DNA of 53,359 nt from Gemmata sp. Lineage in GTDB: Bacteria; Planctomycetota; Planctomycetia; Gemmatales; Gemmataceae. Where the stretch lies: the NCBI GenBank assembly GCA_025055115.1, contig JANWYJ010000050.1, forward strand, positions 1 to 53,359, in the 5' to 3' direction. A program made the position numbers and the translations under genes. Below, piece after piece: positions 1 through 53,359 of this stretch (positions are counted from its first letter, which is position 1; the number at the start of each line of letters is the position of its first letter). The notes under the pieces are model-generated. The model saw only the letters and a list, made by a program, of their open reading frames with translations. It made no database searches and was not told where the DNA came from.

Positions 1-241
1 GCAAGGCCGTGGCGGGGTTGATGCCTGAAGGGCAGCGGGCCAAGAATTCGTCATCCGAGAGCCGCCGCCAACGGGGATTTGGACGCAGCTGCGGCCATTT
101 TCTGCTACCAACAATCACAAAAAGAATGATAAGAATCCCGATCACAATTCCCATCACTATGAAAATCCACCCATGAGAATCCACGATCACTGACGGGAGG
201 CTCAACACCGGCTTTTCGACCCTCCCACGGCAGCATCTCAT
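1..241 (-). CDS. Partial single-pass membrane protein, function unknown (runs off the left edge)
   Basis: Reading the minus strand from an ATG at 241 gives about 80 codons without a stop before the window ends. The N-terminus is short and polar. A strong hydrophobic segment follows at about residues 27-45 (IFIVMGIVIGILIILFVIVG), then a basic stretch and the acidic-to-cysteine segment LSDDEFLARCPSGINP. I infer an inner-membrane protein with one helix and a cytoplasmic tail. The LSDDEFLARC type of tail is, to my recollection, common in planctomycete hypothetical proteins, but no function is known to me. No clear Shine-Dalgarno precedes the ATG, so the start could be a later GTG. It lies in the same direction as the lipoprotein gene to its right. 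Confidence 0.5.
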   Translation of the reverse strand, partial: MRCCRGRVEKPVLSLPSVIVDSHGWIFIVMGIVIGILIILFVIVGSRKWPQLRPNPRWRRLSDDEFLARCPSGINPATAL

Positions 242-349
242 GTTCGCACAGAAGCGAATCGGAGAAAACCCACCGAGCGGGGCAAAAAGAACCCCGGAAG
301 GTCCGAGGTCGGGCCTGCCAGGGAAGACGTTATCTGCGTGGCGCGGGGG

Positions 350-802
350 TTATTTGCTCGTCAGTTCGATTTTGTAGCCCTCGGGCGGCGGCGGGTCAGT
401 CAATTCGATCGTGAGCGGGGTCGTTTCTTCGCTATAGTACTTCGCGGCCACTTTGGGAACGGAGGGATCGCTGTTCTCACCCTCGGTGGGATGAAAGTAG
501 GTGACCTTGTACCATCCTGGCGGTGCGCCGCTGCCATTGTCGCGGTGGTCCATGCCCGTGGTGACCAAGTTGAACCGACCGTTGGAAATCGGGCCGGTGC
601 AACCCACGCGGTAGTTATTACCCTTCGATACATCGGGGGAGAACATCAGAACCCCACCGGTCATCGGTTTGCCGTCGAGAGTGACCGTGCCGCCGGCAGG
701 CACCCGTTTAACACCGCTTTCGCATCCTAGGTTTGTGAGCAGCACCAGGAAAAGCCCACAGCTCAAGGTTGACAATTTCAGCATGAAGAGAAGGCATCTC
801 AT
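350..802 (-). CDS. Small secreted lipoprotein with a carboxypeptidase-regulatory-like beta domain
   Basis: This 150-residue protein starts with a hydrophobic signal (about residues 8-25) ending in TNLGC, a plausible though imperfect lipobox, so it is probably lipid-anchored. The mature part has the pattern GTVTLDGKPMTGGVLMFSP, typical of the short carboxypeptidase-regulatory-like or transthyretin-like domain found in many planctomycete lipoproteins, followed by GWYKVTYFHP and a conserved C-terminus. I chose the ATG at 802 because AGGAGC lies six bases upstream; an in-frame ATG at 784 is the alternative. It sits 86 bases downstream of the DUF1559 gene on the same strand. This pairing recurs in planctomycetes and suggests co-expression. 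The biochemical role is unknown. Confidence 0.75.
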   Translation of the reverse strand: MRCLLFMLKLSTLSCGLFLVLLTNLGCESGVKRVPAGGTVTLDGKPMTGGVLMFSPDVSKGNNYRVGCTGPISNGRFNLVTTGMDHRDNGSGAPPGWYKVTYFHPTEGENSDPSVPKVAAKYYSEETTPLTIELTDPPPPEGYKIELTSK

Positions 803-888
803 GAATTCGCTCCTGTGTTCAAACTCCGGACGAAAATAGCCGACCACGACGGCCTTCGACTGCAGCCATCGTGATCGGCCTTCGGGTA

Positions 889-1965
889 TCACCAATCGTT
901 GCCAGGAACACCGCCATCGTCCGGGATGCACGCAATGCGCCAACTGGCCGTCGTCACGCTGGTGGAAACCAAACGGACGCTACCATCGCCCAAGCCGCAC
1001 ACCATCACCCCCGGGTGAGGCGAGGTGAGAGCATGGGGCTGGCACTGACCGGCCGGGGGATTGGCGAAGAAGGGAATGGCACTATTGAATTGCACGTCCA
1101 TGCGAGCACGGGGGACGCCGGATTCATTCTGTTGTGTTTGATTCAGCCCCCGGCGATCAAAATAGGTGGGCATACCGAAGACGCCGAGGTCGCGGGCATT
1201 GCCCATCCCGTGGAAGCTAATCCCCCAACCAGTCCAACAGCCCTGGCCTTGCCCACCCCAGGGGATCGCCGCATCGCACCAGCGCAGCCGGTGGGCAATG
1301 GCCACCGTGTTCGAAAGTCCATCGGGCATTGCTGCCAACAGCGTGCGGTTCACACTGGGGTCAAAGACCATGACATTCGCAGCATAGTTGGCCGTGGCGA
1401 ACTCCGCGGTGCTGCCGGCGGGGCGATTCTGCAAGCCGGCACCACTCCAACCATTGGGTGGCCAACCCAGCGGCGGGGTGTGGTTCGTCGGCCCATTATC
1501 CGCCGGGCACAGATAGGTTCGGACCACTTCACTGGCGACATCCCATTCAATACTAAACGTCCGAACATTATAGCCACGAATCTTCGGATTGGCATTCGTC
1601 CCGCGATCATGAAGCGGTTGCATTTCTATCTGGGGCAGAATTTGGTGCCACATGGTTGTGATGTCGCGGTTGGGACTGCTGGATGGCCAAATACCAGCAC
1701 CGTTCCAACGACGTAACCAGGCATTGGGAACGGCGTTGTAAACGTCGGCATAATTGTGAAAAGCCAAACCGATTTGTTTCAAGTTATTGCTGCACTGCGT
1801 CCGGGCGGCAGCTTCCCGCACTTTCTGAACCGCTGGCAAAAGCAAACCAATCAGAACGGCAATAATGGCAATCACCACCAACAACTCAATCAGCGTAAAA
1901 GCCCGGCCTGTGCGTGTGCTACTGCGAGTGCTCGGCGACAATGTCGCAGCCTGTGAAACACACAT
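889..1965 (-). CDS. DUF1559 family pseudopilin-like protein (type IV prepilin N-terminus, H-X9-DG C-terminus)
   Basis: This 358-residue protein has a classic type IV prepilin leader: a short basic segment (about residues 1-20) ending at RA|FTLIE, followed by the hydrophobic helix [20 protein letters not shown] and then [20 protein letters not shown], the hallmark of the planctomycete DUF1559 family. The C-terminus carries [15 protein letters not shown], the family H/DG motif. It should be processed by a prepilin peptidase and sit in or outside the inner membrane; the function of DUF1559 proteins is not established. The ATG at 1965 is preceded by AGGAGA eight bases upstream, which is better than an upstream in-frame ATG at 2037. 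The residue before the processed Phe is Ala, not the commoner Gly. Confidence 0.9.
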
Positions 1966-2860
1966 GAGGTGTCTCCTGGAGTGAGGAGGGAATCTCGCTC
2001 GCAAAACTGCGGGCGATCTACCTGCGACTCGGCCCACCGACCGTCACCAGAACATCACAGACTGCAACAGAAACAGCGAGTCGTTGAAAACTTTAGAAAA
2101 AGGGCGAGGTCTGGTGGGAAAACGAGTTCGGACTTTTCTCCCGTTGGTGAAGTTTGCCGCGAAGAGCATCTCCAACTCGTTGTCTGATCCCGATCACCGC
2201 CGGTGATGGATCGGAACGCCGGCCCGCAGGCTGTGCTATCGCGGTCTGTTCCAACCAAAGGAAGTGAAAACAATAGTACCAGAGAATTCCTGCGGGGGAA
2301 GCCAGTTCTCATCAAAATCTCACGGAACATTCGCAATACCAGTGGCGACCAAAGGAATTGGTGCCGTGTATCTCATCAAACTCCGCGGTGCATGATGGCC
2401 TGCAATCCATCTGGCACATAACCACACCGCTCCAAGTATCGGAACCGCTCCTCAATTCCAACGACACCATCCCCACCCCCAAGAACTCAAGCACTCCCCC
2501 ACCCCCGAGACCCCATGCACGCGCCGCCTGGCGGGCGACACGCTGTGGTTGGTCTCATCCACTGCCGCAGCTTGTGAACAGAAGACACCTAGCATACATA
2601 AGTTTACATTAACGAAGTCACATGATCAACACAAGCCGAGAACCCCCCCAAAAATCGAATGGTTCGGCACGAAAACCCAGGCGGGTTCCACAGGGAGGCG
2701 GTCAGTTCTGGACCGTCCTCGTTTTCACGGCTCACCTACGAGGTGGTTGCAAGACCCGCCAACAGATGGCAACATGGGGGCATTCGGCGAATGCGCCGCG
2801 TTTGGAAACAACCTCTGGCAAACCCCATTGGTCAATCGAAGAGGTTGCATGGAGATGTGA
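1966..2860. other. About 0.9 kb without a convincing gene
   Basis: This gap separates the thioredoxin-fold gene (stop at 2861) from the DUF1559 gene (start at 1965), both on the minus strand. Short open frames occur on both strands, but none has a ribosome-binding site, a recognisable domain or sensible composition. C-rich low-complexity DNA lies at about 2460-2515, and an AT-richer patch at about 2590-2630 could hold the DUF1559 promoter, though I cannot fix -35 and -10 boxes. I see no tRNA, rho-independent terminator or insertion sequence. Confidence 0.5.
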
Positions 2861-3427
2861 TCACTTCTGGACAGCTTTCTTGAGCGTTTCAGCCACAGCC
2901 GGAGCATCGGTTTCATTGAGTGACTGATACCCGAACGACTTCACGACACGGCCTTGATGGACCACGACTGCGGTCAGCCGGGCATCGGAATTGATTCCCC
3001 ACTCGTCGGGGCCGCTGGCTTTGCCATAGACCGTGAGGGCGGAAGTGTTGAAATACTGCGCGATTTTCCCCAAATACTCCTTGGCTTGATCGGCGTCGTC
3101 GGTCAGCCAAATGGCGACCAACAGGCCGTCCTGACCCAACTCTTCTTCTAACTTCTTGAGGTAACGAAACATCGGGCGATCAAAATCTTTCGCCGCGAGG
3201 AAGGCGAAGACGGTGGGTTTTTCCTGCCGCAGCGCCACAAAATCAACTTCTTTATCTTTCGGATCGCCACTGACGGCAAAAACCTTCAGCGCAGGGGCCT
3301 TTTGGCTTTCCTTCGGACCCGAGGGCACATCCGCGGCGGCCGAGCCGAAAGCCAACAAGCAGCCGCTGAACACGCCCAGCCACACCACGCTTCTCAATGA
3401 ACACGTGCGAACGTCGGGAGAATTCAT
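2861..3427 (-). CDS. Secreted thioredoxin-fold protein lacking the CxxC pair
   Basis: This 188-residue protein begins with a signal peptide (hydrophobic core VVWLGVFSGCLLAFGSAAA). The rest follows the thioredoxin/TlpA/peroxiredoxin pattern: a strand KPTVFAFLAAKDF where a redox protein would have WCxxC, a helix with LKKLEEELG, a strand LLVAIWLTDD, and WGINSDARLTAVVVHQGRVV near the C-terminus, which resembles the cis-Pro strand region. No CxxC is present, so disulfide exchange at the usual site is unlikely; a scaffold or binding role is inferred. It is the last gene of a minus-strand set after DUF1501 and DUF1549/DUF1553 genes and is separated from the latter by a tandem-repeat array. Confidence 0.75.
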   Translation of the reverse strand: MNSPDVRTCSLRSVVWLGVFSGCLLAFGSAAADVPSGPKESQKAPALKVFAVSGDPKDKEVDFVALRQEKPTVFAFLAAKDFDRPMFRYLKKLEEELGQDGLLVAIWLTDDADQAKEYLGKIAQYFNTSALTVYGKASGPDEWGINSDARLTAVVVHQGRVVKSFGYQSLNETDAPAVAETLKKAVQK

Positions 3428-3442
3428 GGTAAATCTTTCTCG

Positions 3443-3524
3443 TCAGTGGTTGAACAAAAACTGGTGGTTGAACAAATCAGTGGTTGAACAAATCAGTGGT
3501 TGAACAAATCAGTGGTTGAACAAA
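3443..3524. repeat. Tandem array of a 16-bp unit that includes the end of the upstream gene
   Basis: The unit tcagtggttgaacaaa occurs perfectly at 3443-3458, 3477-3492, 3493-3508 and 3509-3524, with a diverged copy at 3462-3476. The rightmost copy is coding: read on the minus strand it supplies the C-terminal Leu-Phe-Asn-His and TGA stop of the DUF1549/DUF1553 protein. Every further copy therefore repeats a gene end, including its TGA, towards the next gene. The copy at 3443 matches the coding end for 20 bases. The array fills most of the gap before the thioredoxin-fold gene start at 3427. Confidence 0.95.
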
Positions 3525-5980
3525 AACTCGCGACCGGTTAATACGGCCCACACCAGGTCTTCGATGGCTTCGCGGCGGGTGGTTGCATTCGATCCTTCCT
3601 CGAGAAGCGCCAACAACTTGGTTTTCTCGGTGGGCGTGGGTCGGCGGGCCAGTGCCCGCAGGAATAATTCGTCGAGAATCTTCTCATTGGACCAGTTGTC
3701 GGCCAGCCAACGGCCGACCACCGAGTTTTTATCGCGCAGTTTGTCGTTGAGGGTGTAGCCGTTATTCAGATGCAGGGCTTGCGTGACGCTGGAATCGGAA
3801 CTGCGTTCGCACGCACACGATTGAACGCGCTCGGCACGCCCGAAGGCATCGAGGAAACGGGATGTCACCAAGGAATCGGGGATTTGGATAGCTCGTGTCC
3901 CGAGGGGGTAGGTGTTGATGGGTCGGCTGTCGTCGCCCGCGGCGGAGTTGATCTTGTCGAAGGGGGTGGGCACGCCCGTGACGTCGGAGTAGGCATCAAG
4001 GATGACCTCCGCGGGCAGACGGCGAATGAGGTAACGGGAATAGAACCGGTCGTCGGCGGCGTTGCCCGGCAATGGCTGGGATGAGCGTTGGTACGCGGCC
4101 GAGTTGAGGATCAGCCGCATAAGGTATTTGAGATCGTAGTGGTGTTGGACCAGATCCGCGGCCAGGGCGTCGAGCAATTCCGGGTGCGAGGGAGGGTTCG
4201 TTTCGCGCAAGTCGTCTTCGGGTTCCACCAATCCGCGCCCCATGTAATTGCGCCAGACGCGGTTGATGATGGCTTTGGCGAAGTAAGGGTTATCCGGTGC
4301 GGTCAGCCAGGCCACGAAATACTCGCGACGATCACGGGGGGAATCGATCGGTAGCGGTTTTCCTCCCAGGGGCGTCGGTGGCATCGGAACACCGCGCCGC
4401 AAGTGGAGCACTTCACCATCGTGTTTGTTCTGTACGATCACGTCGTCGCGTCGTTCACCATTTTTGAGGGCAATGCGGGCGAACAGATTGGCAAAGGCCC
4501 AATACTGATCTTGTGTCCATTTCTCCAGGGGGTGATTATGACATTTGGCGCAGTTGATCGACAGGCCCATGAAGGTGACGGCGGTTGTTTCGGCCAACTC
4601 GCTAACGTCTTTGTGCAAGACAAAGTAATTGCCGCCGCCGTGGATCAGAGTGCTGCCAGTGGCCGTGAGAATGTCGCGCGCGAATCGGTCCCACGGTTGG
4701 TTATTGGCCACACTGTGGCGAATCGTGCGGTAGAACGCCCACATGGCTGGCTGGGCGAGTTTGCGTGTGGATACCAACAGCAGATCGGACCACTTGTGCG
4801 ACCAATAATCGACAAAGGCCGGATGGTCGAGCAAGCGGTCGATGAGCTGAGACCGTTTTTGGGGGTTGGTGTCCTTGAGGAACGCCTCGACCTCAGCGGG
4901 TGCGGGGAGAATCCCACAGGTGTCGAGGTAGACACGCCGGATGAATTCGGCATCGGTGCAAGGGCCGGAGGGAGGTATCCGCAACAGCTCCAATTTCCGC
5001 AGGATGTGATCGTCGATGTAGTTGTGGCGAGGCGATTGGCGGAACACTTCAGCAGCCACATCTTGCGCCCACGGTGCCGTGACCGTCACGAGGGCCACTT
5101 TCGTACCAAAGTTCACGGTGATCGCGGCTTCCCCTTGGCCGCGGGGGGTGATTCGGCCCTCATCATCGACTTGCACCACAAGTTCTTCGCTGGAGGCGAA
5201 GCGCGCCCACGGAGTGACGTCTTCTTGCGTGCCGTCGGAGTAGGTCGCCCGCACGATGATGCGATACGGAGAGTCTTTGGCAGGGTGGGCTGGCACTAGG
5301 ATTGCCTGGGGAAACACTTCCAGGCGTTCGAGTACCGGATCGCTTTCTTGCGGCCCGGGCGCACCAGCTTTGAGCCAATCGACCAGAAGCTGGTAATGGG
5401 GGGAACCCTCCTCGAACCGAGTACCGCCCCCGTGGGGAATACTCCGGGTGGCTTTCTTGAGCAATAAACTGTCGTTGGGTCGGCGCAGATCGACCCGGCG
5501 CGCAACTGCTTGCCGCGTCAACACAAACCAATCGGATTCGGGATCGTAACCGCGCAGCGAAAGTTTCATGCCACCCTTGCCGGCCAATGCCCCGTGACAG
5601 GCACCCATGTTACAACCGGCGCGCGTCAGGGTGGGCAGAACATGATTCCGGAAATTCCAATTCGTGTGACTGTCGCCCGCGGTCACTTCGACCGTGGCCT
5701 TTTGGCCCTGCACCGTCACGGTGATTGTGGCCTGACCGGCGGTTTTGGCAGAGATCCAACCTGCGGCATCCACCGGAATCGAGGTGTTGGACGAAGCGAA
5801 CGTCGCCTCCGCCGTGCGATCGCGCACAACACGACCGTTTTCCACCTCCACCACCACAAGTTGCTGACTGCGTACCGGACCGCTGATGTGGACCGTGGGG
5901 GGATAGACGCGAATCTCTCCGGCAACACTCGGGACAACCGATAGGAGACACACGAGGGCGGTTAAGGCCATGCGCGGCAT
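3509..5980 (-). CDS. DUF1549/DUF1553 protein with Big_2 domains and heme-type motifs
   Basis: This 823-residue secreted protein has a signal peptide (MALTALVCLLSVVPSVAG), then a bacterial Ig-like Big_2 domain (about residues 25-100), a cytochrome-like segment with CNMGACHG (CxxxCH, about residue 123), a second Big_2 domain (about 215-310), DUF1549 (about 320-520, containing FIRRVYLDTCGILP and the CxxCH motif CAKCHNHP) and DUF1553 (about 545-815). These very abundant planctomycete proteins are usually encoded beside DUF1501 genes, as here; their substrate is unknown. The start is supported by GGAGGGG upstream. The last four residues and stop lie in a 16-bp repeat duplicated downstream. The family ending FLFN is shared with the second homologue at 26045. 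Confidence 0.92.
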   Translation of the reverse strand: MPRMALTALVCLLSVVPSVAGEIRVYPPTVHISGPVRSQQLVVVEVENGRVVRDRTAEATFASSNTSIPVDAAGWISAKTAGQATITVTVQGQKATVEVTAGDSHTNWNFRNHVLPTLTRAGCNMGACHGALAGKGGMKLSLRGYDPESDWFVLTRQAVARRVDLRRPNDSLLLKKATRSIPHGGGTRFEEGSPHYQLLVDWLKAGAPGPQESDPVLERLEVFPQAILVPAHPAKDSPYRIIVRATYSDGTQEDVTPWARFASSEELVVQVDDEGRITPRGQGEAAITVNFGTKVALVTVTAPWAQDVAAEVFRQSPRHNYIDDHILRKLELLRIPPSGPCTDAEFIRRVYLDTCGILPAPAEVEAFLKDTNPQKRSQLIDRLLDHPAFVDYWSHKWSDLLLVSTRKLAQPAMWAFYRTIRHSVANNQPWDRFARDILTATGSTLIHGGGNYFVLHKDVSELAETTAVTFMGLSINCAKCHNHPLEKWTQDQYWAFANLFARIALKNGERRDDVIVQNKHDGEVLHLRRGVPMPPTPLGGKPLPIDSPRDRREYFVAWLTAPDNPYFAKAIINRVWRNYMGRGLVEPEDDLRETNPPSHPELLDALAADLVQHHYDLKYLMRLILNSAAYQRSSQPLPGNAADDRFYSRYLIRRLPAEVILDAYSDVTGVPTPFDKINSAAGDDSRPINTYPLGTRAIQIPDSLVTSRFLDAFGRAERVQSCACERSSDSSVTQALHLNNGYTLNDKLRDKNSVVGRWLADNWSNEKILDELFLRALARRPTPTEKTKLLALLEEGSNATTRREAIEDLVWAVLTGREFLFNH

Positions 5981-6004
5981 AGGTAATCCCCTCCGCGGAG
6001 CGGA

Positions 6005-6044
6005 AAAAACATCACTTCACGAATAAAAACATCACTTCACGAAT
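6005..6044. repeat. Perfect 20-bp tandem duplication upstream of the DUF1549/DUF1553 gene
   Basis: The 20-mer aaaaacatcacttcacgaat occurs at 6005-6024 and again at 6025-6044 without a mismatch. It lies 25 bases upstream of the DUF1549/DUF1553 start codon at 5980, in the leader between that gene and the DUF1501 gene. It is not palindromic. Confidence 0.95.
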
Positions 6045-6129
6045 CGGAATAGTCTTCAACAACGCCGGCCAATAAACATCAGTTCATTTATAACAAATGT
6101 TCACATTTTGACGGTCAGTGGCGGGCGAC

Positions 6130-6192
6130 ATCGGTGAGTAACTTCAATCGGTGAGTAGCTTCACATCATGAATCAATCACATCATGAATCAA
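6130..6192. repeat. Two overlapping tandem duplications at the DUF1501 gene end
   Basis: A 17-bp unit (atcggtgagta.cttca) occurs at 6130-6146 and 6147-6163 with one mismatch. A perfect 16-bp unit, tcacatcatgaatcaa, occurs at 6161-6176 and 6177-6192. The second 16-bp copy contains the minus-strand TGA stop of the DUF1501 gene (6189-6191), so the gene end has been duplicated downstream with its stop triplet. Confidence 0.93.
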
Positions 6193-7559
6193 AATAATTC
6201 ACTGATGGGTTTGACGTTGTAGTCCACCAGGGGGATGGGGCGATTCTGCGGCCCCGGCAGTTCCTTATGCGGGTCGAGTCCAAGTCCGCGGTAAATGGTC
6301 GCGGCCACCTCTGCGGGGGTGATGGGACGGGTTTTGGGGGCGTAGGCGTGTTCATCGGTTTCGCCGACAATCCGGCCACCTTGAAGGGGACCGCCACCCA
6401 TCAGGATAGTCCATGCCCCGGGGTGGTGGTCGCGGCCACCGGCGGGATTGACCTTGGGTGTGCGGCCGAATTCCCCCACGGCGACGACCATTGTCGTGGC
6501 CAATAAGCCCCGATCACTGAGGTCTTCCAACAAGGCGGTGTAGGCTTGGTCGAAGTTGGGGGCCACTTCTTTGGACATTTGGACGATGTCGGTGAATGGC
6601 TTGGAACCGTGAATGTCCCACGTCACTTCGTCGAACACCGTCTCGAACATGTTGACGGTGACAAAGCGCACGCCCGCTTCGATGAGGCGGCGTGCCATCA
6701 AACACGATTGCCCAAAGCGTGTCCGGCCGTAGCGGTCGCGGGTTTTCTCCGGTTCTTTCTCTAACGCGAAGGCCTCACGGGCTTTCGAGCTGGACATGAG
6801 CTTATAAGCGAGTTGGAAGTTGTCGTCCAGTTGTTGGGCGGCAGCGTTTTGCTCAAAGTGGGCCATCGCCGCATCGACAGCGTCGCGGAGTTTCTGCCGC
6901 CGTTGGGCACGGATGGCGGAGAGGTATTCGGGCGGCAGTAAATCGGGCACTTGGAATCCGGGGGCGTTGGGGTCGGCATTCAAAATGAAGGGATCGTAGG
7001 GCTTACCGAGATAGCCGGCCGTGTGGCCGTGGGGGAGGTTTCCCCCCGTACGGCCGATTGGCTTGGGCAGTAGCACATGGGCGGGCAGTTCCCCGCGTCC
7101 ACCTTTTAGATAGCCCAGAACACACCCGATGTGGGGATGCTCGACCCCGCCGGTAAAAAGCCGGCCGGTTTGCATCATCTGATGACCGGTATCATGCACC
7201 GCAGTGGCGGTATGATAGACCGTCCGCAGCAGGGAGTATTTGTCCGCATACTGGGCCATTTTGGGGAAGATTTCGCTGATATGAATTCCATTGACCGAGG
7301 TTTTGATGGGCTGGAACGGCCCGCGGACTTCAACCGGGGCTTGGGGTTTTGGATCCCAGGTATCGAGTTGACTGGGCCCGCCCACCAGAAACAGCATGAT
7401 ACAATTGATGTCGCGATCCGCAACTCCGGCGGCCTGAGTCGCGCGCTGCCAGCCGGCCAGGGTCAAGCCCAAGGGAGCCAAAGCTCCAGCATGCAAGAAG
7501 TCCCGCCGCGTTAAGCCGTCGCAGAACGTTGCGGGGCGAGTTGCATCGAGACGGATCAT
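6189..7559 (-). CDS. DUF1501 protein (alkaline-phosphatase superfamily fold, Tat-exported)
   Basis: This 456-residue protein has a twin-arginine signal (TRRDFLHAGALAPLGLTLAG, about residues 17-36). Family blocks follow in order: NCIMLFLVGGPSQLDTWDPKP, the segment RFGQSCLMARRLIEAGVRFVTV, and GEFGRTPKVNPAGGRDHHPG near residue 375. DUF1501 proteins are distantly related to sulfatases and alkaline phosphatases, and the conserved Asp and His residues could bind metal; no activity has been assigned to my knowledge. It is the first gene of a minus-strand operon with a DUF1549/DUF1553 gene 208 bases downstream, the usual planctomycete pairing. GGAGGAC precedes the ATG at 7559. Confidence 0.92.
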   Translation of the reverse strand: MIRLDATRPATFCDGLTRRDFLHAGALAPLGLTLAGWQRATQAAGVADRDINCIMLFLVGGPSQLDTWDPKPQAPVEVRGPFQPIKTSVNGIHISEIFPKMAQYADKYSLLRTVYHTATAVHDTGHQMMQTGRLFTGGVEHPHIGCVLGYLKGGRGELPAHVLLPKPIGRTGGNLPHGHTAGYLGKPYDPFILNADPNAPGFQVPDLLPPEYLSAIRAQRRQKLRDAVDAAMAHFEQNAAAQQLDDNFQLAYKLMSSSKAREAFALEKEPEKTRDRYGRTRFGQSCLMARRLIEAGVRFVTVNMFETVFDEVTWDIHGSKPFTDIVQMSKEVAPNFDQAYTALLEDLSDRGLLATTMVVAVGEFGRTPKVNPAGGRDHHPGAWTILMGGGPLQGGRIVGETDEHAYAPKTRPITPAEVAATIYRGLGLDPHKELPGPQNRPIPLVDYNVKPISELF

Positions 7560-7703
7560 ACGCCGTCCTCCGAGGGTCCGGAAAGCGGATTGTCCCTGTT
7601 ATTCTAAAACCTTTTCTTATCTTGGTAGCCAATTTCCAGCTTATCAGCAACAACGAAGTTGGTCGGCCGCAAGGATGGCGTGAACGGGCGTGGCCGTTCC
7701 ACG

Positions 7704-7786
7704 GCGCGAACCCAGGGGTGGTGAGAATCGAGAGCGCGAACTGGCCGGGCTATTGCGCAGCGCGAACCGGGGGGCGGTGAGAATCG
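7704..7786. repeat. Imperfect direct repeat in the divergent promoter region
   Basis: The core gcgcgaacc..ggggnggtgagaatcg appears at 7704-7730 and again at 7760-7786, each preceded by related tggccg-type sequence at 7691 and 7742. A further isolated gcgcgaa lies at 7734-7740. The repeat occupies the 265-bp gap between the divergent DUF1501 gene and the MoxR operon. It could be a regulator site or another diverged tandem duplication like those elsewhere in the window. Confidence 0.75.
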
Positions 7787-7824
7787 TATATTAACGTCGT
7801 CGCTTCCACGCATGGAGACGGCGC

Positions 7825-8793
7825 ATGGCCCGTAACGGCGTACCCTCTGCCCGACCCCCCCGGGAATTGGCATCCCGGCTGGACGATCTTCAAGCGAACA
7901 TCAACCGGGTGTTTCTCGGCAAGCCCGAGGTGGTACGTTTGGTCGCCGTCGCTTTGCTAGCGGAAGGGCACATCTTGCTCGACGACGTACCCGGGGTCGG
8001 CAAAACGCTTCTCGCCAAAGCCCTGGCTCGCAGTATTGCTTGCAAGTTCAACCGGATTCAGTTCACCCCCGACTTGTTGCCCGGCGATTTGATCGGCGTC
8101 ACCGTGTACAAATCGCAGACCAGCGAATTTGTCTTTCAACCCGGGCCGCTGTTTGCCGAAGTGCTCCTGGCCGACGAGATCAACCGGGCGACACCGCGGA
8201 CGCAATCAGCCCTCCTGGAAGCCATGCAAGAGCGGCAAGTGACGGTCGATGGTAACACCCGGCCCTTAGGTCCGCCGTTTCTGGTCGTTGCCACGCAAAA
8301 CCCCCACGAATTTGAAGGCACCTATCCACTGCCCGAAAGTCAACTCGACCGGTTCTTGATCCGCGTGAAGGTTGGTTATCCGAATCGTGACGCCGAACGG
8401 GCCATTCTGACGCAGCATCGGGCGGGCGAGCCGGTGGACAAGCTGGAACCCGTACTCCAGCCTGCGGATGTCTTGGCTCTCCAAGACTATGTCCGCAGTG
8501 TGCGTGTCGATGAGGCGATTGCCGAGTACATCCTTGACCTTGTCGGCGAGACCCGCCAGCACCATGAACTGGCCCTTGGGGCGAGTATTCGTGGAGCTTT
8601 GGCCTTATACCGTGCGGTGCAAGCCTATGCGGTCACCGCCGGCCGGGACTATGTCATTCCGGATGATGTCAAAACGCTGGCTGAGCCGGTCTTGGCGCAT
8701 CGGCTGGTCACCCGCAGTTGGGCAGCGGGGGGTCATCCCGATGCCGGACCGGTGGTTCGCGACATTCTCGCCAAGGTGAAGGTACCCACGTGA
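7825..8793 (+). CDS. MoxR family AAA+ ATPase
   Basis: This 322-residue AAA+ ATPase shows Walker A (DVPGVGKTLLAKALA, about residues 54-68), Walker B with the MoxR signature LLADEINRATPRTQSALLEAMQE, sensor 1 (VVATQNPHEFEGTYPLPESQLDRF) and a C-terminal lid domain. MoxR ATPases are thought to act as chaperones that help assemble metal- or VWA-containing partners. It is the first of a translationally coupled operon: its TGA overlaps the GTG start of the DUF58 gene, followed by a transglutaminase-like membrane protein. That trio is a widely conserved MoxR-associated module in the cell envelope. A GGAGA lies upstream of the ATG; another in-frame ATG at 7813 would add four residues. Confidence 0.95.
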   Translation: MARNGVPSARPPRELASRLDDLQANINRVFLGKPEVVRLVAVALLAEGHILLDDVPGVGKTLLAKALARSIACKFNRIQFTPDLLPGDLIGVTVYKSQTSEFVFQPGPLFAEVLLADEINRATPRTQSALLEAMQERQVTVDGNTRPLGPPFLVVATQNPHEFEGTYPLPESQLDRFLIRVKVGYPNRDAERAILTQHRAGEPVDKLEPVLQPADVLALQDYVRSVRVDEAIAEYILDLVGETRQHHELALGASIRGALALYRAVQAYAVTAGRDYVIPDDVKTLAEPVLAHRLVTRSWAAGGHPDAGPVVRDILAKVKVPT

Positions 8794-9968
8794 CAGGAAC
8801 GGCGGCCAACACGGCACATCCTCTGCAACTCCGGTTCACCGCCACCGGTTGGGGTTGGTTGGTGGTGGCCCTGTTGGCCGGGGGTTATGTTTGGTTCAAA
8901 AGTATCAATATGGTGATCATCATCGTGTATGCGATGCTGATGTTGGTGATCATCAATGGTCTGGTGGCCTGGCGGTCGGTCCGTCGCACCCGCGCGGAGC
9001 GGCTGTCGATTCATCCGGTATTTGCCGGTGAATGGGCGGAATGTGGTGTCCGTGTCACGAATGCAGCCCGCTATCCGGTCACAGTCACGGTTGCCGACCA
9101 AGCCGAACCGCATAGCAACACCTTTTTGGTGTACCGACTGCCGGGTGGGCAATCCCTCACCTGCACCGCGGCACGTGAATTTCCCCATCGCGGTCGCTTC
9201 CGTGGTCCTGTGGCGATTGTTTCCGGCTATCCGTTTGGTTTCATCGAGTGTGAACGGCGAGGGGATGCAAGTCACGAGATTGTTGTCTTGCCGCGATTAG
9301 GCTATGCCGAACCGGATGGCTTACGCCGATGGATGTTGCGGCAAATGGGCAATGATGGCCGCAATCGGAAAGTGCTACGCCGCGTGACCAACGATCAGGC
9401 CGAGGTCCGCGGCGTGCGGAGTTATCGCCCTGGCGATGCCATTCGCGACATTCATTGGCGCAGTAGCGCGCGGCGTGGGGAACTGCTGGTGCGCGAATAC
9501 GACACCGCACCATTGGCGGAATTATTATTGGTGGTTGAACCCTGGTTGCCGTCCCAACCCAGTCGCCACGAGCGGCAACAATTGGAAGACGCCCTCTCAC
9601 TGGCAGCAACTATCGCCGTCACATGGCGGCGGGCTTTCGATCATCCTGTCACCGTGGCTGTCGTTGGTCGGTCCGAATCGGCAGCCACGGCCAATTCGGA
9701 GGAAGACCTGCGCGACGCCCTGACACCACTGGCGGATGTCGCAGGTTCACCCACCGGGGAGTTGCGTATGGAGGACGGCTTTCACCGCCGGGTGGGCCGC
9801 AGTGCTCGGGTGATCGTCAGTAGCCGGCCGCGAACCCCCCTGGTCACGCATCTGACGCGCGTGTGTGGCAAGCCGTTTGTCGCCATCAGCCCTGGCGATG
9901 CCCTGCCGTGGTATCTTCCACCGGCCATGCAAAAGCGGAAAACCAACCACCGGGAAGATCGTGGCTAA
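8790..9968 (+). CDS. DUF58 domain membrane protein
   Basis: The GTG at 8790 overlaps the stop of the MoxR gene (GTGA), giving a 392-residue protein. Two hydrophobic segments lie near the N-terminus (WGWLVVALLAGGYVWF and MVIIIVYAMLMLVIINGLVAW), followed by a beta-rich region. The DUF58 signature is GVRSYRPGDAIRDIHWRSSA, about residue 210, followed by a VWA-like C-terminal half. DUF58 proteins are typical partners of MoxR ATPases; their exact role is not known. Translational coupling to MoxR supports a shared complex. The GTG start is chosen over an upstream in-frame ATG at 8718 that lies deep inside the MoxR gene. Confidence 0.92.
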   Translation: MTGTAANTAHPLQLRFTATGWGWLVVALLAGGYVWFKSINMVIIIVYAMLMLVIINGLVAWRSVRRTRAERLSIHPVFAGEWAECGVRVTNAARYPVTVTVADQAEPHSNTFLVYRLPGGQSLTCTAAREFPHRGRFRGPVAIVSGYPFGFIECERRGDASHEIVVLPRLGYAEPDGLRRWMLRQMGNDGRNRKVLRRVTNDQAEVRGVRSYRPGDAIRDIHWRSSARRGELLVREYDTAPLAELLLVVEPWLPSQPSRHERQQLEDALSLAATIAVTWRRAFDHPVTVAVVGRSESAATANSEEDLRDALTPLADVAGSPTGELRMEDGFHRRVGRSARVIVSSRPRTPLVTHLTRVCGKPFVAISPGDALPWYLPPAMQKRKTNHREDRG

Positions 9969-9995
9969 GCCACGGTCTCGCCCGGCTGCAGATAC

Positions 9996-10113
9996 TGGCC
10001 CTGCTTGGCTGGCCCTGCTTGGACGAACCTCATTGAGTGGCTGCTGGCCGACGACATCGCCCCGCCTGGTACGCCACTACTTGGCTGGCCCTGCTTAGCT
10101 GAACCGAATTGAG
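9996..10113. repeat. Direct repeats in the DUF58-transglutaminase gap
   Basis: A 14-bp unit tggccctgcttggc is tandemly repeated at 9996-10009 and 10010-10023. A related 33-bp block (ttggctggccctgctt, then gaacc..attgag) occurs at 10005-10037 and 10081-10113 with about five mismatches. The last copy ends 17 bases before the transglutaminase gene ATG at 10131, so it makes up that gene's leader. Confidence 0.85.
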
Positions 10114-10130
10114 AGACCCGATCACACACT

Positions 10131-12476
10131 ATGCCGACCGAAGCTAGCTTCCGCTTCAGTGTCTATCTGACGATGGCTCTGACGTGCGCGGCGTTGGGTT
10201 ACGCCGAGTTTGAGCTGTTGCCAGAAGTCGCCGTCTTCTCCACCTTGGCCATCATCGCGTTGGGAGTGCTGTATTTTTTGGAAAGTCGGGTCACCTTCCT
10301 CTCGATTCCCGCGGCCAACCGCTTGGGCATGGCCATCGGTGTGGTGTATCTGATGTGGGCGGCGTATCGGATTCAGCGGGAAATGGACACCAGTGAGTAC
10401 TTCCACCTCGGCTGGCATATCCTGGTGGTAGCGCTGTGTGGTCCATTGGTAATGCTGGCGATTGTGGCCAAAATGGCGCGCAGCGACAAACATGCGGGCG
10501 ACTATTGGGCCTTGCATGGGGTCGCTTTAGCTGGCGTTGCCTTGGCTGCGGCCTTTGGCAGCAATCTGTTTGGCTTCCTGTTGATCAGTTGTTATCTGAT
10601 GGTGGCAGTATGGAGCTTCAGTCTGCTGTACCTAGGCCGTGCTTCTGGCGCTATCCCGCCCATTCCCGGGGGACCCCAACCAGCCACCAAAACGATCGCC
10701 TTTTCCATCGACCCCACGGGGCACCGGCTCGATCTGCTCCCGGCGTTGGTGTGGGCGATATTGGCTCTGGTGATCGCGGTTCCCTTGTACTTGCTGACGC
10801 CGCGCTCTCAGAGTGAACGGGCCGATTTCGGGGTTGGCCGATTCGCCGTCGGTTACAATGCCGATCAGGCCGTGAATTTGAATACCACCGGGGAATTGGA
10901 AGTATCGGACGACACAGCCTTTGAGTTTGTCGCCACGTCCACCGATGGTTCGCCGAAAACCGACGTCAACCCCAACCAAAAGTGGCGTGGACGGGTGCTG
11001 CGGCATTACAACAACGGCCGTTGGGAATGGAGCGCGATGCCAGAAACGCTGCCGCACATCACCGCGGCCAACACACCACTACGGCGGGGAGAACCATCCC
11101 GGTTGGCTATTCATGTCGACCGCTGGTCACCGCCGCAGTTAGGTCCAGGGCAGTTCGCGATCCGATTTGAAGTTCCCCCCGAGCTGCGCGGTTACTTCTT
11201 GGCCACTCCGGTGTTGTGGGTGGCCGATCAACCCGTGCCGATAGCTTCCATCACCGAGGAAGGTTACCGCTGTTGGCTGCCCGTTCCAGATGGGCAATTC
11301 GCCCCACCACTGCGGATGTTACGCACAGTCAAAGAATACATTCAGATTTACCGGGATACCCCGGACCCCGACGTCAGCCCGCCGTTTCGCTTCGTCGATC
11401 GGAATTTCGAACGCGACCTGGCAGCGATCCGCATGAACCCCCTGCCCCGCATCAAAGAATATTCTGATAAGCTGTTGCAAAGAATGGTGGACCAGGGCCA
11501 ACTCCCGGCCAATTACCGTAACGAGCGCACCGACCTTCCCGACTTGATATATCACGAACTCATCGCGCGGGCCTTCACCGCGCATCTGGCCACATCTGGC
11601 GACTTTCGGTACAGCACCGCCCTTCGCCGCGTCAATAACGATATTGATCCGATCGAAGAATTCCTGTGGGAGCTAAAGGAAGGCCATTGCGAACGCTTTG
11701 CCACGGCCTTGGTCCTGTTGTTACGCTCCCAGGGAATCCCTGCGGTGTACGTCACCGGTTTTCGCGGCTGTGAACATGTGAAAAACGGCCAGTATGTGGT
11801 AAAGCAATCGGCGGCACATGCCTGGGTGGAAGCCTTGGTACCAGCAAATCAAGCCCCTGAACTGCTCCACGACCCCCTGAGCCGCATCTATCACTGGCGG
11901 ACGTTGGACCCAACACCCGAGGCCGTCGCGGAACCTGTCCCTGAGCGGAAATGGTGGCAGGACGCTAATAACTGGGTCAAAACTAACTTCCGAACTTACG
12001 TCACCCATTACACCCCCGAACAACGGCGCAAAGCCATCCGCGAAGCGACCACTTGGCTGATGCGGCCAAGGAATCTGATCCTCGCCGGGGTCGTTTTCAT
12101 GCTGGTGGCGACGCTCCCAGCGGCCGTCCGGCGTCTGCGTTCATCCCCTCCACAACCGCCAGCGGAAACGGAAGTGGCGAGCTGGTTTCATGACCTGGTC
12201 GCGGTACTGAAACCCCACGGGATCGTTCCCCGCCCGACCGACACAGCGTTGGAATTCGCCACAGCGGCCGCGACGGCCCTACGCCAACGCGGCCTCGACG
12301 CGGTCGCCCCGGTCCCTTTGGCCTGGGCCGAAGCCTACTATCAACGTCGCTTCGGACACATCACACTCTCTGATGCCCGGTTAGTCGAACTGGAAACCGG
12401 CCTCGATCAACTGCGCCTCGCTCTCCAACAGGCAGGAACACCCCATGGCAACCGTGAAACGCTTGAAAACCGATAA
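10131..12476 (+). CDS. Transglutaminase-like membrane protein (TgpA-type, C-terminal DUF4129-like region)
   Basis: This 781-residue protein has an N-terminal set of about six membrane helices (residues 10-225), a periplasmic region and a transglutaminase-like domain. The catalytic triad is visible as Cys520 (KEGHCERFATAL), His563 (SAAHAWVEAL) and Asp593 (RTLDPTPE). A further membrane helix follows (about 650-672, NLILAGVVFMLVATLPAAV), then a cytoplasmic helical region resembling DUF4129. The order MoxR, DUF58, transglutaminase is typical of the TgpA module. The substrate is unknown; a peptidase or cross-linking role in the envelope is inferred from the triad. Its last 32 bases overlap the next gene in a different frame. 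Confidence 0.93.
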   Translation: MPTEASFRFSVYLTMALTCAALGYAEFELLPEVAVFSTLAIIALGVLYFLESRVTFLSIPAANRLGMAIGVVYLMWAAYRIQREMDTSEYFHLGWHILVVALCGPLVMLAIVAKMARSDKHAGDYWALHGVALAGVALAAAFGSNLFGFLLISCYLMVAVWSFSLLYLGRASGAIPPIPGGPQPATKTIAFSIDPTGHRLDLLPALVWAILALVIAVPLYLLTPRSQSERADFGVGRFAVGYNADQAVNLNTTGELEVSDDTAFEFVATSTDGSPKTDVNPNQKWRGRVLRHYNNGRWEWSAMPETLPHITAANTPLRRGEPSRLAIHVDRWSPPQLGPGQFAIRFEVPPELRGYFLATPVLWVADQPVPIASITEEGYRCWLPVPDGQFAPPLRMLRTVKEYIQIYRDTPDPDVSPPFRFVDRNFERDLAAIRMNPLPRIKEYSDKLLQRMVDQGQLPANYRNERTDLPDLIYHELIARAFTAHLATSGDFRYSTALRRVNNDIDPIEEFLWELKEGHCERFATALVLLLRSQGIPAVYVTGFRGCEHVKNGQYVVKQSAAHAWVEALVPANQAPELLHDPLSRIYHWRTLDPTPEAVAEPVPERKWWQDANNWVKTNFRTYVTHYTPEQRRKAIREATTWLMRPRNLILAGVVFMLVATLPAAVRRLRSSPPQPPAETEVASWFHDLVAVLKPHGIVPRPTDTALEFATAAATALRQRGLDAVAPVPLAWAEAYYQRRFGHITLSDARLVELETGLDQLRLALQQAGTPHGNRETLENR

Positions 12477-13023
12477 TTCCGTGGTGGTCGTCATCGACAT
12501 TCAGGACAAACTGTTGGTGAAAATCCCCACCGCCCCCGAGTTGATCCGCAATGTCGGGTTTCTTCTCGATGTGGCCCATACACTGCAAGTGCCGGTCCGG
12601 GCCACCGAGCAATATCCCCAGGGTCTTGGCCCTACCCACGCGGAGATCGCCCGGCGGCTTCCGCCCTCGATTCCGGCGAAAACAGCCTTCAGTTGCTGCG
12701 GGGCGGAGGCGTTTCTCGAAGAAATCGAAATGCTCCGCCGACCCTATGTTGTCTTGGTGGGTATGGAAACGCATGTGTGCGTTTCTCAAACCGCCTTCGA
12801 TCTGCTCGATGCCGGACTCAACGTGTTTCTCCCCGTCGATGCCCTCGCGGCCCGTGGTCGCATCGATCACGACACGGCCTTACGCCGCTTAGAACACGCC
12901 GGCGCGATCCTCACAACCGCTGAGGCCATCGCGTTCGAGTGGATGGGCGATGCCAAACATCCACAATTCAAGGCCGTCAGTGCCCTGGTGATCGCCCGCA
13001 CGGCGAACTCGAACAACGTCTGA
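12445..13023 (+). CDS. Isochorismatase-like cysteine hydrolase
   Basis: This 192-residue protein has the complete isochorismatase-superfamily triad: Asp18 (VVVVIDIQDK), Lys79 (SIPAKTAFSC) and Cys112 (GMETHVCVSQTA). Its close similarity in length and motifs to YcaC/nicotinamidase-like hydrolases suggests an amidase-type hydrolase acting on a small amide or imide. The substrate cannot be read from sequence, and isochorismatase activity itself is not implied. The ATG lies 32 bases inside the 3' end of the transglutaminase gene, so translation is probably coupled; AGGCAGGAA precedes it. It converges with the STAS gene, leaving only 17 bases between stops. Confidence 0.9.
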   Translation: MATVKRLKTDNSVVVVIDIQDKLLVKIPTAPELIRNVGFLLDVAHTLQVPVRATEQYPQGLGPTHAEIARRLPPSIPAKTAFSCCGAEAFLEEIEMLRRPYVVLVGMETHVCVSQTAFDLLDAGLNVFLPVDALAARGRIDHDTALRRLEHAGAILTTAEAIAFEWMGDAKHPQFKAVSALVIARTANSNNV

Positions 13024-13040
13024 GCACCTCCTCGTTGCCC

Positions 13041-13400
13041 TCACTGACTAATCGCGGCAAAAGCCTCGTCGCGGTCGGTGTAGATCGGGAAAATGTCCGT
13101 CAACTTCATCGTTTCCAAAAGCGACATGATCGTCGGCGAGGGCCGGCACAAAGCCACCCGGCCCTCATTTTTCACCTGATTGCGCAATCCCAACAGCAAG
13201 CGCACACCCATACTGCTCAGATACGTCAAATCGTTCAAATCAAACACAAATCGGCGAACGCCAGCCTGATAGACCTCCTGCACTTGCGGATGGAGTTCTT
13301 GAACCGCTTCTGGATCCAACTTTCCCTGCAAAGCAATTACCACACCCCGATTATCCGCAGTAAAAGTGAATTGGCAGGCAAATCCCGGAGTTTCCGACAT
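13041..13400 (-). CDS. STAS domain protein, anti-sigma factor antagonist type
   Basis: This 119-residue protein is essentially a single STAS domain: VVIALQGKLDPEAVQELHPQ, then RRFVFDLNDLTYLSSMGVRLLL and a C-terminal helix. Ser62 and Ser63 lie at the phosphorylation loop, where SpoIIAA/RsbV proteins have DSSG; the Met between Ser63 and Gly65 is a departure, so regulation by phosphorylation is plausible but not certain. Such proteins bind anti-sigma kinases in partner-switching systems. No kinase partner is adjacent. Two consecutive ATGs occur (13403 and 13400); GAGG lies five bases before the second, which I chose. Confidence 0.88.
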   Translation of the reverse strand: MSETPGFACQFTFTADNRGVVIALQGKLDPEAVQELHPQVQEVYQAGVRRFVFDLNDLTYLSSMGVRLLLGLRNQVKNEGRVALCRPSPTIMSLLETMKLTDIFPIYTDRDEAFAAISQ

Positions 13401-13585
13401 CATGACCTCAACGTGATGTGAAGATTTTCCTCCCATTGTAGGAAATTCTGCGATGAGCGGATTGGCCACGTTGTTGCCTAGGCTAGCGCAAGGCCGATTT
13501 GATAAGCAAGTGACTCCATTTTGAAGGTAGATTGTGACGACGCAGACCGGGTATAACATCAGTGAATCCACACCGGGAGTCAGCC

Positions 13586-14575
13586 ATGGTCAAGGCCACG
13601 ATGTTCCTCGCGCTGTCGATACTGCCCGGACCAGCCCCCACCCCTGCCAACCTGCGGAAGGCGATTGAATCAGCCCTCACGCCCCTCATCGCCGGGGCCA
13701 CCGGTCACGCCGAGCAAAAAACCTGCTTCGCGTGCCACAATCAAGCCGCGCCGATGCTCGCCTTTGCCGCGGCCCGCCCACGCGGTTTCCAATTGCCGAC
13801 CGATTTATTCCGCAGCCAAGCGGAACACATCAGCCAATTTCTCGAAACCAATCGCACACGATTCCGCGATGGTCGGGGCACCGGCGGCCAAGTGGCCACC
13901 GCCGGCTATGCCCTTTGGACCCTGGAGCTGGCCGGTCACAAAGCCGATGACAACACCGCAGCGGTCGTCGAGTATCTGCTGAAAACCCAAGCGGAACGCG
14001 ATCACTGGCGGACCACTTCCAACCGCCCGCCCACAGAAGCCAGTCACTTCACGACCACCTACCTCGCCCTGCGCGCCTTGCGGGTCTGGGGACCGGCCGC
14101 CCAAGCCGATGCCGAGAAAGTGAATCAACGTCGGGCCAACGCCCGCCAATGGCTGATGAAAACCACACCCCGAGATACGGAAGATCGTGTCTTCCGCTTG
14201 TTAGCTTTGAAAGAAGCTGGAGCTGACGACAAAGAAATCGCCGCCGCGGCATGGGATTTGCTGCAACAGCAGCGCTCCGATGGCGGTTGGGCACAGTTAT
14301 CCACTGGGGCCAGTGATGCATACGCCACCGGCACCGCCCTCGTCGCCCTGTACGAAGCCGGGCGGCTCAAGACCCAGTCACCGGCCTCCCAAGCCGGCCT
14401 CGCTTTCCTCCTCAAAACCCAACGCCGCGACGGTACTTGGCTGGTCAAATCGCGCAGCCGGCCTTTCCAACCCTATTATGAAAGCGGCTTTCCCCATGAG
14501 AAAAACCAATTCATTTCCATCGCGGCCAGTGGCTGGGCCACCACAGCCTTGGCTTTGGCACTGAACGCCCAATAA
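13586..14575 (+). CDS. Secreted prenyltransferase/squalene-cyclase-fold repeat protein with a CxxCH motif
   Basis: This 329-residue protein has a short signal-like N-terminus (MVKATMFLALSILPGPAPTP), then a single CFACHNQ motif (CxxCH, about residue 46) able to bind heme c. Alpha-alpha toroid repeats of the squalene cyclase or prenyltransferase type follow, with QW-like turns QQQRSDGGWAQL and KTQRRDGTWL. It lacks a DxDD-type acid motif, so cyclase activity is unlikely; a binding or electron-transfer role is inferred. GGGAG lies upstream of the ATG at 13586, which I prefer to an in-frame ATG at 13562. The start region is divergent from the STAS gene. Confidence 0.82.
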   Translation: MVKATMFLALSILPGPAPTPANLRKAIESALTPLIAGATGHAEQKTCFACHNQAAPMLAFAAARPRGFQLPTDLFRSQAEHISQFLETNRTRFRDGRGTGGQVATAGYALWTLELAGHKADDNTAAVVEYLLKTQAERDHWRTTSNRPPTEASHFTTTYLALRALRVWGPAAQADAEKVNQRRANARQWLMKTTPRDTEDRVFRLLALKEAGADDKEIAAAAWDLLQQQRSDGGWAQLSTGASDAYATGTALVALYEAGRLKTQSPASQAGLAFLLKTQRRDGTWLVKSRSRPFQPYYESGFPHEKNQFISIAASGWATTALALALNAQ

Positions 14576-14630
14576 GGCACGATTTGTGCTATAACATCAA
14601 CAGTACAAAGAGCTTACATATCCTAACGCC

Positions 14631-15143
14631 ATGACAGACCAGCCGTTTCGTCTCACTCCGCGAGCCGCACGCCTGCGCAAGTTGGCCCGGGAACTCCTCG
14701 ATGCCCACGGACTGCATCAGTGGGAATTCGGCTTCAACCGCAATCTGCGGCGCGCCGGGGTTTGTTTCTACCCCTACCGTGGTGAGCCGGGGCGAATCGA
14801 GTTGTCGGTTCACTTTGTTGAACGCAATTCCGATACTGAAGTTTGTGACACTCTGTTACATGAAATCGCCCATGCCTTGGTGGGTCCGGGCCATGGCCAT
14901 GATGCGGTTTGGCAAGCCAAATGCCGCGAAATCGGGGCCAAACCCCAACGCTGCTGCGGCGACGACGTACAAATGCCCCACGGCCGCTGGCAGGCTACTT
15001 GCCCCAGCTGCAACCAACGCTTCGACCGTCACCGCCGTCCGCGGCGGATCACGGGGTGGTATTGCCGCGCCTGTGGACCCATCGCCGGGCCGCTGCGATG
15101 GTTAGAAACCCCTCATTCTTTGGGGAATGCTCCGGATGGCTGA
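14631..15143 (+). CDS. SprT-like zinc metalloprotease domain protein
   Basis: This 170-residue protein carries the SprT-like active site HEIAH (His77, Glu78, His81) within DTLLHEIAHALVG, then GHGHDAVW and a C-terminal zinc-ribbon with TCPSCNQRF and WYCRACGPI. SprT-like proteins are related to the eukaryotic Spartan proteases; the role of bacterial members is largely unknown. It appears complete and cytoplasmic, with no signal. It sits 55 bases after the toroid-repeat gene and 159 bases before a DUF1501 gene, both in the same direction. No strong Shine-Dalgarno is seen. Confidence 0.9.
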   Translation: MTDQPFRLTPRAARLRKLARELLDAHGLHQWEFGFNRNLRRAGVCFYPYRGEPGRIELSVHFVERNSDTEVCDTLLHEIAHALVGPGHGHDAVWQAKCREIGAKPQRCCGDDVQMPHGRWQATCPSCNQRFDRHRRPRRITGWYCRACGPIAGPLRWLETPHSLGNAPDG

Positions 15144-15302
15144 CGAGAACGGAACGGCATGCCAGCGCGGAGAATTCGGGGTCATTGGTCGGATTTTCGC
15201 TTGACAAACGCTGGTCATTCCCGGATTCTTGTAGGTGCGAGTGAAATGGACGATCCACTCGCTCCCTCCTTATCATCACACCCCCCACACGGGTGCCCGC
15301 CT

Positions 15303-16622
15303 ATGTTGGACTTCACAACTGGTGTAACGTCGGACTGTTCAGGTGTTTCACGCCGCAGCTTCTTGCGCATCGGTGGTCTGACCGCCTTTGGGCTGAGCCT
15401 GCCCCACTACCTCCAGGCCCGCAGTCGCCACCCGGAACAACACGCGAAAGCCAAACGTTGCATCCTCCTGTGGATGCAAGGCGGACCAAGCCACATCGAT
15501 ACGTTCGATCCGAAACCCGATGCCCCTGTGGAAATTCGTGGCGAATTCGGGACTGTAGCCACACGCTTGCCGGGCGTGCGTTTCGCCGAAGTCGCCCCGC
15601 TGTTGGCCCAACGGGCCGATAAACTGGCCATCATCCGCGGGCATGACCCCAAAAACGGCTCTCATGGTGTCGCCGACCATCTGATGATGAGCGGCCACAA
15701 GTTCAACGCCTCGCTCCCCTTCCCGTGTTATGGCTCGGTCATCGCCAAGGAACGGGGTTATGTCGATGGCATGCTGCCGTTTGTACAACTCGGCCGGGCC
15801 ATCGACCGTCGCTTCAACGGCGGCATCGCCGGCTTTTTGGGCGATCAATTCAACCCCTTCGAAGTCCCCGACGATCCGAACTCACCCACGTTCAAAGTGC
15901 GGGATTTGGCCGTGAGCACCGATGCTGAGCGACAACGGCTCGACCGCCGCTATGCGATGCTGGCGGATTTGGAGAATTATCAAAAGACGGTTGAAAGTGC
16001 TGGCGTAGTGAAAGCTCGCGATGAATTCTACGACAAAGCGCACGCCATTATCACCAGCCCCGCGGCCAAGAAAGCGTTCGACCTCACATTGGAAAGCCCC
16101 AAAACCCGCGAAGCCTATGGCCGCAACCAATTCGGGCAAAGCTGCTTGCTCGCCCGCCGTCTGATCGAAGCCGGCGTGCAGTTCGTCACCGTCGCCGATG
16201 GGGGCTGGGATACCCACACCAATAACTTCAAGAGCCTCAAGGATCGGCTCATGCCGCGGATCGACCGTGGATTGTCGGCCTTACTCGACGACCTCGACGC
16301 CCGCGGGCTTCTTGATGAAACACTGGTGGTCTGGTTTGGCGACTTCGGGCGAACGCCGAAAGTCAACCCCACCGCGGGCCGCGACCACTGGAGCACCGCC
16401 GGTGTCGCACTGATGGCCGGTGGCGGCCTCAAAGTCGGTCAGGTCATTGGCCAAACCAATGCCTTGGCCGAGGTGGTGACCGATAACCCCGTCAGCCCGC
16501 AAGACCTCGCAGCCACCATCTACACCGTTTTGGGGGTCCATCTCCACACTTGGTACAAAACACCAGATGGCCGCCCGATCGAATTGTGCCCCGAGGGCAA
16601 GCCGGTGAAAGAATTGTTCTAA
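15303..16622 (+). CDS. DUF1501 protein (Tat-exported), standalone copy
   Basis: This is a 439-residue DUF1501 protein with a twin-arginine signal (SRRSFLRIGGLTAFGLSL), the block RCILLWMQGGPSHIDTFDPKP, then NQFGQSCLLARRLIEAGVQF and VWFGDFGRTPKVNP with RDHW. It resembles the proteins at 6189 and 28637, but no DUF1549 partner is adjacent, unlike those two. Function is unknown beyond the alkaline-phosphatase-superfamily relationship. The ATG at 15303 gives the usual short N-terminus before the Tat motif; upstream in-frame ATGs at 15246 and 15159 would add 19 or 48 residues of unconserved sequence. A strong terminator follows at 16652. Confidence 0.9.
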   Translation: MLDFTTGVTSDCSGVSRRSFLRIGGLTAFGLSLPHYLQARSRHPEQHAKAKRCILLWMQGGPSHIDTFDPKPDAPVEIRGEFGTVATRLPGVRFAEVAPLLAQRADKLAIIRGHDPKNGSHGVADHLMMSGHKFNASLPFPCYGSVIAKERGYVDGMLPFVQLGRAIDRRFNGGIAGFLGDQFNPFEVPDDPNSPTFKVRDLAVSTDAERQRLDRRYAMLADLENYQKTVESAGVVKARDEFYDKAHAIITSPAAKKAFDLTLESPKTREAYGRNQFGQSCLLARRLIEAGVQFVTVADGGWDTHTNNFKSLKDRLMPRIDRGLSALLDDLDARGLLDETLVVWFGDFGRTPKVNPTAGRDHWSTAGVALMAGGGLKVGQVIGQTNALAEVVTDNPVSPQDLAATIYTVLGVHLHTWYKTPDGRPIELCPEGKPVKELF

Positions 16623-16651
16623 CATCCGTCCCGAAAACTGCCTTTTGTGCC

Positions 16652-16685
16652 GCCCACCGCGACCTCGGTGGGCTTTTTCTTTTTC
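16652..16685 (+). terminator. Rho-independent terminator after the DUF1501 gene
   Basis: A perfect 8-bp stem (gcccaccg at 16652-16659 with cggtgggc at 16666-16673) encloses the loop cgacct and is followed by a T-rich tract (tttttcttttt). It lies 29 bases after the DUF1501 stop. Confidence 0.9.
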
Positions 16686-16710
16686 GGTCAAACCTCAAAA
16701 TTTGCGCCCA

Positions 16711-16744
16711 AACAAAAAGCCCGCGGGGAACCTGCCCCACGGGC
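16711..16744 (-). terminator. Rho-independent terminator for the minus-strand secretin gene
   Basis: Read on the minus strand, gcccgtgggg (16744-16735) pairs with ccccgcgggc (16728-16719), one non-Watson-Crick position, and is followed by tttttgtt. It sits 28 bases downstream of the secretin stop at 16773, back to back with the terminator of the converging gene. Confidence 0.88.
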
Positions 16745-16772
16745 CTCAGGCAACGACCTTTGCGAGCGAGCG

Positions 16773-19700
16773 TCAGCGGGCCTCACCCGGTAAACGGCCC
16801 TCTGTTTGGAAGATTTCCTCTTCCGAGTTGATGATGATCCGCGGCGTCACCATGATCATCACGTGAGCGCTTTCGCGACCCACCCCGACGTTCTTGAACA
16901 ATCGGTTGATGTAGGGAATCTTGCTCAAGAACGGCGGGCCGAACTCATTGCGGTTTTCCGACAACGTCTTCAAACCACCCAGTAGCACGGTACCGCCATC
17001 GGGACAAACCACGGTGGTTTGGATGTTCACCGTGGTGAAGCCGGGTTGTTGCAAGAACTGCGTGAACGGTACGGGCTGACCTTGGCTCCCCCCCTCAAAC
17101 ACCGGGATGATGAATGTGGTGAAGGGGAACAGCGGAACGTTGGCGGAGAAGTTGGTCGTGAAAGTCACCGGCAGGTTGAGCCGGACAAAGCGGCGGTCAG
17201 CCGATACGACGGTTTGAATGGTGATGTTCACCCCGACGGGCAACGGCGTGTTGTTCGGGATGAACACCAACTGGCCGTTCACTTGGGTGACGGTGATGCT
17301 AGCTAAGAAGAACTGCAGGTCGCTGACCGCCAGGGTGGAGGTTTGACCATTGAACAGGGTCAGTTTCGGCGCTTGCATGATATTGAAGCGACGATCCCCT
17401 TGGGCCATTTCCAGCAGGGTATAGACCTGGATATCGTTCAAGAAGGCCAGCCCCAACGCGATACCGCCCTGATCGCCAGGTTGGTTGGGGAAGCCACCAA
17501 AGCCCGGAATGGCCCGTTGGAAGCTGGTGGCCCGGATTGGCACATCCAAGTCGGGGGTGAATGTCCCGGCGGGCGTTAAGCCCACGGTCACACCGGTGTG
17601 ATTGATGTCGTTGATGAACGGCTCGGGGCGGAAGATGCCGCTGGTGAGGGCCGGCTCGAACTTGGTGGTGTTGGTCTTGATGTTAACCGAGAAATCCAAC
17701 CCCATCCGCTCAAAGAAGGCTTCCGACAGCGACACAATCCGAACCTCCACGGCCACCGCGAGGTCTTGCAGCCGCCGCAACGCTTCCAGCAAGTCTTGGA
17801 TTTCTGAGATCACATCGGCGGTTTGGTTGACCACCAACGCATGGCCGATCTCAAAATATTGCAGCTTACCAGGGCCGCCGTGGGCATCCCACGAGTGGGG
17901 CCGCACCATGCTCGTGATGAGCTTGATGAGCTGTTCATGCTTGGTGTTGTTGGCTTCGGTAACATTCGCTGAATCACCCACAGGATTGGCTTGGAGAGTT
18001 CCTCCTTGCCGTAGCCCGGGCATGTGCACTGCCGGTGTGGTGGCCAGTTCGCCAACCAGCGGGCTGTTCACCGGCACTCCACCCCCCAACCCCCCGCGCG
18101 GAGTATAGGGTGAGGACGCATTGTGGATGGCATCGTGCATCGGGTTCCGCAAGGCTTTGGCGAGGTTGGCATAATCCGGCAAGGCGAAATTCGGCACCGG
18201 GGTCACCAGGTCGGCGACCGAGAAGACCTTGGTGACCATGCGGCCTTTGGCCTTCTTGAGCGTGGTGATCTTCACCATGTCGTGTTCGATCACATAGCCT
18301 AAGCCCGCTTGTTCGAGAATGAAGGCCAGAATGTTTTTGGCCGCCACCGGGGTTCCCGGATTGACGGTGATGGGTTGCACTTCACTGATTTGCTCTTCGG
18401 CCATCGAGCGTCGATCGAACTGCAACGGTAAATTGGTGAGCGTCTTGAGGTTTTCGATGGCCTGATCGAGGGGGGTTTGGTGGAAATCGACCGAGATGGG
18501 CTTTTGCAGCCGCATTTCGATTTCGTATTCCGCCTGGGAACGGGTTTTCAGGTAGGCGTCGTCGAGCGACCCCCGCCGACGAATCCGTTCCATGGCTTCT
18601 AGCTTGATAGCCACGGGATTATCCGTGGAGACATACGGCCCCATCCGGTCGTTGTCGTTCAAACCCTCAAGGAAGAAGCTTTCTTTCGCGGCTTTGTCGC
18701 GTTCGGCTTCTTTGATCCGTTTGGTCATTTTGGCCATTTCGTAGAGAGCGGAAACGGCTGGATCATCAGGGTCGAGCTGTTTGGCCTGGAGGGCGACCCG
18801 TTCTGCGGCGGCGTAGTCGCTCTTTTTCATCAAATCGTGGAATTGCCGCACGAGTTGGGCTACGTCGCGTTTGCGTTCTTCCTCGGCCACGCCGCGATTG
18901 TTGATCAATTCGCGCGCTTCACGTTTGTCTTTGTTTTGCCGGGCGATGGCGTCGGCCTGGCCTTTGAGCATGCGGAAGGTTTCCAACCGTCCTTCCACGG
19001 AACGGAGCAATTGGTTGACGGTTCCGGCCGGTAAGCCGCTGGCCCGCACCCGTTGGGCGTAATCGATCAACAGCTGCATGGCGAGATCGGTTTCGCCCCG
19101 GCCGAACGCTTTTTGGGCTTTTTCCTGCACTTCCAAGCCTTCGGCGTGCAGTTTTTGCACCTGAAGCGACCGCAGCGTATCCGCGGTTTGCGAGGGTGGC
19201 GACGATGGGTTGACTTGGGCTGTGCCGGGTGGGTCTTTCGCGGCCGGCGGCAGTGGCCCCCCGTCCGACGGTTGCTGACCCCCCACGGCGATCACGTCGG
19301 TTTTCCGCGCTTTGTCGAGTTCGGCTTTGCAAGCGGCCAGCATCTGCGTGTGCGATGCTTGGGCTTCGGCCGGCAACAGCTTCGGTTCGATGAGGATGAG
19401 AACGTTGAAAGCTCGTTCGTAATCCTTTTTCTCCAATGCTGCTTTGGCTGTGGCGATCGCATTCACAGCACTGCGTTGTTTGTGCCGGAATTTCTCGGCA
19501 TCGATGCTGTTGAGCAACGCCCGCGCCTCTTCCTGCAGCCCCTGGTTGTGCGCTTGCTGCGCGAGTTTCTCGGCGATGTCGAATTCACCTTTTTGAAACT
19601 CATAAGCGGCCTGATTGAGGAGTTGTCGGGCCGTGGCCGTGCCGTCGGTGGGGGCGGTTTCGGGTTTTTTGCCATAGACGGTGGCCGTACCGGGTGGCAG

Positions 19701-20894
19701 TGCTGGAGTGGTCGAGCCGACCGGGTTGGCCGGAATGAGGTGCTCTGGCCCGCCGGCCGAGGTGATGCCGCTGGGCGAAGGGGCGCCGAACTGCCCGCCC
19801 GAAGCCAGGTACAAAGCGGCTTTGGCTTCCGTCACCGGTTGGAGGTAAAGCCCCAACCCGCTGGCCATTTCCGCGGCGCGGTGGAGGATTTGGTGAGCTT
19901 GGGCGTAGTTTTTGGCGGCGATGGCGGCTTGGGCATCGCGGACACTGCGGTCCATCATCTCAGCGCCGCGTGCGCGGAGGTCTTGCAAGGCGAAGCCGGG
20001 GTTGAACTCGGTGGCGCTGAAGGAGGCACCGAGTTTATCGGCTTCCAGGAATTTCGCTTTGGCACCGACCAGATCGCCTCGTTCGGCCAGGGTTCGGCCC
20101 TCGGCCAGCAGTTTGAGTGCTGTGGCTTTCTTGGGATCGTTGGTCCCGGTGTTGGCCGACGACGGGCCAGGCATTTTGTTGCCGCTGACGGCGGAACTGT
20201 TGGGGTTACCGCCTTTGGGAGAGCTTAGCGCCGCCGCTGGAGCGGTTGGGGTCGATGCGACGGCGGAACTGTTGGGGCCGGTGGGTTGGGCCGGGACTTT
20301 GAGTTTGGCTCGGGCGGCTTCGAGTTCCTTGATGAGTTTATCGGCCCGGTCGCTCCAATCCCAGGAGGAATAAGGGCCATGCAAGCGATCGGCTTGGCGG
20401 GCCAGTTGTAAGGCGGTATCGAGATTGTGGGCATATTCGGCTTCCGTCGCCGTTTTCTTGGCCGCCAGTGCCTTGGCTTCTTTGACCAGTTCAGCCGCTT
20501 TTTTCTTATCGGCGCGTGCCTTGGCCGCTTGAATATCCTTACGAAGGGCATTGGGTGTGTCGTCGAAGAGTCCCCATTTGCCGCTGGGGTTGCTGCGTTC
20601 GGCGGCTTGTGCGAAATCTTGGGCGTCGGCGAATCGCCCTTCGTCGAGGGCACGGCGGCCCTCACGCAGTAATTGTTTGGGGTCCGCGCTGGTCGTTACG
20701 GTGGTGGTTTGCGCCGATGCCGGTTTGCTGGCGGCCGTACCGGTCATTGGCATGGTCGTTTTGGCGGTTCCGCCGATGCCACTTCCCTTACCGAGCTGGG
20801 CGTGGACTACGGCGACCGACCCCCCGGCCAGCACCGGCACCAGCAGCAGGTTGGCCGCCACCCGCTTCCAGCTCCACTTCTTTGCCTGGAACAC
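16773..20894 (-). CDS. Giant secretin (GspD/PilQ-like) with a long N-terminal helical-repeat region
   Basis: This protein of about 1373 residues has a signal sequence (KRVAANLLLVPVLAGGSVAVVHA), then about 700 residues of Ala/Glu/Lys-rich helical repeats (TPR-like) with Pro/Ser linkers. An STN/N0-like domain (about 800-880, LDQAIENLKTLTNLPLQF) precedes the secretin domain (about 1045-1360), including GGTVLLGGLKTLSENRNEFG and PFLSKIPYINRLFKN, the secretin signature. It should form an outer-membrane ring for type II secretion or type IV pili, in keeping with the DUF1559 pseudopilin nearby. No other secretion genes adjoin. I place the start at GTG 20894, six bases after AGGAGG; a TTG at 20897 is the alternative. 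Confidence 0.92.
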   Translation of the reverse strand: MFQAKKWSWKRVAANLLLVPVLAGGSVAVVHAQLGKGSGIGGTAKTTMPMTGTAASKPASAQTTTVTTSADPKQLLREGRRALDEGRFADAQDFAQAAERSNPSGKWGLFDDTPNALRKDIQAAKARADKKKAAELVKEAKALAAKKTATEAEYAHNLDTALQLARQADRLHGPYSSWDWSDRADKLIKELEAARAKLKVPAQPTGPNSSAVASTPTAPAAALSSPKGGNPNSSAVSGNKMPGPSSANTGTNDPKKATALKLLAEGRTLAERGDLVGAKAKFLEADKLGASFSATEFNPGFALQDLRARGAEMMDRSVRDAQAAIAAKNYAQAHQILHRAAEMASGLGLYLQPVTEAKAALYLASGGQFGAPSPSGITSAGGPEHLIPANPVGSTTPALPPGTATVYGKKPETAPTDGTATARQLLNQAAYEFQKGEFDIAEKLAQQAHNQGLQEEARALLNSIDAEKFRHKQRSAVNAIATAKAALEKKDYERAFNVLILIEPKLLPAEAQASHTQMLAACKAELDKARKTDVIAVGGQQPSDGGPLPPAAKDPPGTAQVNPSSPPSQTADTLRSLQVQKLHAEGLEVQEKAQKAFGRGETDLAMQLLIDYAQRVRASGLPAGTVNQLLRSVEGRLETFRMLKGQADAIARQNKDKREARELINNRGVAEEERKRDVAQLVRQFHDLMKKSDYAAAERVALQAKQLDPDDPAVSALYEMAKMTKRIKEAERDKAAKESFFLEGLNDNDRMGPYVSTDNPVAIKLEAMERIRRRGSLDDAYLKTRSQAEYEIEMRLQKPISVDFHQTPLDQAIENLKTLTNLPLQFDRRSMAEEQISEVQPITVNPGTPVAAKNILAFILEQAGLGYVIEHDMVKITTLKKAKGRMVTKVFSVADLVTPVPNFALPDYANLAKALRNPMHDAIHNASSPYTPRGGLGGGVPVNSPLVGELATTPAVHMPGLRQGGTLQANPVGDSANVTEANNTKHEQLIKLITSMVRPHSWDAHGGPGKLQYFEIGHALVVNQTADVISEIQDLLEALRRLQDLAVAVEVRIVSLSEAFFERMGLDFSVNIKTNTTKFEPALTSGIFRPEPFINDINHTGVTVGLTPAGTFTPDLDVPIRATSFQRAIPGFGGFPNQPGDQGGIALGLAFLNDIQVYTLLEMAQGDRRFNIMQAPKLTLFNGQTSTLAVSDLQFFLASITVTQVNGQLVFIPNNTPLPVGVNITIQTVVSADRRFVRLNLPVTFTTNFSANVPLFPFTTFIIPVFEGGSQGQPVPFTQFLQQPGFTTVNIQTTVVCPDGGTVLLGGLKTLSENRNEFGPPFLSKIPYINRLFKNVGVGRESAHVMIMVTPRIIINSEEEIFQTEGRLPGEAR

Positions 20895-21195
20895 CAATGG
20901 CCTCCTTCCCCCGCGCTGGACAAACGAGTCGCGTCGGGATCGAATCCCCCGGTCACCGAGTGGACCGTTCCACCCGGCCGCGTCCGACGCGAACGCCGGC
21001 GACCGCCCCAGCAGTCCCGGCTCTCGTCTCCTCGGGCTTCATGCCCCGCGTAGAGAGTATGTGAGAAAGCGTGCGGGCTATAACGGCCATTCGCTATGCC
21101 GTCAAGCGTTTTGATTTCAGTTTTCGGCTTTTCCAGACGAAAACGGGGTGGTTCACAAACTCCGGGAGGAAACAACCCGCCGTGGCAAATTTGGC
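20895..21195. other. Intergenic region of about 300 bp, no gene
   Basis: This stretch holds the leader of the secretin gene, with a clear AGGAGG at its left end, and presumably its promoter. I see no RNA gene, terminator hairpin or convincing coding frame. Short open frames on both strands are shadows without ribosome-binding sites. Confidence 0.5.
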
Positions 21196-22008
21196 TCAGC
21201 CGACAATTTGGCGAAAGGTGGCTATCGTTTGACGGGCCGCAGTATCCGAATCGGGCAGCGGAAGGACTTCCGCGGACAGGTAGCCATCGTAGCCAACTTC
21301 CACCAAAGCGGCGATAATCGGCAGGAAGTCCGTATGGCCGAAACCGGCTGCCCGGCGGTTGGAATCCGCGAAGTGCACGTGTCCGATCCAGGCTCCGGCG
21401 TTGCGGATGGCATCGGGCAGGTTCGCTTCTTCCAAATTCATGTGAAACAGATCGGCCAGAATCTTGACCTGTTGGGTCTGAAGGGCATTCAGAAACTGAA
21501 CTGCGTCGGCCAGGGTGTTAATCAGGTTCGTTTCATAGCGATTGAGAGGTTCATAAAGCAGAGTTGTGCCAATGTTGTGAGCGTGCTCATCCAGCTTGAA
21601 CAGGGCATTCCCAAGATAGCGGAGTGCGACTGGTTGAGCGACGTGAGCGTCGGCTTTTCCCTGCATCGACCCCACGATGACCGGGGCATCGAAGGGGGCA
21701 GCGAAGTCCATCATTCGTTGCACAAAAGCAACGGCTTTCGCACGGATGGTTTCGTCCGAGCTGGTGAGCGCAAGGTGATGTTTCACCCATCCGGCTCCAC
21801 TGCCCACGGCGGCCAGCGATAGTCCGTGATCGTCGAGCAATGTACGGAGTTCCTGAGGGTTGATGGCCTCGGGATCGGGGGGGAAGATTTCCACCGCGTC
21901 GAAGCCGCGTGCGGCCGCTTGTTGGCACGCGGCGGCCAGATCGTCCCAATAGACAAACGGTCCGCCGCGAGCTTCTGGCACCAGACAGATTGTGACTGCG
22001 GATTTCAT
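21196..22008 (-). CDS. Sugar phosphate isomerase/epimerase family TIM-barrel protein
   Basis: This 270-residue protein fits the AP-endonuclease-family-2 xylose-isomerase-like TIM barrel. Candidate metal ligands occur in order in LLYEPLNRYE (Glu), ILADLFHMN (Asp, His), GHVHFADSNRR (His, Asp) and LSAEVLPLPD (Glu), the pattern of hydroxypyruvate isomerases, ketose 3-epimerases and related enzymes. The exact substrate is unknown. No signal peptide is visible, so it is cytoplasmic. AGGAACC lies close to the ATG at 22008. Both the ribosome-binding region and the ATG are duplicated 55 bases upstream, which creates a second, out-of-frame start. Confidence 0.88.
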   Translation of the reverse strand: MKSAVTICLVPEARGGPFVYWDDLAAACQQAAARGFDAVEIFPPDPEAINPQELRTLLDDHGLSLAAVGSGAGWVKHHLALTSSDETIRAKAVAFVQRMMDFAAPFDAPVIVGSMQGKADAHVAQPVALRYLGNALFKLDEHAHNIGTTLLYEPLNRYETNLINTLADAVQFLNALQTQQVKILADLFHMNLEEANLPDAIRNAGAWIGHVHFADSNRRAAGFGHTDFLPIIAALVEVGYDGYLSAEVLPLPDSDTAARQTIATFRQIVG

Positions 22009-22112
22009 CTAGGTTCCTCACGGGGCCAGTGTTGGGAATCCTGACAACAGCCCCAGCTTTCATCAAGGTTCCTCATGGGGCCAGTGTTGGGAATCCTGAC
22101 AACAGCCCCGGC
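22003..22112. repeat. 55-bp tandem duplication containing a start codon
   Basis: Positions 22003-22057 and 22058-22112 are tandem copies with three mismatches in 55. On the minus strand each copy carries AGGAACCT.GATGAAA, so the Shine-Dalgarno and ATG of the isomerase gene exist twice (ATG at 22008 and at 22063). Because 55 is not a multiple of three, the upstream ATG is out of frame with the gene. Confidence 0.95.
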
Positions 22113-22168
22113 CATTGTGGCGATCTTCGCCCACATTCTGTCCGATATTCCGACACGGCCGCGGACCC

Positions 22169-23035
22169 TCATGAGCGTACCAGGGCGGCATAATCGGCTT
22201 GGAGCTGGGTGGTGATCGGTCCGATGGGGTATTCGCGTTGGTCGATACAGGAAACAGGTTGGACTTCGACCGCCGTCCCGGTGAGGAAGACTTCACTGGC
22301 ACGAGCTAGTTCATCAGGGTAGATTTCGCGTTCCACAACTTTGATCCCGCGTTGGCGGGCGAGGTCGATGATGGTCAAGCGCGTAATGCCGTTGAGGATG
22401 GTTTCGGTGGTGGGGGTGTGCAGTTCGCCGTTGATGACGAGGAACAGATTCGCTCCGGTGGCTTCCGAGAGGCGGCCTTTGTAGTCGAGCATGAGGGCAT
22501 CGTGGTAGCCGGCGGCGAGGGCTTCATCCTTGGCGAGTGTACAGATGATGTACAGCCCAGCCGCTTTGCTGCCGGCTGGTGCGCTTTCGGGGCTGGGGCG
22601 TTTCCAGCGGCTGGTGACGAGTTTGATGGCTTTGTGCTCGTAGTAAGCGCCCCAGGGGAACGCGGCGATCATCACATGAACTTTTGTTCCTCTTGCGGAA
22701 ACACCGATCACTTCAGCTCCCCGCCAGGCCAAGGGGCGAACATACCCGCTTTCGAGCTGGTTTTGGGCCACCACTAACCGCGTCGCCGCATCGAGTTCTT
22801 CGATGGAATAGGGGAGTTCGTAAGCCAGCATCTGCGCTGAGCGGTGCAAGCGTGCCGAATGTTCGGTGAGTTTGAAGACTTTTCCGTTGTAAATCCGCTC
22901 GCCCTCAAAGACGCTATTGCCGTAGTGGAGGCTATGAATCAAGACGTGAACTTTGGCCTCACGCCAGGGCACCAGTTGGCCATTGAACCAGATGACGCCA
23001 TCGCGGTCGTCCATCGGCAGTGTCGGTGCGGCCAT
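22169..23035 (-). CDS. ilvE: Branched-chain amino acid aminotransferase (class IV PLP enzyme)
   Basis: This 288-residue protein matches IlvE over its full length: IWFNGQLVPWREAKVHVLIHSLHYGNSVFEGER at the N-terminus, the PLP lysine in GSKAAGLY, ALMLDYKGRLSEATGANLFLV, and the C-terminal block EVFLTGTAVEVQPV. It transfers amino groups between 2-oxoglutarate and Leu, Ile or Val in the cytoplasm. The residue pair after KAAG is LY where most IlvE proteins have NY, a small departure in the active-site loop; a D-amino-acid aminotransferase or 4-amino-4-deoxychorismate lyase is less likely given the EVQPV block. GGAG lies eight bases before the ATG. It is divergent from the dipeptidase gene. Confidence 0.9.
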   Translation of the reverse strand: MAAPTLPMDDRDGVIWFNGQLVPWREAKVHVLIHSLHYGNSVFEGERIYNGKVFKLTEHSARLHRSAQMLAYELPYSIEELDAATRLVVAQNQLESGYVRPLAWRGAEVIGVSARGTKVHVMIAAFPWGAYYEHKAIKLVTSRWKRPSPESAPAGSKAAGLYIICTLAKDEALAAGYHDALMLDYKGRLSEATGANLFLVINGELHTPTTETILNGITRLTIIDLARQRGIKVVEREIYPDELARASEVFLTGTAVEVQPVSCIDQREYPIGPITTQLQADYAALVRS

Positions 23036-23215
23036 CAGTTTTACTCCATCGATAGCGGGGGAGAGATTTCCCTATAGTGTATCAGCCGTGCCATCAACCG
23101 GGCGAGGGGGGCACTGTGGACTATCGGCCTAAGAACGTCGTCCGCGGGATGTATTCTTCGTGCATTGCCGTGCCGATCGTGGTAGACTCCGGCTGGTTTT
23201 GGGGAGAAACGGACC

Positions 23216-24277
23216 GTGTGGATTTTTGATGCCCACCTCGATTTAGCCTTCAACGCGGTCGATTGGAACCGGGACTTGCGCCAGACCATCACGGAAATTC
23301 GCGCTCAGGAAACGGCCTTGGGGATGACGGAACCGGGGCGGCGGACCAACACCGTCAGTTTTCCGGAATTGAAAGTTGCGCGGGTGGGCATGGGTGTGGC
23401 TACACTCTTTGCTCGTTGGGAATCGGCCATCAACCATCCGTTCGGCTGCACGACGCCGCAAGCATGCTACGCGGTCGCCCATTCGCACCTCGCGTATTAC
23501 CGGGCGATGGAACGAAGTGGCTGGATGAAGATGATTCGCACCCGTCATGAGCTGCATGAGCATGCACAGGCTTGCCAAACCGATCTTGCAGGCACACCGT
23601 TTGGCTTCATTGTGAGTATGGAATGTGCGGATGCGATCCTCGATCCCGACAATCTGGCCGAGTGGCATGCCGCCGGGCTTCGTGTTGTGGGGCTGACGCA
23701 CTACGGGGCTAATCGCTACGGCGGCGGCACCCGCAGTGAGGTCGGTTTGAGTGTTGAGGCCCTGCCCTTGTTGCGTGCGATCGACGAGTTGGGAATCACT
23801 CTCGACCTGACGCATCTTTCCGATCGCTCGTTCCAACAAGTCCAGGATCATTTCCCTGGCCGGGTGCTGGCGAGCCACCAAAATGCCCGCCACTTGTGCC
23901 CGTGGCAGCGGCAATTCAGCGACGAACAAATTCGTTTCGTCATTGAAAGAAATGGTGTTCTCGGGGTGGCCCTGGATGCCGTGATGCTCCAACCGGGCTG
24001 GGTTCGGGGGCACAGTGCCCGCGAAGTGACACTGGAGCGTGTTGTCGAGAATATCGATCATATTTGCCAGCTGGCGGGGAATTGTCGCCATGTGGGTATT
24101 GGCTCGGATTTGGATGGTGGCTTCGGTTGCGAGCAAACCCCGGCGGGCTTCGATACCATTGCCGATTTGCAGAAACTGGTACCGCTGCTGGAGCGCCGCG
24201 GTTATTCTCCAAGTGACATCGAAGCTGTGATGCACGGGAACTGGCTGCGCTTCTTTGGTGAAGTGCTCCCGGCGTAG
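23216..24277 (+). CDS. M19 family (renal-dipeptidase-like) metallopeptidase
   Basis: This 353-residue protein begins with GTG, seven bases after GGGGAGAAAC. Metal-binding motifs of membrane dipeptidases are present: DAHLDLA near the N-terminus (His-x-Asp), the bridging Glu in VSMECADAIL, and His in LDLTHLSDRSF and LASHQNARH; VGIGSDLDGGFG resembles the C-terminal substrate-binding region. No signal peptide is seen, so it probably acts in the cytoplasm on dipeptides or related amides. The next gene encodes an MFS transporter 88 bases downstream in the same direction, which suggests a transport-plus-hydrolysis pair. Confidence 0.9.
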   Translation: MWIFDAHLDLAFNAVDWNRDLRQTITEIRAQETALGMTEPGRRTNTVSFPELKVARVGMGVATLFARWESAINHPFGCTTPQACYAVAHSHLAYYRAMERSGWMKMIRTRHELHEHAQACQTDLAGTPFGFIVSMECADAILDPDNLAEWHAAGLRVVGLTHYGANRYGGGTRSEVGLSVEALPLLRAIDELGITLDLTHLSDRSFQQVQDHFPGRVLASHQNARHLCPWQRQFSDEQIRFVIERNGVLGVALDAVMLQPGWVRGHSAREVTLERVVENIDHICQLAGNCRHVGIGSDLDGGFGCEQTPAGFDTIADLQKLVPLLERRGYSPSDIEAVMHGNWLRFFGEVLPA

Positions 24278-24365
24278 TCATACGCCGAAGCCTTCCCAGT
24301 ATCGACCGGAAGACGAACTGGGCGGCTATCCATCCGAATATTCCCTCCTTGTTGCGCTTGGCATC

Positions 24366-25715
24366 ATGCCTGCAATACCTTCAACTTCCCCCCGCCGGAT
24401 GGGTTATCTGGTCGTGCTGGTTTTCATCACCGCGGTCGCCGCGTTTTGGCTGTACATTGACCGAGTCTGTTTCTCCACACTGGCCGACCCCATCCAGAAA
24501 GACCTGCGTTTGACGGACTATCAAAAAGGCTACATTCTGAGTGCCTTTTTTTTCACCTATGCTCTTTTTCAGATTCCCTTGGGCACACTGGCTGACCGGT
24601 GGGGTCCACGCTTGGTATTGGCCGTTTCGATTGTGGCGTGGTCGCTGGTGACTGCGTCAACGGCTATGGTGAGCGGGTTTGTCGGGCTGGTTGCGGTGCG
24701 CTTGTTGCTGGGTGTGACGGAGTCGGGAGCCTATCCGGCGGCGGCGGCTCTGATTAAACGTTGGGCACCGGCGGCCGTTCGTGGCATGTGCAGCAGCGCG
24801 GTGGCCTTGGGCGGGCGGATCGGAGGGGCTTCGGCCCCGTTTTTGACCGCGTGGCTCGCCGTGGCCCTGATGGATTTGGGCCTGCCGGACGGGGGGGTGG
24901 GCGAATCTGGTGTGAATTGGCGCGGAGTGTTCCTTGTTTACGGAGCATGTGGCGTCGTGGTCGCGATTCTCTATTGGGTTGTCGTTCGCGATGATCCGCC
25001 AGCAGGTGCAGGCTCTGGGTCGGCCACGATCCCGGCGGCTTCTGAAGGTCCTTACCCGCCCGCCCAGGCCCCCTCCTCCTCAGTCAAGCCGCCGGCGATT
25101 GTGCACCAATTGGTTCGACTCACCCGATCGCGGAATATGTGGCTTTTTGGCACCTTGCAGTTCTGCGTGAATGTGGGTTGGGTTTTTGTCATCACCTTGA
25201 TGCCGACATACCTCAACGAAGCCTTCGACGTACCCTTGCAACAACGCGGTGGGATGCAATCGGTCGTGCTCTTTATCGGTGTGGGCGGCATGCTGTTGGG
25301 TGGTATCTTTACGGATGGATTGCGGTTATGGCTGGGGCCGCGTTGGGGGCGTTCGGTACCGCTGGTCATCACCTTGGGGGGGTGTGCCGCGGCGTTGTGG
25401 GTGATTCCCGCGTTGGCCTCGGTGTGGTGGGTGGTTGCGTCCTTGGCGCTGATGACGTTTTTGGTGGATTTACATAACCCGACGATCTGGTCATTCGCTC
25501 AAGATGTGGGTGGGCGAACGGTCGGAATGGCCTTGGGGTGGGGGAACATGTGGGGAAACATCGGGGCCGCTCTCTCCCCCGTGCTTTTGACCATCATTCG
25601 CGCTCACGCGGGGTGGGATACGGCTTTCATCGTCTGCGGCTGTTCTTTCGCCATCGCCGCGATGTGTGGAATATTACTCGATGCGACCCAGCCGGTGGCC
25701 CCAGAACCCTCCTGA
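24366..25715 (+). CDS. Major facilitator superfamily transporter (anion:cation symporter-like)
   Basis: This 449-residue protein has twelve predicted membrane helices. The first half contains YIDRVCFSTLADPIQKDLRL, FFTYALFQIPLGTLADRWG (MFS motif A) and RLLLGVTESGAYPAAAALI, the pattern of the ACS family that takes up organic anions such as hexuronates. A long polar loop rich in Pro and Ser (about residues 215-245) divides the two halves. The substrate is unknown. I chose the ATG at 24366, after the dipeptidase stop; an in-frame ATG at 24399 would shorten it by eleven residues. It is likely co-transcribed with the dipeptidase. Confidence 0.88.
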   Translation: MPAIPSTSPRRMGYLVVLVFITAVAAFWLYIDRVCFSTLADPIQKDLRLTDYQKGYILSAFFFTYALFQIPLGTLADRWGPRLVLAVSIVAWSLVTASTAMVSGFVGLVAVRLLLGVTESGAYPAAAALIKRWAPAAVRGMCSSAVALGGRIGGASAPFLTAWLAVALMDLGLPDGGVGESGVNWRGVFLVYGACGVVVAILYWVVVRDDPPAGAGSGSATIPAASEGPYPPAQAPSSSVKPPAIVHQLVRLTRSRNMWLFGTLQFCVNVGWVFVITLMPTYLNEAFDVPLQQRGGMQSVVLFIGVGGMLLGGIFTDGLRLWLGPRWGRSVPLVITLGGCAAALWVIPALASVWWVVASLALMTFLVDLHNPTIWSFAQDVGGRTVGMALGWGNMWGNIGAALSPVLLTIIRAHAGWDTAFIVCGCSFAIAAMCGILLDATQPVAPEPS

Positions 25716-26044
25716 CCAACGGGGCTAGCCAATCCCAGAGCCGTACCCAACCGACCGACGATAGCTACCAACCCTAGACCCCGTACCCAACCAACCGGCG
25801 GGGCCAGCGAAGGTCGGATCCAGGGCGAGGTTGGTACAAACACCCAAGCCTTCCAGAATACCGCACCAAAAGAAGGGTACTCCACGTGGAAAGCGGCGAG
25901 GTGAGTACAAGCCCCCCAGCCTTCCCAAGGTGGATGACGATGAGAAACCGCAAAAGAAATCCTCCCGCGGCTATCCCTCGGGATGGCTGCGGGAGGATGG
26001 GAACTGCGCGGTTGGGGCCAAACGGCCACACGCGGCGGCTGGTG
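25716..26044. other. Convergent intergenic region of 329 bp built from diverged direct repeats
   Basis: This stretch separates the MFS gene from the converging DUF1549/DUF1553 gene and holds no gene. ccgtacccaacc.accg.cg occurs at 25741-25760 and 25781-25800 with two mismatches, and a 31-bp block starting gcgaggt occurs at 25825-25855 and 25896-25926 with about six mismatches. The rest is a terminator hairpin at 25961. The pattern looks like successive tandem duplications in various states of decay. Confidence 0.7.
25952..25996 (-). terminator. Hairpin terminator for the minus-strand DUF1549/DUF1553 gene
   Basis: On the minus strand, cctcccgc (25996-25989) pairs with gcgggagg (25968-25961), with further inner pairing around catcccgagggatag, and the stem is followed by the T-rich tract atttctttt. 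It lies 49 bases past the stop at 26045. Confidence 0.75.
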
Positions 26045-28519
26045 TTACTGATTGAACAAGAAGGCTTTCGTGTTCAGTAACGCCCAGATGATGTTCTCAT
26101 AGGCGAGCTTCTTGTTCTTTTCGTGCTTGGCGATGTGTTCGAGGGCGCGTTGGAGCTTTTCCGGACTGGGTTTTTGCCCAGTCGCCAGGAGGAACAATTC
26201 CGTCACTTTCTCCGCGTCGGGCCGGGGGTCTTTCGCCAGCCGATCGGCGCGGCCGCCGGAGCGGGCGATTTTGTCCTGCACCTCTTGGCTATTGAGCAGA
26301 TGCAAAGTCATCGCCAGGCTGGCCTCATTGACCCGTTCACACTCACAGGCGCTGATGCGCTGCGGACGGCCACTGACATCGAGGAAATAGGAGGCGAACG
26401 ATTCATCTGGCAGCATGATGGCCCGATTGGGGGCGAAGGTGTCGGTCGGCAGACCGGGAAAGCTTGTCGGGCTGTCGGTGAGTTTCGCCACCGCGTCGAA
26501 GAGGACTTCGGCTTGCAGCCGTTTGGGGTAGTAGCGGGCGAAGGATTGTTTGTCGCCCTTGTTGAATTCATTCGGTTCGCTGGAGAGTTGGTAGGTGCGG
26601 CTTTTGCAGATCGTTTTGATCAGGGCTTTGAGGCTGTAGCCGTTGTCAATGAGGTTCTGCGCCAGGGCGTCGAGCAACTCAGGGTTACTTGGCGGGTTGG
26701 TGATGCGCATATCATCGAGCGGATCGACGATACCGCGGCCGAAGAAGTGGGCCCAGTAGCGGTTGGCCACAGTTTTGGCAAAGAAGGGGTTTTTGGGGTT
26801 GGTGAGCCACTCTGCGAACTTCGCTCGCGGGTCTTCATCGGCACCGGCGGTGAGGGGGTCGGCATCGAGTGGCTTCATCGGCGCCGGTTGGCCGCTGCGT
26901 TTATTCTGCACGGTGCCGCTCGATTTCACATACAGAACCTGCTTTTGATTCTGTTGGTTCTGATTGGCAACCCCCGGAGTCGGAACTGTCTTGAAAGCGA
27001 CGCGGGCAAAGAACGCGGCCACCCCCCAATAATCGTCCTGGCCCCATTTTTCATACGGATGATGGTGGCAGTTGGCACAGGCCAATCGCTGGCCGAGGAA
27101 AACCTGGCTGACATCGTCTACGAACTGTTCCGGTGTGCGCACTTCCTTGTACCAGACGGTGGGCGGGGATTTACTCTCATCACCAATTGCGCAGAGGATG
27201 TCGCGGACGAATTGGTCATAGGGTTTATCGGCGGCGATGGCTTCGCGGATCCAGGTGTGGAAGGCGAAGGTACCATAGGCCCGGTTGGCCTGGTTGCGGC
27301 GTTTGACGCGGAGAACATCGGCCCACTTGTTGGCAAAGAAGTAGGCATACTCGGGAGTTTCGATCAAGCGATCGACGAGCTTATCCCGTTTGGCCGGGTC
27401 GCGATCGGCTACGAAGGCGAGAACCTCCTTGGCATCCGGCAAAGTGCCCGTAATGTCGAGGAAGACCCGGCGGATGAAGATTTCGTCGCTGCAGAGTTCG
27501 GAAGGGGCGATGTTCAGTTCGCGCCACTTTTTCGCGGTGAATTGGTCGACGAGCGTTTGTGCAGGAAATTCAAACCGCACAGGATCGCCCGCCCGGGGAA
27601 CTGTCACGTTGAAGACCGTTACATGTCCGTTGAAACGGGCCATGATCGCGGCCTGACCGGTGAGCGTCAGCGTTTGCACCAAGCCGGTTTCGCTGACGGT
27701 GGCGATGTCGGTGTCGTTGCTCTCATATTGCGCGCGCCGGGTGATGTCCTCCGTGGTGCCATCGCTGTAATGAGCATACACCGCCAGTTGTTGGCGGCTT
27801 TGGCGATCCACGACGCGAGCGGGCGGATGGACGCTGATCCGCGTCACCACCGGATCGTGAGGGCTTCCGTAGGGCATACCCGAGGCGATCCAGCGGCGGA
27901 CAATTTTGTACTCTTCGCTCTCCGGCTCCATCTTTTTGCCACCGCCATGAGCCACTTGGCCCGTAGCTTTGGTCAGGATGAGACTTTTCTCGGGCGCGGC
28001 GGGAAAGACGCGCCGGCCGCGCGTTTCCTTCAGTAAGTTGTCGTAATCAAACTGGGGATCGAAGCCCAACAGCGAGAGCCGGAAACCATTCTGACCGGCG
28101 ATCTTGCCGTGGCAACCGCCCGACGAACAGCTCAGTTTGGTGAAAATTGGGTTCACCTGATTGGGGAAGTTCAACGGCAACGGCGCTTCCATCTTTTCCG
28201 CCACCAGCGGAATCTGCACGGTGTGGCCTTCGTAAGTCACGTGTATTTCGGTCGTGCCATTAGCCAGGGGATAGACCCGGCCGGTGGCATCGACGCGGGC
28301 AATGGTGGCATCGCGAACGCTGTAGCGTGCTGCTGCCGTCAGATCAACGAGCCGGCCATCGGCGCGGGTCCCGGTGATCACCAATTGCGGGGCATCATCG
28401 GTGCCGCGGAGTGTCAATTTCGCCGGGTAAGCCGAGATTGCCGTCACGGACGCCCCAGCCGCCAACGCCACGGGGGCCAGGAAACCCAAGCTCAAGGCTG
28501 TGAATATGAATCGAATCAT
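26045..28519 (-). CDS. DUF1549/DUF1553 protein with Big_2 domains, second copy
   Basis: This 824-residue protein has the same plan as the protein at 3509: signal peptide (FTALSLGFLAPVALAAGA), Big_2 domain (about 25-110), a cytochrome-like segment with CSSGGCHGK (CxxxCH, about residue 133), a second Big_2 domain (about 220-310), DUF1549 with IRRVFLDITGTLPD and CANCHHHPYEKW (CxxCH), and DUF1553 ending KAFLFNQ. The two are clearly paralogues, but with many differences throughout, so the split is old. The ATG is preceded by AAGGGC. It is the second gene of a pair with the DUF1501 gene, separated by 117 bases that contain a strong hairpin. Confidence 0.92.
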   Translation of the reverse strand: MIRFIFTALSLGFLAPVALAAGASVTAISAYPAKLTLRGTDDAPQLVITGTRADGRLVDLTAAARYSVRDATIARVDATGRVYPLANGTTEIHVTYEGHTVQIPLVAEKMEAPLPLNFPNQVNPIFTKLSCSSGGCHGKIAGQNGFRLSLLGFDPQFDYDNLLKETRGRRVFPAAPEKSLILTKATGQVAHGGGKKMEPESEEYKIVRRWIASGMPYGSPHDPVVTRISVHPPARVVDRQSRQQLAVYAHYSDGTTEDITRRAQYESNDTDIATVSETGLVQTLTLTGQAAIMARFNGHVTVFNVTVPRAGDPVRFEFPAQTLVDQFTAKKWRELNIAPSELCSDEIFIRRVFLDITGTLPDAKEVLAFVADRDPAKRDKLVDRLIETPEYAYFFANKWADVLRVKRRNQANRAYGTFAFHTWIREAIAADKPYDQFVRDILCAIGDESKSPPTVWYKEVRTPEQFVDDVSQVFLGQRLACANCHHHPYEKWGQDDYWGVAAFFARVAFKTVPTPGVANQNQQNQKQVLYVKSSGTVQNKRSGQPAPMKPLDADPLTAGADEDPRAKFAEWLTNPKNPFFAKTVANRYWAHFFGRGIVDPLDDMRITNPPSNPELLDALAQNLIDNGYSLKALIKTICKSRTYQLSSEPNEFNKGDKQSFARYYPKRLQAEVLFDAVAKLTDSPTSFPGLPTDTFAPNRAIMLPDESFASYFLDVSGRPQRISACECERVNEASLAMTLHLLNSQEVQDKIARSGGRADRLAKDPRPDAEKVTELFLLATGQKPSPEKLQRALEHIAKHEKNKKLAYENIIWALLNTKAFLFNQ

Positions 28520-28562
28520 GGCTGATGCCCTTACAGCGGACGAAGTGGGTGGGGGGTGGGTA

Positions 28563-28594
28563 CCAGCAGGGGGCGTTTGACCGCCCCCTGCTGG
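28563..28594. promoter_or_regulatory. Perfect 13-bp hairpin between the DUF1501 and DUF1549 genes
   Basis: ccagcagggggcg (28563-28575) is exactly complementary to cgccccctgctgg (28582-28594) with a six-base loop, tttgac. It sits in the leader of the DUF1549/DUF1553 gene, 44 bases upstream of its ATG. On the minus strand the stem is followed by a C-rich stretch, not T's, so it is not a standard terminator; an mRNA-stability or processing element is possible. Confidence 0.85.
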
Positions 28595-28611
28595 CTTGGG
28601 AATGATGATTA

Positions 28612-28651
28612 TTGTATCAGCCCAACAGTTCTTGTATCAGCCCAACAGCTC
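28612..28651. repeat. 20-bp tandem duplication of the DUF1501 gene end
   Basis: ttgtatcagcccaacagttc (28612-28631) and ttgtatcagcccaacagctc (28632-28651) differ at one base. The right-hand copy encodes the C-terminal Glu-Leu-Leu-Gly and TGA of the DUF1501 protein on the minus strand; the left copy repeats that gene end immediately downstream, stop included. Confidence 0.95.
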
Positions 28652-29926
28652 TTTGACCGGTTCGCGGTCGTCCAGGATGTACATAGGTCGGCCCGAGCCA
28701 TTGGTGAAGGTCAGGCTGGGGTCGATGCCGATGGCGTGATAGATCGTACTGAGGACGCGCTGCACGCTCAGAGGGTTGTCCTTGGGGCGTTCACCTTTGG
28801 CGGTGCTGGCACCCACCGCCTGGCCCATGCGCAGGCCACCGCCGGCGATGAGGGCACTCATCACCGGGGCCCAGTGGTCGCGGCCGGCGTTGTTGTTCAC
28901 CTTCGGCGTGCGGCCAAATTCGCCCCACATGATCGTGACAACGTCATCTTGCATGCCGCGGTCGTGCAGGTCCTGGATCAGATTGGCGATGCCTTTATCC
29001 ACCATTGGCAATTGCCGTTTGAGAGTGGTGAAGTTATTGCCGTGTGTATCCCAACCGCCGATACTGAGAGTCACGCAGCCGACCCCGGCTTCGATCAAGC
29101 GCCGAGCCGTGAGGAACTGTTCAACGCCCTTGTAGCGGTCACGGGTCTTCTCATCTTCCTTGCGAAGGTCCAAAGCGTCGCGAACGACACCGGCCGTGAC
29201 CATTTCGAGGGCTTTTTCGGTATAAGCATCCATGCCGATCATGGTGCCCGAGGCATCGATTTCACGCCGGGTATCGTCAAATTGATCCAACAGGCTCTTC
29301 CGTTCATCGAGGCGGTCGATGGTAACGCCATTGGCCAGGCGAAGGTTCTGAATACCCGGACCACTGGGGGTAAAGGGACGGTGAGCAATCCCCAGATAGC
29401 CCGGCTCCGTGCCACGGCTCATGCCACGCAGGCTCACAAAAGGCGGGACTGCGCCTTGGTCGCCGGCACGCAATTTGGAAACCACCGACCCAAAGCTCGG
29501 GTGGTCGGCCGTGCGGTTGACCCGTTCTGGATAACCGGTCATGACCAAGGAGTCGGAGTGTTCATCGACGGAGACGATCGACCGGATGCAAGCCAATTTG
29601 TCCCACATCTTGGCTTGAAGGGGGAAATGTTCGCAAATTTGCACTCCCGGTACGTTGGTGGCAATCGGGTTGAATTCGCCGCGGAATTCTTTCGGGGCAT
29701 CGGGCTTGAGGTCGTACATATCCATGTGCGAGGGGCCGCCCGGCAGGTAGATCATGATGGCCGATTTCTTCGAGCGGCTCGGTTGTTTCTTCCCAGCGGC
29801 AGCCGCTGCCCGGTACCGTAGTAGGTCGGCGAGCGTCAAGGCTGTGCCGAACGCCCCGATTTGCAGAAAATCGCGCCGCGTGGCGCCATCACAAAACCGA
29901 TGCGACGAACCCAGAATCCGCAACAT
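28637..29926 (-). CDS. DUF1501 protein (Tat-exported), paired copy
   Basis: This 429-residue protein has a Tat signal (TRRDFLQIGAFGTALTLADL) followed by the family blocks AIMIYLPGGPSHMDMYDLKP, EQFLTARRLIEAGVGCVTL with GGWDTHGNNF, and MWGEFGRTPKVNNNAGRDHW. It is paired with the downstream DUF1549/DUF1553 gene, as at 6189/3509, and the two probably act together, although their substrate is unknown. GAGG lies eight bases before the ATG at 29926. The promoter should lie in the 237-bp gap shared with the divergent STM4013-like gene. Its last codons are duplicated downstream of the stop. Confidence 0.92.
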   Translation of the reverse strand: MLRILGSSHRFCDGATRRDFLQIGAFGTALTLADLLRYRAAAAAGKKQPSRSKKSAIMIYLPGGPSHMDMYDLKPDAPKEFRGEFNPIATNVPGVQICEHFPLQAKMWDKLACIRSIVSVDEHSDSLVMTGYPERVNRTADHPSFGSVVSKLRAGDQGAVPPFVSLRGMSRGTEPGYLGIAHRPFTPSGPGIQNLRLANGVTIDRLDERKSLLDQFDDTRREIDASGTMIGMDAYTEKALEMVTAGVVRDALDLRKEDEKTRDRYKGVEQFLTARRLIEAGVGCVTLSIGGWDTHGNNFTTLKRQLPMVDKGIANLIQDLHDRGMQDDVVTIMWGEFGRTPKVNNNAGRDHWAPVMSALIAGGGLRMGQAVGASTAKGERPKDNPLSVQRVLSTIYHAIGIDPSLTFTNGSGRPMYILDDREPVKELLG

Positions 29927-30163
29927 GATAGGACCTCAACAACCAACGTGGTAAGGGAAGGTGGGACTCACTCCGGAGTGCATCAGCGGGTGGGGCAGAA
30001 GAAACCCCGGCAGGAATACATTCCCCACTGATGATATTCGATCATCACATGCTGTACTTTAGAAGTCAACTGAAAACTTGGTCTCTTCGGTGGGCATCCG
30101 TGAAATTGGGAAATCTCGCACTACCGACATCGCGAAATGCGCCCGACGAGGTAAGATGCGGTC

Positions 30164-30970
30164 ATGCTCAACGCCAAGGCTCTCATCGGTCACTACGACA
30201 TTCTTTTCATCACTCTCGACACACTCCGCTACGATGTAGCCGTCCAGCTTTATCGCGCCCAGCGCACCCCCAACCTGGCCCGGGTGCTTCCCTCTGCCGG
30301 TTGGGAAAAGCGCCATACACCAGGGAACTTTACCTTCGCCGCCCATGCCGCGTTTTTTGCCGGTTTCTGGCCCACACCGGCTGAACCAGGCCAACATCCG
30401 CGCCTCTTCGCCCTCCGATTTCCCGGCAGCGAAACCACGACCGAACAGACGGCCGTTTTCGATGCCCCGGACATCATCACGGGGCTTCGCCACTGCGGCT
30501 ACCATACCATCTGCATCGGCGGTGTCGGCTTTTTTAACAAGCAAACCCCTTTGGGGAATGTTCTGCCAGCCTTGTTCGACGAAAGTTATTGGGCGCCGGA
30601 ATTGGGGGTCACGGAACCCCGCTCGACCGACCATCAAGTCGCTTTGGCTTTGCAATGTGTGGCCGCATTGCCCCCCCAGCAACGGATCGTCCTTTTTCTC
30701 AATGTTTCCGCCATCCATCAGCCCAACCGTTTTTATCTCCCCGGGGCTAGCCACGACACGTTGGCATCCCATGCGGCTGCGTTGGAATACGTCGATGGTC
30801 CGTTGGGGCGATTGTTGGCCGCTCTGCAGCAGCGTTCCTCGTGGTTATGTATCGTAACCTCAGACCACGGAACAGCTTACGGCGAAGACGGCTACTATGG
30901 CCACCGCTTGGCCCATCCAGTGGTCTGGGAAGTGCCCTACGCGGAATTTGTGTTGCGAAAGGATGAATAA
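30164..30970 (+). CDS. STM4013/SEN3800-like hydrolase, alkaline-phosphatase/sulfatase superfamily
   Basis: This 268-residue cytoplasmic protein has the metal-binding start ILFITLDTLRYD (Asp19), the segment TPGNFTFAAHAAFFAGFWPT where sulfatases carry their catalytic Cys or Ser, and SDHGTAYGEDGYYGH near residue 233 for the second metal set. No CxPxR or SxPxR sulfatase signature exists, so formylglycine chemistry is unlikely; Thr or another residue may be the nucleophile. It is short for a sulfatase. It is the first gene of a five-gene cluster and its TAA overlaps the ATG of the next gene by one base. Similarity to the STM4013 family is judged from length, motifs and gene order. Confidence 0.82.
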   Translation: MLNAKALIGHYDILFITLDTLRYDVAVQLYRAQRTPNLARVLPSAGWEKRHTPGNFTFAAHAAFFAGFWPTPAEPGQHPRLFALRFPGSETTTEQTAVFDAPDIITGLRHCGYHTICIGGVGFFNKQTPLGNVLPALFDESYWAPELGVTEPRSTDHQVALALQCVAALPPQQRIVLFLNVSAIHQPNRFYLPGASHDTLASHAAALEYVDGPLGRLLAALQQRSSWLCIVTSDHGTAYGEDGYYGHRLAHPVVWEVPYAEFVLRKDE

Positions 30971-32328
30971 TGATCGCGACGCAACCTCATCCGGTGCTGC
31001 AATCCAGCCCCTATCGGGGTTATGTTTATGCTTATCCCCATAAGACCGCGTACCGGTCCTTGCCACCCCGGCCACTGCGTGAGGTGTGGGCGAACGAAGA
31101 CCAACGCCACCTCTTTCTGTACATCCACATCCCCTTTTGCACCATGCGCTGCGGGTTTTGCAACCTCTTCGCCACCGCCCAACCGCACCGCGACTTGGTG
31201 TCGTGGTATCTCGAAGCCCTCAACCAACACGCCCAAGCCGTCCGCAACGCGATCCCCGACGCACACTTTGCCCGTTTCGCCGTAGGTGGTGGTACACCTA
31301 CTTACTTGAGCGTTGCGGAGTTAGCCCAGCTTTTTGAGCGGGTGAAGACGGTGATGGGTGTCGACCCCAGCGCGGTTCCAACCAGCATCGAGTGTTCTCC
31401 CGACACACTCACCGCGGAGAAAGTGCAACTGTTCCAATCATGGGGCGTGGAGCGTGTCAGCATCGGCATACAGTCGTTTGTGGAATCGGAAACGGTCAAT
31501 TGCGGTCGTCCGCAAAGGCGAGCCACGGTGGATGCGGCCCTGAGGTTGTTGGCCGATGCCCAATTCCCGGTATTGAACCTCGATTTGATCTATGGTCTTC
31601 CAGGGCAAACGGTTGATTCGTGGCGGTATTCCGTTGACGAGGCCTTGCGCTACCGGCCGCAGGAGTTGTATCTTTACCCGTTATATGTTCGCCCGCTGAC
31701 GGGTTTGGGGCGTTCACGCAAAGATGGGGCCGATCTCCGTCTGGCCTGTTACCGCGCCGCCCGTGACCATCTTTTGGACAACGGCTATGAACAACTGTCG
31801 ATGCGGATGTTCCGACGCCGGCCGAATCCCAGAACCCAAAGCGACCTAACTTCATCACGAAACGATACTTCCGCCAAACCCCACTACTGCTGCCAAAACG
31901 ATGGCATGGTCGGGTTGGGTTGTGGGGCACGCTCCTACACCCGCAGTTTGCACTACTCCTTCGATTACGCTGTTCAACCCCGCGGTATTAAGAGCATCAT
32001 TGCCGACTACTTATCGCGCCGCCCCGCGGAACTGGCCCAAGCTGAACACGGTTTTGTACTGAATCACGATGAGCAGAAGCGGCGCTACTTGCTGCAATCG
32101 ATCCTCAACACAGAGGGTCTCGACATCGTCCAGTATGAGCAACGCTTTGGCAGCGACCCATCCGACGACTTCCCCGACCTCGACATCTTCGCCGAACTGG
32201 GACTTCTGACGTTCGACGGCCATCGGTGGCAACCGACGGCGTTAGGTCTGGAACGCTCCGACGCGATGGGTCCGTGGTTCTTCTCCGAACAGGTTCGGCA
32301 ATTGATGGCGGAGTATGTAGCCCAATGA
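30970..32328 (+). CDS. STM4012-like radical SAM protein (HemN/HemW-type fold)
   Basis: This 452-residue protein has the radical SAM cluster motif C57xxxC61xxC64 in YIHIPFCTMRCGFCNLF, the SAM-binding VGGGTPTYL and IGIQSF blocks and a HemN-like TIM barrel. It resembles HemW/HemN, but the C-terminal region with NDGMVGLGCGARSYTRSLHYS and its cluster context fit the STM4012 family, so coproporphyrinogen oxidase activity should not be assumed. It probably catalyses a radical step on a peptide, cofactor or metabolite that is unknown. It overlaps its neighbours by one and four bases (TAATG and ATGA), which indicates translational coupling. Confidence 0.88.
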   Translation: MIATQPHPVLQSSPYRGYVYAYPHKTAYRSLPPRPLREVWANEDQRHLFLYIHIPFCTMRCGFCNLFATAQPHRDLVSWYLEALNQHAQAVRNAIPDAHFARFAVGGGTPTYLSVAELAQLFERVKTVMGVDPSAVPTSIECSPDTLTAEKVQLFQSWGVERVSIGIQSFVESETVNCGRPQRRATVDAALRLLADAQFPVLNLDLIYGLPGQTVDSWRYSVDEALRYRPQELYLYPLYVRPLTGLGRSRKDGADLRLACYRAARDHLLDNGYEQLSMRMFRRRPNPRTQSDLTSSRNDTSAKPHYCCQNDGMVGLGCGARSYTRSLHYSFDYAVQPRGIKSIIADYLSRRPAELAQAEHGFVLNHDEQKRRYLLQSILNTEGLDIVQYEQRFGSDPSDDFPDLDIFAELGLLTFDGHRWQPTALGLERSDAMGPWFFSEQVRQLMAEYVAQ

Positions 32329-33230
32329 ACCTTTCCATCCTCTATCGCGGGCCGCTCTCCAGTTGCAACTACGCTTGCCCCTACTGCCCCTTCGCCAAAC
32401 GCCGGGAAACTCCGGCCGAGCTGGCCTACGATCGTCGCTGCCTGGAGCGATTTGTCAGCTGGGTCGCGACCCGGACTGGCGATTCTATTGGCGTGTTGTT
32501 CACCCCCTGGGGGGAGGCCCTGATACGCAAATGGTACCAATCGGCGCTGGTCACTCTCTCATCGCTTCCTCATGTCCGCAAAGCCGCGATCCAAACCAAC
32601 CTTTCGTGCCAGCTCGACTGGGTCGACGCCTGCGATAAGGCGAAGTTAGCCCTGTGGTGCACCTTTCACCCCGGGGAAACTTCCCGGGAACGATTTCTGG
32701 CACAATGTCGGGTGTTGCTCCAGCGTGGGGTCCGTTTCAGCGTTGGTGTGGTGGGGTTGAAGGAACATCTTGCGGAGATAGAAGCGTTGCGTCGCGAATT
32801 ACCGGCCGAAGTGTATCTGTGGGTCAACGCCTACAAACGACAGCGCGAGTACTACACCCCCGAAATGATCGCCGATCTCACACGGATCGACCCGCTCTTT
32901 CCATTGAACAACACGTTTCATGCCAGCCGCGGCCACTCCTGCCGCGCAGGGGCGAGCGTTATTGCGGTCGATGGCGAAGGCACCATCCGCCGCTGTCACT
33001 TCATACCTACGCCCATCGGCAATATCTACGACCCCAATTTTGCGGACAGCCTCTACGAACGACCTTGTACCAACGACACTTGCGGTTGCCACATCGGCTA
33101 CGTTCATCTCGATCGCCTGAAGTTGTATGACACCTTCGGCGACGGCGTTCTGGAACGAATCCCGTACGGTTTTGGCGAATCCAAACCCTTTCTGGAGAAC
33201 CTTTCTCATGCGCACCTTTCAACTGAGTGA
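32325..33230 (+). CDS. STM4011-like radical SAM protein with a C-terminal SPASM-like cysteine cluster
   Basis: This 301-residue protein has the radical SAM motif C14xxxC18xxC21 ([12 protein letters not shown]) very near its N-terminus. Five further cysteines lie near the C-terminus (Cys206, 224, 248, 253 and 255; [22 protein letters not shown]), a SPASM- or twitch-like arrangement that could bind an auxiliary iron-sulfur cluster. Proteins with that arrangement often modify peptides. It starts in an ATGA overlap with the STM4012-like gene and itself overlaps the next gene by 23 bases. The STM4011 assignment rests on motif layout and gene order. Confidence 0.85.
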
Positions 33231-34635
33231 TGCCAAAAGCCATAAGTTCTGGAATATCGACGTCCAGGGCCATCGTTTCACCGTCAGCTTTGGCAAAATC
33301 GGCACGGCCGGCCAGAGCCAGACGAAAACCTTCGCCTCGGCCGAAGAAGCCCAAAAGGAAGCCGAGAAACTGATTCGCGAAAAGCTCAAAAAAGGCTACG
33401 TGGAAACGACCCCCCAACCCCCCGCGTCCACCGAAGAAGCCTTCATCCGCGCTTTGCAGAGTAACCCTCACGATCTGGCCGGCTGGTGCGCTTATGCCGA
33501 TTGGCTGGTGGAACAAGGTGATCCCCGCGGCGAGTTTATGCGCGTTCAGATCGCCCTTGAAGATGAGAACCTCCCGAAAGCCCAACGGGATAAACTCCAG
33601 AGGAAAGAAGCGGCCTTATTGAAAAAATATGAAAAAGAGTGGGTTGGAGCGTGGGCCGATTTCGTGGCCGCCCCAACCGACACGGAAGGTGGCGGGCAGA
33701 TCAACCACACAGGGGGGCGGAAGTACGAGTTCAAACGCGGCGTTCTGACAACGGTCAATTTCGGCCAACTGACCCTCCCAGCCGCTCAGGCCTTCGTCCA
33801 AGCTCCGGAAACACGCTTCGTTCGGGAATTGTTCATCGGTGATACCTGGGCGGACGATGACGTGGAACGCCCCTCGGGATTGCCCGACGATGCCGACATC
33901 TCGGAAGCTCCTCTCTACATCCTCCTCCGCTGGCCCTATCTCCGCTATGTTCGCCGCTTCCAATTCGGCTGGCTCGCCGACGAGGACTACGACGACTTCT
34001 GCCACTTCCAATGTCACTTGAACGGTGCACTAGTCTACGATTTTGTCAAACAAATGCCCGATGTCGAAGAACTACTGATCTTCGCCCACACCCGCGAAGA
34101 GGCGAATAAGATCGCTCGGCTCAAGCTACCCCATCTCCGCGTCCTGCAACTGTATCACGGATGGAATATTCCCCTGGAAACTTTGGCCAAGAACGATTCT
34201 CTCACCAACCTCACGGCCCTGCTGTGTCATCCCCATGCCTTGGAGTACGGCGACCAGCCGTACATCCAATTGGCCGGGCTGAGAGCCATCTGCCGTTCCC
34301 CCTACCTTCCAAAGTTGACTCACCTCCGGTTGCGGCTGGCTGATTTTGGCGACCGTGGCGTGACGGAAATTATCGCCAGTGGTATACTTCAACGCCTGAA
34401 GGTTCTCGACTTACGCCACGGCTGCATCACGGACCGCGGCGCTCAAGCCCTGGCGGCCTGTCCGGAACTGAAGAATCTCGAACATCTCGACCTGTCGCGT
34501 AATACCATCACCGAAGTGGGCGAAGAAGCCCTCCGCAAAACCGGCGTATCGGTCAACCTGGAATATCAACATCGCGAAACGACCATCGACCCCGACAACG
34601 ACCCCGAATTCCTCATGCAAGGCGACTATGAGTAG
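33208..34635 (+). CDS. WGR, TIGR02996 and leucine-rich-repeat protein (STM4015-like position)
   Basis: This 475-residue protein has a WGR domain (about residues 1-75, [20 protein letters not shown] and GKIGTAGQ), a TIGR02996 repeat-companion domain (about 76-115, [20 protein letters not shown] and [20 protein letters not shown]), then leucine-rich repeats of the RNI type (about 300-460, [19 protein letters not shown] and [19 protein letters not shown]). WGR domains bind DNA or nucleoprotein in other proteins, and TIGR02996 is common in planctomycetes. The gene lies inside the STM-type cluster, overlapping the radical SAM gene by 23 bases and ending six bases before the ATP-grasp gene. It may act as the cluster's recognition or scaffold protein. 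Confidence 0.82.
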
Positions 34636-34641
34636 CTGGTC

Positions 34642-35769
34642 ATGCGCCTGGTGATGATCGCCAATCCTGGCACAAAACGCTGCGAATTTTTCCGCCACCA
34701 GGCCGCTGCCTGGAAGGGCGAACTGACGCTGGAGGTGGTGCCGTGGGCCGAAGTGATTGCCCGCGATGGCTGTCTTGACGACCTGGCTCCGTTCGATGCG
34801 CCCGCCATCGTGCGGCTCGAATCGCCCGGCAAAGACGATACAGTAACCCGGCTTTTACTCGAAGCTGGTGTCCGCGATAATCCCACTGAGCCTGCTTGGG
34901 ATTGGCGCGCACAAACTCTGCCGAAAGGCCTGCTACTGCGCCCGGGGTTGCTGTACCGCGGTTTCCGCCGCGTGTTGCGAGGGCTGCGTCAAGCCTTCGA
35001 AGCCCGGCCCCACCTCCGGCCAACCGCCTGCCCATTGGCCATCGCTGCCATGTTCGACAAAACCGTCACCGCGTGGAAGTTGAAACGCAGGGGGGTTCCC
35101 GTGCCACCCATGCTGCCCCCTGCTCCTGATAGCACGATATTCCTTCTGGAACTGAAAGAACTGGCCGATTGGCCACGGGTGTATGTGAAACTCAATACTG
35201 GTTCGTCGGCCACGGGGATGGTCGTTCTTCACATCCCTGCCGATGACACCCCGATTTGGGGATTGACCACTCTTCAGCAGATGGACGGCCAGTTTTACAA
35301 CACGCGCCGGGTGCGTACCATCCGCAATGCCGATCTTCAAGTGGCCCTACAATTTCTGTGGGATGAAGGCGTCATCATTCAACGAGGCATCCCGATGGCA
35401 CAGATCAATGGGCGGAATTTCGATGTCCGGGTGGTCTGTGTTTACGGACAACCGGTCGCGACCATCTTCCGCCTCAGCCATCTGCCGATCACGAACCTGC
35501 ATCTGGGTGGCCGCCGCGGCGACTATCGGTCGTGTCGGGCCACGATTCCTACCCGTGCCTGGTTGGATGCCCTAGATCATGCGAGCGAAGCCGCCCAGAG
35601 TTTCGATGCCGCTATCGCTGGTGTCGACCTCGTCTTCGAGTGCGGTTATCACCATCATTACATTCTCGAAGTGAACGCCTTTGGCGATTTCTTCCCCGGC
35701 TGGCTCGACCCCTCTGGCCGCTCGATTCCCCAAATCGAGTTGGACGCATTCGCTGAACGTTTAGCGTAA
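34642..35769 (+). CDS. STM4014-like ATP-grasp family protein
   Basis: This 375-residue protein looks like an ATP-grasp ligase: an N-terminal Rossmann-like region (MRLVMIANPGTKRCEFF), the ATP-binding VYVKLNTGSSATGM (phosphate-loop-like, about residue 190), NFDVRVVCVYGQPV, and the metal-binding IAGVDLVFECGYHHHYILEV and NAFGDFFPG, similar to RimK- or D-Ala-D-Ala-ligase-type enzymes. It should join a carboxylate to an amine or thiol using ATP. It is the last gene of the tightly packed five-gene set and follows the WGR/LRR gene by six bases. An AAGGAGA follows before the DUF6807 gene, so transcription may continue. Confidence 0.85.
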   Translation: MRLVMIANPGTKRCEFFRHQAAAWKGELTLEVVPWAEVIARDGCLDDLAPFDAPAIVRLESPGKDDTVTRLLLEAGVRDNPTEPAWDWRAQTLPKGLLLRPGLLYRGFRRVLRGLRQAFEARPHLRPTACPLAIAAMFDKTVTAWKLKRRGVPVPPMLPPAPDSTIFLLELKELADWPRVYVKLNTGSSATGMVVLHIPADDTPIWGLTTLQQMDGQFYNTRRVRTIRNADLQVALQFLWDEGVIIQRGIPMAQINGRNFDVRVVCVYGQPVATIFRLSHLPITNLHLGGRRGDYRSCRATIPTRAWLDALDHASEAAQSFDAAIAGVDLVFECGYHHHYILEVNAFGDFFPGWLDPSGRSIPQIELDAFAERLA

Positions 35770-35778
35770 GGAGAACCG

Positions 35779-36693
35779 ATGCCGACACCCCGTTGCACCC
35801 TGATCCCTCTGCCGGATCACCAGGTTAGCTTTCAAGTCGATGGTTCCGAGCGCTTACGCTGGCACTTTGGTGCGCAGTATCCACGGCCTTTTTTTTACCC
35901 GTTGATCGGTCCGGCATCGGGGCTATCACTGACCCGGATGGGCCATCCTGGTGCCCCCGATCATGACCACCACCGCTCGATCTGGTTTGCGCACGAGAAG
36001 GTCAGTGGGGTGAACTTCTGGAGCGACCAGACTACCGCCCGCATCCGACAAAAACAATGGCTCGCCTACCAAGACGGCGAGGATGAAGCGATCCTGGCCG
36101 TGCGCCTGAGTTGGTTCGATGGTCATGATCCCAAGGAGTTGCTTGAACAAGACCTGTTTGCGGCCCTGCGCCCCGGCCCAGAGAAGGAAACGTTCCTCGA
36201 AGTTCAAACGGTCTTTCGCCCCACGGCAGAAACCCTGGAGTTTGGCAAAACCAACTTTGGCTTTTTCGCCATCCGGGTGGCAAAGGCTATTTCCGCCTTC
36301 TTCGGTGGTGGCACCCTGACTAGCAGCACCGGAGCCAAAGGCGAAGCCGCCATCTTCGGCCGTGCGGCCCAATGGATGGACTACAGTGGCGAACAACCCG
36401 GTGGCCACAACGAAGGGATTACCTATTTCGACCATGTCACCAACCCTGGTCATCCCGCGACATGGCACGTTCGCGACGATGGCTGGATGGCCGCTTCGGT
36501 ATGTTTCGCCGGCCCCCGCTCGACCACGAGGAAGGAACCCCTCATGCTGCGTTACTTGCTGCATGCCCATCGCGGTTGGGTGAATGCCCAACGGGCGGAC
36601 GAAATCGCCAAACAATTCCATCAACGGCCCCCGTTCGAATTGGTGGCCAAACCCGGCCGGCACACCGCGTTTGGCGTGCGGAGAAAAACGTAA
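35779..36693 (+). CDS. DUF6807/PmoA-like family protein
   Basis: This 304-residue protein has the pattern of the planctomycete DUF6807 family (often labelled PmoA, although it is unrelated to methane monooxygenase in function). Blocks are PFFYPLIGPASGLSLTRMG, PDHDHHRSIWFAH, TLEFGKTNFGFFAIRVAKAI and YFDHVTNPGHPATWHVRDDG. The fold appears beta-rich, similar to carbohydrate-mutarotase-like proteins. No signal peptide is visible. AAGGAGAA lies six bases before the ATG at 35779, nine bases after the ATP-grasp stop, so it may be co-transcribed with the STM-type cluster, although it is not a known member. Confidence 0.85.
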   Translation: MPTPRCTLIPLPDHQVSFQVDGSERLRWHFGAQYPRPFFYPLIGPASGLSLTRMGHPGAPDHDHHRSIWFAHEKVSGVNFWSDQTTARIRQKQWLAYQDGEDEAILAVRLSWFDGHDPKELLEQDLFAALRPGPEKETFLEVQTVFRPTAETLEFGKTNFGFFAIRVAKAISAFFGGGTLTSSTGAKGEAAIFGRAAQWMDYSGEQPGGHNEGITYFDHVTNPGHPATWHVRDDGWMAASVCFAGPRSTTRKEPLMLRYLLHAHRGWVNAQRADEIAKQFHQRPPFELVAKPGRHTAFGVRRKT

Positions 36694-36730
36694 GATATTG
36701 CTTTTTCGTCACTTACGCTCTCGCCAGGAT

Positions 36731-36778
36731 TGTGGCATGACGCGACCCCGCAGTTGTGACACCACGCGACCCTGCAGT
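36731..36778. repeat. 24-bp tandem duplication upstream of the cytochrome c gene
   Basis: 36731-36754 and 36755-36778 are tandem copies with four mismatches; the shared core is acgcgaccc.gcagt. The second copy ends just before the GAGGAG ribosome-binding site of the cytochrome gene at 36790. Confidence 0.85.
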
Positions 36779-36789
36779 GAGGAGAAACG

Positions 36790-37140
36790 ATGGTAGTTCG
36801 AGGGATCATCGGGATGATGATGATTTCCATCGCTTGGGCTAGTGGTTGCGGACCGACCGAACCACCGGTCAGTGGGCCGGAAGGAACGTATTTGCTGCAT
36901 TGTGCGCAATGCCATGCTCGCGGCGGTGAACCGGGCGGCCCGTCGAAGGGCATGGGTTCCCGCGGTCCTGACCTTTCGCGAGTGGGTAGCTACAAGGGTC
37001 GCAATGCTGAGTATTTCGCCGCGTGGATTCGCGATCCGAGAAGCGTTGACCCCCAAGCCCGCCTCATGCCCGCCTTCAAAGACAAACTCACCGAAGCGCA
37101 AATTCGTGAATTGGCGGAATGGCTTGCGGCCAAGAAATAG
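36790..37140 (+). CDS. Lipid-anchored mono-heme cytochrome c
   Basis: This 116-residue protein has a short signal with a lipobox-like ASGC, one heme-binding CAQCH (about residues 38-42) and a distal Met ligand in RLMPAFKDKL, followed by LTEAQIRELAEWLAAKK, the typical C-terminal helix of class I cytochromes c. It should be periplasmic and lipid-anchored, and carry electrons. GAGGAGAAACG lies upstream of the ATG. It lies between a DUF6807 gene and an SDR gene on the same strand with small gaps, but no oxidase is nearby to name its partner. Confidence 0.9.
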   Translation: MVVRGIIGMMMISIAWASGCGPTEPPVSGPEGTYLLHCAQCHARGGEPGGPSKGMGSRGPDLSRVGSYKGRNAEYFAAWIRDPRSVDPQARLMPAFKDKLTEAQIRELAEWLAAKK

Positions 37141-37185
37141 CCAGCCAGGACTGGAAGCGGCGCCGGCGTCAATATCATACGCTGC

Positions 37186-38229
37186 ATGTCACGCAAACCA
37201 TCGGTTTTCATCACCGGAGCTTCCGGGGAAATCGGTCACGCCCTCATCGCCCGCCTGGCGGCCGACGACCCCGACCGGCCCATCGTAACCCTGGATTTGA
37301 ACCCCCTGCCGCCCGAATCCGCGGTCAATGTCCGTCAAGCGATCACCGGTTCCATCCTGGATACCGCGCTACTGGACGGCATTTTGGCGCAATACGAGGT
37401 GGATCGCGTTTATCATTTGGCCGCGCTGCTTTCCACCCGCAGCGAATTCAGCCCGGCGTTGGCCCACAAAGTTAATGTCGAGGGTACGCTCAACGTGCTC
37501 GAATTTGCCCAAAAACAAGGCGAAAGTCACGGGCGACCCGTCTTGTTTTTCTACCCCTCTAGCATTGCGGCCTTCGGCTTGCCCAACCGCGAGGTGAAGG
37601 CCCGAGCCGGAAAGGTGAAGGAAGACGACTTCAACGTGCCCACCACCATCTACGGAGCCAACAAACTCTACTGCGAACACTTAGGACGCTACTACGCCCG
37701 GCACTACAAGCAGCTTGCGGCCGAAACCATGAGTGGGAAGGTCGATTTCCGCTGCATTCGTTTCCCCGGCCTTATTTCCGCCGAAACCATCCCCAGTGGC
37801 GGAACCAGCGACTACGCTCCAGAAATGATTCACGCCGCAGCCAGCGGCCAGCGCTATGAGTGCTTTGTGCGCCCCGATACGCGCATTCCCTTTATGGCGA
37901 TGCCCGATGCGGTCGATGCCATCATGCGGCTGATGACCGCGCCCGCGGAGCGGCTGACGCGTACGGTTTACAACATCGGGGCCTTTGCACCCAGTGCCGC
38001 CGAGATCGAAGCGGTGGTGCGCTCGGCCTTCCCCCATGCGGACATTCGCACCAAAGTGGATGCCAAACGCCAAGGGATAGTCGATTCTTGGCCGGCGGAT
38101 GTGGATGATACCGCAGCTCGGGCAGATTGGGGGCATTCCCCCAGCTACGATTTCGCCACCGCCTTCGGCGACTATCTCATCCCCACCATCCGCAAACGAT
38201 ACGCCACGGGTGGAATGTCGAGAAGTTAG
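37186..38229 (+). CDS. SDR-family L-threonine 3-dehydrogenase-like protein
   Basis: This 347-residue extended short-chain dehydrogenase has the NAD-binding GASGEIG (about residues 11-17), a YxxxK catalytic pair in YGANKLYCEHL, and a C-terminal region (GGTSDYAPEMIHAA, FVRPDTRIPFMAMPDAVDAI, RQGIVDSWPADVDDTAARAD, W) that closely follows the SDR-type L-threonine dehydrogenases. Those enzymes convert threonine to 2-amino-3-ketobutyrate with NAD. The partner ligase Kbl is not in this window. A UDP-sugar epimerase is less likely given these blocks. It ends at 38229, directly against the stop of the converging alanine dehydrogenase gene. Confidence 0.85.
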   Translation: MSRKPSVFITGASGEIGHALIARLAADDPDRPIVTLDLNPLPPESAVNVRQAITGSILDTALLDGILAQYEVDRVYHLAALLSTRSEFSPALAHKVNVEGTLNVLEFAQKQGESHGRPVLFFYPSSIAAFGLPNREVKARAGKVKEDDFNVPTTIYGANKLYCEHLGRYYARHYKQLAAETMSGKVDFRCIRFPGLISAETIPSGGTSDYAPEMIHAAASGQRYECFVRPDTRIPFMAMPDAVDAIMRLMTAPAERLTRTVYNIGAFAPSAAEIEAVVRSAFPHADIRTKVDAKRQGIVDSWPADVDDTAARADWGHSPSYDFATAFGDYLIPTIRKRYATGGMSRS

Positions 38230-39333
38230 TTAAATCGCTGGCACATAGTCAAAACCGAAGGTGGCGGCGACGGCTTGGTTGGTCACCTGCCCGGCTTTGA
38301 TGTTGACCCCCGCCAATAGCGCCGGGTTGTCACGGATGGCCCGATCCGGGCCTTTGTTGGCCAGTTGCAACGCGTAGGGCAAGGTCACATTGGTCAGCGC
38401 GTAGGTACTTGTCCGACCGACGGCCCCGGGCATGTTGGTCACGCAATAGTGGACAATATCATCGACAATATACGTTGGTTTCGCGTGCGTCGTGGGGCGG
38501 CTGGTTTCAAAACATCCGCCTTGGTCGATGGCCACATCAATCACCACAGCCCGGGGCTGCATGATTTTGAGGTCTTCGCGGCGGACCAAATGGGGGGCTT
38601 TGGCCCCCGGAATCAGCACCGCGCCAATAACCAGATCCGACAGCCGCAAACATTCGAGAATATTCAACCGGTTGCTGAACACAGTGGTCACATTCTGCGG
38701 CATGACATCGTCGATGTAGCGGAGACGATCGAGGTTGACGTCGAGAACGAAAACGTTAGCCCCCAGCCCGGCCGCCACCCGTGCGGCATTGGAACCCACG
38801 ACCCCTGCCCCGATGACCGAGACCGTCGCCGGCGGCACTCCCGGCACACCAGCCAGCAGAATACCCCGGCCATCGAAGGGCCGCTCCAGATATTTGGCCC
38901 CTTCCTGAATGCTCATGCGCCCGGCGACCTCACTCATCGGCGTCAGCAGCGGCAGCGTGCCTTTCGCATCACGGATCGTCTCATAAGCAATTGCGGTAAT
39001 GCCCGATTGGATCACCGCGCGAGTGAGTTTCTCGTCCGCGGCAAAGTGAAAATAGGTGAAGACGGTTTGACCAGGGCGCATCAGAGGCCACTCTTCGGGC
39101 ATCGGTTCTTTGACTTTGACGATCAAATCGGCCCGCTGCCACACTTCGGCCTGGGTATCTACAATCGTCGCCCCATTGACGGCGTAGAGGTCGTCGCTGA
39201 TACCGCTGCCAGAACCGGCCCCGGATTGAATCAGCACCGTATGCCCGGCGCGAGTCAATTCTTCCACACCCGCTGGCACCATCGCGACTCGGTATTCGTC
39301 GGGCTTGATTTCCTTCGGTACGCCAACGATCAT
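38230..39333 (-). CDS. ald: Alanine dehydrogenase
   Basis: This 367-residue protein matches Ald throughout: [20 protein letters not shown] at the N-terminus, the pyruvate-binding region [11 protein letters not shown] and FTYFHFAAD, the NAD-binding [20 protein letters not shown], and [20 protein letters not shown] near residue 275. It interconverts L-alanine and pyruvate plus ammonia with NAD in the cytoplasm, and the length is typical. The gene is monocistronic here, converging with zero gap on the SDR gene. Its promoter must be in the 186-bp gap shared with the divergent gene at 39520. Confidence 0.96.
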
Positions 39334-39519
39334 GATTCAGTCTCACTCATGGAGAGGATATGCCTGAGGGCATTTTCGAAACGGAGCCGAAGCGATTCAA
39401 GTATCGCGGTTTTCTGACGTGAAATGCCTCGCAGACGGTAGCGTTGAAATAATAAGATAAGGTCAGTTGCCGATAATAGCCCTGCACCATGTCTGGCTTT
39501 TTCGTCTCCAGGTGAAGGT

Positions 39520-40401
39520 ATGCCCAGGCGCATGGTCGTCGCCCTCATCGTCGCATTTTGGCTGACGACGACGGGCTTTGTCTTCTATCGTGATGTTTGG
39601 CCACGCCTTGTTGCTTCCGGACCTCCTCCCGTAGCGATCGACCTTGCCGACGAAGCCCGGCAAAATTCTCCGACGAAATGGACCATTCACCGCAATGGTG
39701 CCAAAAGCGGCCAACTCACCACGCAAATGAAGTACCTCGATGCCGACGACGCTTTTCAATTCAGCTACCGCTACACACACCTGGAATTGGAACAAGCGGG
39801 CATCGTGTTGAAGATTCCCGAAGCCAGCTTGGACGTCTTCATGACCCGCCATGGCGATCTGAAAGAACAACACCTCGGTGGCCAGATCGAATTACTCATG
39901 AAAGGGAGTTCTCATCCCTTCGCCAGTGGTACCATGGATGTCCGCGGCGTGGTCCGCGCTGGCATACTCACGGGCCGTTGTTCCATCCGAAGCTCGCTGG
40001 TCCATCTTGAGGGCGACCTCGAACCTGTACCGGTGCCGCAGGGCCAACCGCTCAATCCGCTTCAGCCGGTCAACCGACTGGCGAATGTCCGCGGCGGGCA
40101 AACGTGGGTCGTTCACGAATTGAACCCGCTGCAGGATGCCATCGGCGGGTTGGTACGGCAGAAAGTCGCCGAATTGGGCCTGCGACTCCCCGAACTTCCG
40201 CCCCGCGAACGGTTGGTGGCCGAGGTGGCCCCGTCACCACAGACCCTCCGTTGGCACAATGAAGACGTGCCCTGTTGGGTGATTGAATATCGCCGGCAGG
40301 ACGTGGTTGCGCGAACGTGGGTGCGCCAAACCGATGGCCAGGTTCTCCGCCAAGAAGCCTTCGAGAAAGGCGAAAAGCTCAGCTTCGAGCGCCAGGAGTG
40401 A
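39520..40401 (+). CDS. Membrane-anchored hypothetical protein in an ABC transporter operon
   Basis: I do not recognise this 293-residue protein. It has one N-terminal hydrophobic helix (MVVALIVAFWLTTTGFVFYRDVW), then a soluble, presumably periplasmic, region with beta-rich character in residues 45-200 and a C-terminal part containing PSPQTLRWHNEDVPCWVIEY, which reads like a substrate-type outer domain in secreted planctomycete proteins. It ends two bases before the ATPase gene, with AGGAG in its last codons serving the ATPase, so the three genes form an operon. An accessory role in the export system is inferred from position only. Confidence 0.72.
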   Translation: MPRRMVVALIVAFWLTTTGFVFYRDVWPRLVASGPPPVAIDLADEARQNSPTKWTIHRNGAKSGQLTTQMKYLDADDAFQFSYRYTHLELEQAGIVLKIPEASLDVFMTRHGDLKEQHLGGQIELLMKGSSHPFASGTMDVRGVVRAGILTGRCSIRSSLVHLEGDLEPVPVPQGQPLNPLQPVNRLANVRGGQTWVVHELNPLQDAIGGLVRQKVAELGLRLPELPPRERLVAEVAPSPQTLRWHNEDVPCWVIEYRRQDVVARTWVRQTDGQVLRQEAFEKGEKLSFERQE

Positions 40402-40403
40402 AG

Positions 40404-41183
40404 ATGATCGCCATTGAGAACGTCACCAAGCGATATGGTCCAAAGATTGCCGTCGAGAACCTTTCGCTCAACGTCCCGGCTGGTGAGCTGTTCGCCTTTC
40501 TCGGACCCAACGGTGCCGGCAAAACGACGACGATCAAAATGCTCTGCGGGCTACTTTTTCCCAATACTGGAAGCGTTCGCATCGGTGGGTTCGACATGCG
40601 CACCCACGGCGATCATGCCCGGGCGCTCATCAGTTACGTTCCCGACCAGCCCTTCTTGTACGAGAAACTCACCGGACGAGAATTTCTCCGCTTCACGGCC
40701 GAACTGTATGCCATGCCCCCCAAGAAAGCCGATAAGAAAATCGACGAAGTCATCGAGCTATTCCACCTGGCCGAATTCGTGGACGACCTCACCGAACGCT
40801 ACTCCCACGGTATGCGGCAACGAACCGTCTTCGCCGCAGCCCTCGTTCACGAACCCCAATTGCTCATTGCCGACGAACCGACGGTTGGCCTGGACCCCAA
40901 AAGCATCCGCGAACTCAAAACCCTCCTCCGCCAGTGGGCCAACAACGGCATGACGATCTTCCTCAGTACCCACACCCTCGACATCGCCCAAGAATTGGCC
41001 GACCGGATTGGAATTCTCGACCGCGGACGGCTTCTTGGCTGCGGCACCCTCGCGGAACTGCGACAACAAGCCGCCATCGACGGCAACCTCGAAGACCTTT
41101 TCTTAAAGATCACAGCCGAAGCCGCACACAACCCCGTGAACGGTCAAGCCGGACACAACGAGCGCACCTACACCCCGAAGTAA
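40404..41183 (+). CDS. ABC transporter ATP-binding protein (ABC-2 exporter type)
   Basis: This 259-residue ATPase has Walker A (LGPNGAGKTTTIKMLCGL, about residues 34-51), the Q-loop region SYVPDQPFLYEKLTGREFL, an unusual signature YSHGMRQR in place of LSGGQ, Walker B (LLIADEPTVGLDP) and the switch His in STHTLDIA. It drives the permease encoded next. Its ATG at 40404 follows the previous stop by two bases with AGGAG just upstream; an in-frame upstream ATG at 40317 lies inside the preceding gene. Substrate unknown; NatA/CcmA-like ATPases export drugs, ions or polysaccharides. Confidence 0.93.
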   Translation: MIAIENVTKRYGPKIAVENLSLNVPAGELFAFLGPNGAGKTTTIKMLCGLLFPNTGSVRIGGFDMRTHGDHARALISYVPDQPFLYEKLTGREFLRFTAELYAMPPKKADKKIDEVIELFHLAEFVDDLTERYSHGMRQRTVFAAALVHEPQLLIADEPTVGLDPKSIRELKTLLRQWANNGMTIFLSTHTLDIAQELADRIGILDRGRLLGCGTLAELRQQAAIDGNLEDLFLKITAEAAHNPVNGQAGHNERTYTPK

Positions 41184-41185
41184 TC

Positions 41186-41227
41186 GCCAACAGCAGAGCG
41201 ATACCAGCCGACAGAAGGGCGATACCA
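41186..41227. repeat. 21-bp tandem duplication ending at the permease start codon
   Basis: 41186-41206 and 41207-41227 are 21-bp tandem copies with three mismatches (common core gcgatacca). The second copy ends on the A of the permease ATG at 41227 and includes its AGAAGGG ribosome-binding site, so the translation-start region exists twice. Confidence 0.88.
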
Positions 41228-42942
41228 TGGGATACGAACTACCTCCGGTGGCAGACCAAAGTCGACTGTTCCGCCGGCTGCGCTATACACTGTTTCGCAA
41301 TAGTCTCCGCGTTGCGCTGTACACAGGCGGGGTCCGATTGATCAGCTTGATTGTCTCCAGTCTTCTTGTCGCTTCGTTCACATTCGCGGTCAGTCTGTAC
41401 TTGTTCAACCAACTGGCGATTAACAACATCCCATTCAAAGGGGCAATTGTCGAAGCGTTATTTGACTTGCTCTTTTTTACCCTGGGCACGATGCTACTCG
41501 TCTCGACGGGGATCATTCTGTATGCGAGTCTGTTTACCAGCCCCGAGGCACGCTACTTGCTGACGACCCCGGCGCGTGCCGATCAGATTTTTGCGACGAA
41601 ATTCCACACCGCGGTGGCTTTCAGCTCCTGGGGATTTGTGATTCTGGGCGTGCCGGTTTTTGTGGGTTACGGCCTGGTTTCTGGTGTACCGTGGCATTTC
41701 TACGCGCTATTGCCGCTTTTCTTGTTGGGTTATGTGCTATTGCCCGGTTCAGTCTCGGCCGCGGGGTGCTTGTTGTTAGTTCGCTACCTGCCACACAACC
41801 GCAAGCAGTTCTTTACGCTCGTCGGTTTGGTTCTCGGCGCGGTGGTCGCATATTGGCTGTACAAGATCGGAATGGGTTTCCGGAAATCCCTCATTTCCAG
41901 TGGCCGCGAACTCGACGATCTGATTGATCAATTCGACCTGATGCGCAGCGGGCTGGCTCCCAGTCATTGGATGACCCGCGGCGTCATGGCCAGTGCCCGC
42001 AACGATGTATCCGGGGCCCTGTTGCCCCTAGCGATGGTCTGGAGCAACGGCTTATTGTTATTCGTCATAGCCACATGGTTGGCCCAGCGCTTGTACCGCC
42101 CAGCTTACGATCGGCTCGCCGCGTTTGGCCGTGGGAAGAAAGTGTACGGTACCAGCCTGTTGGATCGACTGATGCTCGCTTTGGTCTTCTATCTCGATAA
42201 GCCGACCCAAGTTCTTGTCCTTAAAGACTTTCGCACGTTCCGCCGCGATCCGACACAATGGGCCATCCTGCTTATCTTCGGTGGGTTGATGCTCTTGGGG
42301 GCGAGCAACTTCCGCCAGTACTATGCGGGGGATTTCGGCGTGATGGATAAGTACGCCATCAGCCTGATGAATCTTTGTGGCACTTCGATACTACTGTGCG
42401 CCGGGTTGAGCCGATTCATTTTCCCACTAATCTCACTGGAAGGACGAAAGTTTTGGATTTTGGGGCTGACACCCATCCGCCGTGACCAAATCTTGTACGG
42501 CAAGTTCGCTTTCGCTGCGACCGGCTCTTTCGTCATCGCGGAATTCTTGATCTTGGTCAGCGATCTTTTGTTGAACCTCCCCCTCGTAGCATTGGTGCTG
42601 CATGCTGTCACGGTCGCGGTAATTGTCGTGGGTTTGAGTGCCTTGAATGTGGGTTTAGGGGCCTACCTGCCGAATTTTCGTGAAACCGATCCCTCGAAGA
42701 TTGTGGTAGGTTTCGGCGGGACAGTGAATATGGTGATCGGCTTGGCCTTTGTGGTGGTGGTGATTGGTTTGATGGTGGTTCCATTTCATACGGTGCAGTT
42801 GGCCCAACGGGCCACCCAAGGCGCGGTCGCTGTCAACCCCTGGGTGTATGGGGGCATCCCGGTGGGTTTGGTCATCAGCGGTTTGGCGGTGGTGCTTCCC
42901 TTGCGTGTGGGCAGCCGTTCGTTGCGGAATATGGAGTTTTAG
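41227..42942 (+). CDS. ABC-2 type transporter permease
   Basis: This 571-residue protein has about twelve hydrophobic segments in two groups (residues 40-250 and 325-560). A conserved cytoplasmic stretch TSPEARYLLTTPARADQIFATK near residue 105 is typical of the large ABC-2 permeases found next to NatA-type ATPases. It would form the membrane channel with the ATPase encoded just upstream. The length suggests both halves of the transmembrane domain are fused in one chain. The gap to the ATPase gene is 43 bases and consists of a tandem duplication. Substrate unknown. Confidence 0.85.
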   Translation: MGYELPPVADQSRLFRRLRYTLFRNSLRVALYTGGVRLISLIVSSLLVASFTFAVSLYLFNQLAINNIPFKGAIVEALFDLLFFTLGTMLLVSTGIILYASLFTSPEARYLLTTPARADQIFATKFHTAVAFSSWGFVILGVPVFVGYGLVSGVPWHFYALLPLFLLGYVLLPGSVSAAGCLLLVRYLPHNRKQFFTLVGLVLGAVVAYWLYKIGMGFRKSLISSGRELDDLIDQFDLMRSGLAPSHWMTRGVMASARNDVSGALLPLAMVWSNGLLLFVIATWLAQRLYRPAYDRLAAFGRGKKVYGTSLLDRLMLALVFYLDKPTQVLVLKDFRTFRRDPTQWAILLIFGGLMLLGASNFRQYYAGDFGVMDKYAISLMNLCGTSILLCAGLSRFIFPLISLEGRKFWILGLTPIRRDQILYGKFAFAATGSFVIAEFLILVSDLLLNLPLVALVLHAVTVAVIVVGLSALNVGLGAYLPNFRETDPSKIVVGFGGTVNMVIGLAFVVVVIGLMVVPFHTVQLAQRATQGAVAVNPWVYGGIPVGLVISGLAVVLPLRVGSRSLRNMEF

Positions 42943-43041
42943 AGCATTGCCGATGCGAATATGAAATTTTGTACATTTTCAACCAAGTCGATTTGACAAT
43001 GGCAAAATATTGCTCATGGTTGAGTATAGGAAAGGTTTTTC

Positions 43042-43084
43042 GGCTCGGCGTGGCAAGTTGGGGTAGAAATCCCCAGGCCGAGCC
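43042..43084. other. Two-part hairpin in the gap before the LCCL gene
   Basis: ggctcggc (43042-43049) pairs perfectly with gccgagcc (43077-43084), and inside it tgggg (43059-43063) pairs with cccca (43071-43075). The element lies 100 bases after the permease stop and 90 bases before the LCCL gene. No T-tract follows on the plus strand, so a structured leader or processed transcript end is as likely as a terminator. Confidence 0.6.
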
Positions 43085-43173
43085 TGTTAGTATATAAATA
43101 GACCTCTCCCACCGCAAGGAAGCGGGTCACTTCCTGAGTCGAGGATGGATCCCATTTTTCCGGAGGGCATCCC

Positions 43174-44154
43174 ATGCCCATCAGTCGCAATCTCATCCGC
43201 TTGTTTCCTGTCGCTTGCTTGGTGGCATTGTTGAATGCACCCACGAACCCCACTTGGGCTGGAGGAAGCCCCCAACCAAGCCCGATTGTGGAATCGACCA
43301 AAGCCCGACCGTCGGTGGAAGTGGAGGTCAAATACATCGACGACAGCACCATGAAGCTGAAGCTTTTGGATGACAAATTGGAATTGGTCACGAAATATGG
43401 GATTTTGCAGGTAGCCGTCAGCGACATTCGCCGTATTGAGTTTGCCCACCGCGTGTCCGCCGAAACGGCAGAAAAGGTCATTCTCGCCATTGCCCGGCTG
43501 AATCATGCTGATTTCAAGATTCGTGAATCGGCTACGGAAGAACTCAAAGGAATGCGTGAGCGGGCCTATCCATTTGTTCTCAAAGCCATCAAGCACGACG
43601 ACCCCGAAACTGGCCGCCGTGCCGAAGAAGTGGCCAAATACATCCAAATGCGCGTTCCGGCGGCCAATCTGGAATTCCGCGAAAATGATATCGTTCACAC
43701 CGAGGATTCCAAGATCACTGGCCGCCTGACTGCGGAAGTATTGCGTGTCAGTACTTTCCAATTCGGAGAACAATCGCTGAAACTGGCCGACATTCGTTCG
43801 TTGCGTGCGGTGAACGCCACGGCCAACGATGAAGTGATCGCCGCAACCCCGGCCCCTGGCAATCTGACCATGTATCAGCAACAGTGGGGCAAAGAATTGG
43901 TTTTCAGCGTCACGGGTTTCACCCCAGCTCCGGGTGTGAACCCCAACGTGTGGGGGACCGATATCTACACGCTCGACTCGAACCTCGCTGCGGCTGTCGT
44001 CCATGCGGGCTTGGCCAAACCCGGGGAAACCGTAGTTGTGCGCGTGCGGATTGTTCAATCGCCTCCCCAATTCGTTTCGAGTTTTCGTAACAACGTCAAC
44101 TCGACTGCCTACGGACCCTACCCCGCTGGCGCTTTCGAGTTCGTGCGGCGCTAG
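43174..44154 (+). CDS. Secreted protein with two beta repeats, a helical-repeat insert and a C-terminal LCCL domain
   Basis: This 326-residue protein has a signal peptide (LFPVACLVALLNAPTNPTWAG). Two related segments follow, about residues 48-92 (KLKLLDDKLELVTKYGILQV, VSDIRRIEF) and 168-213 (DSKITGRLTAEVLRVSTFQF, SLKLADIRSLR), separated by HEAT-like helices (residues 95-160, FKIRESATEELKGM). The last 90 residues match the LCCL domain: YTLDSNLAAAVVHAGLAKPG, then VVVRVRIVQSPPQ and GPYPAGAFEF. LCCL domains are found in extracellular proteins; ligand and function here are unknown. A GGAGGG lies ahead of the ATG. Confidence 0.8.
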   Translation: MPISRNLIRLFPVACLVALLNAPTNPTWAGGSPQPSPIVESTKARPSVEVEVKYIDDSTMKLKLLDDKLELVTKYGILQVAVSDIRRIEFAHRVSAETAEKVILAIARLNHADFKIRESATEELKGMRERAYPFVLKAIKHDDPETGRRAEEVAKYIQMRVPAANLEFRENDIVHTEDSKITGRLTAEVLRVSTFQFGEQSLKLADIRSLRAVNATANDEVIAATPAPGNLTMYQQQWGKELVFSVTGFTPAPGVNPNVWGTDIYTLDSNLAAAVVHAGLAKPGETVVVRVRIVQSPPQFVSSFRNNVNSTAYGPYPAGAFEFVRR

Positions 44155-44186
44155 CAAGCGCTGTATCAACCTCGTTGGTCCACCGC

Positions 44187-44236
44187 CAAGCGCGGGGGCA
44201 TATGTCCCCGCGCAGGGTTCCCGTTAACCGCGCTTG
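44187..44236. other. Overlapping alternative hairpins in a convergent gap
   Basis: gcgcgggg (44190-44197) can pair with ccccgcgc (44206-44213), while the overlapping caagcgcgg (44187-44195) pairs perfectly with ccgcgcttg (44228-44236); the two structures exclude each other. They lie between the convergent LCCL and phosphodiesterase genes. Neither is followed by a T-tract, so a terminator role is uncertain. The remaining gap to 44358 holds nothing I recognise. Confidence 0.55.
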
Positions 44237-44358
44237 ATTCACCCAGCCCACGGCTCGGTCATTATCCCGATTCGAATACCTCCCCACGGATAGGAGGCCA
44301 AACGATCCACTCTCTGATTGAAAATTGAAAGACTCGGCCAACCGGAAGGCGTTGGTGG

Positions 44359-46167
44359 TTATTTTCTCATAGGCAAAACGTCCGGTGGAAGGATCGAGGC
44401 ATTGTGACGCGGTGCCGGCACACCCAAAGCCCAAGCCAGTGTTGGTGCAATCGCCAAAGACGACATCCATTCCTTCCGCTCGCCCAGCGCAGGGACACCA
44501 GAGCCGTAAATCAAAAATGGGATGTGCGTGTCGTAGGAATGCGGGCTACCGTGCCCTGTGCCCGTGGGGTACGACATCACCAACACTCCCGGCTTGGGAA
44601 TCACCAGAACATCGCCGCAGCGATCTTTGTGATAGGCAAGCACAGCCATTTTCTTCAGCGGCTGATCGGCTGGCAGCAAGCCATCCTCCAGTTCAGCCCG
44701 AGTAAAAGCCGTTTCCAGAAATGCCCGACCGGCGAGCCAATCGCGAACAACATTGGCAACGTCGCTCACCTTGAGTTGGCGTGCTTCAATCGCGGAATGA
44801 TTGAGGTACAGCCACGGCCATACGTCGTCGTCAAACTTCTCCAGCCAAGTGGTTGTCCCGCCGTAGATGGCATTGAGGGCCTGGGTTAGGTTGTTGGCAA
44901 TTTCCGTAACCGTCCAGCGGCCCGCCGCCGGGTACGTTTCCTTGGTGTGGGGCCGCTCGGGCAGTGGGCAGATGCCGTGGTCGGCTGTGACTACCACAAC
45001 GTATCGCCCCTTCCCGACCGTGCTATCAAGGAATCGCAGGAAATCGGCCATCAAGCGGTCGCTGCGAAGGGTAATATCCAAGACTTCCTGCGAATCGGGT
45101 CCAAACAGATGGCCGACCAGATCGTTTGAGGAAAAGCTGAGGCACAGGAAGTCGGGTGTCGTGTTGTGGCCGAGTTTTTCCGCTGCAATACATTGCTGAG
45201 CCAAGGCTAAGAGCAGTTCGTTGCCGGCTGGCGACGTTTCGACCGCGGCGTAGTAGCGGCTACCCGGCGCTGCCAGACGGCCTCGATAGCTGTGAGGGAA
45301 GGTTCGCCCAGCTCCGTGAACGCCAGATGCTTCCCCTTCGGCATCGTCGGGACCGCTGAAGCGGTCATAATCCAGCTTCGGGTCGAGCTTTTCCCACGAC
45401 TGGTTGAACCATGAGTCGACAAGCCGTGCCCGGTTGAAGTCACGAACCCACGCATGCTCGGTATCGCGCTGGTAGTATGCTCCGGTGTGGAATTGCCCAT
45501 CGCGTACATCGAAACAGTAGACCGCATGGGCCTTGTGCCCGCCCATGAGCACCGCGGCGCGATCCTTGATGGCCAGTGAAATGACACGGCCTTGGCCACC
45601 CGTGGCCTCGATGAGGGCATCACCCACGGTAGGAACCAACAGCCGCTCCGGCGAGAAGCCTTTAGCCGCACCTCGACCAGGTTTACCGAGGTCTTTGGGC
45701 ACGGGTGGGATGAGGTCATACTCACGCGTCGGTTCACAGCAGTAGACAACCTTGGCCGTGGGGCGATCGTACCAGGCGTTCTCGATGATCCCGTTGACAC
45801 TGGGCGGTGCCCCGGTCACGAGGGAGGCATGCCCTGGGCCGGTCGACGTACAAGCATAAGGAATATGGCAATTGCTGAACCAAATGCCGGCGTTCTTGAA
45901 GCGGTTGAAGCCATCAGGCACAAACAATTCCGCCCACCGCGACAAATAATCGCCACGCAGTTGATCAAAGACAACCAGGACAACCAGTTTCGCCGACGTG
46001 TTGCCGGTGCTAGCTTCATCCGGAGCGGGTGGATTGGGCACAAGCGGCACGGGTTCGCGTTGCCGCTGCGCTGGCGGCGCAGGAGGGCGAAGCAATAAGT
46101 ACCCGCCGACGAACGCCGTGGCCGAAAACAACAAGGCCAGCGGAATGATGATCCGAAGGGAGGGCAT
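44359..46167 (-). CDS. Membrane-anchored PafA-like alkaline phosphatase/phosphodiesterase
   Basis: This 602-residue protein has an N-terminal anchor (IIIPLALLFSATAFVGGYLLL), then an alkaline-phosphatase-superfamily domain: VVLVVFDQLRGDYL (metal Asp), the Thr nucleophile region YACTSTGPGHASLVTG, LSFSSNDLVGHLFGPDS, VVTADHGICPLPERPH (metal Asp/His) and GTGHGSPHSYDTHIPF near the C-terminus. The Thr nucleophile and length match the PafA/type I phosphodiesterase group, so a periplasmic phosphomonoesterase or phosphodiesterase is likely. GGAGATAG lies upstream of the ATG at 46167. It is divergent from EF-P. Confidence 0.9.
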   Translation of the reverse strand: MPSLRIIIPLALLFSATAFVGGYLLLRPPAPPAQRQREPVPLVPNPPAPDEASTGNTSAKLVVLVVFDQLRGDYLSRWAELFVPDGFNRFKNAGIWFSNCHIPYACTSTGPGHASLVTGAPPSVNGIIENAWYDRPTAKVVYCCEPTREYDLIPPVPKDLGKPGRGAAKGFSPERLLVPTVGDALIEATGGQGRVISLAIKDRAAVLMGGHKAHAVYCFDVRDGQFHTGAYYQRDTEHAWVRDFNRARLVDSWFNQSWEKLDPKLDYDRFSGPDDAEGEASGVHGAGRTFPHSYRGRLAAPGSRYYAAVETSPAGNELLLALAQQCIAAEKLGHNTTPDFLCLSFSSNDLVGHLFGPDSQEVLDITLRSDRLMADFLRFLDSTVGKGRYVVVVTADHGICPLPERPHTKETYPAAGRWTVTEIANNLTQALNAIYGGTTTWLEKFDDDVWPWLYLNHSAIEARQLKVSDVANVVRDWLAGRAFLETAFTRAELEDGLLPADQPLKKMAVLAYHKDRCGDVLVIPKPGVLVMSYPTGTGHGSPHSYDTHIPFLIYGSGVPALGERKEWMSSLAIAPTLAWALGVPAPRHNASILPPDVLPMRK

Positions 46168-46467
46168 GCGCGGGCTATCTCCAGAGACCCAGAACCGCCA
46201 ACGGCTGTTCCCAGACTATCGTGGGCTTGTTATATGGCCGAGTTCTTATATGGCCGAGTTCGAAGTTGGTGCAGCCACTCGCGGAAAGTGGTTTCAACCG
46301 GCCAGTGTCCCTCATCATCGGCCAGCCACTGATCTTGTCGGACCGTAACGTTGCGGCGACCACGTTGCCCTTCTCGCATTGGTGGCAGTGTGCTAGAACG
46401 ACAGTTGACGATTTCCATAACCTGGGACATTCCGCAGGATGCAGAGTCCCCCAACGGAGGGCTGCCA
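46168..46467. other. Divergent promoter region of 300 bp between the phosphodiesterase and EF-P genes
   Basis: No gene is supported here. It should hold the two divergent promoters, though I cannot fix their boxes. It contains a perfect 16-bp tandem repeat at 46230 and the EF-P ribosome-binding site GGAGG at 46456-46460. Confidence 0.5.
46230..46261. repeat. Perfect 16-bp tandem duplication in a divergent promoter region
   Basis: ttatatggccgagttc occurs at 46230-46245 and 46246-46261 without mismatch, about 60-95 bases upstream of the phosphodiesterase start. A duplicated operator or a random slippage product are both possible. Confidence 0.95.
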
Positions 46468-47043
46468 ATGGCGTCCACAAAAATGATTGATGTTCGTCGC
46501 GGGATGGTGTTGAACATGAACGGTACCCTGTACTACTGCCTGGACCGCGACCTGAACACGCCAGGGAACTGGCGGGCGATTCTTTATCTCAAGCTGAAGA
46601 ATCTCTCCACCGGAGCTATCACCGACGAACGCGTCCACCCCGATGACAAAGTCGATGTCGTCTTTCTCGAAACCAAAGACTTCATTTACTCGTACAAAGA
46701 TGGCGACGACTATGTCTTCCTCGACAAGGAAACCTATGAGCCGGTCACACTTTCAGGAAACATGGTCGGCGACATGATCAAGTATCTGCGCGAAAACGAC
46801 GATGTGAAAATCACCTTCTATGATGGCAAACCATTATCATTGGAATTGCCCCAAACGGTAACGCTCAAAGTCGTTCAAACCGAACCGACGATCAAAGGAG
46901 CCACTGCCGCAGCGCAAACCAAACCCGCCACGCTCGAAACCGGTTTGGTGATCCAAGTACCGTCATTCATTACCGAAGGGGAATTGGTCGTAGTGCAAAC
47001 GGAGGACGGGAAGTATCTGCGCCGGGCCAAAGAAGGGAAATGA
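46468..47043 (+). CDS. efp: Elongation factor P with Asn at the modified-residue position
   Basis: This 191-residue protein is EF-P over its whole length: the N-terminal KOW-like domain (KMIDVRRGMVLNMNGTLYYC), an OB domain with TYEPVTLSGNMVGDMIKYL and a C-terminal domain ending PATLETGLVIQVPSFITEGE and EYV-type KYLRRAKEGK. EF-P relieves ribosome stalling at polyproline. The loop that reaches the peptidyl transferase centre reads NTPGN34WRA, with Asn34 where Escherichia coli has the beta-lysylated Lys34. No modification enzyme (EpmA/EpmB, EarP, YmfI) is seen in the window. GGAGG lies seven bases before the ATG. The last 32 bases are duplicated just after the stop. Confidence 0.93.
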   Translation: MASTKMIDVRRGMVLNMNGTLYYCLDRDLNTPGNWRAILYLKLKNLSTGAITDERVHPDDKVDVVFLETKDFIYSYKDGDDYVFLDKETYEPVTLSGNMVGDMIKYLRENDDVKITFYDGKPLSLELPQTVTLKVVQTEPTIKGATAAAQTKPATLETGLVIQVPSFITEGELVVVQTEDGKYLRRAKEGK

Positions 47044-47077
47044 TCTATCTGCGCCGGGCTAAAGAAGGGAAATAATC
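47014..47077. repeat. efp: 32-bp tandem duplication of the EF-P gene end
   Basis: 47014-47045 encodes the EF-P C-terminus (Tyr-Leu-Arg-Arg-Ala-Lys-Glu-Gly-Lys, TGA); 47046-47077 repeats it with two changes (c to t, and TGA to TAA). Both copies therefore keep a stop codon. Since 32 is not a multiple of three, readthrough of the first stop would not enter the same frame in the second. Confidence 0.97.
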
Positions 47078-47098
47078 ACAGGGCCACGATTCACATAC

Positions 47099-47190
47099 GA
47101 CCGCGAACCCGACCGCGAACCAGCTGTTGCGCGTCAGACGGGGCCAACAGCCTGCTCGCGGTCTCGACGTCACTCGCGGTCTCGACGTCA
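47099..47190. repeat. Two further tandem duplications downstream of EF-P
   Basis: gaccgcgaacc is repeated at 47099-47109 and 47111-47121, and the perfect 18-mer ctcgcggtctcgacgtca occurs at 47155-47172 and 47173-47190. Both lie in the 238-bp gap between efp and the converging PQQ-propeller gene. Confidence 0.93.
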
Positions 47191-47281
47191 TGGATGTTTG
47201 AACGAAACAGCAACCGGGCGTCATTCCCATGATAAGGTAGCGGCTGGGCGTGGGCCGGTCCCTCACCACTCACCTGCAGAG

Positions 47282-48541
47282 TTACTCCCGTGCCGTGACA
47301 TCGTGGCAATAGAGCACATCGAGTTCGCGAATGTAGAGCTTGCCGCCCACCACAACGGGGTGGGCCCATGTGTTGGTCTTGCCATTAGGCACCCGAAACG
47401 CCCCGAGTTCGGTGTACTGATGGGCTGTAGCATCCACCAAAACCACCCAACCATCCGAGTAACGGATGTAGAGCTTACCATCGGCATAGGTAATCGCGGC
47501 AGAACCCCGACCTTCTCCACCCTTGCGGGTCCACAAGACTTTGCCTGTTTTGAAGTCAGCACACCACGGATTCCCACTATCATCGCGATCGCCGAAGAGT
47601 TTATCGCCGACGAGAATCACACCGCCGTGTTTGTTGGTTAATTCTCGTTTCCAGTAGACTTCCTCGACGTGGAATTCTTCGCCCTGTTTGGTGATTTTCA
47701 ATAACGCCGCTCCACGACCATACCCCGCGGCGGCGAAAACGAACTCCTCGGTCACGATGGGCGTCGGGATGTTAGCCGTGTTGCCGCCAAAGCGGTCGCG
47801 GTCGGTCCCGTAGCGCCAGAGCAGTTTCCCAGTTTGAGCTTCAAAGGACACTAGCCCATTGGCCATCAAAGTGATGTACTGCTTGACGCCACCAAAATGA
47901 CCGATGACCACGGAGGCATAGCCCGCGGTATCCCCTCCTGGCACGGTGCCTTGCCAGATGACCGCGCCGGTTTTTTTATTCAGAGCAACCATGGTAGCTT
48001 TGGAGCCACCCGGTGTGACCACCAGCCGATCGCCATCAATCAGTGGCGATTCGGTGAAATTCCACCCCCCCGATCGACCGCCGAAATCTTTCGTGAAGCT
48101 CTTGCGCCAAACCTCCTGGCCGTCTTTGACTGTCGCGCAGACCAGGTCGCCGAATTGGCCGAGGCCAAAGACCCATTCGCCATCGGTACTGGGCGTGCAA
48201 CGTGGGCCTTGGTAATTCCCACCCGCTTTCCCGACTTTGAGTTCCCACCGCTTACGACCACTCTGGCGATCCAACCCCAACAGAAAGCATTCATTCTTCA
48301 CATCGCCCATCGTGAAGACCCAATCACCCCAAACCGAGACGCTGGAGAAGCCAATCCCCAGACCATCGGTCTTCCATACCAACGGCGGTCCTTTCTCGGG
48401 CCAGCTGCGTAGTAGCCCAGTATCGCGAGAAACACCGGTTCGATCCGGTCCACGAAACATGGGCCAATCCCGTTCTCCCGCTGACACAGTCGTAGCGAGA
48501 GCGACCATCAGACAACCCCAGGCAACCAGGAAGCGACGCAT
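47282..48541 (-). CDS. Secreted PQQ-type beta-propeller protein
   Basis: This 419-residue protein has a signal peptide (FLVAWGCLMVALATTVSAGE) then the WPMFRGPDRTGVS segment typical of planctomycete PQQ-like propellers. Repeated blades follow, each with an AxxxKTGxxxW-type tryptophan docking motif (ALNKKTGAVIWQGTV, FEAQTGKLLWRYG, CADFKTGKVLWTRKG). It has no visible catalytic dehydrogenase domain, so a binding or outer-membrane assembly-like role is inferred. GGAG lies seven bases upstream of the ATG. It is transcribed toward efp and lies downstream of the kinase gene on the same strand? No: the kinase gene lies upstream on the same minus strand, 128 bases away. Confidence 0.87.
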   Translation of the reverse strand: MRRFLVAWGCLMVALATTVSAGERDWPMFRGPDRTGVSRDTGLLRSWPEKGPPLVWKTDGLGIGFSSVSVWGDWVFTMGDVKNECFLLGLDRQSGRKRWELKVGKAGGNYQGPRCTPSTDGEWVFGLGQFGDLVCATVKDGQEVWRKSFTKDFGGRSGGWNFTESPLIDGDRLVVTPGGSKATMVALNKKTGAVIWQGTVPGGDTAGYASVVIGHFGGVKQYITLMANGLVSFEAQTGKLLWRYGTDRDRFGGNTANIPTPIVTEEFVFAAAGYGRGAALLKITKQGEEFHVEEVYWKRELTNKHGGVILVGDKLFGDRDDSGNPWCADFKTGKVLWTRKGGEGRGSAAITYADGKLYIRYSDGWVVLVDATAHQYTELGAFRVPNGKTNTWAHPVVVGGKLYIRELDVLYCHDVTARE

Positions 48542-48619
48542 GAGAAACTCCGAAGTGATAACGATCCGGTGGGAATCCCTCGGCGGATACCGAAGGCCAG
48601 CAATTCATCGGCCTTCGTT

Positions 48620-48667
48620 GGTCATTGATAGTAGCAGATTAATGGTCGTTGATAGTAGCAGATTCAT
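48620..48667. repeat. 24-bp tandem duplication just after the kinase-tubulin stop
   Basis: 48620-48643 and 48644-48667 are tandem copies (core ttgatagtagcagatt) with two mismatches. The right copy ends two bases from the minus-strand TGA of the kinase gene (48670-48672), so the duplication begins at the gene's 3' edge without including it. Confidence 0.93.
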
Positions 48668-48669
48668 CA

Positions 48670-51600
48670 TCAATTGTCATCGACACCTTGCCAACATGTG
48701 ACATCGAGGCGTGAATGGAGAGAGCATTGGTGGATCGTCGGTACCGCTTCGTAAGCCGCTGCAGCTGCCGGTCCCAGTTGCGGAAGAGCGGCCAGAGGGA
48801 CTGCCGGCCATTCGCGATAGATGGTCAATTCATCGGGGGTCGTAACGAGGCACACATTGGAAACCGGAATCACACGGATCGCCATCTCCCGGAGAACCTG
48901 ATCGGTGGGGTTATTCGGACAACTGACAATAGCCAGCTCGGGATTCGCCCACGGACCGGTTCCCAACCACGCCGGCTCGGCCTCCTGATAGGCTTGACGC
49001 ATCGCTTCTTCCGCTTGCGGCAGGGTGGGGAAGCGCTGAGCAATCATCGGGGACAGGGCCACCTCTCCCAATCGGGCCTGTAGGTAAGGGCGTAGTTGTT
49101 CCCGTACCAACCGCAGAATATCATCCCCCCGGCTCGACGGCTGAAGATGCACTTGCAACAAGTCGGTCGATTCGCGAGTGAATGCCGCCTGAATCCGTTG
49201 GTTCATAGCCAATAGATCATCGTCGGTGAGCGACTCCACCCAACGTGACACAACTTCGGCCATCGTCTCACATCCCGGTGGCAACAGTTGACGAGAGGAT
49301 GATTGTGGAACGCTGGCCGGTGGGGATAACGTCTCGGCGAGGACTGCGAGACGTTGCCGGGCGGTCGAGACTTGGGCCAATTGGCTGGTCAGTTGTTCGC
49401 GAAGGTGCTGATAAAGTTGCAGTAAGCACCGGCTGACCAAGGCGTCAAGACGTACCCTCGGATAGCTGCGCGACGCCTCGGACAGTTCGACCGACGAAGG
49501 TTTCCGCAAGCCTTTCTGATGGTACGCATACTGTGTGAGGCACTCATAAGTACGAGTGGCGTTAGAATCCGCGTCGATAATGACCTTCTGATAGCGGTCG
49601 ATCAGGGGATCAACAATCGCTAAGAGTGCCCGGTGGAATTCTTCGGTTCCAGCCCAGCGAGAAGGTAATTCTTGCAGAAGCTCCCGAAGAAGGAGCTGAA
49701 AATCATTCGCAAACGCCCGTTGCCAATCGGCCGTGGTTTGGGCAAAGGCTTCTTCCAACGCGGTCAGCGGCCGTCGCGTCAAGAACGTTGGTGGACCAAA
49801 GAATTTGGTGTAGGTATCGACCAGCAAAGCCACCTGTGTGGGTTCCGGTCCACGGAAGAACCACCCCCGAGGTTGCAGGGATTCTGTCAGCCGTGCCAGA
49901 TACGTCTCAAGAGGTTCTCCACAGCATCGGTCGGCCACTTCACGCAAACGGGTCGTCAGGGACTCGGGTTCCAATCCCAGTTGCTGCCAACGAGCGAGGG
50001 CCAGTGCCGGGATTTCTTGCTGATATCGGTGAACGTCGGGTGCCGTCCAAAGCTGCAACAATCGCTGCGCCAGGATTTCTGTGGTCTCGGCGACGACTTG
50101 GTATCGGGGCCAAGCGAATGTCACCGAATGAAAAACGGAAACGAAGCCAGCCGCGGTTGTTTCATTGTTCGCGGAGGCGGGCGTTCGTCGTGCTGACCGT
50201 AAATCATCGGCCAAGCGGCCCACAGGCGTGAACAGATCGAGACGCAGGCGTTGGCACAGGGCGTCCACTGCGGGAAGAAAAGCCGGGCCCGACGACGTTT
50301 CAACCGCTACCGAATCGGTGACGGTCCGGCCGCGCCGGGAGGGGTTCTTTGGGGTGGAAACTGAGCGGAGAGATTGTCGTGGGAACACCATGTGGGGCGC
50401 GGTGGATGGCGCAGCGCTGGGTGCGCTGAAGGACACGACCGTGCTAGCATCCGCGGCCGAACTGACGAGAAAACAATGGGTGAAGGGTGGACGATGATCT
50501 TTCACCACTCCCGAGCGTTCATCGTAATGAGCCGTGAAGACGGTGTCGGAGCGCAGGTAGTGGTTCAGTTCGGTCAAAGCGGCATAGCAGTTGCCCAATT
50601 CTTGGGGCGAGCTGACGACAGCATCGGCATCTGGCACCACCAGAAGGCCGATGATGTCGGCGGTCTCATAGCCCATGCGCCGCAGCCGATGCCGCGTGGC
50701 ATAGGCTAAATCGAGGAACATCCCCCCCCCGGTTGCACCGGCCAGATTCGCGACAATGTACACTCGTGGACGATTGGTTCGACGCTCCAGCCCGGTGCTA
50801 GCTTCGGTCGTTTGCAGTGCTTCGAGCGCGACGGCGGCTTCAATTTCCGCCTGTATCTTATTCATGATCGTCCGGTAATGATCACAAAATGCCAGACGAC
50901 CGAACAAACGTATGCCCATAGTTTGCGGTTGCCGCGGCAGTCGATAGAGTAATTGCTGGTCGAACCATCCCTCGATCAGACTGCGACCGTGACACCGCGG
51001 CTTGAGATAATGGGCAGCCCGTTGGAGCCGCGCCGCGATGACTTCATGTGCGGCGAGGGCTGCCGGTGGCTCTGCCTCCCGAGCCATTTGAGCTTCTGCG
51101 AGAGTCTGAGGGTCGGTATCAATGAACAGGGTTCGGATAATCGGTGTGGCTTCCCGAGAACCATAGCGGCGGTAAAGTTCGGCGCGGAAACGCTGCAGTA
51201 ACTGGAGACCAGTTTGGCCTAGCCCAATAATCAACGACGGTTGCAAGCAGCCATCGCCGGTCAATTCGGGGGGTGCTGGGGTGAAGATTGGTACACCACC
51301 GTCTTCACCAGGTGTTGTGCTGGGTGATTCAGGTATCGAGACTTCGATGAGAGAATCGGTTGTGTTCGTTTCCACCAATTGTGGATCGCGCGGCGTTTCA
51401 ACATCCGTCAAAGTGGGAGACAGTAAGCCTGGTAAGGCCATGTCACCAGCCAGGGCATGAATGAACTGCGTGACACTGGGCCAACGATCTTCCGGCCGTT
51501 TGGCTAAGGCCCGCAGCAGAGCGGGGCGGTCGGCGGGGGGGGATGGCTCCAAATTCGGTAGGCCACTGGTGTGCTGGACAAACAGTTGATTCATACTGGC

Positions 51601-52260
51601 GCCATCGAACGGCCGGACACCTGTCAGGAGTTCTTGATAGACACACGCTAGGCTATATTGATCGCAGTAGCGTGTGATAATGCCATCAAACGTTTCTGGA
51701 GCCGCGTAGACCGGGGTGATCCCCCCGGTCACTTGCGCCACCCAGTTTTGCAAGTCTTTCACCTGGCCAAAATCCGCGACTTTGATGTGGTTGTACAGAA
51801 GAAACAGATTCTGGGGCTTGATGTCGAGATGTTGGAGCTGGAATTCGTCATTGAAAAGGTCTAGAACTTCTGCAATCTCTCTCATGTAGGTCAGCAGTTC
51901 GGGCCGGGGAATCCCGGGCAAGCCCTGCTCCCGGCATTGGCGGAACCGGTCCCACAGATTGCAATCAGCAAGCTCCATGACAATCATCAGCCGGCCCTCG
52001 ACGATGTCATAACGATCGAGAGCCAACAGATAGGGATGGCGAACTTGCTTGACGCGTTTGAGGGCTTTTAGTTCCTGTTCGGCATAACGCACCAGGTCGT
52101 TGTCGCGGGAACGCAGATCACCATGAATGATTTTGATGGCTTTGTGAATCCCACCCGGGGCTTCACATTTCCAAACTTCCCCAAACCCCCCGGCTCCCAG
52201 GCGGTGGAGCAAGCGATAGCCCGGGATCGGTTCCGTGTGCGCTTCAAAACGGACGGACAT
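48670..52260 (-). CDS. Ser/Thr protein kinase fused to a tubulin/FtsZ-like (Tubulin_2-type) domain
   Basis: This protein of about 1196 residues has a Hanks-type kinase domain: glycine loop LGAGGFGEV (about 21-29), Lys43 (KAIKIIH), catalytic Asp146 in HLDIKPQN, DFG at 163-165 and YAAPETF. An acidic linker follows, then a GTPase-like region with SLIIGLGQTGLQLL (about 340) and NLAGATGGGMFLDLAYATRH (about 508), which resembles the glycine-rich tubulin/FtsZ signature; the remaining 600 residues are helical and unrecognised. The HLD in place of HRD is a mild departure. I prefer ATG 52260 over a GTG at 52272. No membrane helix is evident, so it is probably cytoplasmic. Function is unknown. Confidence 0.85.
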   Translation of the reverse strand: MSVRFEAHTEPIPGYRLLHRLGAGGFGEVWKCEAPGGIHKAIKIIHGDLRSRDNDLVRYAEQELKALKRVKQVRHPYLLALDRYDIVEGRLMIVMELADCNLWDRFRQCREQGLPGIPRPELLTYMREIAEVLDLFNDEFQLQHLDIKPQNLFLLYNHIKVADFGQVKDLQNWVAQVTGGITPVYAAPETFDGIITRYCDQYSLACVYQELLTGVRPFDGASMNQLFVQHTSGLPNLEPSPPADRPALLRALAKRPEDRWPSVTQFIHALAGDMALPGLLSPTLTDVETPRDPQLVETNTTDSLIEVSIPESPSTTPGEDGGVPIFTPAPPELTGDGCLQPSLIIGLGQTGLQLLQRFRAELYRRYGSREATPIIRTLFIDTDPQTLAEAQMAREAEPPAALAAHEVIAARLQRAAHYLKPRCHGRSLIEGWFDQQLLYRLPRQPQTMGIRLFGRLAFCDHYRTIMNKIQAEIEAAVALEALQTTEASTGLERRTNRPRVYIVANLAGATGGGMFLDLAYATRHRLRRMGYETADIIGLLVVPDADAVVSSPQELGNCYAALTELNHYLRSDTVFTAHYDERSGVVKDHRPPFTHCFLVSSAADASTVVSFSAPSAAPSTAPHMVFPRQSLRSVSTPKNPSRRGRTVTDSVAVETSSGPAFLPAVDALCQRLRLDLFTPVGRLADDLRSARRTPASANNETTAAGFVSVFHSVTFAWPRYQVVAETTEILAQRLLQLWTAPDVHRYQQEIPALALARWQQLGLEPESLTTRLREVADRCCGEPLETYLARLTESLQPRGWFFRGPEPTQVALLVDTYTKFFGPPTFLTRRPLTALEEAFAQTTADWQRAFANDFQLLLRELLQELPSRWAGTEEFHRALLAIVDPLIDRYQKVIIDADSNATRTYECLTQYAYHQKGLRKPSSVELSEASRSYPRVRLDALVSRCLLQLYQHLREQLTSQLAQVSTARQRLAVLAETLSPPASVPQSSSRQLLPPGCETMAEVVSRWVESLTDDDLLAMNQRIQAAFTRESTDLLQVHLQPSSRGDDILRLVREQLRPYLQARLGEVALSPMIAQRFPTLPQAEEAMRQAYQEAEPAWLGTGPWANPELAIVSCPNNPTDQVLREMAIRVIPVSNVCLVTTPDELTIYREWPAVPLAALPQLGPAAAAAYEAVPTIHQCSLHSRLDVTCWQGVDDN

Positions 52261-52369
52261 GACACACACCACAGCGCCAGAACGAGGTGGTCAACCCACC
52301 TTCACTTCACAACATTAGCACAGGATTGCAGGCACGGTGGATGTTCAGACGGTCCGCCCATCGACTCGT

Positions 52370-52417
52370 GAGGTGATCCTTGTTTGCCCAGACGAGGAGG
52401 TCCTTTTTCGCCCAGAG
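52370..52417. repeat. Imperfect 24-bp tandem duplication in the divergent gap
   Basis: 52370-52393 and 52394-52417 align with five mismatches in 24 (common core tttgcccaga/ttcgcccaga). It lies between the divergent kinase-tubulin and SDR genes, about 65 bases upstream of the SDR start, and is the most diverged tandem copy I list with clear register. Confidence 0.6.
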
Positions 52418-52481
52418 AGGAGCAGAAGCAGAACGGTAAATTACTCAAGTGGTCAGCTGATGATAACAACAAGGAGAACGT

Positions 52482-53294
52482 ATGAGGAATCCACGCATCA
52501 TCCTCATCACCGGAGCCGCGGGCAATATGGGTCGGAAGCTGCATCAACATTGGGCGGGTCGATACGAGCTGCGTCTTGTCGATCGCGATCCACGGGGTGA
52601 TGCCCAGATTCTCTGCGCTGACTTGAGTCATTGGGGAGATTGGGTGGAACAATTTCGGGGGGTCGATGTGGTGGTTCACTTGGCTGCTAACCCGGTGGCC
52701 CATCAGGGTTGGCCAGAGCTGTTAGGACCCAATGTCGATGCCCTGATTCATGTTTATCACGCGGCGTTGGAGGGCGGTGTGAAACGGGTGATCTTGGCGA
52801 GTTCGAATCACGTTTTGGGCGGGTATCAGGATGAAGTCGGGATACGTCTTCGGCCCGAAACGATCCCGAAGCCGGGGCTGCGTTACTGCATTGATGGTAA
52901 ACTCCAGGACAGTACACCCTACGCGACGGCAAAGCTATTCGGCGAGCGCTTGGGATATTGCTTAGCACAATCCCACGGCTTGGAAACGATCGCGGTGCGA
53001 TTGGGCTGGATGTGGCGGGATGGGAAGAATATCCCGGCGAACCTGCCTCGGGAACGGGGAGAGTGGTTTCGGTTGATGTGGCTGTCGGACCGCGACTTTC
53101 TTCACTTGATGGACTGTTGTCTCAGCGCCACGATTTCTCAGAAATTTCTCATCGTCAACGGCATGTCGAACAACACCGGGATGATGTGGGATGTGGATTC
53201 GACGCGGCAGATTCTGGGCTATCAACCTCTCGACGATATCACGCAATATACCGACCCGTGGCCGGCCTCATCCGTGGGAGGACGATCGGTTTGA
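52482..53294 (+). CDS. SDR-family NAD-dependent epimerase/dehydratase, uronate dehydrogenase-like
   Basis: This 270-residue extended SDR has the NAD-binding GAAGNMG (about residues 11-17), LVDRDPRG after the second strand (acidic residue for NAD preference), VVHLAANP, SSNHVLGGY, and the YxxxK pair in YATAKLFGERLGY. The compact size and SSNHVLG block resemble bacterial uronate dehydrogenases, which oxidise hexuronates to aldaric acids; a UDP-sugar epimerase is less likely because of the short C-terminal domain. An AAGGAGA lies upstream of the ATG at 52482. The 3' end is partly repeated at the window's right edge. Confidence 0.87.
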   Translation: MRNPRIILITGAAGNMGRKLHQHWAGRYELRLVDRDPRGDAQILCADLSHWGDWVEQFRGVDVVVHLAANPVAHQGWPELLGPNVDALIHVYHAALEGGVKRVILASSNHVLGGYQDEVGIRLRPETIPKPGLRYCIDGKLQDSTPYATAKLFGERLGYCLAQSHGLETIAVRLGWMWRDGKNIPANLPRERGEWFRLMWLSDRDFLHLMDCCLSATISQKFLIVNGMSNNTGMMWDVDSTRQILGYQPLDDITQYTDPWPASSVGGRSV

Positions 53295-53359
53295 TGGGGC
53301 GAGGAGCGATTGGGGCAAAGAATGCCCCCATCCTTGAGGCCTCATCCCTGGGAGGATGA
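53264..53359. repeat. Spaced repeat of the SDR gene end at the window edge
   Basis: The 22-bp block starting ggcctcatcc occurs at 53264-53285, where it encodes part of the SDR C-terminus, and again at 53338-53359 with two mismatches. The window ends here, so further copies to the right cannot be excluded. Confidence 0.88.

Follow-up and report, generated by a model that had tools for sequence, protein, structure and literature searches.

In nearly all LRR proteins of the STM4015 type the last residue is glutamate, and in the window (the whole stretch of DNA analysed, 53,359 nucleotides) such a protein, ending in GDYE, adjoins STM4014, an ATP-grasp protein whose predicted fold resembles those of the ligases LysX, ArgX and RimK. 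On balance, we favour the view that the LRR protein is a substrate or carrier, that STM4014 ligates something to its last Glu, and that the radical SAM enzymes modify that end. It is quite possible, and we advance it tentatively, that the cluster belongs to a kind of carrier-protein biosynthesis that is widespread but has gone unrecognised. Large LRR proteins would bear a growing molecule on a C-terminal Glu, an ATP-grasp enzyme would load it and two radical SAM enzymes would remodel it, in organisms as different as planctomycetes, Streptomyces, Salmonella and certain E. coli.

A literature search identified no function for STM4011-STM4015, with two papers naming a locus in tables only, and the set is not described in the available portions of two surveys of ATP-grasp operons (PMC4431377, PMC8939145). 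The new observation is the C-terminal Glu of the STM4015-type proteins beside a LysX/ArgX/RimK-shaped ligase. It makes an orphan cluster a precise question of whether the last residue is modified, by which enzyme, and what is added. If the favoured view is true, the logic of amino-group carriers would reach beyond small zinc proteins to include large LRR proteins, and radical SAM chemistry would be joined to it.

The five-gene locus and its distribution

The cluster is comprised of five open reading frames (ORFs), all on the + strand, with overlaps of 1, 4 and 23 bases and then a 6-base gap before STM4014, as described in the initial annotation. The first ORF (30164..30970) encodes a hydrolase of the STM4013/SEN3800 family within the alkaline-phosphatase superfamily (268 aa; NF038075, 418.4 bits against a cut-off of 250; Sulfatase PF00884), and the second (30970..32328) a HemN-like radical SAM protein of the STM4012 family (452 aa; NF006067, 589.7 bits, cut-off 380; Radical_SAM and HemN_C). 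They are followed by a radical SAM protein of the STM4011 family (32325..33230; 301 aa; NF038073, 412.1 bits, cut-off 200), a WGR-TIGR02996-LRR protein in the place of STM4015 (33208..34635; 475 aa; WGR, 1.7e-20; TIGR02996, 53.9 bits) and an ATP-grasp protein of the STM4014 family (34642..35769; 375 aa; NF038074, 245.3 bits, cut-off 175). Longer upstream starts are possible for the third ORF, at 32226, and the fourth, at 33127.

Four of the family assignments made initially were thus supported above the curated NCBIfam cut-offs. The fifth was sub-threshold: the STM4015 model (NF038076) gave the fourth protein 67.8 bits against a cut-off of 275, with the match confined to the LRR part, and the protein was therefore filed as STM4015-like rather than as a family member. 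The profile searches placed none of the genes in unrelated known families. The curated HemN, HemW and HutW models were not reached by the STM4012 protein (132.6 of 324.95, 133.6 of 205.4 and 139.8 of 400 bits, respectively), which contrasts with its score for the STM4012 model.

The neighbourhood is conserved in other genomes, as had been anticipated. All five families were matched together in 76 of the 97 surveyed loci, which indicates that the arrangement is not due to chance, and the set is present across eleven phyla, with at least 549 relatives detected; 38 of the 97 loci are from actinomycetes, and the loci are not independent. The order in the window (4013-4012-4011-LRR-4014) differs from the 4015-4014-4013-4012-4011 order of the annotated Deinococcus, Streptomyces, Methylobacterium, Paenibacillus, Salmonella and E. 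coli records. STM4011, STM4014 and STM4015 were matched together in 12 of 392 planctomycete genomes, and STM4011 was present in 154 of 5,426 E. coli genomes. Of 12 tested genomes whose 4011 stretch had no full STM4014, 11 have one elsewhere in the genome. Seventeen loci had no STM4014 match at all; the 12 genomes cover 11 of these together with locus L092, which has an STM4014 fragment only. As for the other six of the 17, L045 and L050 have STM4014 according to the planctomycete survey, and L058, L075, L102 and L120 were left out. In genome G401, an STM4014 match was present and an STM4015 match was absent. No relative was detected in viral contigs using a single-protein query, the reach of which is limited to close relatives. 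A reading of the cluster as a defence system was discarded, as the PADLOC matches were weak and partial only.

The C-terminal glutamate of the LRR proteins

The tail of the LRR protein in the window (residues 457-475; 34576..34632, + strand) ends in Gly-Asp-Tyr-Glu (34621-34632). Among distinct STM4015-type proteins, 123 of 128 had Glu as the last residue. The count was made from matches of at least 100 bits, with one protein retained per identical last 60 residues; L119 (37 bits, ending in Q), L112 (89 bits, ending in R) and L178 of genome G402 (50 bits, ending in Q) were among the weak matches dropped. The classical tails end in Glu in 117 of 122 cases, with the consensus RY-[VI]-A-V-[SGA]-E (R in 101, Y in 99, A in 91 and V in 98 of the 122), and all six WGR-type LRR proteins like that of the window end in G-D-x-E. 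The corresponding figures in the unfiltered first count were 102/105 and 3/4. Apart from the last Glu, the two tail types have little in common. Five proteins were exceptions: those of L062 and L154 extend past the motif, that of L170 is truncated, and those of L174 and one of the two L092 copies differ. Alignment of 39 rows gave 21 invariant columns, the last Glu among them, although the tail preceding it varies in both length and letters. The tails in this alignment are acidic, with a variable linker before the short C-terminal motif.

A terminal Glu was found in only 8 of 374 of the STM4011-STM4014 enzymes (STM4011 3/98, STM4012 1/92, STM4013 3/89, STM4014 1/95) and in none of five distinct LRR/TIGR02996 relatives that the genome of the window encodes outside the cluster; these lack the tail. 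The terminal Glu codon was GAG in 82 cases and GAA in 41, and the stop codons that follow were TGA (57), TAG (41) and TAA (25). As both the codon and the stops vary, the constraint acts on the protein. An origin of the Glu in operon overlap was likewise rejected on the basis of these counts and the 6-base gap in the window, since an ATGA overlap would constrain no more than the third base of the codon.

At least two STM4015-type copies were present in 26 of the 97 loci, with a maximum of four in L062, and five scattered STM4015-type paralogues in G402 carry the tail. One enzyme set would often serve several carriers.

The ATP-grasp protein and the other enzymes

The predicted structure of STM4014 (pLDDT 93.9) was nearest in fold to ArgX complexed with LysW (3vpb; Z 23.2), LysX (Z 22.8) and RimK (Z 22.6-21.8); the ArgX/LysX match had an rmsd of 2.9 with 273 aligned, and RimK was tied. 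In the profile comparison, the closest solved relatives were LysX (1uc8, 1uc9, 3vpd), followed by RimK. The sequence match to LysX was weak (E ~1e-5, or 1e-4 with fewer rows, where RimK fell short of 0.001), and neither the curated LysX model (TIGR02144; 24.8 of 275.6 bits) nor the curated RimK model (TIGR00768; 25 of 143.4 bits) was reached. PPIP5K2, an inositol-pyrophosphate kinase, was level with the lower RimK rows (Z 21.4), and glutathione synthetase and D-Ala-D-Ala ligases came next (Z about 19-20). The fold thus leaves the reaction of STM4014 unfixed. The invariant residues in a 39-row alignment were K140, K183, D261, R263, R277, T284-N285-L286, D329, N345 and G348-D349.

In one case, STM4014 was co-inherited with the tail type. 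The window STM4014 is 65% identical to that of L051 and 57% to that of L157, the partners of both of which end in G-D-x-E, and the three were grouped in the STM4014 tree with 100% SH-aLRT. Its identity to the STM4014 of L052, whose partner has a classical tail, is 36%; the 4011, 4012 and 4013 proteins of L052 are among the nearest to those of the window (74, 65 and 72% identity, respectively). At thirteen STM4014 columns, including 247, 249, 252, 350 and 351, the residue conserved among 26 classical rows is replaced in both G-D-x-E rows. G402 carries both tail types, yet only one full-length STM4014, so a tail type does not have to be paired with a particular ligase type. A general correspondence between STM4014 clade and WGR domain was rejected, as the L083 partner bears a WGR domain but the L083 STM4014 falls outside the clade of the window.

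The SPASM-like Cys cluster noted initially in STM4011 was borne out by eight cysteines invariant in 40 rows (C14, C18 and C21 of a CxxxCxxC motif, with C206, C224, C248, C253 and C255), although no SPASM domain model was matched in the domain-model searches. The cysteines fit the pattern of CxxxCxxC plus a C-terminal auxiliary cluster of the SPASM/twitch radical SAM maturases. The fold neighbours of the AlphaFold model (pLDDT 88.5) were SkfB (Z 15.5), BlsE (14.9) and SuiB (14.8), which were tied, then MoaA (14.4), and also anSME; they mix small-molecule enzymes (BlsE, MoaA, viperin) and peptide maturases. STM4012 has invariant C57, C61 and C64 (38-row alignment), and STM4013 has invariant D19, T57, D234, H235 and H247 (32-row alignment), among which T57 is, judged by its position, the candidate nucleophile.

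A possible carrier mechanism and its alternatives

In the proposed sequence of events, the WGR/LRR protein would be the carrier or substrate, with an acidic tail ending in a reactive C-terminal Glu. STM4014, as a LysX/RimK-like ATP-grasp ligase, would activate this residue with ATP and join to it an amine, most likely an amino acid. Next, STM4011 and STM4012 would act on the residue so attached or on the end of the tail. The metallohydrolase STM4013, with an HAD phosphatase in some other genomes, may at some step remove a phosphate ester or a sulfate ester. The maturation pathway suggested initially remains plausible, with a different role for the WGR/LRR protein, which had been assigned to recognition or control: the conserved Glu, the tandem and scattered paralogues and the co-inheritance of STM4014 point to a substrate or carrier, in which case a separate small precursor is not needed.

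The Salmonella and E. coli clusters have the same enzyme set and an STM4015 that ends in Glu, whereas in the window the LRR protein bears WGR and TIGR02996 domains in addition, the tail is different and so is the gene order. Pearlins use a tRNA-dependent ligase, in contrast to the candidate ATP-grasp ligase here, and no tRNA-dependent ligase family was matched among the five window proteins. The pearlin pathway to 3-thia-amino acids is similar in that, in the sections available, an amino-acid product is built on a scaffold peptide, and its authors liken it to amino-group carriers (PMC9303977). In the LysX/ArgX systems, as outlined in part of one report, the substrate is bound covalently through its amino group to the C-terminal Glu of the carrier (PMC10433800). 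These systems share with the window cluster an ATP-grasp ligase of the same predicted fold and a partner whose tail is acidic and whose C-terminal Glu is conserved. However, LysW is a small zinc protein with the tail EDWGE (same source), while the carrier here would be of LRR or WGR-LRR type, about 280-475 aa long, with the tail RY.AV.E or GD.E, and the remaining enzymes here comprise two radical SAM proteins and a hydrolase of the AP superfamily. RimK, also of ATP-grasp fold, modifies a protein C-terminus, that of ribosomal protein S6 (RpsF), according to the portion available of a further report (PMC7343187); the candidate target protein here is unrelated, and radical SAM enzymes are added.

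The tail could instead be a docking peptide that, itself unmodified, tethers the enzymes (STM4014 in particular) to the LRR scaffold, with a free small molecule as the product. We consider this rather unlikely. The residues before Glu are conserved in the classical tails, as in a docking motif, the phosphatase partners suit a metabolite pathway, and STM4011 resembles peptide and small-molecule enzymes alike; however, the tail types share little beyond the last Glu, a scaffold would not readily account for several carriers per enzyme set, and the best STM4014 fold matches act on the C-terminal end of a protein. The acidic tail, and PsnB (a graspetide-type ATP-grasp ligase) with its precursor among the STM4014 fold matches, would also suit a graspetide-like RiPP on a large precursor, with STM4014 forming an ester or amide that links acidic residues of the tail to a nucleophile also within it, and with further bonds added by the radical SAM enzymes. 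This is improbable, as the last nine positions of the 128 tails contain no invariant nucleophile, position -2 being mostly S, G, A or T in the classical tails and the window type being G-D-x-E.

WGR and LRR are recognition-type domains, and at other loci DUF6745 and a ~100-aa protein are recurrent neighbours of the cluster; both observations would be consistent with a separate peptide or metabolite as the modified species and a WGR/LRR protein that recognises or regulates. However, a regulator has no obvious need of an invariant last residue or tandem copies, and the pair was not found in the genome of the window (in searches without a positive control) and hence offers no general precursor, which led us to assign this explanation a low probability. 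A degradation, sorting or stability signal, with the enzymes unrelated, could look like this tail, in which a variable acidic linker leads into a short motif at the C-terminus, but is very improbable given that STM4015 matches co-occur with STM4014 in planctomycetes and that the five LRR relatives outside the cluster have no tail.

Further genes do recur at other loci, as had been raised initially, namely HAD phosphatases and the pair of DUF6745 and the ~100-aa protein (sm); none is present in the window operon. The survey of the 97 loci, which covered ORFs of 60 aa and longer, gave 45 sm and 46 DUF6745 ORFs. Having been rejected as a separate small precursor, the pair was taken as accessory. 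No solved structure was similar to sm by sequence. The sm ORFs end in Asp (44/44 complete) and the DUF6745 ORFs in Thr (44/46); these residues sit in strongly conserved C-terminal stretches and were therefore not counted as independent evidence. No peptidase was recognised among the recurrent neighbours in the minority of neighbour families scanned. The neighbour clustering mainly reflected Streptomyces and Myxococcus synteny, and the HAD family was traced across phyla. The enteric clusters carry an added Cof-type HAD hydrolase.

The five-gene cluster and its distribution

An ORF check returned the positions of the five plus-strand genes (window 30164-35769) exactly as given in the initial annotation, and its assignment of four proteins to the STM4013, STM4012, STM4011 and STM4014 families was borne out, each scoring above its curated NCBIfam model cut-off. 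The LRR protein, which carries additional WGR and TIGR02996 domains, fell below the STM4015 NCBIfam cut-off. The usual order is 4015-4014-4013-4012-4011; the window's cluster is ordered differently. The flanking genes encode DUF1549/DUF1553 and DUF1501 proteins and a DUF6807 protein, and are unrelated to the cluster; the DUF1549/DUF1553 and DUF1501 genes lie upstream on the minus strand (26045-29926).

An alignment-driven scan of genome contigs confirmed at least 549 STM4011 relatives among at least 590 candidate stretches. The best 80 of these relatives were retained and surveyed together with 10 planctomycete stretches, six plasmid records out of 13 found, and the window itself. All five families were matched side by side in 76 of the resulting 97 loci, which are not independent samples because 38 of them are from actinomycetes. 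Several loci without the full set end at contig edges. By record title, complete or near-complete sets were present in 11 phyla (Planctomycetota, Chloroflexota, Acidobacteriota, Cyanobacteriota, Myxococcota, Actinomycetota, Verrucomicrobiota, Bacteroidota, Deinococcota, Bacillota and Pseudomonadota).

Presence within Planctomycetota was patchy, with the STM4011 cut-off passed in 11/392 genomes and the STM4014 cut-off in 12/392. All 12 of the latter also match STM4015, nine above its cut-off and the window's own weakly. The STM4011 match in genome G191 is cut by a contig end, and the planctomycete survey included a weak STM4014 match (G011) and a weak STM4015 match (G044) without other families. 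Genome G048 has only partial STM4011 and STM4014 matches; these lie close together (locus L023), with no STM4015 match in the genome, and probably represent a decayed cluster. Twelve genomes were checked in which the fetched STM4011 stretch had no full STM4014. The gene was located outside that stretch in 11, some on the same contig, and a full STM4014 was not found in the twelfth, an Armatimonadetes metagenome bin. In E. coli, STM4011 was present in 154/5,426 genomes, every copy being chromosomal.

The C-terminal glutamate of the LRR protein

Glutamate was the last residue in 102/105 classical STM4015 proteins (full-length ORFs) of the first survey, and in 10/11 of a second set, reached via STM4014 outside the first stretches and via one E. 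coli record. When the first, second and third sets were pooled and made non-identical, terminal Glu was present in 123/128 proteins (classical, 117/122; the window's WGR type, 6/6, all ending G-D-x-E). Among the exceptions, two proteins run beyond the motif, one is a truncated copy and two differ. The terminal codon was GAG in 82 and GAA in 41, and all three stop codons occur. By comparison, enzymes of the same clusters had terminal Glu in 8/374, and none of five LRR/TIGR02996 proteins encoded outside the cluster in the window's genome had it.

Two or more STM4015-type copies, with a maximum of four, were identified in 26/97 loci. One locus has a tandem array of four (L062:2743-6693), the first extending four residues beyond the usual Glu. 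Genome G402 has five scattered tail-bearing copies (at least 100 bits), of which three are classical and two WGR-type; its weaker LRR matches lack the tail.

The putative STM4014 ligase and its relation to the tail

Across the STM4014 alignment, Lys, Arg, Asp and Asn occupy positions that never vary and that fit an active ATP-grasp enzyme; their roles are putative. Against solved structures, the STM4014 profile matched LysX and RimK first, with modest E values (1e-5 to 6e-5), and biotin carboxylase next; with fewer rows, LysX alone passed (E 1e-4). The structure of the window's STM4014 was predicted confidently (pLDDT 93.9). Its best fold matches were ArgX with bound LysW, LysX and RimK, within at most 1.4 Z of one another, closely followed by PPIP5K2 (Z 21.4), glutathione synthetase (20.3) and D-Ala ligases (about 19-20).

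For STM4011, STM4012 and STM4013, locus L052 is 74%, 65% and 72% identical to the window; its STM4014 reaches only 36%, and its tail is classical. Loci L051 and L157 have the window's tail type, with STM4014 identities of 65% and 57%. Trees were built by a quick method, with support obtained without bootstrap. For STM4014 (36 rows), the window, L051 and L157 formed one clade on a long stem (100% SH-aLRT); for STM4011, L052 was placed among the genomes of this clade (99%). Ligase and tail type travel together in this one case, a single replacement event and not many. G402 has both tail types and one ligase; the match therefore need not be strict.

In amino-group carrier systems, the substrate's amino group is covalently linked by the carrier's C-terminal Glu, as described in PMC10433800 and PMC9303977. 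The most economical account is that the LRR protein would, as in those systems, be a carrier or substrate loaded at its last Glu, with radical SAM chemistry to follow. Observed here are the tail and its confinement to the LRR partner, the fold predicted for the ligase, and co-inheritance; we infer ligation to Glu, the substrate, the order of steps and release. This idea was not described in the literature searched for the STM and SEN loci, DUF6745 and combinations of the families, which covered few subscription journals.

Radical SAM enzymes, STM4013 and recurrent partners

Besides the radical SAM triad, the STM4011 alignment shows five more invariant cysteines, and the protein's fold is common to SPASM/twitch peptide maturases and small-molecule enzymes. 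STM4012 is HemN-like, yet far under the HemN, HemW and HutW cut-offs. STM4013 belongs to the alkaline-phosphatase superfamily; Thr57, which is invariant, is the candidate nucleophile judging from its position. A HAD phosphatase ORF was present in 18 of the loci searched, and in 17 of these no core ORF lay nearer to it than STM4013 (adjoining ORFs include L043:11217-11888, L057:7211-7867 and L095:7274-7903, with 15 more loci); the records were planctomycete, myxobacterial, Akkermansia-titled and Chitinophaga. Enteric clusters include a Cof-type HAD gene. In a Bacteroides record, STM4011 (L005:7965-9527) and a HAD-type hydrolase domain form one protein; this locus gave no STM4012 match and only a short STM4013 match. 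The window's operon contains none of these three HAD forms.

A gene pair encoding DUF6745 and a ~100-aa protein recurs alongside the cluster in several phyla. Pfam scanning of three of the ~100-aa proteins gave no match; the family has conserved GE.TGH.H and HxEH motifs. The DUF6745 N-terminus is LRR-like. The pair was located at L001:8897-10218, L002:1424-3046, L003:2316-3641 and L041:12677-14063, among others.
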